Below are positions 1 through 64,000 of a DNA stretch of 64,000 bases, piece after piece. The translations under genes and the position numbers were made by a program. Position 1 is the first letter of the stretch; each line of letters starts with the position of its first letter. The notes under the pieces are model-generated. The model was not told the origin of the DNA. It ran no database searches and saw only the letters and a program-made list of their open reading frames with translations. The stretch is from Chitinophagales bacterium (GTDB taxonomy: Bacteria > Bacteroidota > Bacteroidia > Chitinophagales > JADIYW01), in contig JAMLHI010000001.1 in assembly GCA_023957235.1 (NCBI GenBank), positions 248,001-312,000 on the forward strand. Reading direction: 5' to 3'.

Positions 1-2
1 CT

Positions 3-3000
3 ACTTCTGAATACACCTTCAATCCCCTTTTGGGATATATTTCTCTTAATCAATCTCTTAAACCCAATGAAGTTTTGGGGGTCGCAATAGAATATACTAT
101 CAATGGAGAGGTTTTCAAAGTAGGAGAATTTGCCGATGGAGTCACTCCTAATACAGACACTTCTAATGTCAGAGACAAAGTTTTGATTTTAAAAATGTTA
201 AAAGCTACGTCTATTCGTACAAACCTTCCTATATGGGACTTAATGATGAAAAATATTTATCCACTTAATGCTTATCAGATTAGTCCTGAAAACTTTATGC
301 TCGATGTTTATTATAGAGACCCAGGAGGAGGGATGAAAAGATATCTACCAGATGGCGGAGACATTTCAGGTCAACAACTCATTAAAGTATTGGAATTGGA
401 TAATACCAACACGCAACTTGACCCTCAACCCGATGGCAGATTTGATTTTATAGAAAATATTACCATAAATTCTAGGACGGGGAAGGTTATCTTTCCTGTT
501 TTAGAGCCATTTGGTGATTATTTAAGAAAGAAAATCAATAATGACAAAGTAGCCCAAAAATATGTTTACGATATCTTATATGATTCTACTAAATTCAAAG
601 CACAACAATTTCCTGAATATAATAGATTTGTCCTTAAGGGAAGCTACAAATCCAGCAATTCTAGTGAAATAAAACTAGGAGGATTTAACCTGCCTCCCGG
701 GTCTGTCATTGTTACTTCTGGAGGATACACTCTTCGAGAAAATATTGATTACGAAATCAATTACAGCCTAGGGACAGTTAGAATCATTAATGATGGTGTG
801 ATGAACTCTGGTGTCCCTATAGATATCAAATTTGAAAACAATATCCTCTTTGGGGTTGTCAATAGGTCTTTAGTAGGAACTAGATTAGATTATGAAATCA
901 ATAAAAACTTCACATTAGGAGCCACCCACATGAGACTTTCTGAGAAGCCTTTTACTCAAAAAGTAAATATGGGAGACGATCCTATCAAAAATAATATTAT
1001 AGGTTTTGATTTAAACTATTTCACTGAATCTAAAGGTCTAACTCGATTTATCAATAAAATTACCGCTCAAGACATTCAGTCTCCTTCTAAAATATCTATA
1101 AGTGGTGAGTTTGCAAAATTCATTCCTGGAAGTGCAAAAGGAATCAATCTAGGGAAAGAACCTACTATCTACATTGATGATTTTGAAGGGACTAGTGTGA
1201 ATTACGATTTAAAATTTCCTTTTAATGCATGGCAATTATCAAGTGCTCCAAAGGGTATGACTAATACTTATGGCGCAGAATTATATCCTGAAGCAGCATT
1301 GAATAATGATTTAAAATATGGATACAATCGCGCTAAGCTCTCTTGGTATCAAATAGATAATGTATTTTATAACTCTCGTAACAACCCATTAAGCAATAAT
1401 AAACAAGAACAAGAAGGCGTATATACTAGACTGTATTATGAAAAACAGGTTTTCCCCAACCGACAAAATGAAAATCTTCAAAATGCTCCCTTATATACTT
1501 TTGACCTTACTTTTAATCCGAAAGAAAGAGGTCCATACAATTTTGAAACAACAGGCGAACCTGGTATCTCTGCAGGCCTAGATTTTTCTGGCAGATTGAA
1601 AGAACCTCGTTCAAGATGGGGTGGGATTATGCGGACTATTGAAACGGCCAATGATTTTGAGGCTGCGAATATCGAATTTATCCAATTTTGGTTTTTAGAC
1701 CCTTTCTTAAAAAATCAAAATGCCCAGTCTGGAAGTCTTTATATTCATCTAGGAACAATTTCTGAGGACATTCTCAAAGATTCTAGAAAACAATATGAAA
1801 ATGGGCTTCCTCGACCAGGGGTAGATACAAAACTAGACACTTCCGTTTGGGGCGTAACTCCTAGAATTTCCAATGCTATTACTAATGCTTTTGATGCCAA
1901 TCCTGAGGTCATTAAAAACCAAGATGTCGGAATGGACGGATTAAACGATGATGCAGAAAGGTCCTTTTATCAAACTTATTTGAATCAACTTAGAGGAATT
2001 CTCTCTCCTGAAGCTTATTCTACTTTTGAAAATGACCCTTCTAATGACAACTATAAATATGCTCTTGACAAAAGCTTTTCTTCCAATGATGGAATTTTAA
2101 CCCGTTATGAAAACTTCAACGGCACTCAAGGCAACTCTTCCAATAATGCAGACGATGTCAATAGAACGACTGGCAATGCTAAAAACACACCCGATGACGA
2201 AGATCTCAATAGAGATAATACCTTAAATGAAACTGAGGAATATTTTCAGTACCGTTTGGATGTTGACCCCATCTCGCTAGCCAATTCAGAATTTATTACT
2301 GACAGAGTAGTCGTTCCTATTTCTGTTAATGGCGTTCCCGATAGTGCTGTCTGGTATCAAGCACAAATCCCTATTTCAGCATATAATAAAAAAGTGGGAA
2401 GCATTCCAGATTTCAGGTCAATCAGGTATATCCGTATGGTCATGACCGACTTTGAAGAGCCTGTCACTCTTCGGATGGCAGAATTTTCCTTAGTCAGGAA
2501 TCAATGGAGAAGATATACTCAAAATATTGGAGAACCAGGAGAGAGCTTACCTTCTGACCACGGAGATAATACGACTTTTAATGTTTCATCTATAAGCATT
2601 GAGGAAAATTCCAATAGATACCCTATCCCTTATGCTATCCCTCCTGGAATCAGTAGAGAGCAGACAATCAATGGTTATTATAATGCCCTTCAAAATGAAC
2701 AGTCTCTTAAAGTACAAGTATGCGACCTTCAAGATGGACAAGCTCGAGCTGTATATAAACTATCCAATATTGACCTCAGATTATTCAAGCGATTGAAATT
2801 ATTTACTCATGCTGAGAGCCTTTATACTGATAGAGGTCAACTCATGCCTCTCAACGATGGAGATTTGACTGCTTTTATAAGGATAGGGTCTGATTTTACT
2901 GAAAACTATTACGAATATGAAATCCCTTTAAAACTAACCCCTCAAGGTTCTTATAACTCCAATGTAGATGCCGACAGAAGAATTATTTGGCCAGAAGAAA

Positions 3001-6000
3001 ATGAATTTAATATTAAAATTGACTCTTTGACGCTTGTCAAACAGCTCAGAAACAACCAAAATACATCTCTCACAAAAATTTTTACTATCACTGATGAAAA
3101 AGGCAGAAAAATTAGCATAAGAGGAAATCCAGACATTGGTCAGTCGGCTATTATTATGCTAGGAATTAGAAACCCTAAACGTATTATCGGAGTTAATGAC
3201 CATCAAGACGATGGAATGTCCAAATGTGGAGAAATCTGGTTCAATGAGCTGAGAGTTGGAGGTCTCGATGAACAAGGAGGCTATGCTGCGTTAGGAAGAG
3301 TAGATGTACAATTGGGAAATTTAGGGAATGTAACCCTGACAGGAAATATGCACTCCATAGGATTTGGAGATATTGAACAAAAATTGGCAGAAAGAAGTAG
3401 AGATGATTACTATCAAATAGATGTTGCTGCAAATGTCAATCTGGGTAAGATGCTTCCTGAGAAAGTAGGATTGGAAATCCCTGTATATGCCAACTACTCC
3501 ACTGCCGTAAGCACTCCTCAATATGACCCTTATGAATATGACATCAAAGTAAAAGATAAACTCGCTGCAATTGATGCTGATCCTCATCTCACTCCAACTG
3601 ACAAAAAAATCAAAAAAGAGGAAGTCAAAGAGATGTCTCAGACAGTCGATCAAATCAAAAGTGTCAATATCAGCAATATGAGAAAACTTAGGACAAATAT
3701 CGAACGTCCTGCTCACGTCTATGATATTGAAAATTTTGATATCACTTATGCATATTCTGAAGTCAATAGATCATCGCCCATTATAGAGGATGAAGTCATT
3801 AAAAAGCACAAATTTGCACTAGGGTATAATTATTCACCCAAAACTTCATATTGGCAACCCTTCAAAAACCTAAAAAATAACCACAGAATGTTGAAACCTA
3901 TCAAGGAATTCAACCTCAATTATAAACCCAATAATATCTCTTTTAGATCTGATATTAACAGACAATTTGGGACTACACTTATCAGAGATATTGGTAATGA
4001 TGGACTAGTGATAGACCCAACTTTTGACAAATTCTTTACATGGGATAGATATTATTCTTATAAACACAATCTGACAAAAAATATCAATTTTGAAATCGTT
4101 GCCACCAATAGGGCAAGAATAGATGAACCCTTTGGATATATCAATACCCCTGAAAAAAAAGATTCATTGAGAAGAAATTTTTGGAGTTTTGGTAGAGCTA
4201 CAACATATAATCACAGTTTTAACCTCAACTATAATCTGCCTACCCAATATATCTATTTTCTAGACTGGTTGACTGTCAAAGCAAGGTACAACTCTACACT
4301 TGGGTACACTGCCTCATCATTGGCAATTCCTGAATGGGGAAATATTTTGGATAATAGTATGAATTTACAAATCAATGGAGAAGTCAATTTTAAAGCACTT
4401 TATCAAAAAATACCAGGATTAAAACCTTATACAACAACGGAAAAGCGTAAAACGAAAGAAGAGTTTGAACAAGTTCATTCTCGATTTATTGATAATTATG
4501 ACCGATTTACCAAACGAATCAATGAACAAATCATTAAAATAGAAAAGAAGGAAGAGGAGATAGAAAAAGCCGAAAAGGACACTTCTCTAACAAAAGAAGA
4601 TGTCAAATTATTAATATCTCAGAAAAAAGAATTAAAAAATCAATTAAGAAAAATAAAAGAAGACCGATCCAAAGTCAATAGACCCCAAAACCCAACTCTC
4701 GATGCAGTCATTCGTCCTTTGCTTTTATTGCAAAGAGGTTCTATTACCTATGATGATAAACGTAGCACCGTATTACCTGGATATATGCCTACCAGCAAGA
4801 TATTTGGCCAAGATCTTAACTACAATGCACCAGGCATCGGCTTTCTATTCGGACAGCAAAAAGATACTTCATGGCTTTCTAGTATTGCATCCAAAGGCTG
4901 GATAACAAAAGATACTATCTTCAACTACCAATTTCAACAACAAAGAAGTAAAAATCTAAATGCTAGAGTCGTATTGGAACCTATCAGAGATTTCAGGGTA
5001 GATGTCAATCTGACTAAACAATCCAATGAGATATATACCGAATTTTTCAAACGAGCATCAGACAATGGACCATATCAACACCTCTCTGCCCAGACAGGAG
5101 GTAGTTATACGATTTCATTCTTAATGATAAGAACCATCTTTGATAAAATCGATAAAAATAATTTTAGCAGTTCTTTCAGAAATTTTGAGTCCATACGTGC
5201 AGAGTTCTCAAAGATGCTATCTGAAAGCAACCCAAATTCCAATGGACAATTTATCAATCAGGACAGTATCATGGTAGAAGGATTTTATCAAGGATATGGC
5301 CCTTATTCTAAAGATGTATTAATACCAGCATTGATTTCTGCTTACACAGGGAAAGATGTGAATAAAGTAAGAATCAACCCTTTGAAGACTTTTCCTCTTC
5401 CTAACTGGAGGCTGACATACAACGGAATAGCAAAAACCAAATGGGGCAAAAAACTATTTAGCAGCTTCAATATTAATCATGCATATAATTCTACCTTTAC
5501 TGTCAGCAATTATTCTTCAGATCTGAACTTTCTTGGAACACCTGGATATGATAAAGATGCTCAATATTTTGTGCCAAGTGCGCTAGATACCTTATCTGGC
5601 AACTTTTATACATTGTACTATATTCCACAGATTCAAATTACTGAGCAGTTTGTGCCATTTATTGGCGTAGATATTACTTGGAAAAACAGATTGCAGACAA
5701 GTTTTGAATATAAGAAATCACGTACACTTGGGTTGAGCCTATTAGACTTTCAGCTTGCAGAGACTCGCTCATCTGAGTTTACAGGAGGGCTGGGATATGC
5801 CTTGGCAAAATTCAAATTGCCTTTTAAAATAAGGGGAGAAAGAGTTGTTTTAGAAAATGATATTAACCTTCGCTTTGATATTTCTGTAAGGAATGACAGA
5901 ACTGTTAATTATAGACTTAATCAAAATATTGCTGAGCCAACCAGTGGAGCCAAAACAATCACTTTTTCTCCTACCATCGACTACGTCGTCAATAAACGTC

Positions 6001-6113
6001 TCAATTTAAGAATCTTCTTTGATTATAGAAAAACTACCCCTGCAACACTTGCATCATACCCTATTAGAAATTCAAGAGGAGGAGTTACACTGAGGTTTTC
6101 TCTAGCTCCTTAA
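3..6113 (+). CDS. sprA: Cell-surface protein SprA, type IX secretion translocon (5' end outside window)
   Basis: The frame is open from base 3, so the gene enters from the left. About 2,036 residues are visible of a family usually near 2,400, so roughly the first 350-400 are missing. SprA forms the very large outer-membrane beta-barrel through which type IX substrates leave the cell. It is also needed for gliding in Flavobacterium. Recognition rests on family segments such as TRFINKITAQDIQSPSKISI, the FEGTSVNYDL stretch, GEIWFNELRVGG, the LPGYMPTSKIFGQD segment and the C-terminal GGVTLRFSLAP, which ends on an outer-membrane strand. A strongly charged, probably coiled-coil segment lies at about bases 4440-4680, rich in Lys and Glu. 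Other SprA proteins have a charged linker near this point. Identification is confident; the true start cannot be seen. Confidence 0.95.
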   Translation, partial: TSEYTFNPLLGYISLNQSLKPNEVLGVAIEYTINGEVFKVGEFADGVTPNTDTSNVRDKVLILKMLKATSIRTNLPIWDLMMKNIYPLNAYQISPENFMLDVYYRDPGGGMKRYLPDGGDISGQQLIKVLELDNTNTQLDPQPDGRFDFIENITINSRTGKVIFPVLEPFGDYLRKKINNDKVAQKYVYDILYDSTKFKAQQFPEYNRFVLKGSYKSSNSSEIKLGGFNLPPGSVIVTSGGYTLRENIDYEINYSLGTVRIINDGVMNSGVPIDIKFENNILFGVVNRSLVGTRLDYEINKNFTLGATHMRLSEKPFTQKVNMGDDPIKNNIIGFDLNYFTESKGLTRFINKITAQDIQSPSKISISGEFAKFIPGSAKGINLGKEPTIYIDDFEGTSVNYDLKFPFNAWQLSSAPKGMTNTYGAELYPEAALNNDLKYGYNRAKLSWYQIDNVFYNSRNNPLSNNKQEQEGVYTRLYYEKQVFPNRQNENLQNAPLYTFDLTFNPKERGPYNFETTGEPGISAGLDFSGRLKEPRSRWGGIMRTIETANDFEAANIEFIQFWFLDPFLKNQNAQSGSLYIHLGTISEDILKDSRKQYENGLPRPGVDTKLDTSVWGVTPRISNAITNAFDANPEVIKNQDVGMDGLNDDAERSFYQTYLNQLRGILSPEAYSTFENDPSNDNYKYALDKSFSSNDGILTRYENFNGTQGNSSNNADDVNRTTGNAKNTPDDEDLNRDNTLNETEEYFQYRLDVDPISLANSEFITDRVVVPISVNGVPDSAVWYQAQIPISAYNKKVGSIPDFRSIRYIRMVMTDFEEPVTLRMAEFSLVRNQWRRYTQNIGEPGESLPSDHGDNTTFNVSSISIEENSNRYPIPYAIPPGISREQTINGYYNALQNEQSLKVQVCDLQDGQARAVYKLSNIDLRLFKRLKLFTHAESLYTDRGQLMPLNDGDLTAFIRIGSDFTENYYEYEIPLKLTPQGSYNSNVDADRRIIWPEENEFNIKIDSLTLVKQLRNNQNTSLTKIFTITDEKGRKISIRGNPDIGQSAIIMLGIRNPKRIIGVNDHQDDGMSKCGEIWFNELRVGGLDEQGGYAALGRVDVQLGNLGNVTLTGNMHSIGFGDIEQKLAERSRDDYYQIDVAANVNLGKMLPEKVGLEIPVYANYSTAVSTPQYDPYEYDIKVKDKLAAIDADPHLTPTDKKIKKEEVKEMSQTVDQIKSVNISNMRKLRTNIERPAHVYDIENFDITYAYSEVNRSSPIIEDEVIKKHKFALGYNYSPKTSYWQPFKNLKNNHRMLKPIKEFNLNYKPNNISFRSDINRQFGTTLIRDIGNDGLVIDPTFDKFFTWDRYYSYKHNLTKNINFEIVATNRARIDEPFGYINTPEKKDSLRRNFWSFGRATTYNHSFNLNYNLPTQYIYFLDWLTVKARYNSTLGYTASSLAIPEWGNILDNSMNLQINGEVNFKALYQKIPGLKPYTTTEKRKTKEEFEQVHSRFIDNYDRFTKRINEQIIKIEKKEEEIEKAEKDTSLTKEDVKLLISQKKELKNQLRKIKEDRSKVNRPQNPTLDAVIRPLLLLQRGSITYDDKRSTVLPGYMPTSKIFGQDLNYNAPGIGFLFGQQKDTSWLSSIASKGWITKDTIFNYQFQQQRSKNLNARVVLEPIRDFRVDVNLTKQSNEIYTEFFKRASDNGPYQHLSAQTGGSYTISFLMIRTIFDKIDKNNFSSSFRNFESIRAEFSKMLSESNPNSNGQFINQDSIMVEGFYQGYGPYSKDVLIPALISAYTGKDVNKVRINPLKTFPLPNWRLTYNGIAKTKWGKKLFSSFNINHAYNSTFTVSNYSSDLNFLGTPGYDKDAQYFVPSALDTLSGNFYTLYYIPQIQITEQFVPFIGVDITWKNRLQTSFEYKKSRTLGLSLLDFQLAETRSSEFTGGLGYALAKFKLPFKIRGERVVLENDINLRFDISVRNDRTVNYRLNQNIAEPTSGAKTITFSPTIDYVVNKRLNLRIFFDYRKTTPATLASYPIRNSRGGVTLRFSLAP

Positions 6114-6442
6114 CGGGTTCTATTTGAATGAAATCATGCGATTGGACTCTTTATAAACTTGTTATTAGTCAGGCTAAAAGAACAAATTCATTAAAGAAAA
6201 TCCAGTGTAATGAACAAAAATTAGGCTCTTTTCCTGACTTTCGCAGTTTTTTAAGATTTTGAACTTTAACAATATTAACGTACTGAGTTACAGGTTGTTA
6301 TAACGTATCATTGTTGATTTTGGGTATCCCGATGTGGAAGTCAGGAAAATGAAGGGAATAATAAGAAAATCTAAGCATACTAATCCAAACAATCTATACG
6401 AAATACTTTCAATTACTTATCTTAGAAGAAGAAAAAACACCA
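6114..6442. other. Intergenic region with a 121-bp inverted-repeat unit
   Basis: No gene is seen in these 329 bases between sprA and the Crp-type regulator. The only structure found is the pair of 12-base inverted repeats at 6229-6240 and 6338-6349, listed separately. Confidence 0.6.
6229..6349. repeat. Short element bounded by perfect 12-bp inverted repeats
   Basis: TTTTCCTGACTT at 6229-6240 is matched exactly by its reverse complement AAGTCAGGAAAA at 6338-6349. The arms are 97 bases apart, too far for a terminator hairpin and more like the ends of a miniature inverted-repeat element. The same end sequence (TTTTTCCTGACTTCCGC) occurs once more at about 10177-10193, immediately after the 169-bp toxin repeat. 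The interior codes for nothing recognisable and no target duplication is obvious. Confidence 0.45.
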
Positions 6443-7033
6443 ATGGATAAAACTCCATATCTACACCTTTTACTCAATAAGTTACCACCATCTGCCAATA
6501 GTGGGCTTGCAGAGATTTTGGGTAGTCAAAGTGAGGTAGTACATTTAGATAAAAATGAAGCGCTCGTTCCTTTTCAGTCCAAGCAGCGTAAGATATATTT
6601 TGTGGCACAAGGTAGTTTTGTTCGCAATATCATTACTTCCAATGGGGAAGAAAAAACCGTGATGTTTCATACAGAAAGTTTTTGTGAGTTTTTTAAGGCC
6701 TATGATACGATATTTTTTCATCAAGCGACCAATTACGAAATCAAAGCCAATGAAAAATCTGTTGCAGTAACAGTAGATTATGATTTTTTGATGGATTGGG
6801 TACAAAGTGATATTACACTGCTAAAATTTTATAGCCATGAGACAGAAAAGCTATTTTCTACCATAGACCTTTTTCGCAATTACCAATTGGGTTTGACAAG
6901 TGAAGAGTACTTAAAATGGTTGTATGAAAATTACTCTTTTATCTTTCAGCGTTTCAGCTCACAGAATATTGCCAGTTTTATGGGTATCACTAATGTTTGG
7001 CTCAGTAATTTGAAAGCCAAACTCACTATTTAA
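6443..7033 (+). CDS. Crp/Fnr-family transcriptional regulator
   Basis: This 196-residue protein has a cyclic-nucleotide-binding-like beta-roll over roughly residues 20-130 (GSFVRNIITSNGEEKTVMFH, then ESFCEF) and a C-terminal helix-turn-helix ending IASFMGITNVWLSNLKAKL. This is the usual build of the small Bacteroidota Crp/Fnr regulators. They seldom carry the cysteines of Fnr, and often control a neighbouring oxidoreductase or hydrolase. The next two genes, a hydrolase and a short-chain dehydrogenase, follow on the same strand after 60 bases. They are the likeliest targets, but that is inference. The ligand cannot be told from sequence. Confidence 0.85.
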   Translation: MDKTPYLHLLLNKLPPSANSGLAEILGSQSEVVHLDKNEALVPFQSKQRKIYFVAQGSFVRNIITSNGEEKTVMFHTESFCEFFKAYDTIFFHQATNYEIKANEKSVAVTVDYDFLMDWVQSDITLLKFYSHETEKLFSTIDLFRNYQLGLTSEEYLKWLYENYSFIFQRFSSQNIASFMGITNVWLSNLKAKLTI

Positions 7034-7093
7034 ATTAATTTAAAAGTTTTGATGAATGAGTGAGAGAACTTTGTAAGTGCAAAGTCGAGAAAT

Positions 7094-8029
7094 ATGAAAC
7101 TCTATCAAAATGATAATACTTGGAAACAGCTCAATGCACTACTTCCAACAGATTTTCAAATAAAAGAAAATCATCTTCCAGAAGAAGATTTTTGGAATTG
7201 GAAAGGGAATGAAATTCATTTAGACCGATATAGAAATCCAAAAGCAAAATATCGCATTTTCATGCATCATGGAGTCGGTACAAATGGAAGGCAGCTCAAT
7301 ATGATTTTAGGTCATCTCTTAGCAGAAAACGGTTATGAGGTAGTGGCAATAGATAATTTGGGATACGGAATGACAATTGTGAATCAAAAAGATATCACCT
7401 ATACCGATTGGGTACATTGCTTTGCAGATTTTGTCAATGAAGAAACGGGAAAAGATCCTAAAAAAGTTGTACTCTATGGATTGAGTGCGGGTGGCATGCT
7501 TTGTTACAATGCTGCTTATTTTATGCATCAAGTAGATGGCATCATCGGCATGTGTTTTTTAAAGAATGATGATAAAACTGTGGGTAAAGAAACAGCGAAA
7601 TTTGGTTGGGCAAATGGTGTTGTTCTTCCTGCGATGAAAGCACTTAGCATTATAGGATTGAAAAGATTTCCGATTCCGATGAAAGCTGTCTCTAAGATGA
7701 ATACTTTGGTCAATGACAATAAAGCACTCAAAGTTTTTATGAAAGACAAGACATCCGCCGGAGCTAATGTACAGATGCAGTTTTTATATGAGTATATGAG
7801 TTATTCACCGATACCCGCTACAGAGTTTGATAAATGTCCGATTATTTTGATGCAACCCGAAAAGGACAGATGGACACCTTTATACTTATCTGAGATTTCC
7901 ATGCAAGGAATCAAAGCTCCTTATACAGTAAAAATATTGGAAGATGGCAGTCATTTTCCGATAGAGGTCAAAGCACTAAGGCAACTTTTGGCTTACACTT
8001 TAGAATTTATCCAATCACTCAAAAGTTAG
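7094..8029 (+). CDS. Alpha/beta-hydrolase family protein
   Basis: This 311-residue protein has an alpha/beta-hydrolase core. MHHGVGTNG supplies the HG oxyanion-hole motif. LYGLSAGG is the nucleophile elbow, with Ser near residue 131. Asp near 258 (QPEKDRWTP) and His near 287 (EDGSHFPIE) complete a plausible triad. There is no signal peptide, so it is probably cytoplasmic. It lies 60 bases after the Crp-type regulator and 4 bases before the short-chain dehydrogenase, so the two enzymes are very likely co-transcribed and may act on the same lipid- or ester-like compound. The substrate is unknown. Confidence 0.85.
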   Translation: MKLYQNDNTWKQLNALLPTDFQIKENHLPEEDFWNWKGNEIHLDRYRNPKAKYRIFMHHGVGTNGRQLNMILGHLLAENGYEVVAIDNLGYGMTIVNQKDITYTDWVHCFADFVNEETGKDPKKVVLYGLSAGGMLCYNAAYFMHQVDGIIGMCFLKNDDKTVGKETAKFGWANGVVLPAMKALSIIGLKRFPIPMKAVSKMNTLVNDNKALKVFMKDKTSAGANVQMQFLYEYMSYSPIPATEFDKCPIILMQPEKDRWTPLYLSEISMQGIKAPYTVKILEDGSHFPIEVKALRQLLAYTLEFIQSLKS

Positions 8030-8033
8030 AAAA

Positions 8034-8861
8034 ATGAATCAGACAGTATTAGTGACTGGCGCATCTTCAGGAATGGGCAAAGCCACTGCACAACTTTTAG
8101 CGCAAAATGGTTACACCGTTTATGCAAGTGCCAGAAGATTAGAAAGAATGGAAGACTTGTCTTTATTAGGCATTAGGACACTCTACATGGATTTGGCAGA
8201 TGAAGCTTCACTGCAAAAAGGTGTCCAACAGATCATGGATGAATCTGGGAGCATAGATATTCTAGTCAATAATGCCGGATTTGGAGCATTTGGAGCCGTC
8301 GAGGATATGAGTTTGAAAGATGCTAAATATCAATTTGAAGTCAATCTGTTTGGTGCAGCACGATTGATACAACTCGTATTACCTGCAATGCGTAAAAATA
8401 GATTTGGTCAGATTGTCAACATCTCTTCTGTAGGTGGAAAATTTGCCACCCCGTATGGAGGTTGGTACCATGCGAGTAAGTTTGCATTAGAAGGTTTAAG
8501 TGATGCTTTGCGCAATGAAGTGAAGCAATTTGGGATAGATGTCATCATCATAGAACCAGGTGGCATACAGTCTGAGTGGGGTGATATCGCTATGGATACA
8601 CTTGCGAAAAGTTCTATCAATTCTGTGTATAAAACTTCAATAGATTCACTGATTAAAATCATGAAAGACCCACGGATTACAAGTAGAAATGCTCCACCTT
8701 CCGTGATTGCAAAACTGATATTGAAAGCCATCAAAAGTAAAAATCCTAAAGCCCGCTATGTGGACGGATTCATGGCATCACCTATTGTTTGGGGTAAAAA
8801 GTTGTTACCAGATAATATCTTTGACAGTATCATTATGAGTCAGTTAAAAAAGGCAGAATAA
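8034..8861 (+). CDS. Short-chain dehydrogenase/reductase (SDR family)
   Basis: This 275-residue classical SDR has the cofactor glycine motif TGASSGMG at about residues 8-15, the NNAG motif near residue 80, a catalytic Ser in ISSVGG, and the YHASK pair with Tyr near 145 and Lys near 149. An Arg-rich stretch (SARRLERM) after the second beta strand suggests a preference for NADP(H). Only four bases separate it from the hydrolase upstream, so the two genes form an operon. It probably oxidises or reduces a hydroxyl/keto group; the substrate cannot be deduced. Confidence 0.9.
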   Translation: MNQTVLVTGASSGMGKATAQLLAQNGYTVYASARRLERMEDLSLLGIRTLYMDLADEASLQKGVQQIMDESGSIDILVNNAGFGAFGAVEDMSLKDAKYQFEVNLFGAARLIQLVLPAMRKNRFGQIVNISSVGGKFATPYGGWYHASKFALEGLSDALRNEVKQFGIDVIIIEPGGIQSEWGDIAMDTLAKSSINSVYKTSIDSLIKIMKDPRITSRNAPPSVIAKLILKAIKSKNPKARYVDGFMASPIVWGKKLLPDNIFDSIIMSQLKKAE

Positions 8862-9407
8862 CTTACTTTTCAATAATTTTTCATATTTGTATCATCAAGT
8901 TACACTCTATAAATTTGTGTGAACTATTATATAGACTCTCTTTTCCCTCCTCTGATTGGTATTCCGTTATCGACCAATTCTTTCATTTTTCTCATTATCC
9001 CACTAAAGTCTTGGAACTATAGAAAGTATTCTTATATCAAGACCTCAAGGATTTCGATATATCATTAGTACAAACTATTAAATTATTTATTGGCTTCATC
9101 TTGAAATGAATAGAGTAGAGGTTGTTGATGTTTTTGACATGAGACAAAACCCTCAAAAAATCAGTAGAGATAAATAATATCATATCATCACAAGAAATAT
9201 AAAAGATTACCGCAAATCTTCTATTCCTGTTATGACACCATCGACTTTCCAGAAATTAAGGGAGAGAGAATTGTAGAGTTGTCGCTATAATTCGAAAGTC
9301 TTATTGCTGCTTAATGTCATGCTGTAAGCATCTATATTTTCTTTTACTTTTTACTTCATCACTTTTTACTTTCACCTGACACGTGTGAAAAATTAAAACA
9401 TAATACG
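8862..9407. other. Non-coding gap holding a toxin-gene remnant
   Basis: No intact gene lies between the dehydrogenase and the antitoxin. The right half (9184-9352) is a near-exact copy of the 3' end of the PIN toxin gene and its downstream sequence, described separately. The left half (8862-9183) shows nothing recognisable. Confidence 0.6.
9184..9352 (+). repeat. Direct repeat, copy 1: remnant of a PIN-toxin 3' end
   Basis: These 169 bases repeat 10013-10181 at a fixed offset of 829 bases with two substitutions seen on reading (A/T at 9251 and A/G at 9270). The first part encodes the end of the PIN toxin (ITRNIKDYRKSSIPVMTPST) with its stop codon. The rest is the untranslated tail. It is a stub with no start codon or antitoxin of its own. 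Confidence 0.9.
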
Positions 9408-9415
9408 TATATTTG
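9408..9415 (+). promoter_or_regulatory. Bacteroidota-type -7 promoter box for the toxin-antitoxin operon
   Basis: TATATTTG fits the Bacteroidota -7 consensus TAnnTTTG exactly and sits 17 bases before the antitoxin ATG, implying a very short leader. A clear -33 TTTG/TTG box was not found at the ideal spacing. Confidence 0.5.
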
Positions 9416-9432
9416 TATAAAACGGTGGAGAG

Positions 9433-9687
9433 ATGAGCACTAAGTTGACATTGACTATGGAGAAAGAAGTGATTGCTATTGCCAAAGAATATGCTAAAGA
9501 GAAAGGTCAAAGTTTATCTGAAATAGTAGAGAACTACTTCAAGTTTGTAACATCGGACAAACAAAGACCGAAAATAAAAAAGCTATCTCCAAAGGTGAAA
9601 AAGCTAAGAGGTATTATCAAAACCGATGGGAATTTAGATTATAAAAAAATCTTAGAAGAAGAACTTGCGAAAAAATACGATGTATAA
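9433..9687 (+). CDS. Antitoxin of a PIN-type toxin-antitoxin pair (DUF6364-like)
   Basis: This 84-residue protein starts MSTKLTLTMEKEVIAIAKEY and continues with a KGQSLSEIVENYF helix. This is the ribbon-helix-helix-like start of DUF6364 antitoxins, which pair with PIN-domain toxins in Bacteroidota. The C-terminal half is basic, then acidic, and would wrap the toxin. Its stop codon overlaps the toxin start by eight bases (ATGTATAA), the translational coupling typical of such operons. Autorepression at the TATATTTG promoter just upstream is expected from the family. Confidence 0.85.
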   Translation: MSTKLTLTMEKEVIAIAKEYAKEKGQSLSEIVENYFKFVTSDKQRPKIKKLSPKVKKLRGIIKTDGNLDYKKILEEELAKKYDV

Positions 9688-10105
9688 GCTTTTTGTAGAT
9701 ACAGATGTAGTGATTGATTTTTTCACTGACAGAGAGTCGCACTTAATTCCTGCCAGTGAACTTTTTGAGCTAAATGTACAAGGGAGTGTTCAACTCTATG
9801 TTTCCGCTATTAGTATCAATAACATTTACTACATCGTCAGAAAGTTTTTAGGACATCATAAATCACTTGAAGCCATAGAAATGCTCACTGAAATAACTGA
9901 AATAGTGGGAACTACAAAAACAGAAATCTTACAAGCACTCAAAAATGATTTTTCAGATTTTGAAGACTCTATTCAATACTCCACTGCGCTCACATTGGGT
10001 GATGTAGATGCCATCATCACAAGAAATATAAAAGATTACCGCAAATCTTCTATTCCTGTTATGACACCATCGACTTTCCTGAAATTAAGGGAGAGAGAGT
10101 TGTAG
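9680..10105 (+). CDS. PIN-domain ribonuclease toxin (VapC-like)
   Basis: The protein has about 141 residues when started at the ATG at 9680, which overlaps the antitoxin stop. An ATG at 9665 lies deeper inside the antitoxin and would add five residues. The family start LFVDTDVVIDFF gives the first acidic residues of the PIN metal site, and LGDVDAIITRN provides the later Asp pair. Members cleave RNA, often tRNA, when released by the antitoxin. The last 31 codons and the tail are duplicated upstream at 9184-9352, so this locus has undergone duplication or partial replacement. Confidence 0.85.
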   Translation: MYKLFVDTDVVIDFFTDRESHLIPASELFELNVQGSVQLYVSAISINNIYYIVRKFLGHHKSLEAIEMLTEITEIVGTTKTEILQALKNDFSDFEDSIQYSTALTLGDVDAIITRNIKDYRKSSIPVMTPSTFLKLREREL

Positions 10106-10181
10106 AGTTGTCGCTATAATTCGAAAGTCTTATTGCTGCTTAATGTCATGCTGTAAGCATCTATATTTTCTTTTACTTTTT
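10013..10181 (+). repeat. Direct repeat, copy 2: 3' end of the intact PIN toxin
   Basis: This is the second copy of the 169-base repeat, overlapping the end of the intact toxin gene and 76 bases beyond it. The pair brackets the whole toxin-antitoxin operon, so recombination between copies would excise it as an 829-base unit. Confidence 0.9.
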
Positions 10182-10282
10182 CCTGACTTCCGCTCAGTAA
10201 ATTTGTCAAAATCATAAGTAATTGACAATGTCATTGTTGATATCAAAGTATATTAAATTTTGGGTGATAATTTAAGAAAATC

Positions 10283-10849
10283 CTATTCTTGCAAATCTTT
10301 CATCGCCCTATTCAGACTTCTAACGGTAATGCCCAAATAAGAAGCCATTTCATCTTTTGACAGTGAAACATTTTGTTGGGTCTGTAATTCCATTAACTTA
10401 TTCAAACTATGTCCGACTGTGTATAATTGCTGATAAGATGCCCGACTTGCAGTATCCACAATTCGTTTGGCAAAACTATCTAACAACAAATGATTTAATT
10501 GAATATCTGTTTTAAGAAGTTCTGAAAAATAGGGTTTATCAATAGCGAAATAAGAAACATCCGTCATCGCTTCAATTGTACATAGGCAGGGAATATTTCG
10601 AATTAATTCCACTTCGCCGATAATTTCGCCTTTCCCTAAAAATTCTATGATATACTCTTTGTCATTGTCTTCCGTGAAATAACATTTGGTAATTCCGTCC
10701 ACTACCAACATCACTTTTGTGGCAATTCCATCTTGAGAAAGTAATCTTTCCCCTTTTGCACAATTTTTTAAAATAATATCTTCCTTACGATTTTGACGTT
10801 CGTAAAGTGCTGATAAATAGCTTAAAAAAGATTCGTTTGTTTTTAACAT
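10283..10849 (-). CDS. Crp/Fnr-family transcriptional regulator
   Basis: This 188-residue regulator has a cyclic-nucleotide-binding fold (residues about 25-120, including EYIIEFLGKGEIIGEVELI) and a C-terminal helix-turn-helix, MASYLGITVRSLNRAMKDL. It is transcribed away from the HAD phosphatase gene. The 81-base divergent region holds the perfect palindrome GGACAAATGTCC beginning 11 bases from its start codon, a likely autoregulatory operator. The regulated genes are probably itself and the HAD-GNAT pair. The ligand is unknown. Confidence 0.88.
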   Translation of the reverse strand: MLKTNESFLSYLSALYERQNRKEDIILKNCAKGERLLSQDGIATKVMLVVDGITKCYFTEDNDKEYIIEFLGKGEIIGEVELIRNIPCLCTIEAMTDVSYFAIDKPYFSELLKTDIQLNHLLLDSFAKRIVDTASRASYQQLYTVGHSLNKLMELQTQQNVSLSKDEMASYLGITVRSLNRAMKDLQE

Positions 10850-10859
10850 AAAACCGTTG

Positions 10860-10871
10860 GGACAAATGTCC
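10860..10871. promoter_or_regulatory. Palindromic operator candidate between divergent genes
   Basis: GGACAAATGTCC is a perfect 12-base palindrome in the divergent region between the Crp-type regulator and the HAD gene, almost touching the regulator's start. Crp/Fnr dimers bind such inverted repeats, though this half-site differs from E. coli Crp (TGTGA) and Fnr (TTGAT). Binding is inferred. Confidence 0.5.
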
Positions 10872-10930
10872 TTTTTAATAAACTTTCTATTGTTGAACTT
10901 TGCTACTCACAAAGTAAGTAAATTTAAGAG

Positions 10931-11632
10931 ATGAAAAAAGAGATAAAAGTCATTGCGTTTGATGCGGACGATACTTTATGGATAAACGAGCCGTATTTTC
11001 AGGAAGCAGAAAAACAATTTTGTGCTTTGCTTGGAAACTATCTTCCGCAAGAAGAAATATCAAAGGAATTATTTCAAACAGAGATGAAAAACTTATCGCT
11101 CTATGGTTATGGTGCAAAAGGGTTTTTGTTGTGTATGATTGAAACTGCAAACCGTGTTTCAGAAAACAAAGTATCGTCCAATGTTATTTCAGAAATTATT
11201 GAAATGGGGCAGGATTTACTTCAAAAACCCATTGAATTGTTAAAGGGTGTTCCTGAAACTTTGGAAAACCTAAAAGATGATTTTCAGCTCATTGTTGCCA
11301 CCAAAGGCGATTTATTAGATCAGGAAAGAAAGTTGAAAAATTCAGGGATTGAACACTATTTTCATCACATCGAAATAATGAGTGAGAAAAAAACGGCTGA
11401 TTATCAAAAACTACTCAGTCACTTAAATTGTCTTCCCGAAAACTTTTTGATGTTAGGAAATTCTGTAAAATCGGATATTTTACCCATTTTGGAATTAGGC
11501 GCCAATGCAGGTCATATTCCCTATCACGTAACGTGGACGCACGAGCAGCAAGAACAGACGATTAAGAACGAAAGATTTGTCCAACTCAAATCAATTGATG
11601 AAATTTTAAATTATCTGCCACAATGGAATTAA
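10931..11632 (+). CDS. HAD-superfamily hydrolase
   Basis: This 233-residue protein has HAD motif I near the N terminus (IAFDADDTLW, nucleophile Asp near 11 and general acid Asp near 13), a helical cap over about residues 25-95, LIVATKGD as motif II and the LGNSVKSDI segment as motif IV. It is most like the YjjG/phosphoglycolate-phosphatase branch of small-molecule phosphatases. The gene overlaps the following acetyltransferase by ten bases, so they are co-translated. The substrate cannot be fixed; regulation by the divergent Crp-type protein is likely. Confidence 0.88.
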   Translation: MKKEIKVIAFDADDTLWINEPYFQEAEKQFCALLGNYLPQEEISKELFQTEMKNLSLYGYGAKGFLLCMIETANRVSENKVSSNVISEIIEMGQDLLQKPIELLKGVPETLENLKDDFQLIVATKGDLLDQERKLKNSGIEHYFHHIEIMSEKKTADYQKLLSHLNCLPENFLMLGNSVKSDILPILELGANAGHIPYHVTWTHEQQEQTIKNERFVQLKSIDEILNYLPQWN

Positions 11633-12153
11633 GCATACGACAAGAAACTTCAGCCGATTATTCGACTGTGTTTGATTTGATTGAACAGGCTTTCCGCAAT
11701 GAAACTGTAAGCGACAAAAAAGAGCAGTTTTTGGTAGAGCGGTTGAGAAAATCCGATAGTTTTATTCCCGAATTGTCATTAGTTGCAGAAGTAAATCACG
11801 AAATTGTTGGTTATATTCTGCTTACCAAAATCACTATTGAAACCAATACAGAAAGTATAATTTCCTTAGCATTGGCACCAGTAGCAGTTTTGCCAGCTTT
11901 TCAAAATAAAGGAATAGGAGGAAAATTGATAGAGGAAGCTCATCATATTGCGAAAGAATTAGGCTATCAATCCATTATTTTACTGGGTCACGAAAAGTAC
12001 TATCCTAAATTTGGATATCAGCTTTTGCATCCATTCAATATTTCGCTTCCATTTGATGCACCTAAAGAAAATTGTATGGCCATTGAGCTTGTGGTTGATG
12101 CCTTGAAGAACAAGGAAGGAAAAGTAAATTACCCTAAAGAATTTTTTGAATAA
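11623..12153 (+). CDS. GNAT-family N-acetyltransferase
   Basis: This 176-residue protein has the GNAT fold. LAPVAVLPAFQNKGIGGKLI is motif A, with the Q/R-x-x-G-x-G/A acetyl-CoA loop present as QNKGIGG. ILLGHEKYYPKFGYQ is the motif B region, resembling YhbS/putative acetyltransferase proteins. It starts ten bases inside the HAD gene. The acceptor (protein, amine or antibiotic) is unknown. Confidence 0.88.
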   Translation: MELSIRQETSADYSTVFDLIEQAFRNETVSDKKEQFLVERLRKSDSFIPELSLVAEVNHEIVGYILLTKITIETNTESIISLALAPVAVLPAFQNKGIGGKLIEEAHHIAKELGYQSIILLGHEKYYPKFGYQLLHPFNISLPFDAPKENCMAIELVVDALKNKEGKVNYPKEFFE

Positions 12154-12178
12154 TGTCTGTCTGAAAACTCCAAAGCCT

Positions 12179-12187
12179 GCGTTATGC
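12179..12187 (+). repeat. Cassette-core-like site upstream of cat
   Basis: GCGTTATGC 42 bases before the cat start resembles the R' end of integron attC sites. CCGATAAC after the gene (12866-12873) is its partial complement (GTTAT shared). Support is weak on its own and rests on similarity to the island at 48-54 kb. Confidence 0.3.
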
Positions 12188-12228
12188 TTGTTTTTGAAGT
12201 TTTACATGCAGCCACTAAATAGATTAAA

Positions 12229-12855
12229 ATGAAAAAGCAAATTGATATAAATACTTGGAACAGAAAAGAGCATTTTCTTTTCTTTTCACAATTTGACGAG
12301 CCCTTTTTGGGTGTCACCTTAAAAGTGGATTGTACAACAGCCTATTTAAAAGCCAAAGAAAAAGGAATTTCATTTTTCTTGTATTACTTATATAGCGCTT
12401 TAAAGGCGAGCAACCAAATTGAGAACTTCAGATATAGAATTATTGAAAATCAAGTGTTTGAATTTGACAAAGTTAATGCTTCTCCGACCATTGACCGTGC
12501 CAACGGGACATTTGGTTTTGCCTATATGGATTACTTTGAAGATGAAGATAAGTTTTACGAAAACGCCTTACAAGAGATTAAAAATGTAAGAAATTCAACC
12601 GGTTTATTACCTGCAATATCGGGTGAAAATGTCATTCATTTTTCTGCAATACCTTGGTTGGATTTTACAAGCATTTCCCACGCAAGAAACTTTTCACGTC
12701 CTGATTCTTGTCCCAAAATTTCATTTGGCAAAATGACCGAAAATAGCGGAAAAAGAGAAATGGCAATCTCTATTCACGGACACCACGGACTAATGGACGG
12801 CGTTCACGTTGGTGAATTCGTTGAGCGATTTCAAAACTTATTAAACGCTAAATAA
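12229..12855 (+). CDS. cat: Chloramphenicol acetyltransferase-like protein (type A CAT fold)
   Basis: This 208-residue protein is the usual CAT length. HHGLMDG contains the catalytic His near 186 and the structural Asp near 190, matching HHAVCDG of enterobacterial CAT. IPWLDFTSISHA corresponds to the conserved NPWxxFTS segment around the oxyanion Ser. The enzyme would acetylate chloramphenicol or a related hydroxyl compound with acetyl-CoA in the cytoplasm. Actual resistance is not proven, because close homologues of unknown substrate exist. The gene stands alone, with GCGTTATGC 50 bases upstream and CCGATAAC ten bases after the stop, which resemble integron cassette cores. Confidence 0.82.
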   Translation: MKKQIDINTWNRKEHFLFFSQFDEPFLGVTLKVDCTTAYLKAKEKGISFFLYYLYSALKASNQIENFRYRIIENQVFEFDKVNASPTIDRANGTFGFAYMDYFEDEDKFYENALQEIKNVRNSTGLLPAISGENVIHFSAIPWLDFTSISHARNFSRPDSCPKISFGKMTENSGKREMAISIHGHHGLMDGVHVGEFVERFQNLLNAK

Positions 12856-12865
12856 AAAGCCCAAA

Positions 12866-12898
12866 CCGATAACAAGTCGTATGACAAACCGTTAAGAC
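12866..12898 (+). repeat. Cassette-recombination-site-like sequence after cat
   Basis: CCGATAAC at 12866 and GTTAAGAC at 12891 frame a short stretch ten bases after the cat stop. ACCGATAACAAGTCG here parallels ACCGCTAACTTGTCG at 51768. The site is shorter than usual attC sites. Confidence 0.35.
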
Positions 12899-13000
12899 GA
12901 TATCTATTTATGGAAAATCATCATTTAGCTTGTTGAACTTTCATTTTGAGTTTTATAACTAGTATTCAAATAAGTGAAAACTGAATGCCTTTATACAGAT

Positions 13001-14509
13001 TTACACAAAATGTCTTTCGTAAAAATCCATAACATTTTTCCGCATAATCTTATCGACCATCTCTTCAGGCTTTTGATGATACCATAAGGATTTGCCATAT
13101 CTTGTCCTCTCTAAAAAAGCAATCATATCCTGATACAATTGAGGATAAGTAGAACATTTATCATACGGGTCAATGTGTTCAATAGCACCATCAAAGTCTG
13201 ACCCAATAGCTATACTATTCCATCCCGTTTCATTTCCTACAGCTTTAACTATTTGTAGCACATTATCAAAAAATATTCTCAAATAAGCTTCTTTTATCTT
13301 GTCAATTTCTTTTATACCAATAATATGGTTTTTAAAAAATTCACCTCCACCTAGTTTGTGTTTATCCAACATGATACCTATCAGACCAGTAGAATTGTGA
13401 ATGATATTAATTTCTTCATCAGAAATATTCAAACTCCAGCTGTTAAAGTGCTTTGAGTCATATTTTGCTGGGCTATCTGCTGCACGAACACTACCACTCA
13501 ATGTCTTAAATCCATTGACTCCTGTATGACTACTTATTACAGGAATTTTATCATTGGGAGAAATATAATTATAACTTTTTATCCAATTGTAATATTCTAT
13601 TCTTCCTTTTACACTCATGTGTTTGGTGTCCACAATAATTCGTTTGCCATTATTAACGCTAGCATATTCTTTTAACACCTTAATTCCTAAACCAGTCAAC
13701 CCGGTATCAATTCCCTTGTTTTGGTTCAACAAACTTCTAGAACCTCCAGCAAAACTTCTAGAATGCCCGCATAAATGGTTGTAAAAATGGTGGCTGAGAT
13801 TGACTGTTAGAGGAGGAACTTCCCATGATTTTAAAATTCCAATATGCTCTTCAATCTTCTTTTTCATTTGTGATGTAGTTAATTTGGCAGTAAGCATTTC
13901 TTCATCAAACAATACATGCGAACCTTCAATCGCAACAATTACTGCAATTGTTGTCTCATCTTTTGCTAAGACACTTTTTAACTCTGCAAAATTATTCACA
14001 ACCTTATAGGCATATTGCCCATCAGGAGACTCCCCTTGTCCATCCATCAAAAATCTATACTCCTCTAACAAGTCTCCAAAATAATTTTGAGAATCTTTCA
14101 TGTATCTGATACTATCTGCTGTATAACCACTGATAATTTGGAGAACTTCTTCCTGTGCTTTTTTATTGACGATCAAATTAGGTAGGTTTCTCATGTTCAT
14201 AAACCCTTTCTCCATAGGATATAGCGATGCAGTTGCTACTCGCACCTTCCCTTTAGAAAGCTCATAAAAATTGGTTTGAGAATATTTTGCCAACCCTTCC
14301 GTATTACTTATGACAAACTTTGCAGGATTTGTCTTCCCAATATCATGAGGATAACTCTCCCAAATATTCTTCCTAGGATAAGGACGACCTGAATTAAAAG
14401 ATTTTAGGGTAGGATGAAGGTGTATATCTGCAAAATAATTCTCTGTGAACATTGTTAAATATTGTTTTACATCGCAATCTAACTGTTTATGGTGATATAA
14501 GATAATCAC
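13001..14509 (-). CDS. Membrane dipeptidase-like protein (peptidase family M19)
   Basis: Up to 502 residues. An internal Met at residue 20 (start 14452) just before ENYFADIHLH is an equally good start. The metal-binding elements of the renal-dipeptidase/amidohydrolase barrel are visible: DIHLH near the N terminus, IEGSH (bridging Glu), LSHHFYNH, SSHTGVNG and IGSDFDGA. The first motif is HxH, where classical M19 enzymes have HxD. No signal peptide is seen with either start, so it may be cytoplasmic. It lies 105 bases downstream of the CHAT-domain gene on the same strand and could be co-transcribed with it. It probably hydrolyses dipeptides or another amide. Confidence 0.82.
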   Translation of the reverse strand: MIILYHHKQLDCDVKQYLTMFTENYFADIHLHPTLKSFNSGRPYPRKNIWESYPHDIGKTNPAKFVISNTEGLAKYSQTNFYELSKGKVRVATASLYPMEKGFMNMRNLPNLIVNKKAQEEVLQIISGYTADSIRYMKDSQNYFGDLLEEYRFLMDGQGESPDGQYAYKVVNNFAELKSVLAKDETTIAVIVAIEGSHVLFDEEMLTAKLTTSQMKKKIEEHIGILKSWEVPPLTVNLSHHFYNHLCGHSRSFAGGSRSLLNQNKGIDTGLTGLGIKVLKEYASVNNGKRIIVDTKHMSVKGRIEYYNWIKSYNYISPNDKIPVISSHTGVNGFKTLSGSVRAADSPAKYDSKHFNSWSLNISDEEINIIHNSTGLIGIMLDKHKLGGGEFFKNHIIGIKEIDKIKEAYLRIFFDNVLQIVKAVGNETGWNSIAIGSDFDGAIEHIDPYDKCSTYPQLYQDMIAFLERTRYGKSLWYHQKPEEMVDKIMRKNVMDFYERHFV

Positions 14510-14614
14510 TTATTGGTATTTTGCAAGATTTTAACACATACAAGGAAAGTCTATATCGCTACATCATTATTGGATGCTAAAAATCAGAATATCCTATCTT
14601 TTATAATTCTTATT

Positions 14615-17600
14615 TCAAAACTTCTTGATGATCACGAGGAACAATAAAAAAATAGTCATGACTAGCCACCATTTATACCTTTGCCATACAGAAGGCACCA
14701 AATTCAGGTCTTCAAAATTTCCTTGTAAAATAATACCCGACCAATAAAATGGCTTTGATTTATATTTATCTGCTTGATGGATATATGCCAATTTTGCTTT
14801 TTGAATCGCTTTTTCTTTGGTAAATCCCTGAGATAAATATTTATAAAAATCTCCATAAATCTTTTGAGCTACTTTATCTTCAACTTTCCACAAGGAAAAT
14901 AAAATATTCTTACATCCATTGTAATGAAAGGCATCTACAATACTACCCATTTCCTCAAACTTCTGTTGGTCTGTCTTGGAATCACAGACACTAAGGGTGA
15001 CCAACTGTATTCTCATCGGAACTCCAAAAATATCATGAACATACAAATTTCCATTTTCAGAAGCGTCTTCAGAGGCAAAATGCATTACACTTTTAAGCGG
15101 ATTGATGGTATTATAAGTGAAATGTGTTGAAAGATGCAGTCCTCCATAGTTCATTAAATTATTCAATAAATTATTTTTAGTAGCCTCTTGTCCTATAAAA
15201 CTGTTGACCTTAAAATATCTTTTAATTGTCTGAATTTCATTTTTAGAATACTTAAGAGTCGATAAGTTTTTATCTAAGAAATAAATAGGAGCAAAAGCTA
15301 ATATTTTCTGATTAACCAATGCATTGCTATGTGTTGGTTGGAAAAACTTTGTTGCAGAAGTATTATAAATCAATTGAGCTCTTTCAATTAAATATTTCCC
15401 CCCAATACGGATGGCCTCCAAATTTACCCATGAAGAAGAAAAATCCGGTATGACAATCCAATAATTAATTTTATCTATTAATAATCTCTCTATAATAGCT
15501 GAATGCTCATTGTTGTCTATATAATACAATTCTGATTTAGCTTTTCTAATAACAAAAAGATATTCTTTCCCCTCAATGAAAATAGATTGCCATAGCACTT
15601 GTCTAGAATTGAGCTCTTCTTGAATATCAGATATTTTTACTGGCGAAAATTGATATTTAGCAAAATAATATTCGGGGTGAAACTTCTTCAAATTATTATA
15701 AAATCGTTCTTCATCATTATATAATTGTTTGAGTTTTTGATTCGCTACTTGCTTCACACTATCATTCCCATCACGATACACAGATTCAAAATACAAAATG
15801 TCTTTTTTCAATTTATATTCCTTTCTTAAAGTTGTAGCAGGGATATTTGAAGAAGCATAAGCATCCATTCCATGCAACAAATCTGAAGTATGAAGATTTT
15901 TAATTTGCTCAGAAAACTCAAAAGATTGAGATAAATACTTTTCATTTTTTGTCAATTCCCATAAACGATATGACACCTTAACTCCTACTTCAAAAAGAGA
16001 CTTATCAATTTGAGAATAGTGCTTTTTTACATCATCAGAAGACCTGCGCCTTTGATGCACCTGAACCATTTTAACTCCTTCTTGTAAATTAGACAATGAA
16101 GATTGGAGCTGTTGCAGACTAGCATTCTTCAATTCTTGATGCGTTTTAAATATTAAGATTTGCAGATAATCAGAAATATTTTCAACATCTTCTACTTTAA
16201 CCAATTTACCTTTGGTAAAATCAATGTTTTCGTTTAGACAATTTCGAGTCGCCTCTTGAAGAAAATTTTGTGACATCCCTTGTAAGCCCTGAGCAGCATA
16301 TATTTCAGCACCCAACAAATATGTTTTTACAAAAAGAGGATGGTGTTGATGACCGAACAAGGCTTTCCCTCTTTTGAGGGCTTTAATCATTTCCAGTTCA
16401 GCAGACTTATATTTCTGAATTTTTAAATATTCTGCTATCAAATGTAGAGAGATATTCCATTTCCCAATCGTCGGCTTTTCGGTAATTAAATTTTCAATTT
16501 TCAATGCCTGATTTGCCAATGCAATGGATTGAAGGGGACGAGATTCAAGTTCTGCTAGAGATAATAATACATTTGCAATAGAAATATGCTTGCCATTATA
16601 TGCTTCTTTCCTGATTTTCAAGGCTTTATAAAACATCCTATTGGCTAGACTATCATTCCCTTCTTCTTGATATAAACGTCCAAGATTTTCATAGCCCCAG
16701 GTAGATTCAACATGATTTTCACCATAAAGATGCTTTGAAATTTCTAAGTCTTTCTGAAAATAATATCTCGCCTGCTGCAGCTCATGTCTGGTCAAATAAA
16801 TATTTCCTAGACTGCCATAGACTTCTGCAAGATGGTGATGATTCCCATCGTAATTATGGAGATACACCTCCAAAGCTTTTTTATAAAAAACAGAAGCATC
16901 AATTAAGTAAGCCTTTTCCTCTTTCACCAATCCCATATTATATAAAGCTCGACCTACCTGAACATCTTGAGCAGAACCAGCCATTGTGGCTATTGTCCGA
17001 GAAATATCATAATAGTAATATGCCTTATCAAATTCTCCTTCATAGTAATAGATGACACCCATATTATTGTAAAACACGCTCAATTGTAATGAGTCCATCT
17101 GAGAAGGGTGAATGGTTTTTATACGTTCAAAAATATCCTTATAATTTTTTTTAGCTTTCTCCAATTCATTGGTGGCAATCCTTGCTCGACCTATATTGTT
17201 TTTATACTCCAAAATAGCCCATGAAGACTTTTCCGATGGAGTTCTAGTACACTCTTGAATAGCCAGTTTATTATAATTAATCGCTTGTGAATAAAGCTCC
17301 TTTTCATAAGCCATCAGTCCTTTCAATTCATAATATAATGCTTTAACTGAAGAACTTTTAAGTACAGTTCTGTCAATTTTATCCATATAATAAATTGAAG
17401 AATCTATATTGCCTATTTTTAAATGCGTTTTTGATAACAACAATTGTATTTCAGCAATATCTTCTTTGTCTTCCTTTTTGCTCAACTCTTCTAGCAGTGT
17501 AGAAGTCGTCCATTTCTGAGCAGCACAAGCTTGTTCTACTCTCACGAAAAGAAGAATAAATAAGCATATCATCACAAAAAATCTATCACTAATAAAGTGC

Positions 17601-17632
17601 ATATAAGTGTTCAATTTTTTAAATACTATCAT
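14615..17632 (-). CDS. Membrane-anchored TPR protein with C-terminal CHAT (caspase-like) peptidase domain
   Basis: This 1,005-residue protein has an N-terminal hydrophobic segment (FFVMICLFILLFVRVEQACA) that serves as signal or anchor. About ten tetratricopeptide repeats follow over residues 60-480, several of the kinesin-light-chain type (LAEVYGSLGNIYLTRHELQQ). Then come a helical linker, a CHAT domain over roughly 690-985 and a C-terminal transmembrane helix ending IIKKF. The catalytic dyad is present: His near 837 in LHLSTHF and Cys near 883 in TLSVCDS. CHAT peptidases belong to the caspase clan and are often triggered through their repeats. The layout puts TPRs and peptidase on the outer side of the inner membrane. 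The target is unknown. It diverges from leuB. Confidence 0.88.
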   Translation of the reverse strand: MIVFKKLNTYMHFISDRFFVMICLFILLFVRVEQACAAQKWTTSTLLEELSKKEDKEDIAEIQLLLSKTHLKIGNIDSSIYYMDKIDRTVLKSSSVKALYYELKGLMAYEKELYSQAINYNKLAIQECTRTPSEKSSWAILEYKNNIGRARIATNELEKAKKNYKDIFERIKTIHPSQMDSLQLSVFYNNMGVIYYYEGEFDKAYYYYDISRTIATMAGSAQDVQVGRALYNMGLVKEEKAYLIDASVFYKKALEVYLHNYDGNHHHLAEVYGSLGNIYLTRHELQQARYYFQKDLEISKHLYGENHVESTWGYENLGRLYQEEGNDSLANRMFYKALKIRKEAYNGKHISIANVLLSLAELESRPLQSIALANQALKIENLITEKPTIGKWNISLHLIAEYLKIQKYKSAELEMIKALKRGKALFGHQHHPLFVKTYLLGAEIYAAQGLQGMSQNFLQEATRNCLNENIDFTKGKLVKVEDVENISDYLQILIFKTHQELKNASLQQLQSSLSNLQEGVKMVQVHQRRRSSDDVKKHYSQIDKSLFEVGVKVSYRLWELTKNEKYLSQSFEFSEQIKNLHTSDLLHGMDAYASSNIPATTLRKEYKLKKDILYFESVYRDGNDSVKQVANQKLKQLYNDEERFYNNLKKFHPEYYFAKYQFSPVKISDIQEELNSRQVLWQSIFIEGKEYLFVIRKAKSELYYIDNNEHSAIIERLLIDKINYWIVIPDFSSSWVNLEAIRIGGKYLIERAQLIYNTSATKFFQPTHSNALVNQKILAFAPIYFLDKNLSTLKYSKNEIQTIKRYFKVNSFIGQEATKNNLLNNLMNYGGLHLSTHFTYNTINPLKSVMHFASEDASENGNLYVHDIFGVPMRIQLVTLSVCDSKTDQQKFEEMGSIVDAFHYNGCKNILFSLWKVEDKVAQKIYGDFYKYLSQGFTKEKAIQKAKLAYIHQADKYKSKPFYWSGIILQGNFEDLNLVPSVWQRYKWWLVMTIFLLFLVIIKKF

Positions 17633-17686
17633 TTTTAAAGTTTGCTTTTGTAAATTCGCATCTCTAATAAGTTGAATTTAATAAAT

Positions 17687-18751
17687 ATGAATAAGAAAAT
17701 TGCTATTCTTCCAGGAGATGGTATAGGTCCAGAAGTTGTCAGAGAAGCTATAAAAGCATTAAATGCTATTTCAAAGCGATTTGGGCATCATTTTGAATAC
17801 AAAGAAGGATTAGTGGGGGCAGCAGCAATAGATGTTACCGGAAATCCATATCCACAAGAAACTCATGAGCTGTGCCTATGGGGTGATGCGATTTTGTTTG
17901 GTGCAATTGGAGATCCCAAATATGACAATGACCCCAATGCAAAAATAAGACCAGAACAAGGATTGTTGGCGATGAGAAGTGCTTTAGGTTTATATGCTAA
18001 TATCCGACCAGTCAAAAGTTATGAGAGCCTAATTGATGCTTCACCTTTGAAAGCAGAGATTGTAAGAGGGGTTGATTTTGTTGTAGTAAGAGAACTTATT
18101 AGTGGTATTTATTTTGGCAAACCTAGAGGAAGGAGTGAAGATGGTAAGCATGCATTTGACACTTGTGAATATACTGCAGATGAAATCTTACGAATTACAG
18201 AAAAAGCTTTCCAGTATGCAAAAAATCGCAAGAAAAAAGTAACCCTTTTAGACAAAGCCAATGTATTAGCAACATCTAGACTTTGGAGAGAAGTCGTAAG
18301 CAAGTATGCAGAACAGCATCCTGATATTGAATTTGAATCTTCATTTATAGATGCCGCTGCTATGTATATGATTCAAAGGCCCAAAACTTACGATGTTATC
18401 CTCACTGAAAACATGTTTGGAGATATTATTTCAGACGAAGCATCTGTTATTACTGGCACATTAGGTTTGTTGCCTTCTGCTTCTATTGGTGAAAATGCTG
18501 CTTTATTCGAACCTATTCATGGCTCATACCCACAAGCAAAAGGAAAGAATATTGCAAATCCAATGGCGACTATTCTCTCTGCAGCAATGCTCCTAGAATA
18601 TACATTTGGATGGATAGAAGAGGCACGTGCAATAGAAAATGCTGTTGAAAAAGCTTTAGAAGAAGGTATTGTTACTGAGGACATTAACAAAGGTCAATAT
18701 AGCACCTCACAAGTTGGTGACGCTATTGCCGCAAATATCCTAGCAGGATAG
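17687..18751 (+). CDS. leuB: 3-isopropylmalate dehydrogenase
   Basis: The enzyme oxidatively decarboxylates 3-isopropylmalate with NAD in leucine synthesis. The 354-residue product starts MNKKIAILPGDGIGPEVV at 17687; an ATG at 17672 would add five residues absent from the family. LFGAIGDPKYD, the three substrate-binding arginines in the RPEQGLLAMRSALGLYANIR area, the TLLDKANVL segment with the catalytic Lys, and LTENMFGDIISDEAS with its metal-binding Asp residues are all present. Length is normal. No other leu gene lies next to it, so the pathway is dispersed here. A stem-loop follows at 18880-18903. Confidence 0.96.
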   Translation: MNKKIAILPGDGIGPEVVREAIKALNAISKRFGHHFEYKEGLVGAAAIDVTGNPYPQETHELCLWGDAILFGAIGDPKYDNDPNAKIRPEQGLLAMRSALGLYANIRPVKSYESLIDASPLKAEIVRGVDFVVVRELISGIYFGKPRGRSEDGKHAFDTCEYTADEILRITEKAFQYAKNRKKKVTLLDKANVLATSRLWREVVSKYAEQHPDIEFESSFIDAAAMYMIQRPKTYDVILTENMFGDIISDEASVITGTLGLLPSASIGENAALFEPIHGSYPQAKGKNIANPMATILSAAMLLEYTFGWIEEARAIENAVEKALEEGIVTEDINKGQYSTSQVGDAIAANILAG

Positions 18752-18879
18752 CTTGTATGGACATCGGCTGGCTAGGTTTAACTGCAACTTCCGACTCATA
18801 CAAACTTTCATTCCAGACAATTGATTGCAGTTGAATATCTTTGCAAGTATTTGAGAGGGAAATTATAGGAAATAGAATA

Positions 18880-18903
18880 AAGGGGATAATATTTTGTCCC
18901 CTT
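18880..18903 (+). terminator. Stem-loop downstream of leuB
   Basis: AAGGGGA and TCCCCTT can pair over seven bases around a ten-base loop, about 130 bases after leuB. The following CATTATTAATAA is only moderately T-rich, so termination is likely but weakly supported. Confidence 0.4.
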
Positions 18904-19000
18904 CATTATTAATAACCTACTCCAAAAAGTACTATCCATTATCCATTTTTTAGACAGATAAAAAAATCTTTTGCTATCTTAAAATCTTAAATTTTCGAAT

Positions 19001-20158
19001 ATGCCACTAAAGTTACAGCGGTTTTTTAAAATAGATTTTGAGAAGCTACGAAAAACTAGGCAAGGGCTTCCTTTGTTTATCGATCTCCTAATGGTCGCAT
19101 TGGTGCTTGTAAATTTAGGATTAATCTTTTTTGACTGGTCATATACCTATTTGTCTTTCAAAGACTTACTAGTATTTATTTCTCCATCATTCAACCAATT
19201 CTATTCTGAAAAAATCCATCCCAACACTTCCTATTTGGATTTAATATTTGTCAGTATTTTTATTTTAGAATTACTCATCAGATGGGGTCTTTCTATTTAT
19301 AGAAAAGTATATGACAAATGGTTTTTTTATCCATTTATTCACTGGTATGATGTATTGGGGTGTATCCCCATGAATGGAACTTTTAAACTGTTCAGACTTT
19401 TCAGGATATTTGGAATGATAATGAGGCTCAACAAGCTAGGAATTATTGATATCAAAAGTACTTTTTTATACAAAAAACTATCAAAATACATTAAGATTGG
19501 AGTGGAAGAATTATCAGATAATGTCGTTCTCAATGTATTAAACGGCTTACAAGATGAAATACAAAAAAACAATCCTCTTGTGCAACAGATTGCTCTTCAG
19601 GTCATCGAACCACAAAAAGAGAAAATCGATGCTTATATCAACCATAAACTTTCAGAAATAGTAAGCCTTACCTATTATCGCCACAGAAATGATTTATATA
19701 AATATCTTCAAGACATCGTTCATAAATCTGTAGAAGAAAACCCAGAAATCCAACGTATCTCTTTAATTCCTGGCATAGGCAAATTGATAGCTGAAGCTCT
19801 GAATAGCTCTATCAGCAATATCACTTTTAATGTTATTGATAATTCACTAGAAGATATTTCAAAGTCCAAAGAAATTCCTGCCGTTAAAGATATTACTCAA
19901 CAAATCATTGATAATATTGCCCATTCACATTCAGAAGATAATATAGCCTTACAAAATTTGATGAAGGGCTTAACCCATGAAACCTTAGAAATAATTAAAA
20001 AGCAAATAGAAGTCAAACAATGGAAAATCAACGAATTGAACGCTGATAAACTACTATTGATAAAGAAATTAAATTTGGGAAGAGGAAATATTCCTTACAT
20101 TCAAGCAAGAATTGATATCATTGATCAACAGATACATAATCTTCAAAAAATTCGATAG
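19001..20158 (+). CDS. Ion-transporter-like membrane protein with voltage-sensor-like region
   Basis: This 385-residue protein has four probable transmembrane helices in the first 150 residues (LFIDLLMVALVLVNLGLIFF; LDLIFVSIFILELLIRW; a WYDVLGC helix; and KLFRLFRIFGMIMRLNKL with Arg/Lys at about every third position). The last resembles the S4 helix of voltage sensors. No pore helix with a selectivity signature follows. The rest is a long soluble helical domain rich in charged residues, with GIGKLIAEAL. Homologues in Bacteroidota are generally labelled ion transporters. The function is unproven; it may be a sensor or scaffold rather than a channel. Confidence 0.6.
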   Translation: MPLKLQRFFKIDFEKLRKTRQGLPLFIDLLMVALVLVNLGLIFFDWSYTYLSFKDLLVFISPSFNQFYSEKIHPNTSYLDLIFVSIFILELLIRWGLSIYRKVYDKWFFYPFIHWYDVLGCIPMNGTFKLFRLFRIFGMIMRLNKLGIIDIKSTFLYKKLSKYIKIGVEELSDNVVLNVLNGLQDEIQKNNPLVQQIALQVIEPQKEKIDAYINHKLSEIVSLTYYRHRNDLYKYLQDIVHKSVEENPEIQRISLIPGIGKLIAEALNSSISNITFNVIDNSLEDISKSKEIPAVKDITQQIIDNIAHSHSEDNIALQNLMKGLTHETLEIIKKQIEVKQWKINELNADKLLLIKKLNLGRGNIPYIQARIDIIDQQIHNLQKIR

Positions 20159-20270
20159 TCTCTTTTCCTTGTATTTCACCCTCTCTCTTTTCAAAAATTA
20201 TTGCTCCAATATTCCACTTGTAAGGAAATTTTTCCCGACAAAGTCTATTGGGAATCATTAACTTTACAAA

Positions 20271-23200
20271 ATGCAAAAAGAATCTGCTCCTTATCAATTA
20301 AAGAACAAAATAAGGGTTGTCACTGCTGGATCCTTATTTGATGGACATGATGTATCTATCAATATCATGCGAAGGATTATTCAGGCTTCTGGGGCTGAAG
20401 TTATCCATTTGGGACACAATCGCTCTGTTTCAGAAATAGTTGAATGTGCCATAGAAGAGGATGCCAATGCTATCGCTATTACTTCCTATCAAGGAGGACA
20501 TGTAGAATTTTTGAAATACATGCATGACTTGTTAGTAGAGAAAAATGCAGGAAATATCAAAATATTTGCTGGAGGTGGAGGAACAATTCTTCCAGAAGAA
20601 GCCAAAGAATTGGAAGACTATGGCATCTCTAGAGTATATTCTCCTGATGATGGGAGAGAAATGGGACTCCAGGGGATGATTAACAATTTACTAGAACAAT
20701 CAGACTATACTACTTTAAAGAATATCCAAATTGACGAAAGGAAAATCAGACAGAAATCCCCACAATATATTGCTCAACTTATCACTTCTGTTGAGAATGA
20801 TGAGGAATTTTATTCTAGAAATCAACAAACTATTGAGCAAATTATAGCTTCCAATCCCTTTGTGCCAATATTGGGAATTACGGGAACTGGTGGTGCTGGA
20901 AAATCTTCTTTAGTCGATGAGCTAGTCAGACGTTTTTTAATAGACTTTCCTGATAAAAGCATAGCAATTATCTCTGTCGATCCTTCTAGAAGGAAGACAG
21001 GAGGAGCATTATTAGGAGATAGGATTCGCATGAATAGCATTTCTAACCCGAGAGTCTTTATGAGATCTATGGCTACTAGGCAGTCGAATGCCAGTATCTC
21101 TCAAGCACTTCATGACGCTAAAGATATTTTAAAAGCCGCTGGGTTTGATCTCATCTTACTAGAGACTTCTGGCATTGGGCAATCTGGGACTGAAGTTGTT
21201 GACTTGGCTGATGTTGCACTTTATGTAATGACTCCTGAATATGGAGCTGCTTCTCAATTGGAAAAAATTGACATGCTGGATTACGCAGACATTGTGGCTA
21301 TCAACAAGTTTGACAAACGTGGAGCTAAAGATGCCTTGAGAGATGTAAAAAAACAATTTCAACGAAATCGCAACTTGTGGGATTCTGACCCTTCTGAAAT
21401 GCCAGTTGTAGGTAGTATTGCCTCTCAATTCAACGACCCAGGTACGACTCAACTCTACAAAGCAGTCATGGATACTATTGTTCAAAAAACCAATAGTCCA
21501 TTAATCAGCCAAATAGATACTCATAGTGGAATGTCTGAGAAAATATTCATCATTCCTCCTTCAAGAGTCAGATACCTATCCGAAATTGCAGATAGAAACA
21601 GAGATTATGATAAATGGGTAGAGGAACAAAAAAACATTGCCCATGATATATTTGCATTGGAAAGGTCTTCTGCAATAGTGTCTAAAGATGTAAAAGAATC
21701 CATTTTGCCTTTGCTACACGAAAAAAGGCAATTACTTCATCCTGACTCCAAAAAGATTCTTGACGGATGGGCGCATTTAAAAGCCTCTTATTCAGCAGAA
21801 ATCTTTTCTTACCAAGTAAGAGACAAAGAAATTAAAATTCAAACGCATACCGAGACGCTCTCCCATACTCAAGTTCCCAAAGTAATACTCCCTCAATATG
21901 AATCATGGGGAGATATTCTTAAATGGTCTTTGAGAGAAAACGTGCCTGGTAGTTTTCCATACACCTCAGGTGTTTTCCCTTTTAAGCGAGAGGGAGAAGA
22001 TCCTACACGAATGTTTGCGGGAGAAGGAGGCCCTGAAAGAACCAATAAAAGATTTCATTACGTCTCTTTAGGGATGAAAGCCAAAAGACTATCAACAGCA
22101 TTTGATAGTGTTACTTTGTATGGAGAAGATCCAGCTATACGTCCTGATATTTATGGAAAAATAGGGAATAGCGGTGTTTCTATTTGTTCGTTGAATGATG
22201 CTAAAAAGCTCTATAGTGGATTTGACTTATGTGATCCTAGCACCTCTGTATCTATGACGATTAATGGTCCAGCAGCTACAATCTGTGCTTTTTTTATGAA
22301 TGTGGCAATCGATCAGCAATGTGAAAAATACATTATTGAACATGGATTGGTGGATGAGGTCAATGATAAAATCAATCAAATCTATTTTCAATTGGGTCAA
22401 GAAAGGCCCCACTATCACGGAGAATTGCCAGAAGGGAATAATGGATTGGGATTAATGCTACTAGGTGTTACCGGAGATATGGTTTTGCCCAAAGACGTAT
22501 ATGAAAAGATTAAAAGCTATGCACTTTCCCAAGTAAGAGGAACTGTTCAGGCTGATATTTTAAAAGAAGATCAAGCACAAAATACTTGCATATTTAGCAC
22601 AGAATTTTCATTGAAAATGATGGGAGATGTTCAGTCCTATTTTATAGATAAAAAAGTAAGAAATTTTTATTCTGTTTCCATTTCAGGTTATCACATTGCA
22701 GAAGCAGGAGCCAATCCTATTTCACAACTGGCATTTACTTTATCCAATGGTTTCTCATTTGTAGAATATTATCTGAGTAGGGGAATGCATATAGATGATT
22801 TTGCACCCAATCTTTCGTTTTTCTTCTCAAATGGTATAGATGCTGAATATGCTGTCATCGGGAGAGTAGCCAGAAGGATATGGGCAAAGGCAATGAAATA
22901 TACATACCATGCCAATGAACGTTCTCAAAAGTTAAAATACCATATACAGACTTCAGGAAGAAGCCTTCATGCTCAGGAGATAGACTTTAATGATATCAGA
23001 ACTACACTTCAAGCACTATATGCAATTTATGACAATTGTAATTCTCTACATACAAATGCTTATGATGAAGCAATTACTACTCCTACAGAAGAAAGCGTTC
23101 GGAGAGCAATGGCTATTCAATTAATCATCAACCACGAACTAGGGCTTGCAAAAAATGAAAACCCTCTTCAGGGCTCATTTATTATTGAAGAACTGACTGA

Positions 23201-23636
23201 TTTAGTAGAAGAAGCAGTCTATGAAGAATTTGATAGGTTGACAGAAAGGGGAGGTGTCCTCGGTGCTATGGAAACTATGTATCAAAGAGGAAAAATTCAA
23301 GAGGAAAGTATGTATTATGAACAGAAAAAACACTCTGGAGAATTACCTATTATGGGAGTAAATACATTCCTCTCTTCCAAAGGTTCTCCTACTATTATTC
23401 CTAATGAAGTCATTCGTGCTACTCAGGAGGAAAAAGAAAGGCAAATCAAAAATTTAGAATCCTTATTCCAACTACATCAATCATCTTCTCAGGATGCCAT
23501 CAAAAAATTACAAAGTGCTGCTTTAACCAATAAAAATATGTTTGAAGAGCTCATAGAAACTGTCAAATATTGTTCTCTAGGACAAATCACCCATGCTCTG
23601 TTTGAAGTAGGAGGACAATACCGTAGAAATATGTAA
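20271..23636 (+). CDS. icmF: Fused isobutyryl-CoA mutase with G-protein chaperone (IcmF)
   Basis: This 1,121-residue protein fuses three parts: an N-terminal cobalamin-binding domain (residues about 10-140, base-off motif FDGHDVS), a MeaI/MeaB-type GTPase (P-loop GTGGAGKSS at 205-213, with INKFDKRGA for guanine recognition) and the mutase barrel. Substrate residues fit isobutyryl- rather than methylmalonyl-CoA: Phe near 569 in SGVFPFKR where methylmalonyl mutase has Tyr, and Gln near 770 in AQNTCIF where it has the carboxylate-binding Arg. IcmF interconverts isobutyryl- and n-butyryl-CoA and guards its own B12 loading through the GTPase. It probably serves valine or fatty-acid catabolism. It is followed after 15 bases by a secreted FG-GAP protein. 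Confidence 0.95.
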
Positions 23637-23651
23637 TCTAATGATGCTCTT

Positions 23652-25640
23652 ATGAAATTAAATATTTCAATTCTCTTATTGCTTCTCTGTCTAAATTCAT
23701 CGTTGTGGGCTCAAAGTTCAAGTGATGATACAATATCAGCAGTAACCAAACTATGGAATGCAATTGAAGCGGATACCCTTTCGCCAACAATTCCACAAAA
23801 CCTTTTTCAATGGCAGATTTTTAATTCAAAGGATAAAAAAAATCCGCCTTCATCCCATACAGACTCAACGAGAATAAAGGCGGTAGCACATTATATTGAA
23901 AATTTATATCTCGGGAAAAATGAAATCCTCAATTCTCTTGAAAAAGAATATGCTACCCACGGATGGTCAAACGAAATAGCTGGATATATAGGCTTGAAAG
24001 ATTATATCTCTTGTCTCCACAAACAGGATACCCATTGCTCTGCTCTACTAAATTCTGCTTTAAGTAAATTAAAAAACGCTCAAAATCATGCCACAGTTAC
24101 AGCTCCTGCTCAATGGAGTTGGATTTCCAAATTCATAAGTGGCTCTCTGCCTTATGACAGCTTTAAAGAACGGCTGAAAGTTTTTTCTCTAGAAAACACC
24201 GCCCCCCTCCTTACAAGTGGCTCTGGAGCTATTATTTCGTTGAGTAGAAAAGTGGGTTCTCAAAATATTTTGATATCTGAAAACTCGAAATCTCCATTAA
24301 AAATAATGGAATGGAATACATCCATACAAAAATGGAAGGATATAACCAATATGACTGGACTACAACATTTTCCGGGTGGAAATCAATATTATATTGCAGA
24401 TATCAATAATGATAAAGCCCAAGATATCATTATCCTAAGAAAATCTTCATCTGTCAACGCACCCTATCCTTTTTTCCCTAGCTTATTAAAGAATAATGGC
24501 GATGGTACTTTTAGCGATATCTCTAAATCTTTATCGCTTGACAATCTGAAAGAAATCAAAAGCGTGTGTTTGGAAGATATTGATAACGATGGAAGACAAG
24601 ATCTCATATTCCTTGACTATCACGGAACTATTACTTTGTTTTTACAGCAAAAAGAAGGTGTTTTCTCCAATGTATCCAAAATTTTACCACAGAAAGACAT
24701 TGAACTATCCTTTCATCATATCTATTTGAAAGATTATAATCAGGATGGAAAACTAGATATTCTGTTCAGCACTATTGAAAATAAAATAAAAATTTGGGAG
24801 CAAAAGGTAGATAGCAATTCTCATCAAATCTATTTTGAAGCGATACTCCCCCAAAAGAACACTCTTGAAAATACATTTTCTATTGTTTATCCCCACTTCC
24901 TTGAGGAGAATAAATTGCTATCTAAATACACTGATTTACCCAAAGAGCTTTTGATAATGGAAGCAGGAGTATGGGTGCGTTCATTTGACAATATGACCTT
25001 GTTATTTTCAGGAGGGACAAACATTGAAGGGCTTTTCCCTCTATTTGAATATTCTTTAAATAACAATCATTTAAAGGCTGCTCAATTGAAAGAAATTCCT
25101 TTATACATACACAGTATAGCAGTCATTGAAAAGAAGAAACAGCCATATCTTTTATTGAAGGGTGGTTTAGATTTTCATACCTTGAAAGAGCAGTCTGTGC
25201 TTCTGGAGTATCGTCCTGAAAAAGAAGGTAAATATCATAGAATATTTGATTTGTCAAAGGAGCAAATTGGAACAAAAATAAATTATACAATAATTGACAA
25301 TCACAATATTGAGCATTCTAGGTCAGTGATAGTACAGTCTAATAATAGCTCCATCAGCCATGCAATGCAAGAATGGATTTGGCTGCCAGAGGGATACTTT
25401 TTATCAGGAACTTCAAAACAGACTTCCTCAAAACCATTTACAACATCCAATAAAGTTGAAAATAAGGGAGAATTTCAGTCAAACCCCTCTTCTTCACCTC
25501 ATCATAAAAATCGAGATGCAGAAAATTATTCTCCTCATCAGGAGAAATTAGAGAAAACAAAGGAGCCCATTTCTTCATATCCAAAAATGCAGGAAAGAGA
25601 ACGAGAGCAAAACATACCTAAAAGTCAGAAGAAAAATTAA
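23652..25640 (+). CDS. Secreted FG-GAP/VCBS-repeat protein
   Basis: This 662-residue protein has a signal peptide (ISILLLLLCLNSSLWAQ, probable cleavage after the Ala before Gln). The middle has three calcium-loop repeats typical of FG-GAP/VCBS propellers: DINNDKAQDIIIL, DIDNDGRQDLIFLD and DYNQDGKLDILFS. Such beta-propellers sit at or beyond the outer membrane and bind partners or carbohydrate. The last 90 residues are low-complexity, rich in Ser, Lys, Glu and Pro. No C-terminal type IX sorting domain is evident. The gene follows icmF by 15 bases and is probably co-transcribed, but no functional link is evident. Confidence 0.75.
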   Translation: MKLNISILLLLLCLNSSLWAQSSSDDTISAVTKLWNAIEADTLSPTIPQNLFQWQIFNSKDKKNPPSSHTDSTRIKAVAHYIENLYLGKNEILNSLEKEYATHGWSNEIAGYIGLKDYISCLHKQDTHCSALLNSALSKLKNAQNHATVTAPAQWSWISKFISGSLPYDSFKERLKVFSLENTAPLLTSGSGAIISLSRKVGSQNILISENSKSPLKIMEWNTSIQKWKDITNMTGLQHFPGGNQYYIADINNDKAQDIIILRKSSSVNAPYPFFPSLLKNNGDGTFSDISKSLSLDNLKEIKSVCLEDIDNDGRQDLIFLDYHGTITLFLQQKEGVFSNVSKILPQKDIELSFHHIYLKDYNQDGKLDILFSTIENKIKIWEQKVDSNSHQIYFEAILPQKNTLENTFSIVYPHFLEENKLLSKYTDLPKELLIMEAGVWVRSFDNMTLLFSGGTNIEGLFPLFEYSLNNNHLKAAQLKEIPLYIHSIAVIEKKKQPYLLLKGGLDFHTLKEQSVLLEYRPEKEGKYHRIFDLSKEQIGTKINYTIIDNHNIEHSRSVIVQSNNSSISHAMQEWIWLPEGYFLSGTSKQTSSKPFTTSNKVENKGEFQSNPSSSPHHKNRDAENYSPHQEKLEKTKEPISSYPKMQEREREQNIPKSQKKN

Positions 25641-25662
25641 ATGAAGATTCAAAAAACATCCC

Positions 25663-25670
25663 TATATTTG
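25663..25670 (+). promoter_or_regulatory. Promoter -7 box upstream of tmRNA
   Basis: TATATTTG matches TAnnTTTG exactly and lies 47 bases before the mature tmRNA 5' end. That leaves a short leader for RNase P to remove, including the small inverted repeat GCTAT/ATAGC at 25684-25698. Confidence 0.5.
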
Positions 25671-25716
25671 TGGCTTGAAAATTGCTATTCAATATAGCAT
25701 AAGTTCATTGAAATCT

Positions 25717-26083
25717 GGGGCTGACAGGAATTGACGGGAAGTCGGCAGATGTGTAAGCATGTCGGGCATTGTGCATTTGGCCCGTAATAAATTAAAGCAT
25801 GAAACTTTTTTATATGGCGATAATAACTACGCCCTTGCAGCTTAGTCAAGAAGACTAACCTCAAGTGTCCACCTATGGTTTTCCTTGTAGCTATAGATGT
25901 GGGCATCAGATATACAGGATCGTTTTTAAGAAATGATTACTCTTGATAATTAAATTCCAATCTAAGTGTAAGTATTAGGTCAGTAAGGACACCTAGCCTA
26001 CAACGAAAATCAAGTTCTTGCTAAACATGTAGAAAGCCCATAGGCACCTTAGCCGGACGAGGGTTCAAATCCCTCCAGCTCCA
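25717..26083 (+). ncRNA. ssrA: Transfer-messenger RNA (tmRNA)
   Basis: tmRNA rescues stalled ribosomes by adding a degradation tag to the nascent chain. The 5' end GGGGCTG pairs with CAGCTCC at 26076-26082 to form the alanine-type acceptor stem. The T arm GAGGGTTCAAATCCCTCC lies just before it. The tag reading frame is GGC-GAT-AAT-AAC-TAC-GCC-CTT-GCA-GCT followed by TAG at 25816-25845, encoding GDNNYALAA after the alanine carried by the RNA itself. The ALAA end is the standard ClpXP signal. The CCA tail is not fully encoded (ACA follows the stem), so it must be added after transcription. The region between 25850 and 26050 holds the pseudoknots. Confidence 0.95.
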
Positions 26084-26139
26084 CAACTAAAGATTTCAAT
26101 ATTTCTATTCTTCTCTTGTTATGATATTTTATTACTCCC

Positions 26140-26820
26140 TTATCGAATAGGAAAGTCAAAATAAGTGTCTGGAAACGGTTCGTTTTTCAGTGTATAATGC
26201 CACCACTCCTCCTCAATTATTTTAAACCCATATTTTTCCATGATGGCCTTTAACTTCTGCCGATTGAAAATCTGTTGTTGACTCAATTGTGTATAATCAT
26301 GATGCGATTGTATTCCAAAAAAATCAAAAGCAGAGCCCATGTCTATTTCTTTCTTGTTAGCCAAATCAATAATTGTTAAATCAATTGTACTTCCTCTACT
26401 ATGTCCAGATTTTTCAGCAATATATCCTAACTTAAAAAGGTCTCTCTTATCTACATCTGGATAAAACTCTTGTTTGGCAATGGTATCCTGAATATCTTTT
26501 GCCCAGTCCATAAAATGTTGAACTGCTCTCTGTGGTCGATAGGCATCAAATGCTTTTATCCCTAATCCTTCTTCGTTTAATTCTGCTTGTATATTACTTA
26601 ATGCTTCAGCAGCTTCTCGAGTGATATATAATTTGTTGGCAGTATAGCCATTGACTGGGCGACCTATAAAATTATGCTGACCTCTATAACGCAAATCCAA
26701 TTCTAAATTGGGAATCAACTCTTTAAGATTAACAAAGTCTGAAGGAATCCCTTTGTCTTTTTGACAAGAGAGCAAAATAACAAAAGCAAGAACACTGAAT
26801 AACTGAAACAAACTTTTCAT
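26140..26820 (-). CDS. D-alanyl-D-alanine dipeptidase (VanX/DdpX type, M15D), lipoprotein
   Basis: This 226-residue zinc peptidase starts with a lipoprotein signal (FVILLSC, lipidated Cys near 19), so it sits on a periplasmic or outer membrane face. The VanX fingerprint is complete: Arg95 in DAYRP, SGHSRGSTIDLT with zinc ligands His140 and Asp147, and EWWH with catalytic Glu205 and ligand His208. It would cleave D-Ala-D-Ala released from peptidoglycan for recycling. There is no vanA/vanH neighbour, so vancomycin resistance is not implied. It stands alone after tmRNA in the opposite orientation. Confidence 0.92.
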   Translation of the reverse strand: MKSLFQLFSVLAFVILLSCQKDKGIPSDFVNLKELIPNLELDLRYRGQHNFIGRPVNGYTANKLYITREAAEALSNIQAELNEEGLGIKAFDAYRPQRAVQHFMDWAKDIQDTIAKQEFYPDVDKRDLFKLGYIAEKSGHSRGSTIDLTIIDLANKKEIDMGSAFDFFGIQSHHDYTQLSQQQIFNRQKLKAIMEKYGFKIIEEEWWHYTLKNEPFPDTYFDFPIR

Positions 26821-26953
26821 CCATTAATATTTATAGCCTAAAATTAGGAAGGTAAATTTATTTTATTCAATCTACAAATGATAAACAATATTCTTATTGA
26901 TCCTTTTAAATACGAAATTTTTATCTTTATTCTGAAAAAAAACAAGCATTATC

Positions 26954-27298
26954 GTGTTAAAAATATATCATTATAACAAGTGCAGGAAAAGCAGAGAGGC
27001 TTTGTGCATTTTAGAAGAGAAATCAGAAAACTTCAGTGTCCGATATTATATTGACAATCCTTTAAATCAAGAAGAAATTCTTGCCTTACAAAAAAAGTTA
27101 AATCTCCCTTTAATCGAAATGATTAGGACAAATGAGCCTGAGTTTAAAGAATTATTCCCTGATAAGCATCCAAATGAAAATCAACTCATTGCAGCATTAT
27201 TGGCTCATCCCAAATTGCTCCAAAGACCAATAGTAGAAAAAGACGACAATGCCATTATCGCTCGACCTCCTGAAAAATTATCCGAATGGATTAAATAG
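26954..27298 (+). CDS. ArsC/Spx-family thioredoxin-fold protein (arsenate-reductase-like)
   Basis: This 114-residue protein begins at a GTG (26954), the only start that keeps the first beta strand. YNKCRKSREAL carries the catalytic Cys near residue 10, and LQRPIV supplies the conserved Arg before the cis-Pro. These are the ArsC-family marks. Members reduce arsenate with glutaredoxin or, in the YffB/Spx branch, do other thiol chemistry. With no ars genes nearby, the arsenate role is uncertain. Its 3' end overlaps the convergent queD gene by eight bases. Confidence 0.85.
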   Translation: MLKIYHYNKCRKSREALCILEEKSENFSVRYYIDNPLNQEEILALQKKLNLPLIEMIRTNEPEFKELFPDKHPNENQLIAALLAHPKLLQRPIVEKDDNAIIARPPEKLSEWIK

Positions 27299-27707
27299 GA
27301 TATTCCGCATAATTGTTTTCTGTTTCATATAAACGGACAGAAATTTCGTATTTATCCCTGTCCAACCTCTTTCGTAAAATATTATAAATGACAACAGTAA
27401 TATTTTCGACCGTAGGGTTAAGATCGGCAAATTCTTCACAGTCCAAATTAAGATTTTTGTGATCAAATCTTTCTTCGACTTCCTCTCTAATAATTTCCCT
27501 CAGTTCATTGAGGTCTATCAAAAAACCAGTAACTGGATCAATTTCTCCTATTAATTTGACTTCCAATGAATAGTTGTGCCCATGAAAATGAGGGTTGTTG
27601 CATTTGCCAAATACTTCTTCATTTTTCTCAAAACTCCAATCTTTACAATATAAACGATGTGCTGCGTTAAACCTTGCTCTTCTATAAACAGCTATTTTAT
27701 GCGTCAT
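27291..27707 (-). CDS. queD: 6-carboxytetrahydropterin synthase / 6-pyruvoyltetrahydropterin synthase family
   Basis: This 138-residue protein has the family's zinc ligands His17 (NAAHR), His42 and His44 (HFHGHNY), catalytic Cys36 (FGKCNNP), and the later Asp/His pair around ERFDHKNLN. Glu near the C terminus (LYETENNY) anchors the pterin. It would convert dihydroneopterin triphosphate to 6-carboxytetrahydropterin, the second step towards queuosine. The FGKCNNP form is shared with eukaryotic 6-pyruvoyl synthases and is common in Bacteroidota, so the exact product is less certain than the family. Confidence 0.9.
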   Translation of the reverse strand: MTHKIAVYRRARFNAAHRLYCKDWSFEKNEEVFGKCNNPHFHGHNYSLEVKLIGEIDPVTGFLIDLNELREIIREEVEERFDHKNLNLDCEEFADLNPTVENITVVIYNILRKRLDRDKYEISVRLYETENNYAEYPI

Positions 27708-27878
27708 AGTCGTAAATATATTAAATTAGTATAAAAATGCAAAACGGAATGTCTTTGACCTTTTCTTTGTTTTTTATCTAAATATTATCAATTGTAAAAA
27801 AAACAGTAAAATAGTTTGGCATTTTTTCAAATTTTATCATGATTCACTATTTTGCATTCTCAATTTTTCAAAAGTATG

Positions 27879-29069
27879 TTACCTACATCTGATTTACTCA
27901 ACAGGCTCAGCGAGTCTTCTACTTTAAAAATGACTCAATTAAGCCGTGAATTAGCAGCTAAGGGAATTGATGTTATTAGTCTTAGTATCGGACAGCCTGA
28001 TTTTAACGCTCCTAAACATATTAAAGAGGCTGCTAAAAGAGCATTGGATATAGGATATGATGAATATTCTCCTGTAGCTGGATATCAGGAGCTGAGAGAA
28101 GCTATCTGCACAAAATTGAAAAGAGATAATCAACTAGAATATACTCCCAATCAAATCATTGTATCTACTGGCGCTAAACAATCATTGGCCAATATCTTTT
28201 TAAGTTTTTTAAATGAAGGCGATGAAGTGATAATTCCTGCTCCTTATTGGGTGAGCTACCCTGAGCAAGTGAAAATGTGCAATGCAACTCCCGTATATAT
28301 CTATACAGATGTTGAAAGCAATTTTAAAATCACACCCGAACAACTAGAAGCAGCGATTAGCCCAAGAACAAAATTCATCGTGTATTCTTCTCCTTGTAAT
28401 CCTTCAGGAGCTATTTATAGCAAAGAAGAGCTAGCAGGATTGGTTCAAGTCTTGGAAAAATATCCGGAGATTATCATTGTTTCAGATGAAATTTATGAAC
28501 ATATCAATTATATCGGCGAACATTATAGCATTGCTCAGTTTCCTTCAATGAAAGACAGAACAATAGTTGTAAATGGACAAGCCAAAGGATATGCGATGCC
28601 CGGATGGAGAATAGGATATATTGCCGCCCCAGTGTATATAGCAAAAGCTTGTGACAAATTGCAAGGGCAGACAACTTCAGGAACAAATAGCGTAGCCCAA
28701 AAAGCTACAGTTGAAGCATTGATTGGAGATCAGACACCAACGAAAGAGATGCGTGCTGCTTTTCAAAGGAGAAGAGATTTAGTATTAAGTCTTCTCAATG
28801 AAATTCCAAATGTAAAATGCAATATTCCTGATGGTGCTTTTTATGTTTTCCCTGATTTGAGTGCCTATTTTGGAAAGTCATATAATGGAGAAATTATTAA
28901 CGACTCTGATGATTTATGTTTATACCTTTTGAATGTTGGGCACGTTGCAGCAGTTGCAGGTAGTGGATTTGGCGCACCTCAATCTATTCGATTCTCTTAT
29001 GCTGCTTCTGAAAGTGTGTTGACCGAAGCATTCACGAGAGTAAAAAACGCCTTAAGACAGCTAGTATAA
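27879..29069 (+). CDS. Class I PLP-dependent aminotransferase (aspartate aminotransferase-like)
   Basis: The product has 396 residues from the ATG at 27879 (MLPTSDLLNRLSESSTLKM), the start that matches the family. An upstream ATG at 27852 would add nine. Fold type I features are clear: LSIGQPDFNAP, VSTGAKQSLANIFLS for phosphate binding, SSPCNPSGAIYS, SDEIYEH with the pyridine-N Asp, and NGQAKGYAMPGWRIGY with the PLP Lys near residue 236. The final Arg that binds the substrate carboxylate is in SIRFSYA. It most resembles the Igamma aspartate/prephenate aminotransferases. It is monocistronic. Confidence 0.92.
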   Translation, partial: LPTSDLLNRLSESSTLKMTQLSRELAAKGIDVISLSIGQPDFNAPKHIKEAAKRALDIGYDEYSPVAGYQELREAICTKLKRDNQLEYTPNQIIVSTGAKQSLANIFLSFLNEGDEVIIPAPYWVSYPEQVKMCNATPVYIYTDVESNFKITPEQLEAAISPRTKFIVYSSPCNPSGAIYSKEELAGLVQVLEKYPEIIIVSDEIYEHINYIGEHYSIAQFPSMKDRTIVVNGQAKGYAMPGWRIGYIAAPVYIAKACDKLQGQTTSGTNSVAQKATVEALIGDQTPTKEMRAAFQRRRDLVLSLLNEIPNVKCNIPDGAFYVFPDLSAYFGKSYNGEIINDSDDLCLYLLNVGHVAAVAGSGFGAPQSIRFSYAASESVLTEAFTRVKNALRQLV

Positions 29070-29163
29070 AAAGCTGCCAAATACAACTGTCGATCTTCTC
29101 TACTCATTTGCAATAGATGAAATTCGACAATTATTAAAATTGTAGTTATTCTACTATTTAAAA

Positions 29164-30429
29164 ATGAAAAGAAATAATATCGTTTTCTACCATTATCTGA
29201 GATTGGTCTTATTATCCTTTATTACTGCTATCATTTGTTCGGCTCTTGCTTATTCTCTTCAATATATAACTGAAGTTTTTGAGGAAAAGATACATTCTTT
29301 CATCCTTTCAAAGCACACTTTATTGTATATTATCACTCCAACCATAGGGATAACATTCATCTTTTATCTTAGAAAATATCTGTTCAACAATCGCCCCAAC
29401 AAAGGATTTACTGAAATATATAAAACACTAGACGAGCGCAAAAATCATTTATCCTTCTTCAAGATAGCTTCTCATTATATCAATGGATTTTTGACAGTTA
29501 TTTTTGGCGGTTCTACTGGAATAGAAGTTTCAACCGTAATCGCTACAGCTTCAGTAGGGAATAATATTTACAAGAGATTATACATAGCTAGAAAATACAA
29601 AAGAGAAATTGTATGTGCAGGAGTAGCTTCAGGTATTGCTATTTTATTTGGAAGCCCTTTAGCAGGTTGCTTATTTGCGCTTGAAGTGATTGCCCGCAAA
29701 CTTCGAAAATCTCTAATTGTCAGCTGTGCAGTTTCTGTCTTTGTCTCATGGGTCTTTATTCATACATTTGGACATGAACCTATTCTTCATGTACAGGTGA
29801 GTCAGTGGAAATGGAGTGCTATTCCTCATTTTATTGTATTGAGTTTATTAGGAGGTCTTTTAGCTATCTATTTCACGCAAATAGTCATCAGGCTGAAAAA
29901 GATATTTTCCACAATTCAACAACCATTCATTAGAGTCAACCTAGGAGCTATTACTTTAGGACTATTACTATTGGTATTTCCTTATTTGTATGGGGACAGT
30001 TATCATGGTATGAATGAAGTATTAAATTCGGATATTTCTCAAAGTCAAATATCCTGGAGCCTCGTTCTACTATTGATTTTTTTAAAACCAATGGCTGCAT
30101 CATTGACTTTAGGTGCAGGAGGTGATGGCGGAGTCTTTGCCCCGAGTATTGTTTCTGGTGCATTTTTAGGCTATTTATTTGCTTGGGTTTGCAATGCATT
30201 TTTTCATAGCCAGTTAGTACCTGTCAACTTTGCTCTAGCTGGAGCTGCTGCCACTTTATCTGCTGCTATCTATGCGCCCCTGACTGCGCTTGTTCTTGTG
30301 TGTAATCTGACACCTGAAGGATACCATCTATTTGTACCAATCGCCATCGTCAGTTTAATTGCTAAATACTTTTCAAAAGCCATTGTGCCATACAATGTTT
30401 ATACTTATGATACTCAGTCAGCATCATAA
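29164..30429 (+). CDS. ClC-family chloride channel or H+/Cl- antiporter
   Basis: This 421-residue protein has about ten hydrophobic helices and no CBS domains. ClC signatures are present but varied: GGSTGIEVST stands where GREGP is usual, keeping the gating Glu; GSPLAGCLFALEVI is the Ser/Pro filter region; and GAGGDGGVFAPS corresponds to GxFxP. The C terminus has APLTALVLV. With the gating Glu retained, exchange of chloride for protons, or a fluoride/nitrate variant, is possible. The gene starts 94 bases after the aminotransferase and seems independent. Confidence 0.88.
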   Translation: MKRNNIVFYHYLRLVLLSFITAIICSALAYSLQYITEVFEEKIHSFILSKHTLLYIITPTIGITFIFYLRKYLFNNRPNKGFTEIYKTLDERKNHLSFFKIASHYINGFLTVIFGGSTGIEVSTVIATASVGNNIYKRLYIARKYKREIVCAGVASGIAILFGSPLAGCLFALEVIARKLRKSLIVSCAVSVFVSWVFIHTFGHEPILHVQVSQWKWSAIPHFIVLSLLGGLLAIYFTQIVIRLKKIFSTIQQPFIRVNLGAITLGLLLLVFPYLYGDSYHGMNEVLNSDISQSQISWSLVLLLIFLKPMAASLTLGAGGDGGVFAPSIVSGAFLGYLFAWVCNAFFHSQLVPVNFALAGAAATLSAAIYAPLTALVLVCNLTPEGYHLFVPIAIVSLIAKYFSKAIVPYNVYTYDTQSAS

Positions 30430-30504
30430 ATTCTTCTCTTTTTTTTATACTTGTGGCCTTCTTGTTTGAAAAATTCTCTGATTTTCATTCGGATACAATC
30501 TGAT

Positions 30505-32802
30505 ATGTTTATATTTGGAATGATGTCAAAAATTATTTTTTCAATATTCGTTGGGATATGGGCTATTGGACAAGTATCTGCTCAAAATATTGCATTAGGT
30601 CAATGGCAGACGCATCTTCCCTATTCTAATGCAACTTCTGTTGCTCTTAGTCAAAACAATCTTTATGGCTCATCTGAATATGCTGTATTTTCATACCATC
30701 TTGGTGATGGAAGCATAAAAAAATATACCAAATCGGAAGGCTTGTCTGATGTAGGGATTTCTACTATAGCATTTGACACCTTGACTCGCTCTCTGATTAT
30801 CGCTTATTCCAATTCCAATCTAGATATTCTGCAAGGAGGCAAAGTGAAAAATTTACCCTTTATAATGAAAGCCAATATTTTGGGAGGGAAAGGAATTAAG
30901 AAAATTTTTGCCTATCAAGGAATAGCGTGGTTGGCAACAGACTTTGGTATTGTAGAACTGAGATTAGACAAACAAGAAATTGGAGACACTTACTATTTTT
31001 CAGACAGCTCTACCAATTTTAGGGTCAATGAGGTTTGGGCAGACGACAATTATATTTTTGCAGCTACAGCAAAAGGTGTGTACAGAGGCAAAAGAGATGC
31101 AAGCATCAATCTTGTCAATTTTCAAAATTGGCAAAAATATGATGAAACAAATGGGCTTTCTTCTGACTCTTTTACTTCTATCAGTGGGAGAAATGGGAAA
31201 ATCTTTGCCGCTAGTAAATCTGTCATCTACCAGTTGGAAGATGATTTATGGACACCCTATTATGTCATGTCATCTTCCTCCAACATCGCCAATATTTTTA
31301 AGGGAGAAAAAAGACTTATCGCAGTGCAAACCAATAGAATGAGTATTATTCCTGACAATGGAGTACCAGAAGATATAAGTGGCAAATATGGAATAGCAAT
31401 GCCTTTGCAAGTGCTTGAAAATAGTGACGGCAGGGTATTTTATGCAGATTTGTATCGTTCTGTCATGGAGTATATCAACCCTAATAATCAAAGCCCTATC
31501 TTACCCAACGGTCCATCACGTGCTACCAGCAAGGGGATAGATTTCTTAAACAATGTCACTTACGTAGGCTCTTCTCCAATTAATGCATCATTTCATCCTA
31601 CGTTTAATGCCACTGGATTTTATACTTGTCAAGATTTTTTTTGGACGACATACACTTCCAATAATCTACCCGAAATTCAAGGGGCTTATGATATTGCAGT
31701 CGTAAAAGCAGTGCCTGAAGAAAATTTAGTCTTATTTGGTGCACATAATACTGGCCTAATCGAATTTTCTCCTCAAACAAAAAATGTCAATTTTATAAAA
31801 AGCTTCCCTAATGCGACTTCAAATATGAGGTTGACAGCCGCTACAAAAGATATTTATGGTAATGTATGGTTTGCAAGTGCATATTCCACTCAGCCATTGG
31901 TCTGTAGAAAAGCGGGTGGAGAATATCTCTTTTTTTCATCTTCACTCATCAATAACAAACTATTGAATGGAATAGCCATCGATGATTTTCAGCAAGTATG
32001 GATATCTACCATAGAATCAGGATTGGTTGTTTTTAGTTATAATGGCACTTTAGACGATAAAACTGATGACAAATTTATCTCCTATACCTCTAGTCCAGGC
32101 AATGGCGGGCTTCCGAGTAATGCTATCAATTGTGTGAGTGTGGACTTGAATGGACAGATATGGATAGGTTCCAATCAAGGTGTTTTTACCGTGCCTTGTC
32201 CTGGTGCTGTATTTGAAAAAAATTGTGATGCCATACAGATATGTGTGCCTAGGAATGACGGAACAAATTTTTGTGACCTGCTATTAGAAACAGAAAATGT
32301 CAGTAGCATTGCTATAGATGCTGCTAATCGAAAATGGTTTGGAACTTCAAACGGCATTTTTCTTCAGTCAGAAGATGGCTATAAAAACATTCATTATTTC
32401 AGCCAAGAAAACTCTCCTCTTCTCTCTAATAAAATAAGAAGTTTAGGTATTGACCCCAATTCTGGAGATTTATTTATCAGCACTGAAAGTGGCATTATTT
32501 CATACAGAGCAGAAGCAACTGCCAATAGTTCCACCAAAGGGAAGCCTTATGCTTACCCAAATCCTGTAAGACCTGAATATCACGGAGATATTGCTATCAA
32601 AAATCTTCCAGAAAATGGAGATGTGAAAGTTACTGATATTGCTGGAAGGTTGGTTGCAGAAGGAAAATCTTTAGGCTCTCAATTTATCTGGGACGGGAAA
32701 GACATCCAAGGCAATAGGGTGAAAACAGGTATCTATTATATCCTTTCGACATCAAAAGATAAAAAAGAAAAAGCGATTACTAAAATTGCATTTATCCATT
32801 AA
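30505..32802 (+). CDS. porZ: Type IX secretion attachment-complex protein PorZ
   Basis: About 765 residues from the ATG at 30505; other in-frame ATGs lie at 30451, 30520 and 30523, and the signal peptide (IIFSIFVGIWAIGQVSAQN) favours a start just before it. After cleavage comes the PorZ opening ALGQWQTHLPYSNATSVA, two beta-propellers of the two-component-regulator type (repeats such as QVWISTIESGLVVF and QIWIGSNQGVF), and a C-terminal type IX sorting-like domain with PYAYPNPVRP and GIYYI. PorZ sits on the cell surface with PorU/PorV/PorQ and delivers anionic LPS to the sortase. Its stop shares one base with the recO start, an arrangement common in Bacteroidota. Confidence 0.88.
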   Translation: MFIFGMMSKIIFSIFVGIWAIGQVSAQNIALGQWQTHLPYSNATSVALSQNNLYGSSEYAVFSYHLGDGSIKKYTKSEGLSDVGISTIAFDTLTRSLIIAYSNSNLDILQGGKVKNLPFIMKANILGGKGIKKIFAYQGIAWLATDFGIVELRLDKQEIGDTYYFSDSSTNFRVNEVWADDNYIFAATAKGVYRGKRDASINLVNFQNWQKYDETNGLSSDSFTSISGRNGKIFAASKSVIYQLEDDLWTPYYVMSSSSNIANIFKGEKRLIAVQTNRMSIIPDNGVPEDISGKYGIAMPLQVLENSDGRVFYADLYRSVMEYINPNNQSPILPNGPSRATSKGIDFLNNVTYVGSSPINASFHPTFNATGFYTCQDFFWTTYTSNNLPEIQGAYDIAVVKAVPEENLVLFGAHNTGLIEFSPQTKNVNFIKSFPNATSNMRLTAATKDIYGNVWFASAYSTQPLVCRKAGGEYLFFSSSLINNKLLNGIAIDDFQQVWISTIESGLVVFSYNGTLDDKTDDKFISYTSSPGNGGLPSNAINCVSVDLNGQIWIGSNQGVFTVPCPGAVFEKNCDAIQICVPRNDGTNFCDLLLETENVSSIAIDAANRKWFGTSNGIFLQSEDGYKNIHYFSQENSPLLSNKIRSLGIDPNSGDLFISTESGIISYRAEATANSSTKGKPYAYPNPVRPEYHGDIAIKNLPENGDVKVTDIAGRLVAEGKSLGSQFIWDGKDIQGNRVKTGIYYILSTSKDKKEKAITKIAFIH

Positions 32803-33518
32803 TGCTCATCAAAACAGAAGGTATCGTCCTCAAAACGACTAAGTATTCAGAATCTTCTGTTATCGTCTCTATATTTACAAGAGAAACTGGACTCAAGAGT
32901 TACATCGTTTCAGGGATACGAAGTACTAAAAACAAATCCAAAGGGAATATTTTTCAACCTTTACAAATTCTAGAACTGGATTATTATTACCATCCTTCCA
33001 AGTCAATTTACAGAATCAAAGAATATCGTCCTGCTCATATTTACAGTCATTTGTATAGTGATATCATCAGCCAAAGCATAGCTGTTTTTTCCCTTGAGGC
33101 TGTCTCAAAATGTATTGTTGAACACGAAGTCAATCTTGCATTATATGATTATTTCAGACAATTTCTCATAGATATTGAAAGTCAAAAAATAAATTTAAAA
33201 ACTGCACCCCAATATTTATTACTCCAGCTATGCAAACTCTTGGGATTTCAGCCTTACTCTGATTCAACGTATGAAGAAAAACCCTATTTCAATTTCGAAG
33301 CTGGCACTTTTGAAAACCAAATCTCTTTTCAGCAAATCACTTTAGATCGTAAAGAAACCCTGCTTTTTTATCGTTTCTTAAATCACGAAATCCCAACTTT
33401 CAATAAAGAAGAAAGATTAAAGGTCATCGAAATTTTATTAATTTATCTCAAAGTCCATATCCCTCATTTTAAAAATTTCACCTCATTAGAAATTTTAAAA
33501 CAAATCTTAAATGGATGA
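32802..33518 (+). CDS. recO: DNA repair protein RecO
   Basis: This 238-residue protein has the N-terminal OB fold (LIKTEGIVLKTTKYSESSVI, then YIVSGIR) and a helical C-terminal domain. It lacks an obvious four-cysteine zinc finger, as many Bacteroidota RecO proteins do. RecO anneals single strands and loads RecA with RecR and RecF. Its ATG overlaps the porZ stop (TAATG), so it is translationally coupled to a secretion gene; the partnership is positional, not functional. Confidence 0.93.
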   Translation: MLIKTEGIVLKTTKYSESSVIVSIFTRETGLKSYIVSGIRSTKNKSKGNIFQPLQILELDYYYHPSKSIYRIKEYRPAHIYSHLYSDIISQSIAVFSLEAVSKCIVEHEVNLALYDYFRQFLIDIESQKINLKTAPQYLLLQLCKLLGFQPYSDSTYEEKPYFNFEAGTFENQISFQQITLDRKETLLFYRFLNHEIPTFNKEERLKVIEILLIYLKVHIPHFKNFTSLEILKQILNG

Positions 33519-33547
33519 CATTCATTATCCATTCAGTAATAAATATT

Positions 33548-34519
33548 TTATCGGTCGGATAGTATTATCTCAAATGAATATTCTTGAGATATGCCTGGAG
33601 CTATATAAGGAACGGGAAAGTCTGTTATCGAGTTCTGAAGGCTATTTGTCGGAACGATCATCGGCTCAATACAGATAAACATTTTGTCATTATTATAAGG
33701 AGCATAAACTACAACACAACGAAAATTTTCATCAGGCACTATTTCCAATCTATAATCTTCAGTTTCAAAATATGCATTTGAAGCAACTGCCTTGTTAACA
33801 AAACCATCATCCAGATAAAATTTTTTTAGTGGGAAAGGAGATTTTGCAAGAAGATTTTCTGCCGGTTCAAATGCCCCTGTCGGCAATAAACTGGCATCTG
33901 TTATTACATGGTTTTGATAGGGGATATTCAAGACTACTTGTTCTCTATTATACTGTTCTAGAGAAAAATATGGATGAAAGCCAAAAGAAACAGGAAGGTT
34001 TTTTTCATCGTGATTAGTGATTGTTAAACTTATTTCTACCTTATCACTTTTTAGGCGATAAATCAAGTTCAGAGAATGAAGAAATGGATAGTTTAAAAAT
34101 ATTTCACTGTTTTCATCATTGATATATTCAGAAATATACCAAGCTGAATATTCATCAGCCCCCACCTCTTTCACTTGCCACTTATCTGACTTTAACAGCA
34201 AACCATGTATAGGCAATTCATTTGTATCTCTTACTATTTGCTGATTGTTTTCAATCAAATATTTTGTTCCTTCAAAGGTAAAATAGTCAGCACCCAAACG
34301 ATTAGCCCATGGATACATCAAGGGTATCCCTGCAAGGCTTTTTGAAGATTGATATTGCTGTAAATAATGAGGAAACCAAATTATATTTTTGCCTTTCCAC
34401 GACCAATGATAAAGATTATTCCCTAAATCTACCGCAATTGAAACGGATTGATGTTCGTTGAACAATTCAATGACTTGATATCCGTCAATGATTGACTTTC
34501 TACTTCCAAATTGTTCCAT
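33548..34519 (-). CDS. Aldose 1-epimerase family protein
   Basis: This 323-residue beta-sandwich protein has family marks: PLMYPWANRLG, LPIHGLLLKSDKW with the first catalytic-site His, SFGFHPYFSL with the second His, and EPMIVPTNSL with the catalytic Glu. It would interconvert alpha and beta anomers of a hexose or hexose phosphate. It is more like the generic Bacteroidota epimerases than GalM of E. coli. It is convergent with recO across 29 bases. Confidence 0.88.
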   Translation of the reverse strand: MEQFGSRKSIIDGYQVIELFNEHQSVSIAVDLGNNLYHWSWKGKNIIWFPHYLQQYQSSKSLAGIPLMYPWANRLGADYFTFEGTKYLIENNQQIVRDTNELPIHGLLLKSDKWQVKEVGADEYSAWYISEYINDENSEIFLNYPFLHSLNLIYRLKSDKVEISLTITNHDEKNLPVSFGFHPYFSLEQYNREQVVLNIPYQNHVITDASLLPTGAFEPAENLLAKSPFPLKKFYLDDGFVNKAVASNAYFETEDYRLEIVPDENFRCVVVYAPYNNDKMFICIEPMIVPTNSLQNSITDFPVPYIAPGISQEYSFEIILSDR

Positions 34520-34828
34520 ATCAGTTTTAGGCTTTGTGTTTGGAAGACAATTTAGTATAAATGTTTTATAGAATGACTGCTTTTGAGCCCTATGAAATGG
34601 ATTTTTAGAAGAACATCATCTCCTAAATTGACAATTTAGCAACAATGAGTAAGATGAATGCATAATAAGTTCATCCAAATAGCTTTAAAATTATTCCCAA
34701 ATTCTATTTTCAGCAAGATTAAAATTTCACTTTTTCCTCTAATATTAGGAGAAGGACTTTCATCCATAAATTCTTCAAGATTAAGAGTAAATTCTCTTAA
34801 AATTTCAATTCTAGAAAGTTCAAAATTT
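34520..34828. other. Gap between epimerase and rmuC, nothing recognised
   Basis: These 309 AT-rich bases hold no recognisable gene. On the minus strand a stretch reads NFELSRIEILREFTLNLEE but has no start and no family match I can name. It could be the eroded tail of a gene. Confidence 0.4.
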
Positions 34829-36346
34829 TTATTCTTCTGTATCGTCTGTATCCTCTACTTCAGAGTTGTCAAAATCGACAGAAAGCAATTTTGAAGAAAT
34901 TTTCTTGTCCGACTTTAGCCCCAAATTTTTTAGTTCGACTGCTTGTTTTATCATATTTCCTCTTCCAGTGTTGAGCTGTCCCAATGCTTTGTCATAAGCT
35001 CTTTGAGTTGAATTTAAGGTTTTTCCTATGTCTTCAAAAGTTTCTACAAATCCAACAAATTTTTCATACAGCAATTCCCCTCTTTTCACAATATCCATTG
35101 CATTTTTGTTTTGCCATTCTCGTCTCCATAAGTCTGAAAAAAGTTTGAGACAAGCAATCAATGTTGTCGGGCTAACCAACAATATCCTTTTAGAATAAGC
35201 ATAGGACCACAATTCAGAGTCTCCTTGAATTGCAAGTAAATAGGCTGGCTCTATTGGAACAAACATCATTGTAAAGTCCAATGACGTATCAATATTATCA
35301 TATTTTTTTTCACTCAGCTGGTCAATATGAGTTTTAGTGGCTCTAATATGTTCTGCTAAAAAAGTTTTTTGCTCTTCACTATCTTCGCTTGCAGAATAAT
35401 TGTCATAAGCAATTAAAGACACTTTTGAGTCGATAATGATAACTCTATCGTCAGGTAAATTTACTCTGACATCCAATCTTTGGGTTTTACCTTCGTCATC
35501 TTTTATAGATTGCTGAACAAAATATTCACGGTCTTTTGTCAAGCCTGATGATTCAAGTATTCTTTCCAAAATCATTTCACCCCAACTCCCTCTTTTTTGT
35601 GCTTTCCCTTTTAATGCTGTTGCTAAATTATTGGCTTCATTACTTACTTTATTGGTTTGCTCAATTAATCCTTTTATTCTCTCTTCCAATGAACTGCGTT
35701 GTTTAGTATCTTCTGTATGGGTAGCCTCCACTTTCTCCTTGAAATTTTTGATATCATCTTTTAGCGGATTTAACAGTGTTTCAATATTTGTTTTATTGGT
35801 TTCTGTGAATTTTTCAGATTTTTCTTCAAATAATTTATTTGCAATTTTCTCAAATTGTAAATGTGCAGTTTTTTGAAGCTCTTCCACTTCAGATTTTTGA
35901 GTGCTTAGCTTCTCTTTTAATGAATCATTATCTGCCATCAACTTACTTACTTGCGATGAAAAGTCTGTAATTTTTGAATTCAACTCATCAATTTTTTTTG
36001 CTTGATTGTCATTGATTAGATTTTGCTTTGATAAATTATCAGCAATAGAAGAATTATTTGCTGTCAGTTCGGATATTCTTTGCTTATGCTTATTGATTTC
36101 TTCTTGTTGGAGCTTATTTGTCGCAAGTTCTGTGTTTAGATTTTGTGAAAATTCATTGACTTTCTCTTCACTATTTTTTAATCTTTCTTCGAGAAGTCTA
36201 TAATTAGTGATTGAATCGTTGTGTTTTGTAAGCAAAGCATCAAACGCTGTCTTTGAAACATTTTTTGTCTTATTCAGCAAATAGGATATTATGAAGGCCA
36301 ATAGTCCTCCAATAAAAAATCCAATCATTACACTTATTAATTCCAT
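34829..36346 (-). CDS. rmuC: RmuC-family DNA recombination protein
   Basis: This 505-residue protein has one N-terminal transmembrane helix (VMIGFFIGGLLAFIISYLL), a long coiled coil over about residues 30-190, and the RmuC nuclease-like domain from about 235 to 460 (KRGSWGEMILERILESSGL, then RLDVRVNLPDDRVIIIDSKV). The last segment has the D...D-S-K pattern of a PD-(D/E)XK active site. RmuC limits recombination at inverted repeats and is thought to cut unusual DNA structures. It starts 22 bases after dpnA and is read in the same direction, so it is probably the last gene of the restriction-modification operon. Confidence 0.92.
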   Translation of the reverse strand: MELISVMIGFFIGGLLAFIISYLLNKTKNVSKTAFDALLTKHNDSITNYRLLEERLKNSEEKVNEFSQNLNTELATNKLQQEEINKHKQRISELTANNSSIADNLSKQNLINDNQAKKIDELNSKITDFSSQVSKLMADNDSLKEKLSTQKSEVEELQKTAHLQFEKIANKLFEEKSEKFTETNKTNIETLLNPLKDDIKNFKEKVEATHTEDTKQRSSLEERIKGLIEQTNKVSNEANNLATALKGKAQKRGSWGEMILERILESSGLTKDREYFVQQSIKDDEGKTQRLDVRVNLPDDRVIIIDSKVSLIAYDNYSASEDSEEQKTFLAEHIRATKTHIDQLSEKKYDNIDTSLDFTMMFVPIEPAYLLAIQGDSELWSYAYSKRILLVSPTTLIACLKLFSDLWRREWQNKNAMDIVKRGELLYEKFVGFVETFEDIGKTLNSTQRAYDKALGQLNTGRGNMIKQAVELKNLGLKSDKKISSKLLSVDFDNSEVEDTDDTEE

Positions 36347-36368
36347 TTGTTTCCTATCGTTTTATTTT

Positions 36369-37307
36369 TCATCTTATTGAATGTCCTTTTACTATTACAG
36401 CTCTCGGTTTGCAGCTGCCCTTCTTCTTTGTCAAGTTTAGTTCTGTTTTATATTCTTCTTTTGGTTCTTCGACTAAAAATAGTTCAAGTTCCTTTTTGTC
36501 ATTAAAACCACCTATTTTCTGTTTGTAAGAAGCTGCTATTTTCGGATTTTCAATTTCAAGTTTTCTGTTCTTGCTTATTGTCAAAAATTCTTTTTCTTGG
36601 TCAATTCCCAAAAATCGTCTGTTGGCCAAATTAGCTGCAATGCCTGTTGTCGAACTGCCTGAAAATGGGTCTAAAATCCAAGCGTTTGGCTTTGTCGAAG
36701 CCAAAATAAGTCTTGTCAAAACTGAAAGCGGTTTTTGTGTCGGGTGTTTGCCACACGATTTTTCCCAAGGTGCAATTGCCGGAAGTTTCCAAACATCTTT
36801 CATTTGCTTGTCTCCGTTGAGTTGTTTCATTAGTTCATAGTTGAAATAATGAGGAACTTTTTCGGATTTTCTTGCCCAAATAATTTGTTCGGTTGAATAA
36901 GTGAAATAGCGGCAAGAAAAATTCGGTGGGGGATTGGTCTTTTCCCAAGTGATTATGTTTAATAACTTAAAGCCTAATTCTGTCAAGATTTGCCCTACCG
37001 AAAAAATATTGTGCATTGTTCCGCTTATCCAAATTGTTGCATCATCTTTCATTTTGTCACGAATTAATGAAAGCCATTTTCTATTGAACTCATTTATGTA
37101 TTCAAAACCGTGAGATTTATCCCAATTTCCTTTATTTACGCTTACGATTTGTCCATTTTGAATGGAAAGTCCGTTGTTTGATAGGAAATAGGGTGGATCG
37201 GCAAAAACCATATCAAACTTATGTTCAAATTGAGGCAATAACTCCATTGTATCTCCTTTGAGAAGATAGAAGTTTTTGTCTTCGGATTTGAAATAAGGCA
37301 CAAGCAT
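36369..37307 (-). CDS. dpnA: DpnA-like DNA adenine methyltransferase
   Basis: This 312-residue beta-class methyltransferase has the catalytic motif IV first (FADPPYFLSNNGLSI, DPPY for N6-adenine) and the SAM-binding motif I late (LDPFSGSSTTGIAA). It resembles DpnA of the Streptococcus DpnII system, which methylates GATC also on single-stranded DNA and so protects incoming DNA during transformation. Neighbouring Dam-type methylase and DpnII-type endonuclease genes support the assignment. It begins immediately after the stop of the unknown gene (TAA then ATG). Confidence 0.88.
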   Translation of the reverse strand: MLVPYFKSEDKNFYLLKGDTMELLPQFEHKFDMVFADPPYFLSNNGLSIQNGQIVSVNKGNWDKSHGFEYINEFNRKWLSLIRDKMKDDATIWISGTMHNIFSVGQILTELGFKLLNIITWEKTNPPPNFSCRYFTYSTEQIIWARKSEKVPHYFNYELMKQLNGDKQMKDVWKLPAIAPWEKSCGKHPTQKPLSVLTRLILASTKPNAWILDPFSGSSTTGIAANLANRRFLGIDQEKEFLTISKNRKLEIENPKIAASYKQKIGGFNDKKELELFLVEEPKEEYKTELNLTKKKGSCKPRAVIVKGHSIR

Positions 37308-37862
37308 TTATCTTCTATTATGTGTTGCAACTGCAACTATTTTATAAATGTCCTTATGTTCTTCAAGTGCTTTCAATAGATTTCTGAACATATATGCAGT
37401 AGATAAGTTTGTTTTTTCTTGTATCATCAAGAGTTTAGCAATTAGATACAAAAACTTAATGCTGTATTCTCCTTTGTTTGCAAGTCCTGGATACTTTGCA
37501 GCTTCAAGATTTGCTTCATTCTTTAACAGTTCTACATCCAACAAAGTGTTTCTCTCTGAATCAGACTTCAATGGCTTAATATGATTATCCCATTGGTGAA
37601 TTAAAAAGTTTAGAAACTTTTTTGTTTCAACACTATTATGATTCATTTTTAAAATTGCATCAACTGCCCAATGTATGTGTTTGGGTGTTCTTATTCTCGA
37701 CCAACCTGATTTACTTGAACTATCTTTTTGTCTGTATCGAAGCAATAAATCATAATCAGATAAAGTCCCTTGATAAACCCCAAGAATATAGGTGTCATTA
37801 ATTTCTATCGTAACCAAAGGTTCAGTCCCTTTGACCTTCATATGTGGTAGTTTTTTCACCAT
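37308..37862 (-). CDS. Unknown protein inside the DpnII-type operon
   Basis: This 184-residue protein is not recognised. The start is either Met1 or Met8 (HMKVKGTEPLV). It overlaps the endonuclease gene by seven bases and abuts dpnA, so it is a translated member of the operon. The first half seems beta-rich (PLVTIEINDTYILGVYQG); the second half is helical and charged. There is no signal peptide, membrane segment, nuclease motif or obvious helix-turn-helix. Possible roles are a controller, an endonuclease accessory or a separate defence component; none is shown by sequence. Confidence 0.7.
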   Translation of the reverse strand: MVKKLPHMKVKGTEPLVTIEINDTYILGVYQGTLSDYDLLLRYRQKDSSSKSGWSRIRTPKHIHWAVDAILKMNHNSVETKKFLNFLIHQWDNHIKPLKSDSERNTLLDVELLKNEANLEAAKYPGLANKGEYSIKFLYLIAKLLMIQEKTNLSTAYMFRNLLKALEEHKDIYKIVAVATHNRR

Positions 37863-38698
37863 TCGCTAATTACATTTTCGGATTTTATTTTTTCAATAAA
37901 GTTGTTTAAGGTAGTAAGGTTATACAAACTCGGAATAATGTTATACGCTTCTTCCAATTTGTTCTTGGCTGATAGCCAACCTTGACCGTCTGTAATCCAA
38001 ACAAATTCGTAGTTTTTGTATTGATTGATTTTAGGTGCAACATCAGAATATGATCTTGCGGTTTCGTTCAACTTTGAGCCACCGCCATTGTAGAAATTGG
38101 TTTCAATAAGATACGTTTTCTTTTTTGTTTTAATTACGAAATCAAAGCGTTTAACGTCTGCACCCAAACTTAATATCTCGGGAAACGCTGTATTGCTTAC
38201 TTCCTTTTTGTAAAAGACTTTGGCTTTGTCAAAGAATAGCGAAACTGCTTTTGACATATTTTCTCCACCCCTGTTTTTTCTTGCGTTTGTGTCTAATCCG
38301 ACTTCAATGCCAAAAACGTAATCCACTAAATTAGTAACATCTTTATTTCTAAAAACTACTGCCAATCCTGTTTCTTCAATGTATTCAAAAATGCTTTTAG
38401 GCGAAGTGAAATAGGAATCAAGCATCACTATTTCGCCTTTTTTGTTGAAAGTCTTAGCGTTTTTGTTTTTACGGATTGCAATAAGAATATCTAAAACTTC
38501 AAAAGCTTTCGGATTTTCTTCGTAAAGTTCTTTTACAGCTTCTTTCAAATTTTCTTTACCAATCAAGTAATTCAATTGGTTGAGTTTAATAGAAATTTTA
38601 TTTACGTTGCCTTTAATTTTCTTGAAGTCTGTGAAATAGTCAAGAGTAGCGTTTGTTTCTGATAATTGCGATAAGAAGATTTTAAATTGCTCTGACAT
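37856..38698 (-). CDS. dpnB: DpnII-type restriction endonuclease (predicted GATC specificity)
   Basis: This 280-residue protein matches the DpnII/MboI endonuclease family. The segment RGGENMSKAVSLFF precedes the predicted active site, in which KRFDFVIKTKKKTYLIETNF provides the acidic pair (Asp and Glu, the latter in ETN rather than the more usual ExK). WITDGQGWLSAKNKLEEAY follows. It would cut unmethylated GATC. It overlaps dpnM by 17 bases, giving the Dam-endonuclease order of DpnII loci. GATC sites are present in the window (for instance near 2200 and 4810), so the host depends on the methylases. Confidence 0.9.
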   Translation of the reverse strand: MSEQFKIFLSQLSETNATLDYFTDFKKIKGNVNKISIKLNQLNYLIGKENLKEAVKELYEENPKAFEVLDILIAIRKNKNAKTFNKKGEIVMLDSYFTSPKSIFEYIEETGLAVVFRNKDVTNLVDYVFGIEVGLDTNARKNRGGENMSKAVSLFFDKAKVFYKKEVSNTAFPEILSLGADVKRFDFVIKTKKKTYLIETNFYNGGGSKLNETARSYSDVAPKINQYKNYEFVWITDGQGWLSAKNKLEEAYNIIPSLYNLTTLNNFIEKIKSENVISEW

Positions 38699-39605
38699 AT
38701 TCTTGACTTGTAACTTGGTTTGTAATTAATAACTCTTTCAATGCACCCCTTTTTTCCGGATTAGCATTGATACTGCGTCTTGCATCTACTCTTTGAATAT
38801 TGAAATCAGAATATAAATTATCAAAGAAATTATCATTCTCATCTTTGCCTTTAACGTCTGAATTACTCAAAATCCAAGTATGCCCCAATGTGTCAAGTTT
38901 GTGGCAAAAATCTCTTAGTCTGATTTGTTCGGTATCATTAAACTCGTCTTTTGCATAAGAGTTGAAACTCGAAGTTTTGCTTAACGGTTTATATGGTGGG
39001 TCGAAATAAAACAGCGTGTTACTGTCTGCATAATTCAGAGTTTCTTCATAGTCACCACAAAGGATTTCCACTTTCTGCAATGCTTGACTTACTGATAAAA
39101 TATTTCCCTTGTCGCAAATGGTTGGTCTCTTGTAACTGCCCATTGGCACGTTGTATTCATTTTTACGATTTACTCGGTAAAGTCCGTTGAAACAAGTCCG
39201 ATTGAGAAAAATAAACAAAGCAGATTGTCCGCTCTGTTCTCCTTTTCTTGTATTGTACAATTCTCTTTTTTGATAGTAGTATTCTTTTTTTTCTTCGGAT
39301 TTGTTTTCCAAAGAATGAAATTCACTTTGCAATTGTTGTAGAATAGAAATCAATTCTTTGGGTTTCGAAGCTATGGTTTTGTAAGTATTTATTAAATCCT
39401 CATTAATGTCGTTTATGACAGCTTTTTTAAGATTTGGAAAGTTATTCAACATCCAAAACAAAACAGCTCCGCTTCCAACAAATGGTTCAATATATGTGAA
39501 TTTGTTATTAGAAATGTCTTTTGGCAAAGCCTTTTCAATGTCGTTAATGAGCTGTGTTTTACCACCTGCCCACTTCAAAAATGGTTTTGCTATCCTGTCT
39601 GTCAT
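38682..39605 (-). CDS. dpnM: Dam/DpnM-type DNA adenine methyltransferase (D12 class)
   Basis: This 307-residue alpha-class adenine methyltransferase has motif I at the N terminus (KPFLKWAGGKTQLI), the target-recognition region in the middle (FNGLYRVNRKNEYNVPMG) and DPPY near residue 200 (FYFDPPYKPLS). This is the protective methylase of a DpnII-type system and would methylate GATC. It is the first gene of a minus-strand operon dpnM-dpnB-unknown-dpnA-rmuC. Methylase before nuclease lets protection build up first. Confidence 0.92.
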   Translation of the reverse strand: MTDRIAKPFLKWAGGKTQLINDIEKALPKDISNNKFTYIEPFVGSGAVLFWMLNNFPNLKKAVINDINEDLINTYKTIASKPKELISILQQLQSEFHSLENKSEEKKEYYYQKRELYNTRKGEQSGQSALFIFLNRTCFNGLYRVNRKNEYNVPMGSYKRPTICDKGNILSVSQALQKVEILCGDYEETLNYADSNTLFYFDPPYKPLSKTSSFNSYAKDEFNDTEQIRLRDFCHKLDTLGHTWILSNSDVKGKDENDNFFDNLYSDFNIQRVDARRSINANPEKRGALKELLITNQVTSQEYVRAI

Positions 39606-39937
39606 CTGTCTTTTATATTAGTATTTTGCTTCAAGCAAATTTACAATTTTCATTACTCTTATTCGCCGCTTCGGTCAGATAATTGTCAACCGAATTTGTC
39701 TGCTCAGTCGTCATTTAGGATTGCACACCACTTACAAATCATATCTGTTTTATCCCTATTGGTTTAGTAAATACAAATATTTAAGTTTCTATTTGCAATG
39801 TGGATGCAATTGGTTAAGGACAATCTAATATAGAAAAAAATTTATGTTTTAAATTATTTGATTGCACAAGAGACTTCTCTCTGAGATTAGACAGCAGTTA
39901 ACGTAGATAATGAATATCAAATATTACCATTTTCTTT
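39606..39937. other. Upstream region of the dpn operon, nothing recognised
   Basis: These 332 bases should contain the promoter of the minus-strand dpn operon and the 3' end region of the helicase gene. I see no gene, repeat or clear promoter box. Confidence 0.4.
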
Positions 39938-42900
39938 CTATTCTATCCACTCAAAATTTGGCAATCCATCTGGTTGGATATAAATCAATGCGGTTTCTGA
40001 TATCTCATAATTCATCTCTTGAAGTGCCTGCCGATAACGTTTAATATTCTCAATATTCTTTTTCTTATTGACAGACTCCTGACCAGTTTTAAAGTCATAA
40101 AGCTTTCCTTGTCTCCCATTCAGTATTAGCAAATCAAATCTATAAAGATTGCCTTCAAACACCAATTCTCTCTCCGTAAGAAACTCCCCTTCATTTTCAT
40201 ATAAATCCTGTATTTGAGGGGCAGAAAAAAATGTTTTGACTCTTTCAAAGACAGTTTCTTCCGTTGCTTTATCTAAATAATACCGATGTGTGATATTCAA
40301 AAATATTTTTTCAATGCTAGCTTTCACTCTATATAGAGAAAGAACTTCATGAATCATTTCTCCTATGATTATCTCAAGATTTTGAAATGGAATTGGAGCC
40401 AATGGGATAGCCTCTTGCTGTGAGCTTGCTGAAAGATTTATTTCTTTCTCAACCAATTGGCAATTCTTATCTTGTTCAATATATTTATGCTCTTCACGAC
40501 CAAACTGATAAGTGTTATCATCTATAAATTGTTCTGCCTGAGAATGCTGTAACCCATTATACATTAACTGACCTATATGGGCACTTTCAGAATTTCCTTT
40601 AGGAATTTCGCTGACAACATAAATTTTTTCCTTGGCTCTTGTCAGTGCTACATAAGCAACATTCAAATTGTCACAGGCTTGCAAGATTACTTCTTCCTGA
40701 AAATCTCTTACATAAAGAGATTCCCCTGCTTTTTTAAAATCTATTGGTAAAGTCTTAAATCCTTTTTTAGCTTCGGAATCTAATATCTCTGGCCACAAAA
40801 TCGGTTGTTTCAGAGGGGAAGATTCTACTATGCCCCATTGAAAAAAAGGAAGTAATACCACATTGAATTCTAAGCCTTTAGATTTGTGAATTGTAATAAT
40901 CGGAATGGCATCTGTATCTCCAGAAATCGAAATAGATCTTTCTTTGATTTCCCACCATTCTAGGAAACTATTAATTGAAATTTGATAATTTTCAGATTGA
41001 TAGATAAATACCATATCTAAAAACTGTTCTACATAAATATCTCTATGTTCATGTAGGTTCAATGTGTCAATGAGATGTAAGACAATATCGTATATAGATA
41101 ATGCTTCCAATATCTGAATATGCTCTTCTGCTACCAATTGGGGAATCCATTTCTGTATAAACTCCTCTCGTCTTTCAAAAATCTCTGAATGTTCTTCTAG
41201 CTTAAGATGCACTTCTTTATAATAATAGAGTACAGATACGATATTGACTTCCTCTTTGGGATTGAGCAGCAATCTTAGTGAGCATAATATTAATTGAATA
41301 ATAGCTTGAGAATCAAACAACAAAGCTTCTGAGGTCATAATGGGAAGACCTATTTTCTTGAGAAAACCTGAAACTTTGACCGCTTCTTTGTTTGTCTTTA
41401 CTAAGATAGCAATGTCTTTATATTGATATTTTAGTTCAGTGGTCAATCTAGAAATAGTACTTTTCAAGTATTGAGGAACAAAATCATCGGAGCTTTCCTC
41501 ATCATCTTCCTCTTTGCCTTTCTTGGACGCTTTATGTACAAATTTCCATTCAACAAATCCTCCCAATTTGGCATTCATCTCTTGCACAGAAGATTCAAAT
41601 GTGTATAATTGATGAATAGTATCATGATCAATGGGTGCTATTTGGGGGGATATTCCATATTTCCTTTCTATATATTGTTGAACTTCATCTGGGAGCATGG
41701 ATATCCACTGATTATTAAATGTGATAATATTAGAAAGACTTCTATAGTTTTTATTTAAAATCAATTGGGTTTTCTCCTCATTCCAAAATGTCTTTAAATC
41801 GGACTGTACCCCTTTTTGAATTAACTGAAAATTTCCTCCTCTCCATCTATAAATTGCCTGTTTAGCATCTCCTACTATCAACACCTTGCAACTTTCTCTA
41901 TGAGATAAAATCTCAATTATCAATGGAAGTAAATTTTCCCATTGTAGGCTACTAGTATCTTGAAATTCATCCAATAAAATATAGCGATATTTATTGCCTA
42001 TCCGCTCATAAAGAAAAGGAGCGCTAGTATTTGTTACAACCTTTTGAATTAATTGATGGTTATCTGAAATAAACATCAGTCCATTCTTTTCGCGATATTC
42101 TTTCATTTTGTCAACCACATTTGTTAGCAGACCCAATGCTTTTAAATATTTTCTAAATCCAGAAGCCGTATTATAAAGAATGATGCCTTCTCTGAAAAAC
42201 TGCAAAAATTCTTTCACAAGAGGAAATAATTGATTATTCCAAACTGAAAGTTTAGACTCGACATCCGACAGTTTATAAGCTTCTTTTTTAAATGGATTAT
42301 TACCCTCATCGATTAATTCCAAAACCTTTTTACTATAGTGTAATTTATTGGGTTCAATTAGAAATTTTTTCGTTTGAGAAGGAAAATGATTTCCAGAGAA
42401 ATAACCATTCTCCAATTGTTCACTTACAATGATATCTGTGATTTTTTGGGCATAATCTGTAACCTTGCTAGTAAATACATTTTCTTCTTTCTTAAACTCC
42501 GTATATAATTGACCTAATAGCTCTAAAGGGAAATTTAATTCGACTCGACCAATATGCTCTTTGAATAATTCTTTGGACAATTGCTTGATCATTTCTTCGG
42601 GTTGCCACATTTTGCCTTCCTCCAAATTTTCAGTAGCAATATCTTTCAGCCACCTGCTCAACAATTGATTTTCCTGATGTGAATAATCTTCCAATAGATT
42701 TGCCAAAGATTCTTCAAGTGCAGTAGTAGTATCCATACTGACGGTGGACATATTCAGCAACTTCAGTTCCAATAAAAACGACTTAACAATTCTATTGAAG
42801 AATTTATCAATCGTCATGATTGAAAATTGTGAATAATCGTGTAATATTTTTCCCAAAGCAATTTTGGCTTTCCATACCAATCGCTGAAAGTCCCAATTGG

Positions 42901-43168
42901 GGTTGTCTGCTAAAAGCGATTGAGCGATAGAGCTATTCTTAGCCTCTTCTTCATTTGACAAACGACTGATTTCAGTCAAAAAATCCAAGATCCTTGACTT
43001 CATCTCTTCAGTAGCTTTATTTGTAAAAGTAATGGCTAATATTCTATCATAATTACAAAATTCGGCTTTCTCAAAATCTAAAATAATTTGTAAATACATC
43101 TTAGCCAGCGTATAGGTCTTTCCCGAACCAGCAGAAGCTTTACATAATACTAAATTTGCAGACGTCAT
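39938..43168 (-). CDS. AddA/RecB-like helicase-nuclease (UvrD superfamily)
   Basis: This 1,076-residue SF1 helicase has its Walker A at the N terminus (ASAGSGKTYTLA), motif Ia ITFTNKATEEMK, Walker B ILLDEFQDTS, motif III VGDAKQAIYRWRGG, motif V ITIHKSKGLEFN and motif VI VALTRAKEKIYVV. A C-terminal PD-(D/E)XK nuclease domain is shown by LLILNGRQGKLYDFKTGQES. Together these fit the AddA subunit of the double-strand-break resection enzyme found in Bacteroidota. The AddB-type partner, usually adjacent, is not in this window. Confidence 0.9.
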   Translation of the reverse strand: MTSANLVLCKASAGSGKTYTLAKMYLQIILDFEKAEFCNYDRILAITFTNKATEEMKSRILDFLTEISRLSNEEEAKNSSIAQSLLADNPNWDFQRLVWKAKIALGKILHDYSQFSIMTIDKFFNRIVKSFLLELKLLNMSTVSMDTTTALEESLANLLEDYSHQENQLLSRWLKDIATENLEEGKMWQPEEMIKQLSKELFKEHIGRVELNFPLELLGQLYTEFKKEENVFTSKVTDYAQKITDIIVSEQLENGYFSGNHFPSQTKKFLIEPNKLHYSKKVLELIDEGNNPFKKEAYKLSDVESKLSVWNNQLFPLVKEFLQFFREGIILYNTASGFRKYLKALGLLTNVVDKMKEYREKNGLMFISDNHQLIQKVVTNTSAPFLYERIGNKYRYILLDEFQDTSSLQWENLLPLIIEILSHRESCKVLIVGDAKQAIYRWRGGNFQLIQKGVQSDLKTFWNEEKTQLILNKNYRSLSNIITFNNQWISMLPDEVQQYIERKYGISPQIAPIDHDTIHQLYTFESSVQEMNAKLGGFVEWKFVHKASKKGKEEDDEESSDDFVPQYLKSTISRLTTELKYQYKDIAILVKTNKEAVKVSGFLKKIGLPIMTSEALLFDSQAIIQLILCSLRLLLNPKEEVNIVSVLYYYKEVHLKLEEHSEIFERREEFIQKWIPQLVAEEHIQILEALSIYDIVLHLIDTLNLHEHRDIYVEQFLDMVFIYQSENYQISINSFLEWWEIKERSISISGDTDAIPIITIHKSKGLEFNVVLLPFFQWGIVESSPLKQPILWPEILDSEAKKGFKTLPIDFKKAGESLYVRDFQEEVILQACDNLNVAYVALTRAKEKIYVVSEIPKGNSESAHIGQLMYNGLQHSQAEQFIDDNTYQFGREEHKYIEQDKNCQLVEKEINLSASSQQEAIPLAPIPFQNLEIIIGEMIHEVLSLYRVKASIEKIFLNITHRYYLDKATEETVFERVKTFFSAPQIQDLYENEGEFLTERELVFEGNLYRFDLLILNGRQGKLYDFKTGQESVNKKKNIENIKRYRQALQEMNYEISETALIYIQPDGLPNFEWIE

Positions 43169-43216
43169 TGTTCTAAAGATACATAATGCCCTCCAATTTT
43201 ATTCAAAAATATTGGT

Positions 43217-44044
43217 TCATGCTTGCCTATCTTTTAGAATAAATATTGGCACATCAAATTCTGTTGCAAGAGTAGCACTAATATTTCCTGATACTAATCT
43301 TTTCCAAAAGGTTTTTTTATTAGAAGAAGTCACCAACAATTCTGTTTGATGACCTTTTAAAAAGCCATATAAACCATTGACGACAGATTCGTCATTGACA
43401 TAATAAAAATTAATTATCCTATCAGAAAACTGACTTTTAATCTCATTGACAATATTTGTATCTGCTTGATAAACATCTTGTTCCTTACTATATATATGAA
43501 CAATATTTAATTGCTGAATTCCAAATAAATCCAACATTTTAAAGGTTTCTGTCAAATGCTTTAATTTAGGAGATTCCAACTGATGAGCAAAAGTAATATT
43601 TTTTATTGGATGAAATTGGTATCTAAAAGGAATAACAATAGTAGGGATATCCATCTGTGTGACTACCTGTGCAGCGGTACTTCCTATCATTTTATCCAAA
43701 AGCCCTGATTTGCCATGAGTGCCCATAATGATTAGATTGGCATTCATTGTATCAATTACATTCTCAGCTTCATCTAAAATATTTCCAGATCGTATGGTCG
43801 TTGAAATTTTTATCCCTTCATCACGAAATTCAACTTCTATCTCATTCATAGACTGTTGAGCTACATCATAAAGGACGGCATTTAATTCTACTGTAAATCC
43901 CATCTGAGTAATCGAACCAACGACTGGAGAAAGGGTATGCAACACTATCACTTCACTATTATCCGCCTTCGCCAATAACTTTGTAAATATTTTTGCATTT
44001 TGAGAGTATTCAGAAAAATCCGTTAAAAACAAAATTTTATACAT
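43217..44044 (-). CDS. Tandem universal stress protein (UspA family)
   Basis: About 275 residues from the Met at 44044 (MYKILFLTDFSEYSQNA); an ATG at 44104 would add 20 residues not typical of the family. There are two UspA folds. The first ends with the ATP-binding signature IIMGTHGKSGLLDKMIGSTA. The second, ending LLVTSSNKKTFWKRLVSGNI, has a degenerate nucleotide loop. Tandem Usp proteins are common in Bacteroidota and respond to starvation or other stress. It diverges from hppA; the 156-base gap between the two genes holds both promoters. Confidence 0.88.
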   Translation of the reverse strand: MYKILFLTDFSEYSQNAKIFTKLLAKADNSEVIVLHTLSPVVGSITQMGFTVELNAVLYDVAQQSMNEIEVEFRDEGIKISTTIRSGNILDEAENVIDTMNANLIIMGTHGKSGLLDKMIGSTAAQVVTQMDIPTIVIPFRYQFHPIKNITFAHQLESPKLKHLTETFKMLDLFGIQQLNIVHIYSKEQDVYQADTNIVNEIKSQFSDRIINFYYVNDESVVNGLYGFLKGHQTELLVTSSNKKTFWKRLVSGNISATLATEFDVPIFILKDRQA

Positions 44045-44200
44045 AGGCCATAGTCTATTCCACAATTTGTTAAAAAAAAAGATACTTTGCTTGATTTTAT
44101 ACAAATAAATTTTTCATCATTCAATATTATTTATCAGATTGTATTTTTTCATTTTAATAATTGATATATTTCAGCTATGTAAATTAAATTATTTAGAATA

Positions 44201-46405
44201 ATGAAAGAATCAATCGTGTACTTTGTTCCTTTATTGGGACTTTTAGGACTGTTGGTAATGTTTATCAAGTACCAATGGGTGTCCAAACAAGATGCAGGTG
44301 AAGCCAAAATGCAAGAGTTAGCAAGCTATATTGCAGATGGAGCAATCGCCTTTTTAAAAGCAGAATGGAAAGTCCTTTCCTATTTTGTGGTCATTGTAGG
44401 ATTATTATTAGCATATTCTGGAACATTAACAGAGCATTCCAGTCCACTCATCGCAGTTGCCTTTGTGATAGGGGCTGTTTCATCAGCCATTGCTGGATAT
44501 ATTGGGATGAAAATAGCTACGAAAGCCAATGTACGTACTACACAGGCTGCTCGTACATCTTTAGCTAAAGCATTGAGTGTCTCCTTTACTGGAGGAACAG
44601 TAATGGGTTTAGGTGTTGCTGGTCTAGCAGTATTTGGCTTGGGTGGTTTATTTATCGTCCTCTTAAAGATTTTTGGAGTAGTGGTAGTAGATAGTGGAGA
44701 GATGAAAACCGCTATTGAAGTGTTAACAGGATTTTCTTTAGGGGCTGAATCTATTGCTCTTTTTGCAAGAGTGGGAGGCGGTATTTATACCAAAGCTGCT
44801 GACGTTGGAGCGGACTTGGTAGGAAAAGTTGAAGCTGGTATCCCAGAAGATGATGTAAGAAACCCTGCTACTATCGCAGATAACGTAGGTGATAACGTGG
44901 GAGACGTAGCTGGTATGGGTGCCGATTTATTTGGCTCTTATGTAGCTACTATACTCGCAACGATTGTACTAGGTCAAGAAATTAAAGCAGTAGATAATTT
45001 TGATGGATTCTCTCCTATTTTATTACCTATGCTCATTGCAGGAATAGGAATTGTATTTTCAATAGTAGGTACATGGTTTGTCAAAGTGAAAAAAGAGATG
45101 GACAGTGTACAGACTGCCTTAAATCTTGGAAACTGGACATCTGTAATTCTTACAGCAATAGCAGCAATTGGATTAGCAAAATGGATGCTTCCAGAAACAA
45201 TGTCTTGGGTCAATCCAGAAAGAGGTGCAGATTTTACACAAAATGGGGTAATTGGAGCTATCATTCTTGGACTTATCGTTGGAATGTTAATGAGTATCAT
45301 TACTGAGTATTATACTGCTATGGGAAAAAGACCTGTCATGAGTATCGTCAGACAATCATCTACTGGTCATGCCACCAATATCATAGGTGGACTTTCTGTC
45401 GGGATGGAAAGTACAGTATTGCCCATTATTGTATTAGCAATAGGAATTTATGGCTCTTATGAACTTGCTGGGCTTTATGGCGTTGCTATTGCCGCTACAG
45501 GTATGATGGCTACTACTGCCATGCAATTGGCTATTGATGCTTTTGGACCAATTGCTGACAATGCAGGAGGTATCGCTGAGATGAGCCACTTACCAGAAGA
45601 AGTAAGAGGAAGAACTGATAATCTTGATGCAGTAGGAAATACGACTGCTGCTACAGGAAAAGGATTTGCTATTGCATCTGCAGCATTGACCTCTTTGGCT
45701 TTATTTGCAGCATTTGTTGGCATTTCTGGAATTAAATCAATAGATATATACAAGGCTAATGTTTTAGCAGGATTATTTATTGGAGGAATGATTCCTTTCA
45801 TTTTCTCTTCACTAGCGATAGCTGCTGTAGGAAGGGCTGCAATGGCAATGGTAGAAGAAGTCAGAAGACAATTCAGAGAGATTCCAGGAATTATGGAGTA
45901 CAAAGCCAAACCTGAATATGAAAAATGTGTAGCCATCTCTACACAAGCCTCTATCAAAGAAATGGTTGCCCCAGGATTGATTGCCTTAATTACTCCGGTA
46001 GTGATTGGTTTTATTTTTGGCCCTGAGGTATTAGGAGGATTATTAGCTGGAGTGACAGTATCTGGTGTCTTAATGGGTATCTTTCAAAGTAATGCAGGTG
46101 GTGCATGGGACAATGCAAAAAAATCTTTTGAAAAAGGAGTAGATATTAATGGACAAACATATTTCAAAGGTTCAGAGCCTCATAAAGCTGCTGTCACTGG
46201 AGACACTGTTGGAGACCCTTTTAAAGACACATCAGGTCCTTCGATGAATATATTAATTAAATTAATGTCTATCGTTGCTTTGATAATTGCTCCTCATATA
46301 GCACAACCTCAAATTCCAGAAGTAAACACTGAAACCGATACAATAGAAATTGTTGAAACTCCTGTAGATCAAGCTCCTACTCCAGAAGCTGTCAATGCAG
46401 AATAA
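44201..46405 (+). CDS. hppA: Membrane-bound ion-pumping pyrophosphatase
   Basis: This 734-residue protein has about 16 transmembrane helices. It hydrolyses pyrophosphate to pump H+ and/or Na+ across the inner membrane. The signature loops are complete: [40 protein letters not shown] and the late [28 protein letters not shown] has Ala then Thr-Gly where potassium-independent enzymes have Lys, so it should be the K+-dependent type, many of which pump Na+. An extra tail of about 35 mostly acidic residues ([15 protein letters not shown]) follows the last helix. TATATTTC at 44165-44172 is a one-mismatch promoter box. A terminator follows. Confidence 0.95.
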
Positions 46406-46432
46406 AAAGACATTCTTTCTTATTGAAAATCC

Positions 46433-46463
46433 AATGCCCAAGTCTAATGATTTGGGCATTTTA
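46433..46463 (+). terminator. Rho-independent terminator of hppA
   Basis: AATGCCCAA and TTGGGCATT form a nine-pair stem around a ten-base loop, followed by TTTTAATTG. It begins 27 bases after the hppA stop. Confidence 0.75.
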
Positions 46464-46702
46464 ATTGTTACACCACTTTGTATGCCATATAATAGCTAAA
46501 AAATATTTCAAAATACGACACCGATATATCCAACTAAAAGGATAAAAAGCGACATTCTCTTATCCTATACTTAGCTCGCTGATATCAAAGATATGAAGCC
46601 CAAAAAATAAGGTAAAAATGGGACTTTATAGAATTTAGGGAGCTATACAACGCTTACCCAGGTATGCACAGGTCTGTATTTCTAAGGTGCCATGGAGAAT
46701 AT

Positions 46703-47739
46703 TTACTTATGGCAAATGACTATGCCAAAGCCGGGAGCATTCAGCTTTTTCAGTTCTGTCTTATTAAACCCTGCTTTATTTGTAAATGTATCTATTTCAG
46801 ATTTTGAGTATGTTTTACCTCCTGCCTGATGAAGCAGGTTTAATGCCATAAATGAAGTAGTTGCTTTTGACATTTGTGAACTTCCTCCAATACCTTTTAT
46901 TTGGTCAAGGATAATATACATTCCGCCAGGATTGAGTGACTTGAAAATCTTTTGGGCAAGTGTTTCGTTTTCGGCTGGATTAAGTCCATGAATAATATTA
47001 AATGCAAGAATAATGTCAACTCCCTTTGGCAGCTCATCTTTCATAAAATCAGAAGGTAGAAAGGTAACATTTTTTGAAGCATTGTATTTAGATATACACT
47101 CCTCCGCATATTTTTTCACAGGGGGCAGGTCCACTATGATTGCTTTCAAATTGGGATTTTGCGCACAAAGTTCAATACTATATAAGCCATGCGAACCTCC
47201 AAGGTCAAGCAATTTAGTATGTGTTTTGGCAACAGGTATTTTTTTGCTACCTCCTTGAAGTTTGTTTTTGCAATATCAATCATTGCACGTGAAAACAACT
47301 CCCATTCATAATTAGTCATTTCTTCTAGCATATTCGATTGTGGTCTTTTGCCCAATCGAATGGTTTCGTCTAAATGGATATAGCCTTTATACAAATAGTC
47401 GCAGAATAATATAAAATATCGAAAATTATTGGGTGATTGTTCAGATAAATTCTTAAACCCTCTTTTAGTAAACGCATACTTTGTTTCTTTCTTCTGTACA
47501 TACCCAAGGGCTTCCAAACAGTCGAGAATTAATTCAGCACCCACTTCACTCACATTAGCACCTTTCGCAATACTCTTAACATCTTTAAACTCCATGCTAA
47601 GTTGGTCTGCAATTTTTAGTTTTATGGCACTGCCCAATGCAAAACCTAATCCTACCGAAGAAGATGCATCAGCAAACGGATGAGGAATGATATCGTTCGA
47701 CAAAAGTACTTTTTCAATGAATGAAAATTTATAAATCAT
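46703..47739 (-). pseudogene. O-methyltransferase, frameshifted at a seven-base A run
   Basis: Two overlapping reading frames together make one normal SAM-dependent O-methyltransferase of about 345 residues. The first (47739 down to about 47245) gives the N-terminal dimerisation and winged-helix domain (FADASSSVGLGFALGSAIKL). The second (from about 47238 down to 46703) gives the Rossmann domain with LLDLGGSHGLYSIEL as motif I, a catalytic-His candidate in AFNIIHGLNPAE, and a normal C terminus. The break is at the run of seven T on the plus strand, 47239-47245. One extra base there restores the frame through AKKIPVAKTHTKLLDLGG. It may be a real mutation, slippage-controlled expression or an assembly error. 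The substrate is unknown. Confidence 0.8.
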
Positions 47740-47809
47740 GTGATTTCATTTTTATACCATCAACAAAAGTATCAGAAGTATTGTGGTAAAAATTGTATAA
47801 TTCGGACAT

Positions 47810-48628
47810 TTATAATCTTACATTGATATGTCCTAGATATTCCATATTCGCAAAACGATATTGTTTGGGTGTAAGATTTGTATAGGACTTGAACTCACGA
47901 ATAAAATGCGATTGGTCGTAGTAGCCTGCTTCAAGACCAATTTCAGTAAGTGTTTGTTCAGAAAGACGGAGATGGTGTAAGCAATAAAGATATTTGTGGT
48001 ATTGGATAAACTCCTCCATATTCATACTGAGCCAATCTTGTGCAAATCGCCTGAGTTGACGGTCAGATAAACAGACCTGTTCGCAGAAATGATTGACGGT
48101 CAGATGATGCTGACTACCTAAACTCAATAATTTCTTTGCTCTACTAATTGAGAATTGAGAATTTGATATCTCAATTTTTCTCCTAATCCATGTCAATAGT
48201 ATTTCAACCTGCTGGCTGAATGTTTGATTGTAAAACAATTGATCGGCTATGTTGTCAAGTTGTGAACAGACTTCCTTCCCTTCAAGAACACTATTGTTAA
48301 ACTCTTTTGCAGGGGTATTGAATAGTAGCTGAAGCCCAATACTGTTTAGTTGAATACCAATAAATTCTTGCCTTCCAGTTTTGGTTAGCTCAAATGGTTT
48401 AAAGTTTATACCGTTAATAAAAACTGTTGGAAGGCTTTTTGAAACTTGTAGAGAAGGATTGAAGTAACCTATCGTGTCAGAGAAGTTAAATATTATTTCA
48501 ACTGTCCCTTTTGGCAGTATTATCTCCTTTCGCTCGTTTAATTCATTTTCAGATAGCCTCCATATACTATTGATGAAAGTCTTTTCGATTTCACCTGACG
48601 GAAAATATATGTCGGATGACTTGGTCAT
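47810..48628 (-). CDS. AraC-family transcriptional regulator
   Basis: This 272-residue protein ends in an AraC DNA-binding domain: LTVNHFCEQVCLSDRQLRRF is the first helix-turn-helix and LTEIGLEAGYYDQSHFIREF the second, followed by LTPKQYR. The N-terminal 150 residues resemble the DUF6597-like sensor found with such regulators (EIILPKGTVEIIFNF). The gene lies 70 bases upstream of the broken methyltransferase on the same strand and probably regulated it or an operon with it. Confidence 0.9.
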   Translation of the reverse strand: MTKSSDIYFPSGEIEKTFINSIWRLSENELNERKEIILPKGTVEIIFNFSDTIGYFNPSLQVSKSLPTVFINGINFKPFELTKTGRQEFIGIQLNSIGLQLLFNTPAKEFNNSVLEGKEVCSQLDNIADQLFYNQTFSQQVEILLTWIRRKIEISNSQFSISRAKKLLSLGSQHHLTVNHFCEQVCLSDRQLRRFAQDWLSMNMEEFIQYHKYLYCLHHLRLSEQTLTEIGLEAGYYDQSHFIREFKSYTNLTPKQYRFANMEYLGHINVRL

Positions 48629-48677
48629 ATTAATGTGACTGTGTCGGTCGTTTTAGCCTTGTGCATACAACGAAAGT

Positions 48678-48745
48678 CTATGAAAAAATCTTACACCAAC
48701 TTATTCAAATATAGTAAAAATTTGGTATTTTTTAAAGTGTTTCGT
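48678..48745 (+). mobile_element. Short insertion element, copy A (left part)
   Basis: This is a diverged copy of the left end found at 49490 and 53855: it starts CTATGAAAAAATC and continues TTCAAATATAGTAAAAATTT. It begins six bases after the AAC of GCATACAAC, the same position as in the other two copies. The right end is not clear; similarity fades after about 48745. Confidence 0.55.
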
Positions 48746-48838
48746 TCTAAAATAAGTCTTTTTAGAGCTACCCAAAAACACAGCTATTTTTCTAACCCTC
48801 GCTTAAATCACTTCTAATGAATCCGTTTTTAGAATGAG

Positions 48839-48871
48839 AGGGCTGTACAACGCTTGTTGCTGTTAGTGGCT
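48839..48871 (-). repeat. Cassette-recombination-site-like sequence after the DUF4359 gene
   Basis: Read on the minus strand, CCAGCCACTAAC is followed by AGCAACAAGC and then GTTGTACAGCCC. The outer cores CCACTAAC and GTTGTAC resemble the R'' (RYYYAAC) and R' (GTTRRRY) boxes of integron attC sites. The match is imperfect and the site is short. GCTRTACAACGCTT recurs at about 46643-46657. Confidence 0.4.
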
Positions 48872-48920
48872 GGTTTTCTGTCGAACTGCCAGCAAAATAA
48901 TCAACAGAGAACGTATATTA

Positions 48921-49304
48921 CTATTGATTTTTAAGCAATCCTTCATTCATTGCTTCCTCTAATTTATTTGTTATGAATACATTTCCGAAAGCACCAATTC
49001 CAATTACTTTTGTTTCTCCATCCCAACTAATTTTTGTCGTTGAAAACAAAATATAGTTATCTGTGCTAACAAGGTTGTCAATTATTATATCTACTAATGC
49101 TCCTCCAAATATCAATCCAAGGGCTTGACCAGCTTTTTCCCATTCATTTTTAGATTCAGAGCTACTTTCATTCATTGAATTTTGCATATAGGAGATTAGT
49201 TTGTTTTTAATGACTTCTTTATGCCTATCCTGGTTCGGATTTGTCAAAATTGCAATAAGGGCAACTATGCCAACTATTGCAAGTATTAAATAATTTCTTT
49301 TCAT
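48921..49304 (-). CDS. Small membrane-anchored protein, DUF4359-like
   Basis: This 127-residue protein has one N-terminal hydrophobic helix (YLILAIVGIVALIAIL), a polar helical stretch and a C-terminal beta-rich domain (NYILFSTTKISWDGETKVIG, then AFGNVFI) typical of DUF4359 proteins. Their function is not known; the layout suggests a periplasmic domain held by an uncleaved anchor. It stands alone between cassette-like sites in the 46-54 kb island. Confidence 0.6.
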   Translation of the reverse strand: MKRNYLILAIVGIVALIAILTNPNQDRHKEVIKNKLISYMQNSMNESSSESKNEWEKAGQALGLIFGGALVDIIIDNLVSTDNYILFSTTKISWDGETKVIGIGAFGNVFITNKLEEAMNEGLLKNQ

Positions 49305-49887
49305 TTTTTCTATTGGTGTTTATTTCCCTACTTAAAGCATTTCTGACTACACCCCTTTTTTAAGTGGTTGCTGGCTTCCTATTTTATGAATCCTGCCAAT
49401 ATTAATATTAATCAAATATTAAAATCAGGAGATTCGCTTGTATGTTTCATTTAGCTGTGTCGTTTCTCAAACTTACCCATAACGCCTATCTGTGAAAAAA
49501 AATCATTCACTGACTCATCCAAAAGTAGTAAAAGTTTTGTATTTTTAAAGTATAATATTTGTACAAAAAATGCCAATAATTATTGGTACTCACCGTGAGT
49601 ACACCGAAGTACCCAAGATGTGGCTTTTTTGCAGAAAATAGACTTTATATCAGCCATTTTAAGCCCTTTTATTTTCACCAGCAAAGTATAGCAGCCTAAA
49701 AATAAGTTCTCTTAAAAAGCAAATACAGGCTTTTCTTAGTTTTTTACGATTGGTATTTTTTAAGAAAAGGACGTTTTTCACAGCCTGACAGTTGGCGGTA
49801 TGGTCAGTAAGGGATTGTGGTCGATTTCCTGTCAAGTTACACAAAAAGTTAGAGCGGGCTACAATGCTTGAATATCCACTGAAACCC
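49305..49887. other. Non-coding stretch with an insertion element and cassette-core-like sequences
   Basis: There is no gene in these 583 bases. They hold insertion element copy B (49490-49783). It is flanked by CCATAACGCC at 49478-49487 and GGCGGTATGG at 49794-49803, complementary except for one base. Another core-like GGGCTACAATGCTTG lies at about 49857-49871. Confidence 0.6.
49490..49783 (+). mobile_element. Short insertion element, copy B (non-autonomous)
   Basis: This 294-base element has ends CTGTGAAAAA and TTTTTCACAG, perfect ten-base inverted repeats. The first 110 bases closely match copy C at 53855, including AAAGTATAATATTTGTAC and the start of a reading frame (ATGCCAATAATTATTGG). 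The interior then diverges and encodes nothing. It appears to be an internally deleted derivative of a transposon. It interrupts an almost palindromic cassette-site-like sequence. Confidence 0.75.
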
Positions 49888-50838
49888 TTATGGCATATAC
49901 ACTTTGTTAGCGGTTTGTGGCTCTTCTTCCAATACTGTCAGGTTAAACGATATCTTTGTTTGTTTTAATAACGATTCAATTCTTTTCTCTGCAAGGTCAA
50001 TATATTCTTTGCTTATGTCATATCCTACAAACTTTCTGTCAGTTTTTAAAGCAGAAACAGCAGTTGTTCCACTACCCATAAATGGGTCTAAGATAATATC
50101 GCCTTTAAAAGAATAAAGTTGAATTAATCTATTTGGTAATTCTTCGGGAAATGGTGCAGGGTGTCCAATTCTTCTCGCACTTTCAGCATTCATTGTCCAA
50201 ATTGACTTTGTCCATTCCATAAACTGCTCTTTTGAAATGGTGTTTTCTTTTTTTCCTTTTTCTCTTTTATAATCGCCTTTAGAAAAAATCAAAATGTATT
50301 CGTGGATGTCTCTCAATATTGGGTTAGCTGCACTTTGCCAACTACCCCAAGCTGTCGAAGGACTTGCACTTGCTGCTTTATTCCAAATGATTTCGCCTCG
50401 CATATTAAAACCAATATCTATCATCATTTTTGAAATGTAGTCAGATAGCGGTATGTAAGGTTTTCTCCCGAGATTAGCAACATTTATACAGGCTCGACCA
50501 CCATTAACGAGAACTCTATAAGTTTCTTTAAATGAATTTTCAAGAAGTTGTAAATATTCTTTTAAAGATAAATCTTCGTCATATTCTTTTGATACATTGT
50601 AGGGTGGAGAGGTTATCATTAAATGAACTGAATTGTCAGGCAATTCTTTCATATTCTCGGCAGAACCAAGAATAAATTTATTCTCTAATTTATCGGGAAA
50701 ATCTTTTTCGTTTTTATCAAGTACCTTTTTGTCCCCAAGCTCTGTATATAATTTAGAGTTATAAAATTTTGAACTATCGTGATTAATTCTTCCGTTTGTT
50801 CCGAAAGCACTTGTCTCTGTACCGTTTTGTCTTTTCAT
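49888..50838 (-). CDS. Type II DNA methyltransferase (beta class, TSPPY)
   Basis: This 316-residue methyltransferase has motif IV near residue 80 (LMITSPPYNVSKEYDED) and motif I near 255 (LDPFMGSGTTAVSAL), the beta order. TSPPY is usual for N4-cytosine enzymes but also occurs in N6-adenine ones. The stretch IIWNKAASASPSTAWGSW is a strongly conserved part of this subfamily. It follows the endonuclease gene with a one-base gap on the same strand and would protect the host from it. The recognition sequence cannot be inferred. Confidence 0.9.
   Translation of the reverse strand: MKRQNGTETSAFGTNGRINHDSSKFYNSKLYTELGDKKVLDKNEKDFPDKLENKFILGSAENMKELPDNSVHLMITSPPYNVSKEYDEDLSLKEYLQLLENSFKETYRVLVNGGRACINVANLGRKPYIPLSDYISKMMIDIGFNMRGEIIWNKAASASPSTAWGSWQSAANPILRDIHEYILIFSKGDYKREKGKKENTISKEQFMEWTKSIWTMNAESARRIGHPAPFPEELPNRLIQLYSFKGDIILDPFMGSGTTAVSALKTDRKFVGYDISKEYIDLAEKRIESLLKQTKISFNLTVLEEEPQTANKVYMP
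49906..49915 (-). repeat. Cassette boundary core, 3' side of the restriction-modification pair
   Basis: GTTAGCGGTT here is the exact reverse complement of AACCGCTAAC at 51767-51776. Read in the direction of the genes, the unit begins GTTAGCGG and ends CCGCTAAC, as a gene cassette begins and ends with its own complementary R' and R'' boxes. The core lies inside the 3' end of the methyltransferase gene. Confidence 0.5.
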
Positions 50839-50839
50839 T

Positions 50840-51700
50840 TTAGCTTCGGATTAAGTTTAAAAATTTTTCTGCTTTTGCAATGTCAGTTGCTTCTTGGCTT
50901 GCAATTCGAATTATTTCTCCCAATTTCAATTTTGAAATCATTGAAGAAAAATAATTCATATCATTAGTTACAAGTTCCTTGCAGTTGTTAAGTAGTTGCT
51001 CTCCGTTAAGAATAGTTTGAAAACCCAATTTGGGAGTGTTTTTAACATAGTCGGAATTGGTTGGGTTTGGATTTAATGACCAAAAACCTTGTATAACGCC
51101 CGAAGTTTTTAGAAAGTCCACCTTTTTAATGTAACTGTCAGTTATTGGACTGTTACCCAAAACAACAACTGGTATTTTTGTTGAAGCAATTCCAGAAACA
51201 CGAATGTTTATAGATTTTCCTATCGCTTTTAACATTGAATCAGAACGCAGTAAAGCAGGATTTCCTTTATGTTGCTTATAATCTCCAATTAATTCAACTT
51301 TATTCGGTTGTGTAAACTTGTAGTTCGATACAACACTCATTTTTATTTCAAAAAGCAGTTTAATGTTTTCAGGTTTTTGATTTGTTTGATTGGTTGTACA
51401 AAAAGCAAGGTCTGCACTTGATTGTCTTGACAAGCCAAGTTCATCACATACTACACTGTTAACTGCAAATAGTCCTAATTCATTTGCAATTGATTCAAAA
51501 AGAGTTTTACTCCATTTTTCTGTAAATTGTCCAATTAAAGAGTTTCTGCTTTGTAAAGTTTGCCCTTCGGCATCTGAACCTTTTGGTACATATGCAAAGT
51601 ATCCACCTTGCAGATTATAAAATAATTGTTCTGGCGATGCAAAGTTTTTGAGTGCTTCTGTAAAGAATTGAATTTCAGTATCGTTATTCCAAAGTGTCAT
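50840..51700 (-). CDS. Probable type II restriction endonuclease
   Basis: This 286-residue protein is placed by position: it precedes a TSPPY methyltransferase with a one-base gap. It has a PD-(D/E)XK-like pattern, Asp in QSSADLAFC and Glu-x-Lys in KLLFEIKMSV, separated by about 20 residues as expected. I do not recognise a named family or specificity. The nuclease comes first in the operon, the reverse of the dpn locus. The pair is bounded by complementary cores GTTAGCGGTT (49906) and AACCGCTAAC (51767). Confidence 0.72.
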   Translation of the reverse strand: MTLWNNDTEIQFFTEALKNFASPEQLFYNLQGGYFAYVPKGSDAEGQTLQSRNSLIGQFTEKWSKTLFESIANELGLFAVNSVVCDELGLSRQSSADLAFCTTNQTNQKPENIKLLFEIKMSVVSNYKFTQPNKVELIGDYKQHKGNPALLRSDSMLKAIGKSINIRVSGIASTKIPVVVLGNSPITDSYIKKVDFLKTSGVIQGFWSLNPNPTNSDYVKNTPKLGFQTILNGEQLLNNCKELVTNDMNYFSSMISKLKLGEIIRIASQEATDIAKAEKFLNLIRS

Positions 51701-51766
51701 AGTATTTTCTTTTTACAAAGATAGTCAATTTGTTCAGTTTATTTCTGTCTGTGTCTCTCTTGCCAT

Positions 51767-51776
51767 AACCGCTAAC
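51767..51776 (-). repeat. Cassette boundary core, 5' side of the restriction-modification pair
   Basis: AACCGCTAAC is the partner of the core at 49906. The truncated IS91-type gene begins at the very next base. ACCGCTAACTTGTCG here resembles ACCGATAACAAGTCG after the cat gene at about 12865. Confidence 0.5.
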
Positions 51777-52883
51777 TTGTCGATATGTCGCACAGCACAG
51801 CTTGGTGGTCAAGTCGAACGGTGTGATAATGCAACATGCAAACACGAACGTATTGCCTACAACTCATGCAGAAACAGGCATTACCCAAAGTGCCAATCAA
51901 GTAATCGTGAACGGTGGATTTTAGCCAGAGAAGAAGACTTGCTCAACGTTACTTACTTTCATGTAGTTTTTACGCTTCCCGAGGAAATCAATCCGTTTTG
52001 CTTGAAGTATCCAAAGGAACTTTACAACCTGCTTTTTGAAACGAGCAAGCAGACACTTTTTACCTTTGGAAATAACCCCAAACACCTTGGAGCGAAGATG
52101 GGAGCGATTTCTGTTCTTCATACGTGGGGACAAAATTTGAGCCTGCATCCACATGTTCATTTGATTGTTCCTGGTGGTGGATTTACCAAAGACGATGTAT
52201 GGAAAAGTAATGCATCAAAGGGTAATTTTTTGTTCTGTGCCAAGGCAATGGCGAAGGTTTACCGAGGGAAATTTATGGAAAAGTTACTCCTTTTCCTAAA
52301 AGAAAAAAACACGCCAATGAATGTTTCTCTGCGAAGAAAACTCTACGACAAAAACTGGGTTGTTTACACCAAAGAACCGTTTAAATCACCCGAAAATGTC
52401 ATTGAGTATTTGGGTAGATATTCGCATAAGATTGCCATTTCCAATCATAGAATAAAAGCGATAGAAAACGGAAGGGTAACTTTCTCTTTCAAAGATTACC
52501 GGCATGGAAGTATTACCAAAAATATGATTCTTGATGCAAGTGAGTTTTTGCGCCGTTTTTGTCTGCATATCTTGCCTTCAAGGTTTGTGAAAATCAGACA
52601 TTACGGTTTTTTAGCATCAAGAGTTAAACAAAAACTGAAAATACACCAAATGAAACAAGGTGTTTTGCCTAAAAAGCACAACTCCATTCACTCAAAATCA
52701 GACTACACAGAAATCGCAAAAGCTAGATTGGGCTTTGATGTCACGAGCTGTCCGTGTTGCAAAACAGGACGAATGGTCATCGTCATGCAGTTTGGGGCAA
52801 ATGGTGGGTTGGTGAGCTTGTCGAATCCACCGCCAAGCAATATCAATAATAAGCGTAATCTATTTAAAAACAACACTTTGTAA
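51777..52883 (+). pseudogene. IS91-family transposase, 5'-truncated
   Basis: About 368 residues remain. The protein begins within the zinc-finger region (CRTAQLGGQVERCDNATCKH, then NSCRNRHYPKCQ), so the usual N-terminal 20-40 residues are missing. The only start in frame is a TTG. The HUH-like motif HPHVHLIVPGGG and YLGRYSHKIAISNHRI, with the catalytic Tyr region of Y2 transposases, are intact. A CxxC pair (CPCCKTGRM) lies near the end. IS91 elements move by rolling-circle transposition and can carry adjacent genes. The truncation falls exactly at the cassette-like core. Confidence 0.8.
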
Positions 52884-53186
52884 ATTCTTCTAGGGGAGAA
52901 TAGGAATATTAATGCCCAAATTTTTAAAAAGTACCCATTTCAGAGCAAAAATGAATAAAAAGACCTTGCTTTCAGTTTGAAAAAGTAAAAATAAAGTAAA
53001 AGACGACAACTAAATTCAGTGAAAAATACTAAAATCTATTCAACTGATTTCTAAAAAAGCACATCACAACTTTCAAACTCCATAGCTTCTGGGAAAAGGC
53101 CAGCTGCGCATTTGTCAACAATCGTTTAAGCCGCAACTCCGCTGACGCTTCGTGGAGTTTAAACCTTATATGTTGGTGGCAGTTTT
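52884..53186. other. Gap with a long hairpin near its right end
   Basis: There is no gene in these 303 bases. The left two-thirds is AT-rich without clear structure. The hairpin at 53116-53175 is listed separately. Confidence 0.5.
53116..53175 (-). repeat. attC-like imperfect hairpin after the ParE toxin gene
   Basis: CAACA at 53116 pairs with TGTTG at 53171, GTTTAA with TTTAAAC further in, and CAACTCC with GGAGTT around the loop GCTGACGCTTCGT, giving an imperfect 60-base hairpin with bulges. Read on the minus strand it runs from CCACCAAC (R''-like) to GATTGTTGAC (R'-like), the architecture of an integron attC site folded as a single strand. Confidence 0.5.
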
Positions 53187-53486
53187 TTATTCGTTTAGTC
53201 TGTTTTTTAAGTCCATTCGTTCGTGCAAAATTCTGATTACTTCAATTTCATCTTTTGCAACTATTTGATAGAATATTATGTGTTTACCTGTTCTTAGCCC
53301 AAGTAAGTTACTGTTTATTTCGTCATATTCTTTCCCAAGCTCTGGATTTTTTCCAATCTGAATACAAGCAAATTCCAAAGCTGCATAATATTTGTCCGCT
53401 TGCCTTTCTGACCACTCTTCAAAAGTATAAAGCCAAATGTCGTTCAAGTCATCAATGGCTTCTTGTCGTAAGGTAACTTTAGCCAT
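53187..53486 (-). CDS. ParE/RelE-family toxin
   Basis: This 99-residue protein has the ParE/RelE fold: LRQEAIDDLNDIWLYTFEEW at the N terminus, YYAALEFACIQIGKNPELG in the middle helices, and the end strand HIIFYQIVAKDEIEVIRILH. ParE members poison DNA gyrase; RelE members cleave mRNA. Sequence favours ParE because its partner is ParD-like. It overlaps the upstream antitoxin gene by eight bases. Confidence 0.9.
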   Translation of the reverse strand: MAKVTLRQEAIDDLNDIWLYTFEEWSERQADKYYAALEFACIQIGKNPELGKEYDEINSNLLGLRTGKHIIFYQIVAKDEIEVIRILHERMDLKNRLNE

Positions 53487-53727
53487 TTCTTCTCTTTTCT
53501 TCTTTTAGCTTCTTTAAATTTTCTTTAAAGTCAAAATTCTCAACTCGTGGGCTGTCTAAACCTTTCTGAATTGCGGCTCTTAAAGCAATAACTTTACTTT
53601 CTTCATCTTCTAAAAGGCGAAGTCCTGCACGAACGACTTCACTGACATTTTTATAACGTCCTGCTGATACTTGACTACTTACAAATTGGTCAAAGTAATC
53701 TCCGAGTGATATTGATGTGTTTTTCAT
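53479..53727 (-). CDS. ParD-like antitoxin
   Basis: About 82 residues from the Met at 53727 (MKNTSISLGDYFDQFV). An ATG at 53796 would add 23 residues not typical of ParD. The ribbon-helix-helix domain is clear (SQVSAGRYKNVSEVVRAGLR), followed by the acidic and then basic helix that binds the toxin. It is translated just before the toxin with an eight-base overlap. The pair is bounded by TGTTGGTGGCAG (53171) and GCCACCAACAG (53840), so it looks like a cassette. Confidence 0.88.
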   Translation of the reverse strand: MKNTSISLGDYFDQFVSSQVSAGRYKNVSEVVRAGLRLLEDEESKVIALRAAIQKGLDSPRVENFDFKENLKKLKEEKRRNG

Positions 53728-53839
53728 TTTCTCTAAACTTTCTTCAAAGTTACCAATTTTTGGTAAGTCTGCAAAATTTTCAGTAAAAATTTTCAAATCT
53801 TTCCGTGAAGTGCTTGTTTAGACGTGGTTCTTTAAAATT

Positions 53840-53850
53840 GCCACCAACAG
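53840..53850 (-). repeat. Cassette boundary core, 5' side of the ParDE pair
   Basis: GCCACCAACAG is the reverse-complement partner of TGTTGGTGGCAG at 53171-53182. In gene direction the unit begins GTTGGTGGC and ends GCCACCAAC. This is the second unit in the island with its own matching pair of cores. Confidence 0.5.
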
Positions 53851-53854
53851 CAGT

Positions 53855-54120
53855 CTGTGAAAAAAATCATTCCCAGACACATTCAAAAGTAGTAAAAATT
53901 TTGTATTTTAAAAGTATAATATTTGTACAAAAAATGCCTATAATTATTGGTATCGACCGTGAGCAAATCAACTTTTCAAGTTTAGAAAAACGATATCCAA
54001 AGACAATGAAATTCGTTTTATCGATGCTTTTGTGGACAAGTTGGATTTTAAGCAATACGGAGAACTGGCTTTTGTTGGCTTTTACGATGGGTATTTTAGG
54101 ACAAAAGGACTTTTTTACTG
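53855..54120 (+). mobile_element. Insertion element, copy C, with transposase remnant
   Basis: About 266 bases running from CTGTGAAAAAAATC to TTTTTTACTG. The left 110 bases match copy B. From 53935 it encodes MPIIIGIDREQINFSSLEK, then, after a one-base frameshift near 53998, KDNEIRFIDAFVDKLDFKQY. The second part is the conserved N-terminal RFIDAFVD segment of IS1182/IS4-group DDE transposases. Only about 60 codons are left, so the element is dead. It starts six bases after the AAC of the ParDE boundary core. Both copies B and C are followed by CCTGA. Confidence 0.7.
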
Positions 54121-54257
54121 CCTGATGGTTTGCAATGTCTCCCTATTTTAGAACAAGACAAATTGGGACTTGTGTAACAATTACGATATTTTTAAAAATA
54201 GATGAGAATTCTTCTAATTGAAGAAATTGGCTTTATCTTTGACCAACTATCAATATC

Positions 54258-55505
54258 ATGGTAAAAATCCGTCCATTCAGAGGCCTAAGACCTCAAATAG
54301 AACTTAGTTCCAGAATTGCCTCCAAACCTTATGATGTCCTTAACTCTGAAGAAGCAAGGATTGAAGTACAAAAAGAGCCTCTTTCCTTTTTGCAAATCTC
54401 AAAACCTGAAGTGCATTTTGATAGTTCTATAAGTCCTTATGCAGACGAAGTATATGAAAAGGGAAATGAAATCTTTAAAAAATTTATTGCTGAAGGATAT
54501 TTGCAGAGAGATGAAGAAGCGTCTATGTATGTGTATTCTCAAGTGATGAATGGTCGCAGGCAGACGGGTTTAGTAGCTGGCTCGTCCATTGATGACTATT
54601 TCAACAATATCATTAAAAAGCACGAACTTACTCTCATAGCAAAAGAAAATGACCGTATTCGCCACATGAAGACTAAAATGGCTCAGCCTGGCATGGTGTT
54701 TTTGACTTATAGAAATATAGATGAAATAACTGCTATCATCAATAATATAATTGCAACTCCTCCTTTAGTCCATTTTGTAGATGAGCTTGATGTTACTCAT
54801 CAACTGTGGAAAATTAGCGATAGCACTATCACACATACCTTGCAAGATTTATTTGCTACTCGTGTTGAAGCCAGCTATATAGCAGACGGACACCATAGAT
54901 CTGCGGCATCTGCTAAAGTCGGAGCGGCTATCAGAGCTGCCAAAGGAGAATATACTGGGGAAGAACCTTTTAATTATTTTTTATCTTGTCTTTTCCCTTC
55001 TAATCAATTACAAATCATTGATTACAACAGAGTTATAAAAGACTTGAATGGTTACTCTTCCTCTGAGATTCTTGAAAAAATTCAAGAAAATTTTGAAATT
55101 GAAGTAAAATCAAAATTATATGCACCTACATCCTTACATGAATTCAGCATGTATCTCGATGGGAAATGGTATGCCCTTAAAGCTAAAGACCATACTTATG
55201 ATAACAATGATCCCATCAAATGTTTAGATGTTACTGTTTTAAGTCAATTCATTTTAGATCCTATTTTAGGAATTAAAGATCAAAGGACAGATAAACGAAT
55301 AGATTTTGTCGGGGGCATTAGAGGATTAGGAGAATTGAGCAAAAGGGTAGATAGTGGAGAAATGGCTATTGCTTTTGCATTTTTTCCTGTCACTTTAGAC
55401 CAATTGATGTCTATTGCTGACAATGGGATGATTATGCCTCCAAAGTCAACTTGGTTTGAACCCAAGTTGAAGTCAGGCTTAGTCATCAATCTCCTAGATG
55501 ACTAA
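54258..55505 (+). CDS. DUF1015-family protein
   Basis: This 415-residue protein begins MVKIRPFRGLRP and has the family marks SKPYDVLNSEEARIEVQ, the histidine-rich YIADGHHRSAASAKV near residue 215 and IIDYNRVIKDLNG. The conserved DGHHR suggests an enzyme or nucleotide-binding site. I recall homologues near serA/serC in some Bacteroidota, hinting at serine metabolism, but no such neighbour is here. The gene marks the return to core chromosome after the island. Confidence 0.85.
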   Translation: MVKIRPFRGLRPQIELSSRIASKPYDVLNSEEARIEVQKEPLSFLQISKPEVHFDSSISPYADEVYEKGNEIFKKFIAEGYLQRDEEASMYVYSQVMNGRRQTGLVAGSSIDDYFNNIIKKHELTLIAKENDRIRHMKTKMAQPGMVFLTYRNIDEITAIINNIIATPPLVHFVDELDVTHQLWKISDSTITHTLQDLFATRVEASYIADGHHRSAASAKVGAAIRAAKGEYTGEEPFNYFLSCLFPSNQLQIIDYNRVIKDLNGYSSSEILEKIQENFEIEVKSKLYAPTSLHEFSMYLDGKWYALKAKDHTYDNNDPIKCLDVTVLSQFILDPILGIKDQRTDKRIDFVGGIRGLGELSKRVDSGEMAIAFAFFPVTLDQLMSIADNGMIMPPKSTWFEPKLKSGLVINLLDD

Positions 55506-55590
55506 TAGAAGGAGATAGAACACTTTCCCAAGATAAATATATTTACTGTGTAAGTGTTAAAAATCAAGCATTTACCTTTTTTGAAAGGGT

Positions 55591-57390
55591 TTACTCTTTA
55601 AAGAAATTAATGAGAACTTGAGTTTTGGCTTTACCTATCAACTTTTCAATAGCTTCTGGACTTGTTGTTTTGATTTTTTTGACAGACCCAATTTTTTTCA
55701 ATAACAACTCTGCCGTTTTGGGTCCAATACCTGGAATATCTGTTAAGTTGGTTTTGATTGTTCCTCGTGATCGTTGGTCTCGGTGAAAGCTGATTGCAAA
55801 TCGATGGACTTCATCTCTAATATGTTGAATGACCTTTAGCGTTTCAGATTTTTTGCTGATATGCAAAGGATAGCTGTCTCCTGGAAAATATATTTCTTCT
55901 AATCTTTTTGCAATTGAAATCACCCTTATTTTCTGTTCTATTCCAAGCTCTGTAAGGGCATCCATAGCTTTACTCAACTGGCCTTTCCCTCCATCAATAA
56001 CAATCAGCTGTGGGAGGTCCCCTTTTTCTTCAATGATTCGCTTATACCTTCTATATACAATTTCTTTCATAGAGTCAAAATCATTGGGACCTTCAACGGT
56101 CTTGATATTGAAATGTCTATAATCAGCCCGACTAGGCTTAGTATTCTTAAAAACTGTCACTGCTGCAACAGGAAATGCTCCTTGAATATTAGAATTATCA
56201 AAACATTCTATGTGATAAGGGAGTACTTTCATTCTGAAATCCTCCTTCATTATCTGCAAGATTCTCTCTTCATTGGAAATGTTTGTATTCTTTTTGATTT
56301 CGTTATTCTTAATGAACATAGCATTCTTATGTGCTAAATCCAATAGCTTTTTTTTGTCTCCAATTTTTGGGATAGAAGATGAAAAATCTTTTAATCCATT
56401 CTCTTCGTCCAATTCAAATGGTAGAATCAGAGGCTCTTTATTTTCTATGTGTATAATTGTGTCAATAATAGCCTGTTCTAAAATATATTCCTTAGGCTCA
56501 TCTAATTTTCGTACTAAGATGATATTTTTTGCCTTGACAATTGTTCCATCATAAACATAGAGGTAATTGATATATGCCTTTTTTTCATCATCATGATAGC
56601 CAAAAACATGAAAATTGCCAAGTCCTGGATGAACGATATGGTTGCGAGCCATATAGTCATTCAGAAAAATCATTTTATTTTTCCATCTCTCTGCTTCTTC
56701 AAATTGAAGGAGCTTAGAAGACTCTTCCATCCTTTCTTTGAGTACTTGTCGGATAACTGACAATTTACCTCTAAGTATTGTCCGAATTTCTTCTATATTT
56801 TTCAGATAATCTTCCTCCGTCTGTCTGCCTTCACAGGGGCCAAGGCAATTACCAATATGAAATTCTAAGCATACTCTGTATTTCTTTGCTTGAATATTTT
56901 TAGGAGATAAATTGAGATCACAACTTCTGATAGGATAGAGTTGTTTGATGAGGTCCATCAACTCTCTGACATAATGCAAAGATGTATATGGTCCAAAATA
57001 CTCTGCTCCATCTTTGATATATTGTCGAGTAAAAAACACTTTAGGGAAATGCTCATTAGTGATTTTGATAAAAGGATAGCTTTTATCATCTTTTAAAGCA
57101 ATATTATATTTCGGTTGATATTGTTTAATCAGTGCATTTTCTAACAACAATGCATCTCTTTCTGTATTCACAACATTATGCTGTATATCAGCAATCTTTT
57201 TGACCAATAGTTTTGTTTTGGCAGATTGTTGAATGTCTCTGTTAAAATAACTAGCTACTCTCTTTTTAAGATTTTTTGCTTTTCCGATATATAATAAACT
57301 CCCTTCTTTATCATAATAACGATAAACACCAGGCAATTCGGGGAGCGCATTGACTACGTCCGCTATGGTAGGGAGTAGCTTGTCTTTCAT
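55591..57390 (-). CDS. uvrC: Excinuclease ABC subunit C
   Basis: This 599-residue protein makes both incisions in nucleotide excision repair. The domains appear in order: GIY-YIG nuclease (residues about 15-95, GVYRYYDKEGSLLYIGKAKN), a cysteine cluster (CLEFHIGNCLGPCEG), a UvrB-binding UVR motif near 210-245, an RNase-H-like domain (ECFDNSNIQGAFPVAAVTVF, then LIVIDGGKGQLSKA) and a C-terminal double helix-hairpin-helix (LTDIPGIGPKTAELLLKKIG). It is six bases downstream of the penicillin-binding-protein gene and may be its operon partner. Confidence 0.97.
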   Translation of the reverse strand: MKDKLLPTIADVVNALPELPGVYRYYDKEGSLLYIGKAKNLKKRVASYFNRDIQQSAKTKLLVKKIADIQHNVVNTERDALLLENALIKQYQPKYNIALKDDKSYPFIKITNEHFPKVFFTRQYIKDGAEYFGPYTSLHYVRELMDLIKQLYPIRSCDLNLSPKNIQAKKYRVCLEFHIGNCLGPCEGRQTEEDYLKNIEEIRTILRGKLSVIRQVLKERMEESSKLLQFEEAERWKNKMIFLNDYMARNHIVHPGLGNFHVFGYHDDEKKAYINYLYVYDGTIVKAKNIILVRKLDEPKEYILEQAIIDTIIHIENKEPLILPFELDEENGLKDFSSSIPKIGDKKKLLDLAHKNAMFIKNNEIKKNTNISNEERILQIMKEDFRMKVLPYHIECFDNSNIQGAFPVAAVTVFKNTKPSRADYRHFNIKTVEGPNDFDSMKEIVYRRYKRIIEEKGDLPQLIVIDGGKGQLSKAMDALTELGIEQKIRVISIAKRLEEIYFPGDSYPLHISKKSETLKVIQHIRDEVHRFAISFHRDQRSRGTIKTNLTDIPGIGPKTAELLLKKIGSVKKIKTTSPEAIEKLIGKAKTQVLINFFKE

Positions 57391-57396
57391 ATATGT

Positions 57397-59601
57397 CTAA
57401 AATTGACTTTCTAAGCTCATTTCTTCTAAAGGAGCAAACCCATCATAAAAATTTTCTGAATCATCCTGACATACATTCTGAATCAGAGTTGTATCTGTAG
57501 GTGTAAAAAACTTGGCTTGCTCAATATCTTTAAATTTAGGGTCTCTAACTACTTTCTGGAAAAAATTTCCCCAGATAGGAAGGGCTGCTGATGCTCCCTG
57601 ACCTAAATATGTCGTTCTAAATCTCAAAAACTGTTCATCATTACCTACCCAGACTCCTGCAACCAACTTGGGCGTATAGCCCATAAACCAAGCATCAACA
57701 TTCTTATTGGTAGTTCCTGTTTTTCCAGCCATCTCTAATTGGCCCATATTATAATTTCTTTTCAGACGGTTCCCCGTTCCACCAGGCTCAATAACACCCT
57801 GCATCAGATTAATCATTTTATATGCAGTATTGCTCCCAAAGGCCTCAATGCGCTTAGAGATAAACAGTTTGATGACATTGCCATTTTTGTCTTCAACTCG
57901 TGTTAACATGATAGGTTCTGAACGAATTCCTCCTGACGGGAAACAGCTATAAGCAGTGACCATTTCAAATAAAGAAATATCTCCAGCCCCTAAAGCAATG
58001 GCTGGGTATGCTGGCAATTTGGTTTTGATTCCCATCCGTTCTCCCATCTCCACCATGGCAGAAGCTCCTAATTGCTGAACTAAATAGGCGGCACAACCAT
58101 TGTCTGAAGTGGCCAAACATCTTTTCAATGTCTTTACACCCCCTGAACCAGAGACAGTCCAGTCTCCAATTGTAACAGTACCTGCAGGAACAGAAATACA
58201 TGGAGACCAACCATTGTCCACAGCCAAAGTGTAAAGAACTGGTTTGTAAGTAGAACCCACTTGTCGCTTAGTGTTGATATTAACGTGGTCAAATTTGAAA
58301 TATTTAAAGTCAATTCCTCCTACCCATGCTCTAATATACCCATTCTCAGGATCCATCGCCATAAATCCTGTTTGAAGAAATAACATGTGGTATTTTATAG
58401 AGTCCAATGGTGTCATTACTGTATCCTTTTCTCCCTTCCAAGAAAACACCTTCATTTTGTTCTTAGTGTTGAAGATTTCTTCAATGTCATTTTTACTAAG
58501 TCCTTCATCTAACAGTCTTCGGTACCTTTCAGAATTGACTTTTGCATGTTGAAGTCGTTCTTTTCCCAAACCGCTATTAAATACATTAGAGCCTTTGTAT
58601 TGCTCACTAAATAATTTCTGATAACTTGAAAGATGCTCTTTCACAGACTCTTCTGCATATTGTTGCAATTTAGAATCTATTGTAGTATAAATTTTCAAAC
58701 CATCTTTATAGAGATTATATGTTGAGCCGTCTTGTTTAGGATTGTTTTTGAAGAAAGTTTTTAATTCTTGTGCCAAAATATCTCTGAAATATGGAGCCAA
58801 TCCTTCCACATGGTTTATGGGAGTAAAATCCAAGACAATATCCTTGGCACTCAATTCTTTATATTGATTTTGTGTCAAGTATTTATTTTTTACCATTTGC
58901 CCTAATACAACATTTCTCCGTGCTTTAGAGTCTTTAGGATTGCCCCTAGGATTATATGCACTAGGAGCTTTCAGCATACCCACTAATACAGCTGCTTCTT
59001 CTACTTTTAAATCTTTCGGTTGTTTATTGAAATATACATGCGATGCACTATGAATACCGACAGCGTGATTGACAAAATCTACAGTATTGAAATACATTGC
59101 GATGATTTCCTCTTTTGTATATCTTTTTTCTAGTTGAATAGCAATAATATATTCCTGTGCTTTTTCAATAATACGTTTAAAAATATTTTTTCGCCCCGTA
59201 TTATTAAACATATTTTTTGCTAATTGTTGAGTGATAGTACTTCCTCCTCCTTCTTTCCCCAATAAAAGAACTGCCCGAAGTGTTGCTTTTATGTCAATTC
59301 CAGAATGCTTAAAAAATCTTTCGTCTTCAGTAGATATTAATGCTTGAACGAGGTCGTCAGGAAGATCCTTAAACTCAACATTAGTCCTATTATCAATAAA
59401 ATACTTTCCAAGAAGAACTCCATCTGCCGAATAGATTTCTGAAGCTAGATTAGATTTTGGATTTTCCAATTCTTGAATATCTGGAAGGCTTCCAAAAAAA
59501 CCACATCCTGTAAGAAAAAAGAAGGCAAATACAAAAATTAAGCCCATTGCATATCCTTTCCAGAGAAGAATTGTGTTATTTTTAAATAGATTGTTCATCA
59601 A
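57397..59601 (-). CDS. Class A penicillin-binding protein (transglycosylase/transpeptidase)
   Basis: This 734-residue bifunctional murein synthase is anchored by one N-terminal helix (GLIFVFAFFFLTGCG). The GT51 domain has catalytic EDERFFKHSGID and GGSTITQQLAKNMF. The transpeptidase has GSTYKP (Ser-x-x-Lys; active Ser), SDNGC (SxN) and AGKTGTT (KTG). The overall pattern is PBP1A-like. It overlaps sprE/porW by four bases (ATGA). It builds peptidoglycan in the periplasm. Confidence 0.94.
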   Translation of the reverse strand: MMNNLFKNNTILLWKGYAMGLIFVFAFFFLTGCGFFGSLPDIQELENPKSNLASEIYSADGVLLGKYFIDNRTNVEFKDLPDDLVQALISTEDERFFKHSGIDIKATLRAVLLLGKEGGGSTITQQLAKNMFNNTGRKNIFKRIIEKAQEYIIAIQLEKRYTKEEIIAMYFNTVDFVNHAVGIHSASHVYFNKQPKDLKVEEAAVLVGMLKAPSAYNPRGNPKDSKARRNVVLGQMVKNKYLTQNQYKELSAKDIVLDFTPINHVEGLAPYFRDILAQELKTFFKNNPKQDGSTYNLYKDGLKIYTTIDSKLQQYAEESVKEHLSSYQKLFSEQYKGSNVFNSGLGKERLQHAKVNSERYRRLLDEGLSKNDIEEIFNTKNKMKVFSWKGEKDTVMTPLDSIKYHMLFLQTGFMAMDPENGYIRAWVGGIDFKYFKFDHVNINTKRQVGSTYKPVLYTLAVDNGWSPCISVPAGTVTIGDWTVSGSGGVKTLKRCLATSDNGCAAYLVQQLGASAMVEMGERMGIKTKLPAYPAIALGAGDISLFEMVTAYSCFPSGGIRSEPIMLTRVEDKNGNVIKLFISKRIEAFGSNTAYKMINLMQGVIEPGGTGNRLKRNYNMGQLEMAGKTGTTNKNVDAWFMGYTPKLVAGVWVGNDEQFLRFRTTYLGQGASAALPIWGNFFQKVVRDPKFKDIEQAKFFTPTDTTLIQNVCQDDSENFYDGFAPLEEMSLESQF

Positions 59602-62600
59602 TAATTTTCTTGATAAAAGATTTTATAGTCATCCAATTTTTTTCCTGTGAATAACTCTTTGAAATTATCTTGCGAAATTAGTAGTATTTCTGCGTTAATT
59701 AGGGCTTCTCTAATAGTTAAATTTTTTGAATTATTCAGAGTGCTTACTCCTTTTTTGGCATCCTCTATGTTTTCAAACCTTTTAATCAGAAGGAGAGCGG
59801 TCTTTGCATCCAGATATGAATTGCTGCCACGGATACGTTGATTAGGGAAATCTTTATCCATTTCTTCATTGATAGCTTCAACTAGTTTGGCATTATTCTG
59901 TTTGCGATCTTCCAATAGCATGATAATAAAATGATAACCGTCTGCAACCTTAAATATTCCAGTTGAAGAAGGAGTTGGCGGAGCAATTTCTTTATCTGCC
60001 AAATCTTGATGGTGCTCGATGAGCATTTTTAAATACAATTTGGCTTGTTCTGCTTCGATACTTTTAGGATATGCTTGGATAATATTTTCTAGAGCAGTCT
60101 TATATTCTTTGTACTGTCCTAATTTTCCTAAAGAAACAGCAGCTAAAAAATCTACTTTTTTTAATAACGTTTTGTCAGAAGAATATTTTTCATAGAAAAA
60201 CAATTTCCTTTCTAAAACATCAGAGAATTGACCCTCTAAAAAGAGTTGATAAAGAGTGTTATAATAATCCTCCGCTTGTGAACTATTTTTTTCATCCTTG
60301 CGGACATATTTCACCTCTCTATTTTTAATTATTTTTTGGCTCAGTTCATGCTCAGGAAAATGATTCAACAAACTGTCTGTTGTTTCCTTGGCAAGATTCA
60401 TCTTATTCATTTCTGAATAAATTAGAATTTTATTGTAAAGTGCTTCAGGAATCAGTTTTTGTTCAGGATATCTGCTTAATAAGCTATCTAGATATAAGAG
60501 AGCGACAGAATAATTTTTTAACTCATGGAAAAATAATTTTCCTCTTACCAAATATGTCTTAGCGATGATATCATTGGCTAGCTCAACTTCTTCCTTAGTA
60601 GAAGGAATCTTTATAGGCGCTTTAGGGATAATATTTGTAATTGTATCAAGTGCTTTTTGTTTCATTTCTTCAGTGAAACCAACAGAACTAAGCATTATAG
60701 CTTCTCCTCTCCTCCAATTATTCACATAAGGCCTTTCTCCCCATATTTGTTTAAACTCTGTAAAACCTTTTGACCGCATATCAATATTATAAAAATACCA
60801 TTGACCTTTAGCAGTATATTGTTCTTGGGAGACATTAAAATTTGATGAGCTACCAATACCCGTTGAAGAGAAAGAGGCATCCTCAGCATTTTTTGCAACT
60901 TCTTTGCGTTTCAATTTTCTATCCGACTTATTTTGTGCTTTTACATGCATCGCCAAATCTTCCCTAGATAAAGTAGAAAGATAAATAAGGGAATCCTGCT
61001 GAAATGCCAAATCCTGCTCCTCAATGATCTGTTTAAGTGATTTTACAGTAGTAACAATCTTATTTTTCAGGAGGGTATCCTTTTGAATCTTTGCTTGTGC
61101 ACTATCATAATAGACATACGCCTCTTTAAAAAGGTGTTTTTCATAACTGATATCTCCTAATCTAACTAGTGCTTTCCCTTTTTGGTCAGGTGAACTGAAA
61201 TTATATGTCAGCGCTTTCTCCAATTGCTGTATTGCTTTGCTGGTGTCCGCTTTTTGTAATGAAATTTCAGAAAGAGTATATAATGCTTTATCCCCAACAA
61301 TTTTACTCTTGGCAAATTTATTAAACCCTTTTGTTATGGCCAAAGAATCTTGGTTATCAACCTTTTGTGTCGAGACAAACTTGTTCATCATTTCCAAAGC
61401 ATTATAACTGATGACTTCATCTTTTCCTTTTTCGTAGATAGATTTATAGATGTCATAAGCCCGCTGGGGATCTGACTGAGAAGACAATTGAGCTAATAAG
61501 TAATTATAATAATTTTTCTCTTTTTTCTTTTTGATATATGGTATTGACTCTTCAAGTGCCTGTGCAGCAAATTTGATTTGACCTTTATTATAATAGTAAT
61601 ATGCATTAACAATCAAAACGTCCTTTCTTTGCTTTTTTCTGAGTTTAATGAGTGTCTTGGAATATTCAACAATACTCTCAGCATCAGAAAAATTTCGTTG
61701 TTTAATAAGGGTTTTGGTCATCCACACAAGCGCTTCAGGTCGGCTTTGAAGATGTTTGATTTTTTCCCAAAGTGTTAATTTGTCAATATTCTCCTTCTGT
61801 TTCTGAGTCAGCGTATCTACAACATTCCCAGCTTCTAGCTTTTCTTTAGTATATAATAAAGCTTTTACTTTTTTGTCTGCCTTATTTGCTTCAGATTGGC
61901 TTCCAGAATTAGAACCCACTTCAATAGAAACTCCTTCTGAAATTTTATCGAGGATACCGGAAACAGATTTCTTCTTTTTAGTAGGCGTTGTTTTAGTAGG
62001 AGTAGTCTTCACTGCTGAAGGAGAAGGTGGTTTATATTTACCTTTAGCCTTTTGCTTTAGCATTTTTTCTTTGGCTTTAATCTTTTGTTGAAGTTCCTTC
62101 TCTTTGGCTTTTGCAACAGCCTCCATTCTTTTTTTCTTATCTTCTGCAGACTTAGCTATTTCACTGTTTTTTGATTTTTCTTTTTGCTCCAATTCCTTCT
62201 TCTTGTCTTTAGCAATTTTATTCAATTCCTTTTGCTTGGCAACCTTAGCCTTTAAAATTGCTTTTTGAGAAATAGCTGCTTTTTTATTATTGAATTTTCC
62301 TCTCAAAGCAGTAGAAACATATTGAAAATCAACCAGAGCACTATCTAAACTACCTTTCAAAAAATGGGCTTTACCCAATAGTGTATAACAATCATCTTTC
62401 CATCTAGAATAATCATGTCTTTGCAGGACGACACCAGTCTTGACGATGATTTTCTGAAGTTGAGCCTCATTGCCTGCAAACGAGGGAGGATAGTCATGAA
62501 AATAAAAAGGGAGAGTATCCTGATAATTGATGGTAGAATTGCGTTCATGCTCTTTAAGCATTTCATCATAAATACGTTTGGCATTGAAATAATAATTATT

Positions 62601-62759
62601 TCTAGTGTTCACGTCCCCCCAACCTTTTTTGAGTATGCTAACATCTTTTTTCTTACCTGAATTTTTAGATGGCTTTGCCTCTATATTATTCCAATAAAAA
62701 AAGGAACAATATATAAGTGCAACTATATATCCTATTTTATACCACTTATAGTGGAACAT
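59598..62759 (-). CDS. sprE: Type IX secretion/gliding TPR protein SprE/PorW
   Basis: About 1,053 residues from the Met at 62759 (MFHYKWYKIGYIVALIYCSF); an ATG at 62819 would add 20 residues. A hydrophobic N terminus is followed by KGWGDVNTRNNYYFNAKRIY, the family opening, then a Lys-rich coiled-coil insertion at residues 160-280, many TPRs, and the diagnostic WYFYNIDMRSKGFTEFKQIW with GERPYVNNWRR. SprE/PorW links the PorKLMN motor rings to the translocon. A lipidation Cys is not certain here. It is the third type IX gene in the window and is co-directional with the penicillin-binding protein. Confidence 0.87.
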   Translation of the reverse strand: MFHYKWYKIGYIVALIYCSFFYWNNIEAKPSKNSGKKKDVSILKKGWGDVNTRNNYYFNAKRIYDEMLKEHERNSTINYQDTLPFYFHDYPPSFAGNEAQLQKIIVKTGVVLQRHDYSRWKDDCYTLLGKAHFLKGSLDSALVDFQYVSTALRGKFNNKKAAISQKAILKAKVAKQKELNKIAKDKKKELEQKEKSKNSEIAKSAEDKKKRMEAVAKAKEKELQQKIKAKEKMLKQKAKGKYKPPSPSAVKTTPTKTTPTKKKKSVSGILDKISEGVSIEVGSNSGSQSEANKADKKVKALLYTKEKLEAGNVVDTLTQKQKENIDKLTLWEKIKHLQSRPEALVWMTKTLIKQRNFSDAESIVEYSKTLIKLRKKQRKDVLIVNAYYYYNKGQIKFAAQALEESIPYIKKKKEKNYYNYLLAQLSSQSDPQRAYDIYKSIYEKGKDEVISYNALEMMNKFVSTQKVDNQDSLAITKGFNKFAKSKIVGDKALYTLSEISLQKADTSKAIQQLEKALTYNFSSPDQKGKALVRLGDISYEKHLFKEAYVYYDSAQAKIQKDTLLKNKIVTTVKSLKQIIEEQDLAFQQDSLIYLSTLSREDLAMHVKAQNKSDRKLKRKEVAKNAEDASFSSTGIGSSSNFNVSQEQYTAKGQWYFYNIDMRSKGFTEFKQIWGERPYVNNWRRGEAIMLSSVGFTEEMKQKALDTITNIIPKAPIKIPSTKEEVELANDIIAKTYLVRGKLFFHELKNYSVALLYLDSLLSRYPEQKLIPEALYNKILIYSEMNKMNLAKETTDSLLNHFPEHELSQKIIKNREVKYVRKDEKNSSQAEDYYNTLYQLFLEGQFSDVLERKLFFYEKYSSDKTLLKKVDFLAAVSLGKLGQYKEYKTALENIIQAYPKSIEAEQAKLYLKMLIEHHQDLADKEIAPPTPSSTGIFKVADGYHFIIMLLEDRKQNNAKLVEAINEEMDKDFPNQRIRGSNSYLDAKTALLLIKRFENIEDAKKGVSTLNNSKNLTIREALINAEILLISQDNFKELFTGKKLDDYKIFYQENY

Positions 62760-62819
62760 CTTTATAAAATTCACTATTGAAACGCAATTTCTCAATTTTA
62801 TTTCATTTATCCTTCTCAT

Positions 62820-63091
62820 TAACTCATAAAATAAAAAACTGTCGTCAAACTATTTAGAAAAGTTGATGATTTTTACGAGTGAAGAAAATTATTATCTATT
62901 ACAAATTTAGTAAGTGCTAACCCTTAAAAACTAAAAGGAATTTACAAAGCTTCTTTCCTTTCAGAACCAAAGTCGATTTTTTTTGTCCAATGCTACCTAG
63001 TCAGCCCTCTGCTCCACATTCTAAATATCGGCAATTAACACACATTGCTGCCAATTCATAGATTTATTATATATTTACTTGAAATTTTTAA
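62820..63091. other. Gap upstream of sprE, nothing recognised
   Basis: These 272 bases separate divergent genes and should hold the sprE promoter. I see no repeat, RNA or clear box. Confidence 0.4.
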
Positions 63092-63094
63092 ATC

Positions 63095-63838
63095 ATCGCA
63101 ACAGATAAACTAAATACCAATCAACTAAAAAGCTATTTCAAGAACAAATCCGTTTTTGAAACAAAGGATATTATTGCCTTTTACGAACAAATAGAAAGCA
63201 ACATAAAACCAACAACCATAAATTGGAGAATTTATGCTTTAGTTCAAAATGGTGTTTTACAGCGAATTGGAAGAGGAAAATTTACTGTAGGTAAAGAAGT
63301 AAAATATATTCCTGAAATCTCATCAACAATAAAAAATATTTTCAAAAAACTGAAAAGGGAGTTTCCTAATACAAACATTTGTGTTTGGAACACATCCGCC
63401 CTTAATGAATTTATACAACACCAACCCAAGCAATTTTTTACTTTGGTAGAAACAGATAAAGAAACAACCAATTCTGCTTTTTACTTTTTGAGGGAAATTA
63501 AAAAGTCGGTTTTTATTGAACCTACAAGCGACATTTTAGAAAAATATATTCTGAACGAAAAAGAAACATTCATCATAAAACCAATTATTTCAGAAGCTCC
63601 AACACAAAATATAAATGGGATAGAAACCATAACCATTGAAAAAGTGTTAGTAGATATTTTTTGTGATGATGTTATTTTTTCAACTCAGCAAGGTGAAGAA
63701 ATACGAATGATTTTTAAAAATGCATTTGAAAAATACACCATCAACCAAAGTAAAATGCTTCGCTATGCAGATAGACGTAGAAAGAAAGAAGAATTGAGCC
63801 AGTTTATAAAAACAATTTCAAATTTATGGCAGCATTAA
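63095..63838 (+). CDS. DUF6577/AbiEi-like protein without a standard start codon
   Basis: The open frame runs from just after a stop at 63089 to 63838. Its first codons are ATC-ATC-GCA-ACA-GAT; no ATG, GTG or TTG is in frame until about 63440. Homology-like content begins at the very start: an N-terminal winged-helix region (KSYFKNKSVFETKDI, then NWRIYALVQNGVLQRIGRGK) that is the AbiEi antitoxin-type fold, and a middle domain ending ETITIEKVLVDIFCDD. A start at the ATC of 63095 or a mutated ATG is the simplest reading; starting at the ATG at 63443 would lose the DNA-binding half. Its stop overlaps the next ATG by one base. Confidence 0.7.
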   Translation: MATDKLNTNQLKSYFKNKSVFETKDIIAFYEQIESNIKPTTINWRIYALVQNGVLQRIGRGKFTVGKEVKYIPEISSTIKNIFKKLKREFPNTNICVWNTSALNEFIQHQPKQFFTLVETDKETTNSAFYFLREIKKSVFIEPTSDILEKYILNEKETFIIKPIISEAPTQNINGIETITIEKVLVDIFCDDVIFSTQQGEEIRMIFKNAFEKYTINQSKMLRYADRRRKKEELSQFIKTISNLWQH

Positions 63839-64000
63839 TGGATAAATTACAAATAATACCAACAGGTTTGCTTAGAGTATATTTGGAGCAAGTTCCAAAA
63901 GGGTTGCAAGTGGCTTTTGATAAGTTGCAAGATGCAGATATTTCAACTAATACATTTAGTTTCTATACTTCAGTGGCATCGGTTTTCAGCAGTAAAATTG
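63838..64000 (+). CDS. Fic-family protein, N-terminal part (runs off the window)
   Basis: The frame opens at an ATG overlapping the previous stop (TAATG) and is still open at the window end, giving 54 residues, MDKLQIIPTGLLRVYL and so on. NTFSFYTSVASVFSSKI corresponds to the Fic N-terminal region, in which SSKIEG normally follows and blocks or tunes the AMP-transferase site. The catalytic HPFxxGN motif would lie beyond the window. Coupling to a DUF6577/AbiEi-like gene suggests a toxin-antitoxin-like pair. A nucleotidyltransferase partner (AbiEii) was considered but does not fit the sequence. Confidence 0.6.
   Translation, partial: MDKLQIIPTGLLRVYLEQVPKGLQVAFDKLQDADISTNTFSFYTSVASVFSSKI

Follow-up and report, generated by a model that had tools for sequence, protein, structure and literature searches.

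What do an unannotated gene and an rmuC gene do in a packed run of DpnII-type restriction genes, and does either of them belong to the system? The run lies in a 64,000-nucleotide stretch of a Chitinophagales bacterium contig (JAMLHI010000001.1), here called the window, and consists of five minus-strand genes (Table 1). As the original prediction had described, dpnM and dpnB overlap by 17 bases, dpnB overlaps the 184-residue gene (unk, our working name) by 7 bases, unk and dpnA are separated by 0 bases, and rmuC follows dpnA after 22 bases; all five open reading frames are found at the predicted places, and Pfam supports four of them. A D12 methylase, a beta-class adenine methylase and a PF04556 nuclease together in one operon identify a DpnII-type restriction-modification system, and the same three enzyme families make up DpnII/MboI-type systems such as DpnII of Streptococcus pneumoniae. 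The nearest solved structure to the window's dpnM is DpnM (2dpm, E 8e-53), and its relatedness to 2dpm and Dam suggests that the cassette is specific for GATC. The classic DpnII locus has three genes only, with no counterpart of unk. In contrast, the order in the window is dpnM-dpnB-unk-dpnA, with a fourth conserved gene; a three-gene make-up is no enzymatic requirement, and the fourth gene is present both here and in 45 of 77 other loci, where it accompanies a DpnII nuclease.

Table 1. Genes of the cassette, the inserted block and its flanks, in window positions
Gene	Assignment	Position	Strand	Remarks
dpnM	D12-class (Dam/DpnM) adenine methyltransferase	38682..39605	-	PF02086 MethyltransfD12, 1.5e-68; first cassette gene
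dpnB	DpnII-family endonuclease	37856..38698	-	PF04556, 9.9e-97
unk	unannotated, 184 aa	37308..37862	-	78 relatives; AlphaFold model, pLDDT 89
dpnA	N6_N4 (beta-class) adenine methyltransferase	36369..37307	-	PF01555, 8.7e-59; last cassette gene
rmuC	foreign copy within the inserted block, outside the cassette	34829..36346	-	PF02646, 1.9e-97
epimerase-like gene	left flank of the insertion	33548..34519	-	2 bases from the UvrD-like gene in G001
UvrD-like helicase gene	right flank of the insertion	39938..43168	-	69% identical orthologue in G001, beside the epimerase gene

We find that dpnM, dpnB, unk and dpnA (36369-39605) are one mobile four-gene restriction-modification cassette, probably of GATC specificity. 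When the window is compared with five other cassettes, DNA homology spans from the start of dpnM into dpnA, where it stops shortly before that gene ends. The whole block is an insertion between two genes that are adjacent in a congener without the system (G001), where 2 bases separate the UvrD-like gene from the epimerase gene, and where the recO-like and further flanking neighbours are conserved with the window. The window's rmuC is only 42-43% identical to the congeners' copies, compared with 68-86% for the flanking genes, and is 78% identical to the copy in genome G572; in a tree it groups with G572, apart from the congeners' rmuC genes, which cluster together. The gene is thus foreign to the genus and was acquired horizontally, either together with the cassette or separately, between the same two flanking genes. 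Two readings of rmuC had been proposed, as an added effector of the system or as the old neighbour of the insertion. The second is rejected because the UvrD-like and epimerase genes of G001 are adjacent with no rmuC between them, and because the window's copy is foreign.

The effector reading draws on the position of rmuC 22 bases downstream of dpnA, on its foreign origin within the inserted block, on its RmuC domain (PF02646) and on the action of RmuC domains in Shield phage defence (PMC10270631). As with ShdA RmuC in Shield, an RmuC-domain protein is found here near defence genes; unlike it, the window's rmuC, of which we found no second copy in the genome, shows no link to the system at other loci. 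It adjoins none of the 77 other unk loci and so is no regular effector of the system, cassette homology ends within dpnA, and its closest relatives adjoin no dpnM, dpnB, unk or dpnA. The best PADLOC match of rmuC is RTasRmuC, but no reverse transcriptase is adjacent, its neighbours being dpnA and the epimerase-like gene. We consider an added effector role of RmuC in this restriction system most improbable. Since RmuC domains can defend against phage, as in Shield, rmuC may still make an individual contribution to phage defence here.

Across window positions 1-34800 and 39700-64000, GATC is strongly depleted (observed/expected 0.28); the most depleted four-base palindrome there is CGCG (0.14). 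In the comparison set (L101-L106), congeners and family members without unk are equally depleted in GATC (0.22-0.31), and genomes G572 and G588 show no depletion (0.97-0.99). Avoidance of GATC therefore seems to be older than the insertion.

We now turn to unk. A scan of genome contigs found 78 loci encoding unk or its relatives, in Bacteroidota, Spirochaetota, Aquificota, Melainabacteria/Gastranaerophilales, Clostridia, Bacilli, Patescibacteria and others. Across 65 aligned members, 19 columns are invariant, including G32, S35, D38, Y43, R58-T-P-K-H62, H64, V67, D68 and K72; the RTPKHIH motif is invariant, and QEKTN at 148-152 nearly so. Against close relatives, dN/dS is ~0.06-0.11, similar to that of the methylases. 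Given the 78 loci, the invariant columns and this ratio, unk is no chance frame; it is a genuine unannotated family under purifying selection. The window's protein matches no family at the curated cut-off in Pfam, NCBIfam, PADLOC or PHROGs, and 64 relatives match none in Pfam and NCBIfam. We found no relatives in phage, plasmid and viral-contig collections, and no description of unk in the open literature searched, a search that did not extend to REBASE.

The predicted structure, called for originally, is a confident model (pLDDT 89, pTM 0.85) of a three-stranded N-terminal part followed by seven helices. Searches of the PDB by sequence, with the whole model and with the helical part alone gave weak, scattered matches and no good solved fold. 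The best viral fold match, gp155 of Streptomyces phage BillNye, is not supported as a homologue by profile-profile comparison (hhalign probability 0.4%); with a Foldseek probability of 0.99, a TM of 0.49 and an E of 0.037, it remains a lead. Its gene is at L132:39221-39814, and it has relatives in 87 Streptomyces phages. Among the unk copies themselves, one at L019:7935-8768 is lengthened by an apparent degenerate duplicate of its N-terminal part. Two others (L046:1874-2409 and L073:2386-2595) are broken amid intact dpnM, dpnB and dpnA genes, which suggests either that unk is dispensable or that these MAG assemblies are faulty.

The neighbours of unk place it with the methylases. We scored 77 copies outside the window, using models built from the loci, for genes within 3 kb on the same strand. 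A DNA methylase gene is present in 75 of the 77, and the two exceptions (L076 and L077) are both at contig ends. A DpnII nuclease adjoins unk in 45 of 77, so the gene is far from absent at other DpnII loci. The neighbouring methylases are of two kinds, alpha-class (D12) and beta-class (N6_N4). In eight genomes with a methylase-unk pair, no DpnII family member was found anywhere in the genome. One of these is an Aquificota MAG, and within its phylum unk occurs in 12 of 136 genomes, 11 times directly beside a D12 gene and once cut by a contig end; many Aquificota D12 methylases have no unk. It follows that unk requires a methylase, while the methylase does not require unk. The original view of a DpnII-type system with a genuine added gene holds, and this gene recurs in such operons; the view needs revision in that unk belongs to the methylase side rather than to the cutter and occurs without a DpnII nuclease too.

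Every endonuclease of known specificity beside unk is of a GATC family. DpnII, MutH/Sau3AI and DpnI are GATC-recognising nuclease families, and besides the DpnII loci a MutH-like nuclease adjoins unk in three (L016, L063 and L077) and a DpnI-family nuclease is near it in L011. Outside this set of known specificity, and counting against a GATC reading, a PDDEXK_11-like nuclease adjoins unk in L012, L033 and L055, and a 508-aa-type methylase is present in three unk loci. At two loci, a D12 (Dam-like) methylase gene (L011:2361-3266 and L013:4994-5911) adjoins a DpnI-family gene, with a RhuM-family gene and unk next; DpnI cuts methylated GATC, which makes the D12-DpnI pairing odd.

Gene order bears on whether unk could regulate the operon. 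The commonest order is dpnM-dpnB-unk-dpnA (31 loci), and we also see dpnA-dpnM-unk-dpnB, dpnM-dpnA-unk-dpnB, dpnM-unk and unk-dpnM. A transcriptional regulator comparable to a C (controller) protein would be small, mostly basic and encoded within the operon, as unk is. However, unk can be anything from the first to the last gene of its operon, a controller gene usually comes before that of the nuclease, and no helix-turn-helix domain matches unk at the curated cut-off; we regard a regulatory role as quite improbable.

The divergence of the four genes separates unk from dpnB. Mantel tests on dereplicated four-gene loci used BLAST distances (n=35) and tree distances (n=32). The divergence of unk follows that of dpnM (rho 0.80 by BLAST, 0.72 by tree, p=0.0005) and of dpnA (0.61 by BLAST, p 0.0005; 0.56 by tree), and dpnM follows dpnA (0.62 by BLAST, p 0.0005; 0.71 by tree). 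No co-divergence with dpnB was found, either for unk (0.03 by BLAST, -0.08 by tree) or for dpnM (0.01 and -0.01). By tree distances the unk-dpnM correlation (0.72) is no higher than that of dpnM-dpnA (0.71), and shared vertical descent may be a partial source of it, though dpnB of the same loci shows none. The gene dpnB has been exchanged among cassettes while unk has stayed with the methylases. DNA comparisons also show exchange at gene boundaries. Locus L006 keeps dpnM and unk with dpnB missing. A cassette in genome G061 (L124) matches the window at 78-80% over dpnM-dpnB and dpnA and lacks only 37312-37886, which is unk; because so similar a cassette is without exactly this gene, unk is optional. 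The unk slot of that cassette has an unrelated 88-aa Cys/His-containing open reading frame (L124:6290-6556).

A tight link to dpnM is what would be expected if unk were a dedicated protein-protein partner of a DpnM-type methylase, a stability or activity subunit that itself lacks DNA specificity. Among the genes tested, unk co-diverges most tightly with dpnM (BLAST distances; partial rho 0.68 controlling for dpnA), and minimal two-gene dpnM-unk units exist. At seven unk loci, nevertheless, the partner is a beta-class methylase and dpnM is missing from the surrounding 3 kb, and we judge such a subunit rather unlikely. Pairs of a methylase and unk would amount to complete restriction systems if unk were itself a small GATC nuclease. 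Its constant company of a methylase, as expected of a toxic nuclease, and its conservation of H, D, E and K residues fit that proposal; it matches no nuclease family or fold, would be redundant beside DpnII and shows no swapping of the kind seen in dpnB, which together make a nuclease distinctly unlikely.

The invariant residues raise one more alternative, a guard toxin resembling PrrC, in which blocking of the restriction system would release an HEPN-like RNase. The spacing R58-x5-H64 agrees with the Rx4-6H motif of HEPN proteins, which frequently occur in association with restriction-modification systems (PMC3710099). In the model, however, the motif lies ahead of the first helix and not at the end of helix 3, and we found no HEPN family or fold match, a result that does not exclude the HEPN helical fold. 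HEPN domains are reported fused to nuclease and helicase subunits, not to methylases, and the methylase-side linkage of unk is the reverse (PMC3710099). We therefore hold a guard toxin to be very improbable.

A GATC-site binding protein is favoured over the subunit, nuclease, regulator and guard toxin. Our leading reading, on which we are evenly balanced, is that unk is an optional accessory protein on the side of the methylases that acts at GATC or GmATC sites, its DNA binding suggested by charge, conservation and context. Members are mostly basic (median pI 8.9); part of the family is acidic (10th percentile pI 6.3), which counts against DNA binding. Because the partners of unk include two unrelated methylase classes and several GATC nucleases, the shared GATC site is the simplest common target. 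In the proposed mechanism, unk would bind GATC or GmATC DNA, perhaps hemimethylated, possibly jointly with the methylase and in contact with DpnM. The conserved surfaces R58-K61-H62-H64-D68-K72 and QEKTN would make the contact, and unk would tune or protect the methylation state. A protein of this kind, SeqA-like or Dam-cofactor-like, could be useful beside a GATC cutter or a solitary Dam.

Solitary Dam with its SeqA/MutH readers is similar in that a Dam-like methylase is likewise accompanied by another protein linked to GATC, also where there is no nuclease. In contrast, unk matches neither the SeqA nor the MutH family and its predicted fold differs; for SeqA, there is no match for the window's protein and none among the best 25 families of the 64 relatives. 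A bolder version, which we think unlikely, is that unk is a reader of G(m)ATC sites and forms with a Dam-like methylase a portable epigenetic pair in several phyla, repeatedly joined by interchangeable GATC nucleases; this would be an independent invention of the Dam-SeqA partnership.

Few restriction-modification systems have been studied as well as those of GATC type; even so, unk, a conserved extra component, is apparently unnamed in Pfam, NCBIfam, PADLOC and PHROGs. Sets of methylases and accessory gene that are otherwise stable exchange their DpnII nucleases freely, and the link of unk to the methylase, even without a DpnII nuclease, opens the question of dedicated methylase partner proteins outside Gammaproteobacteria.
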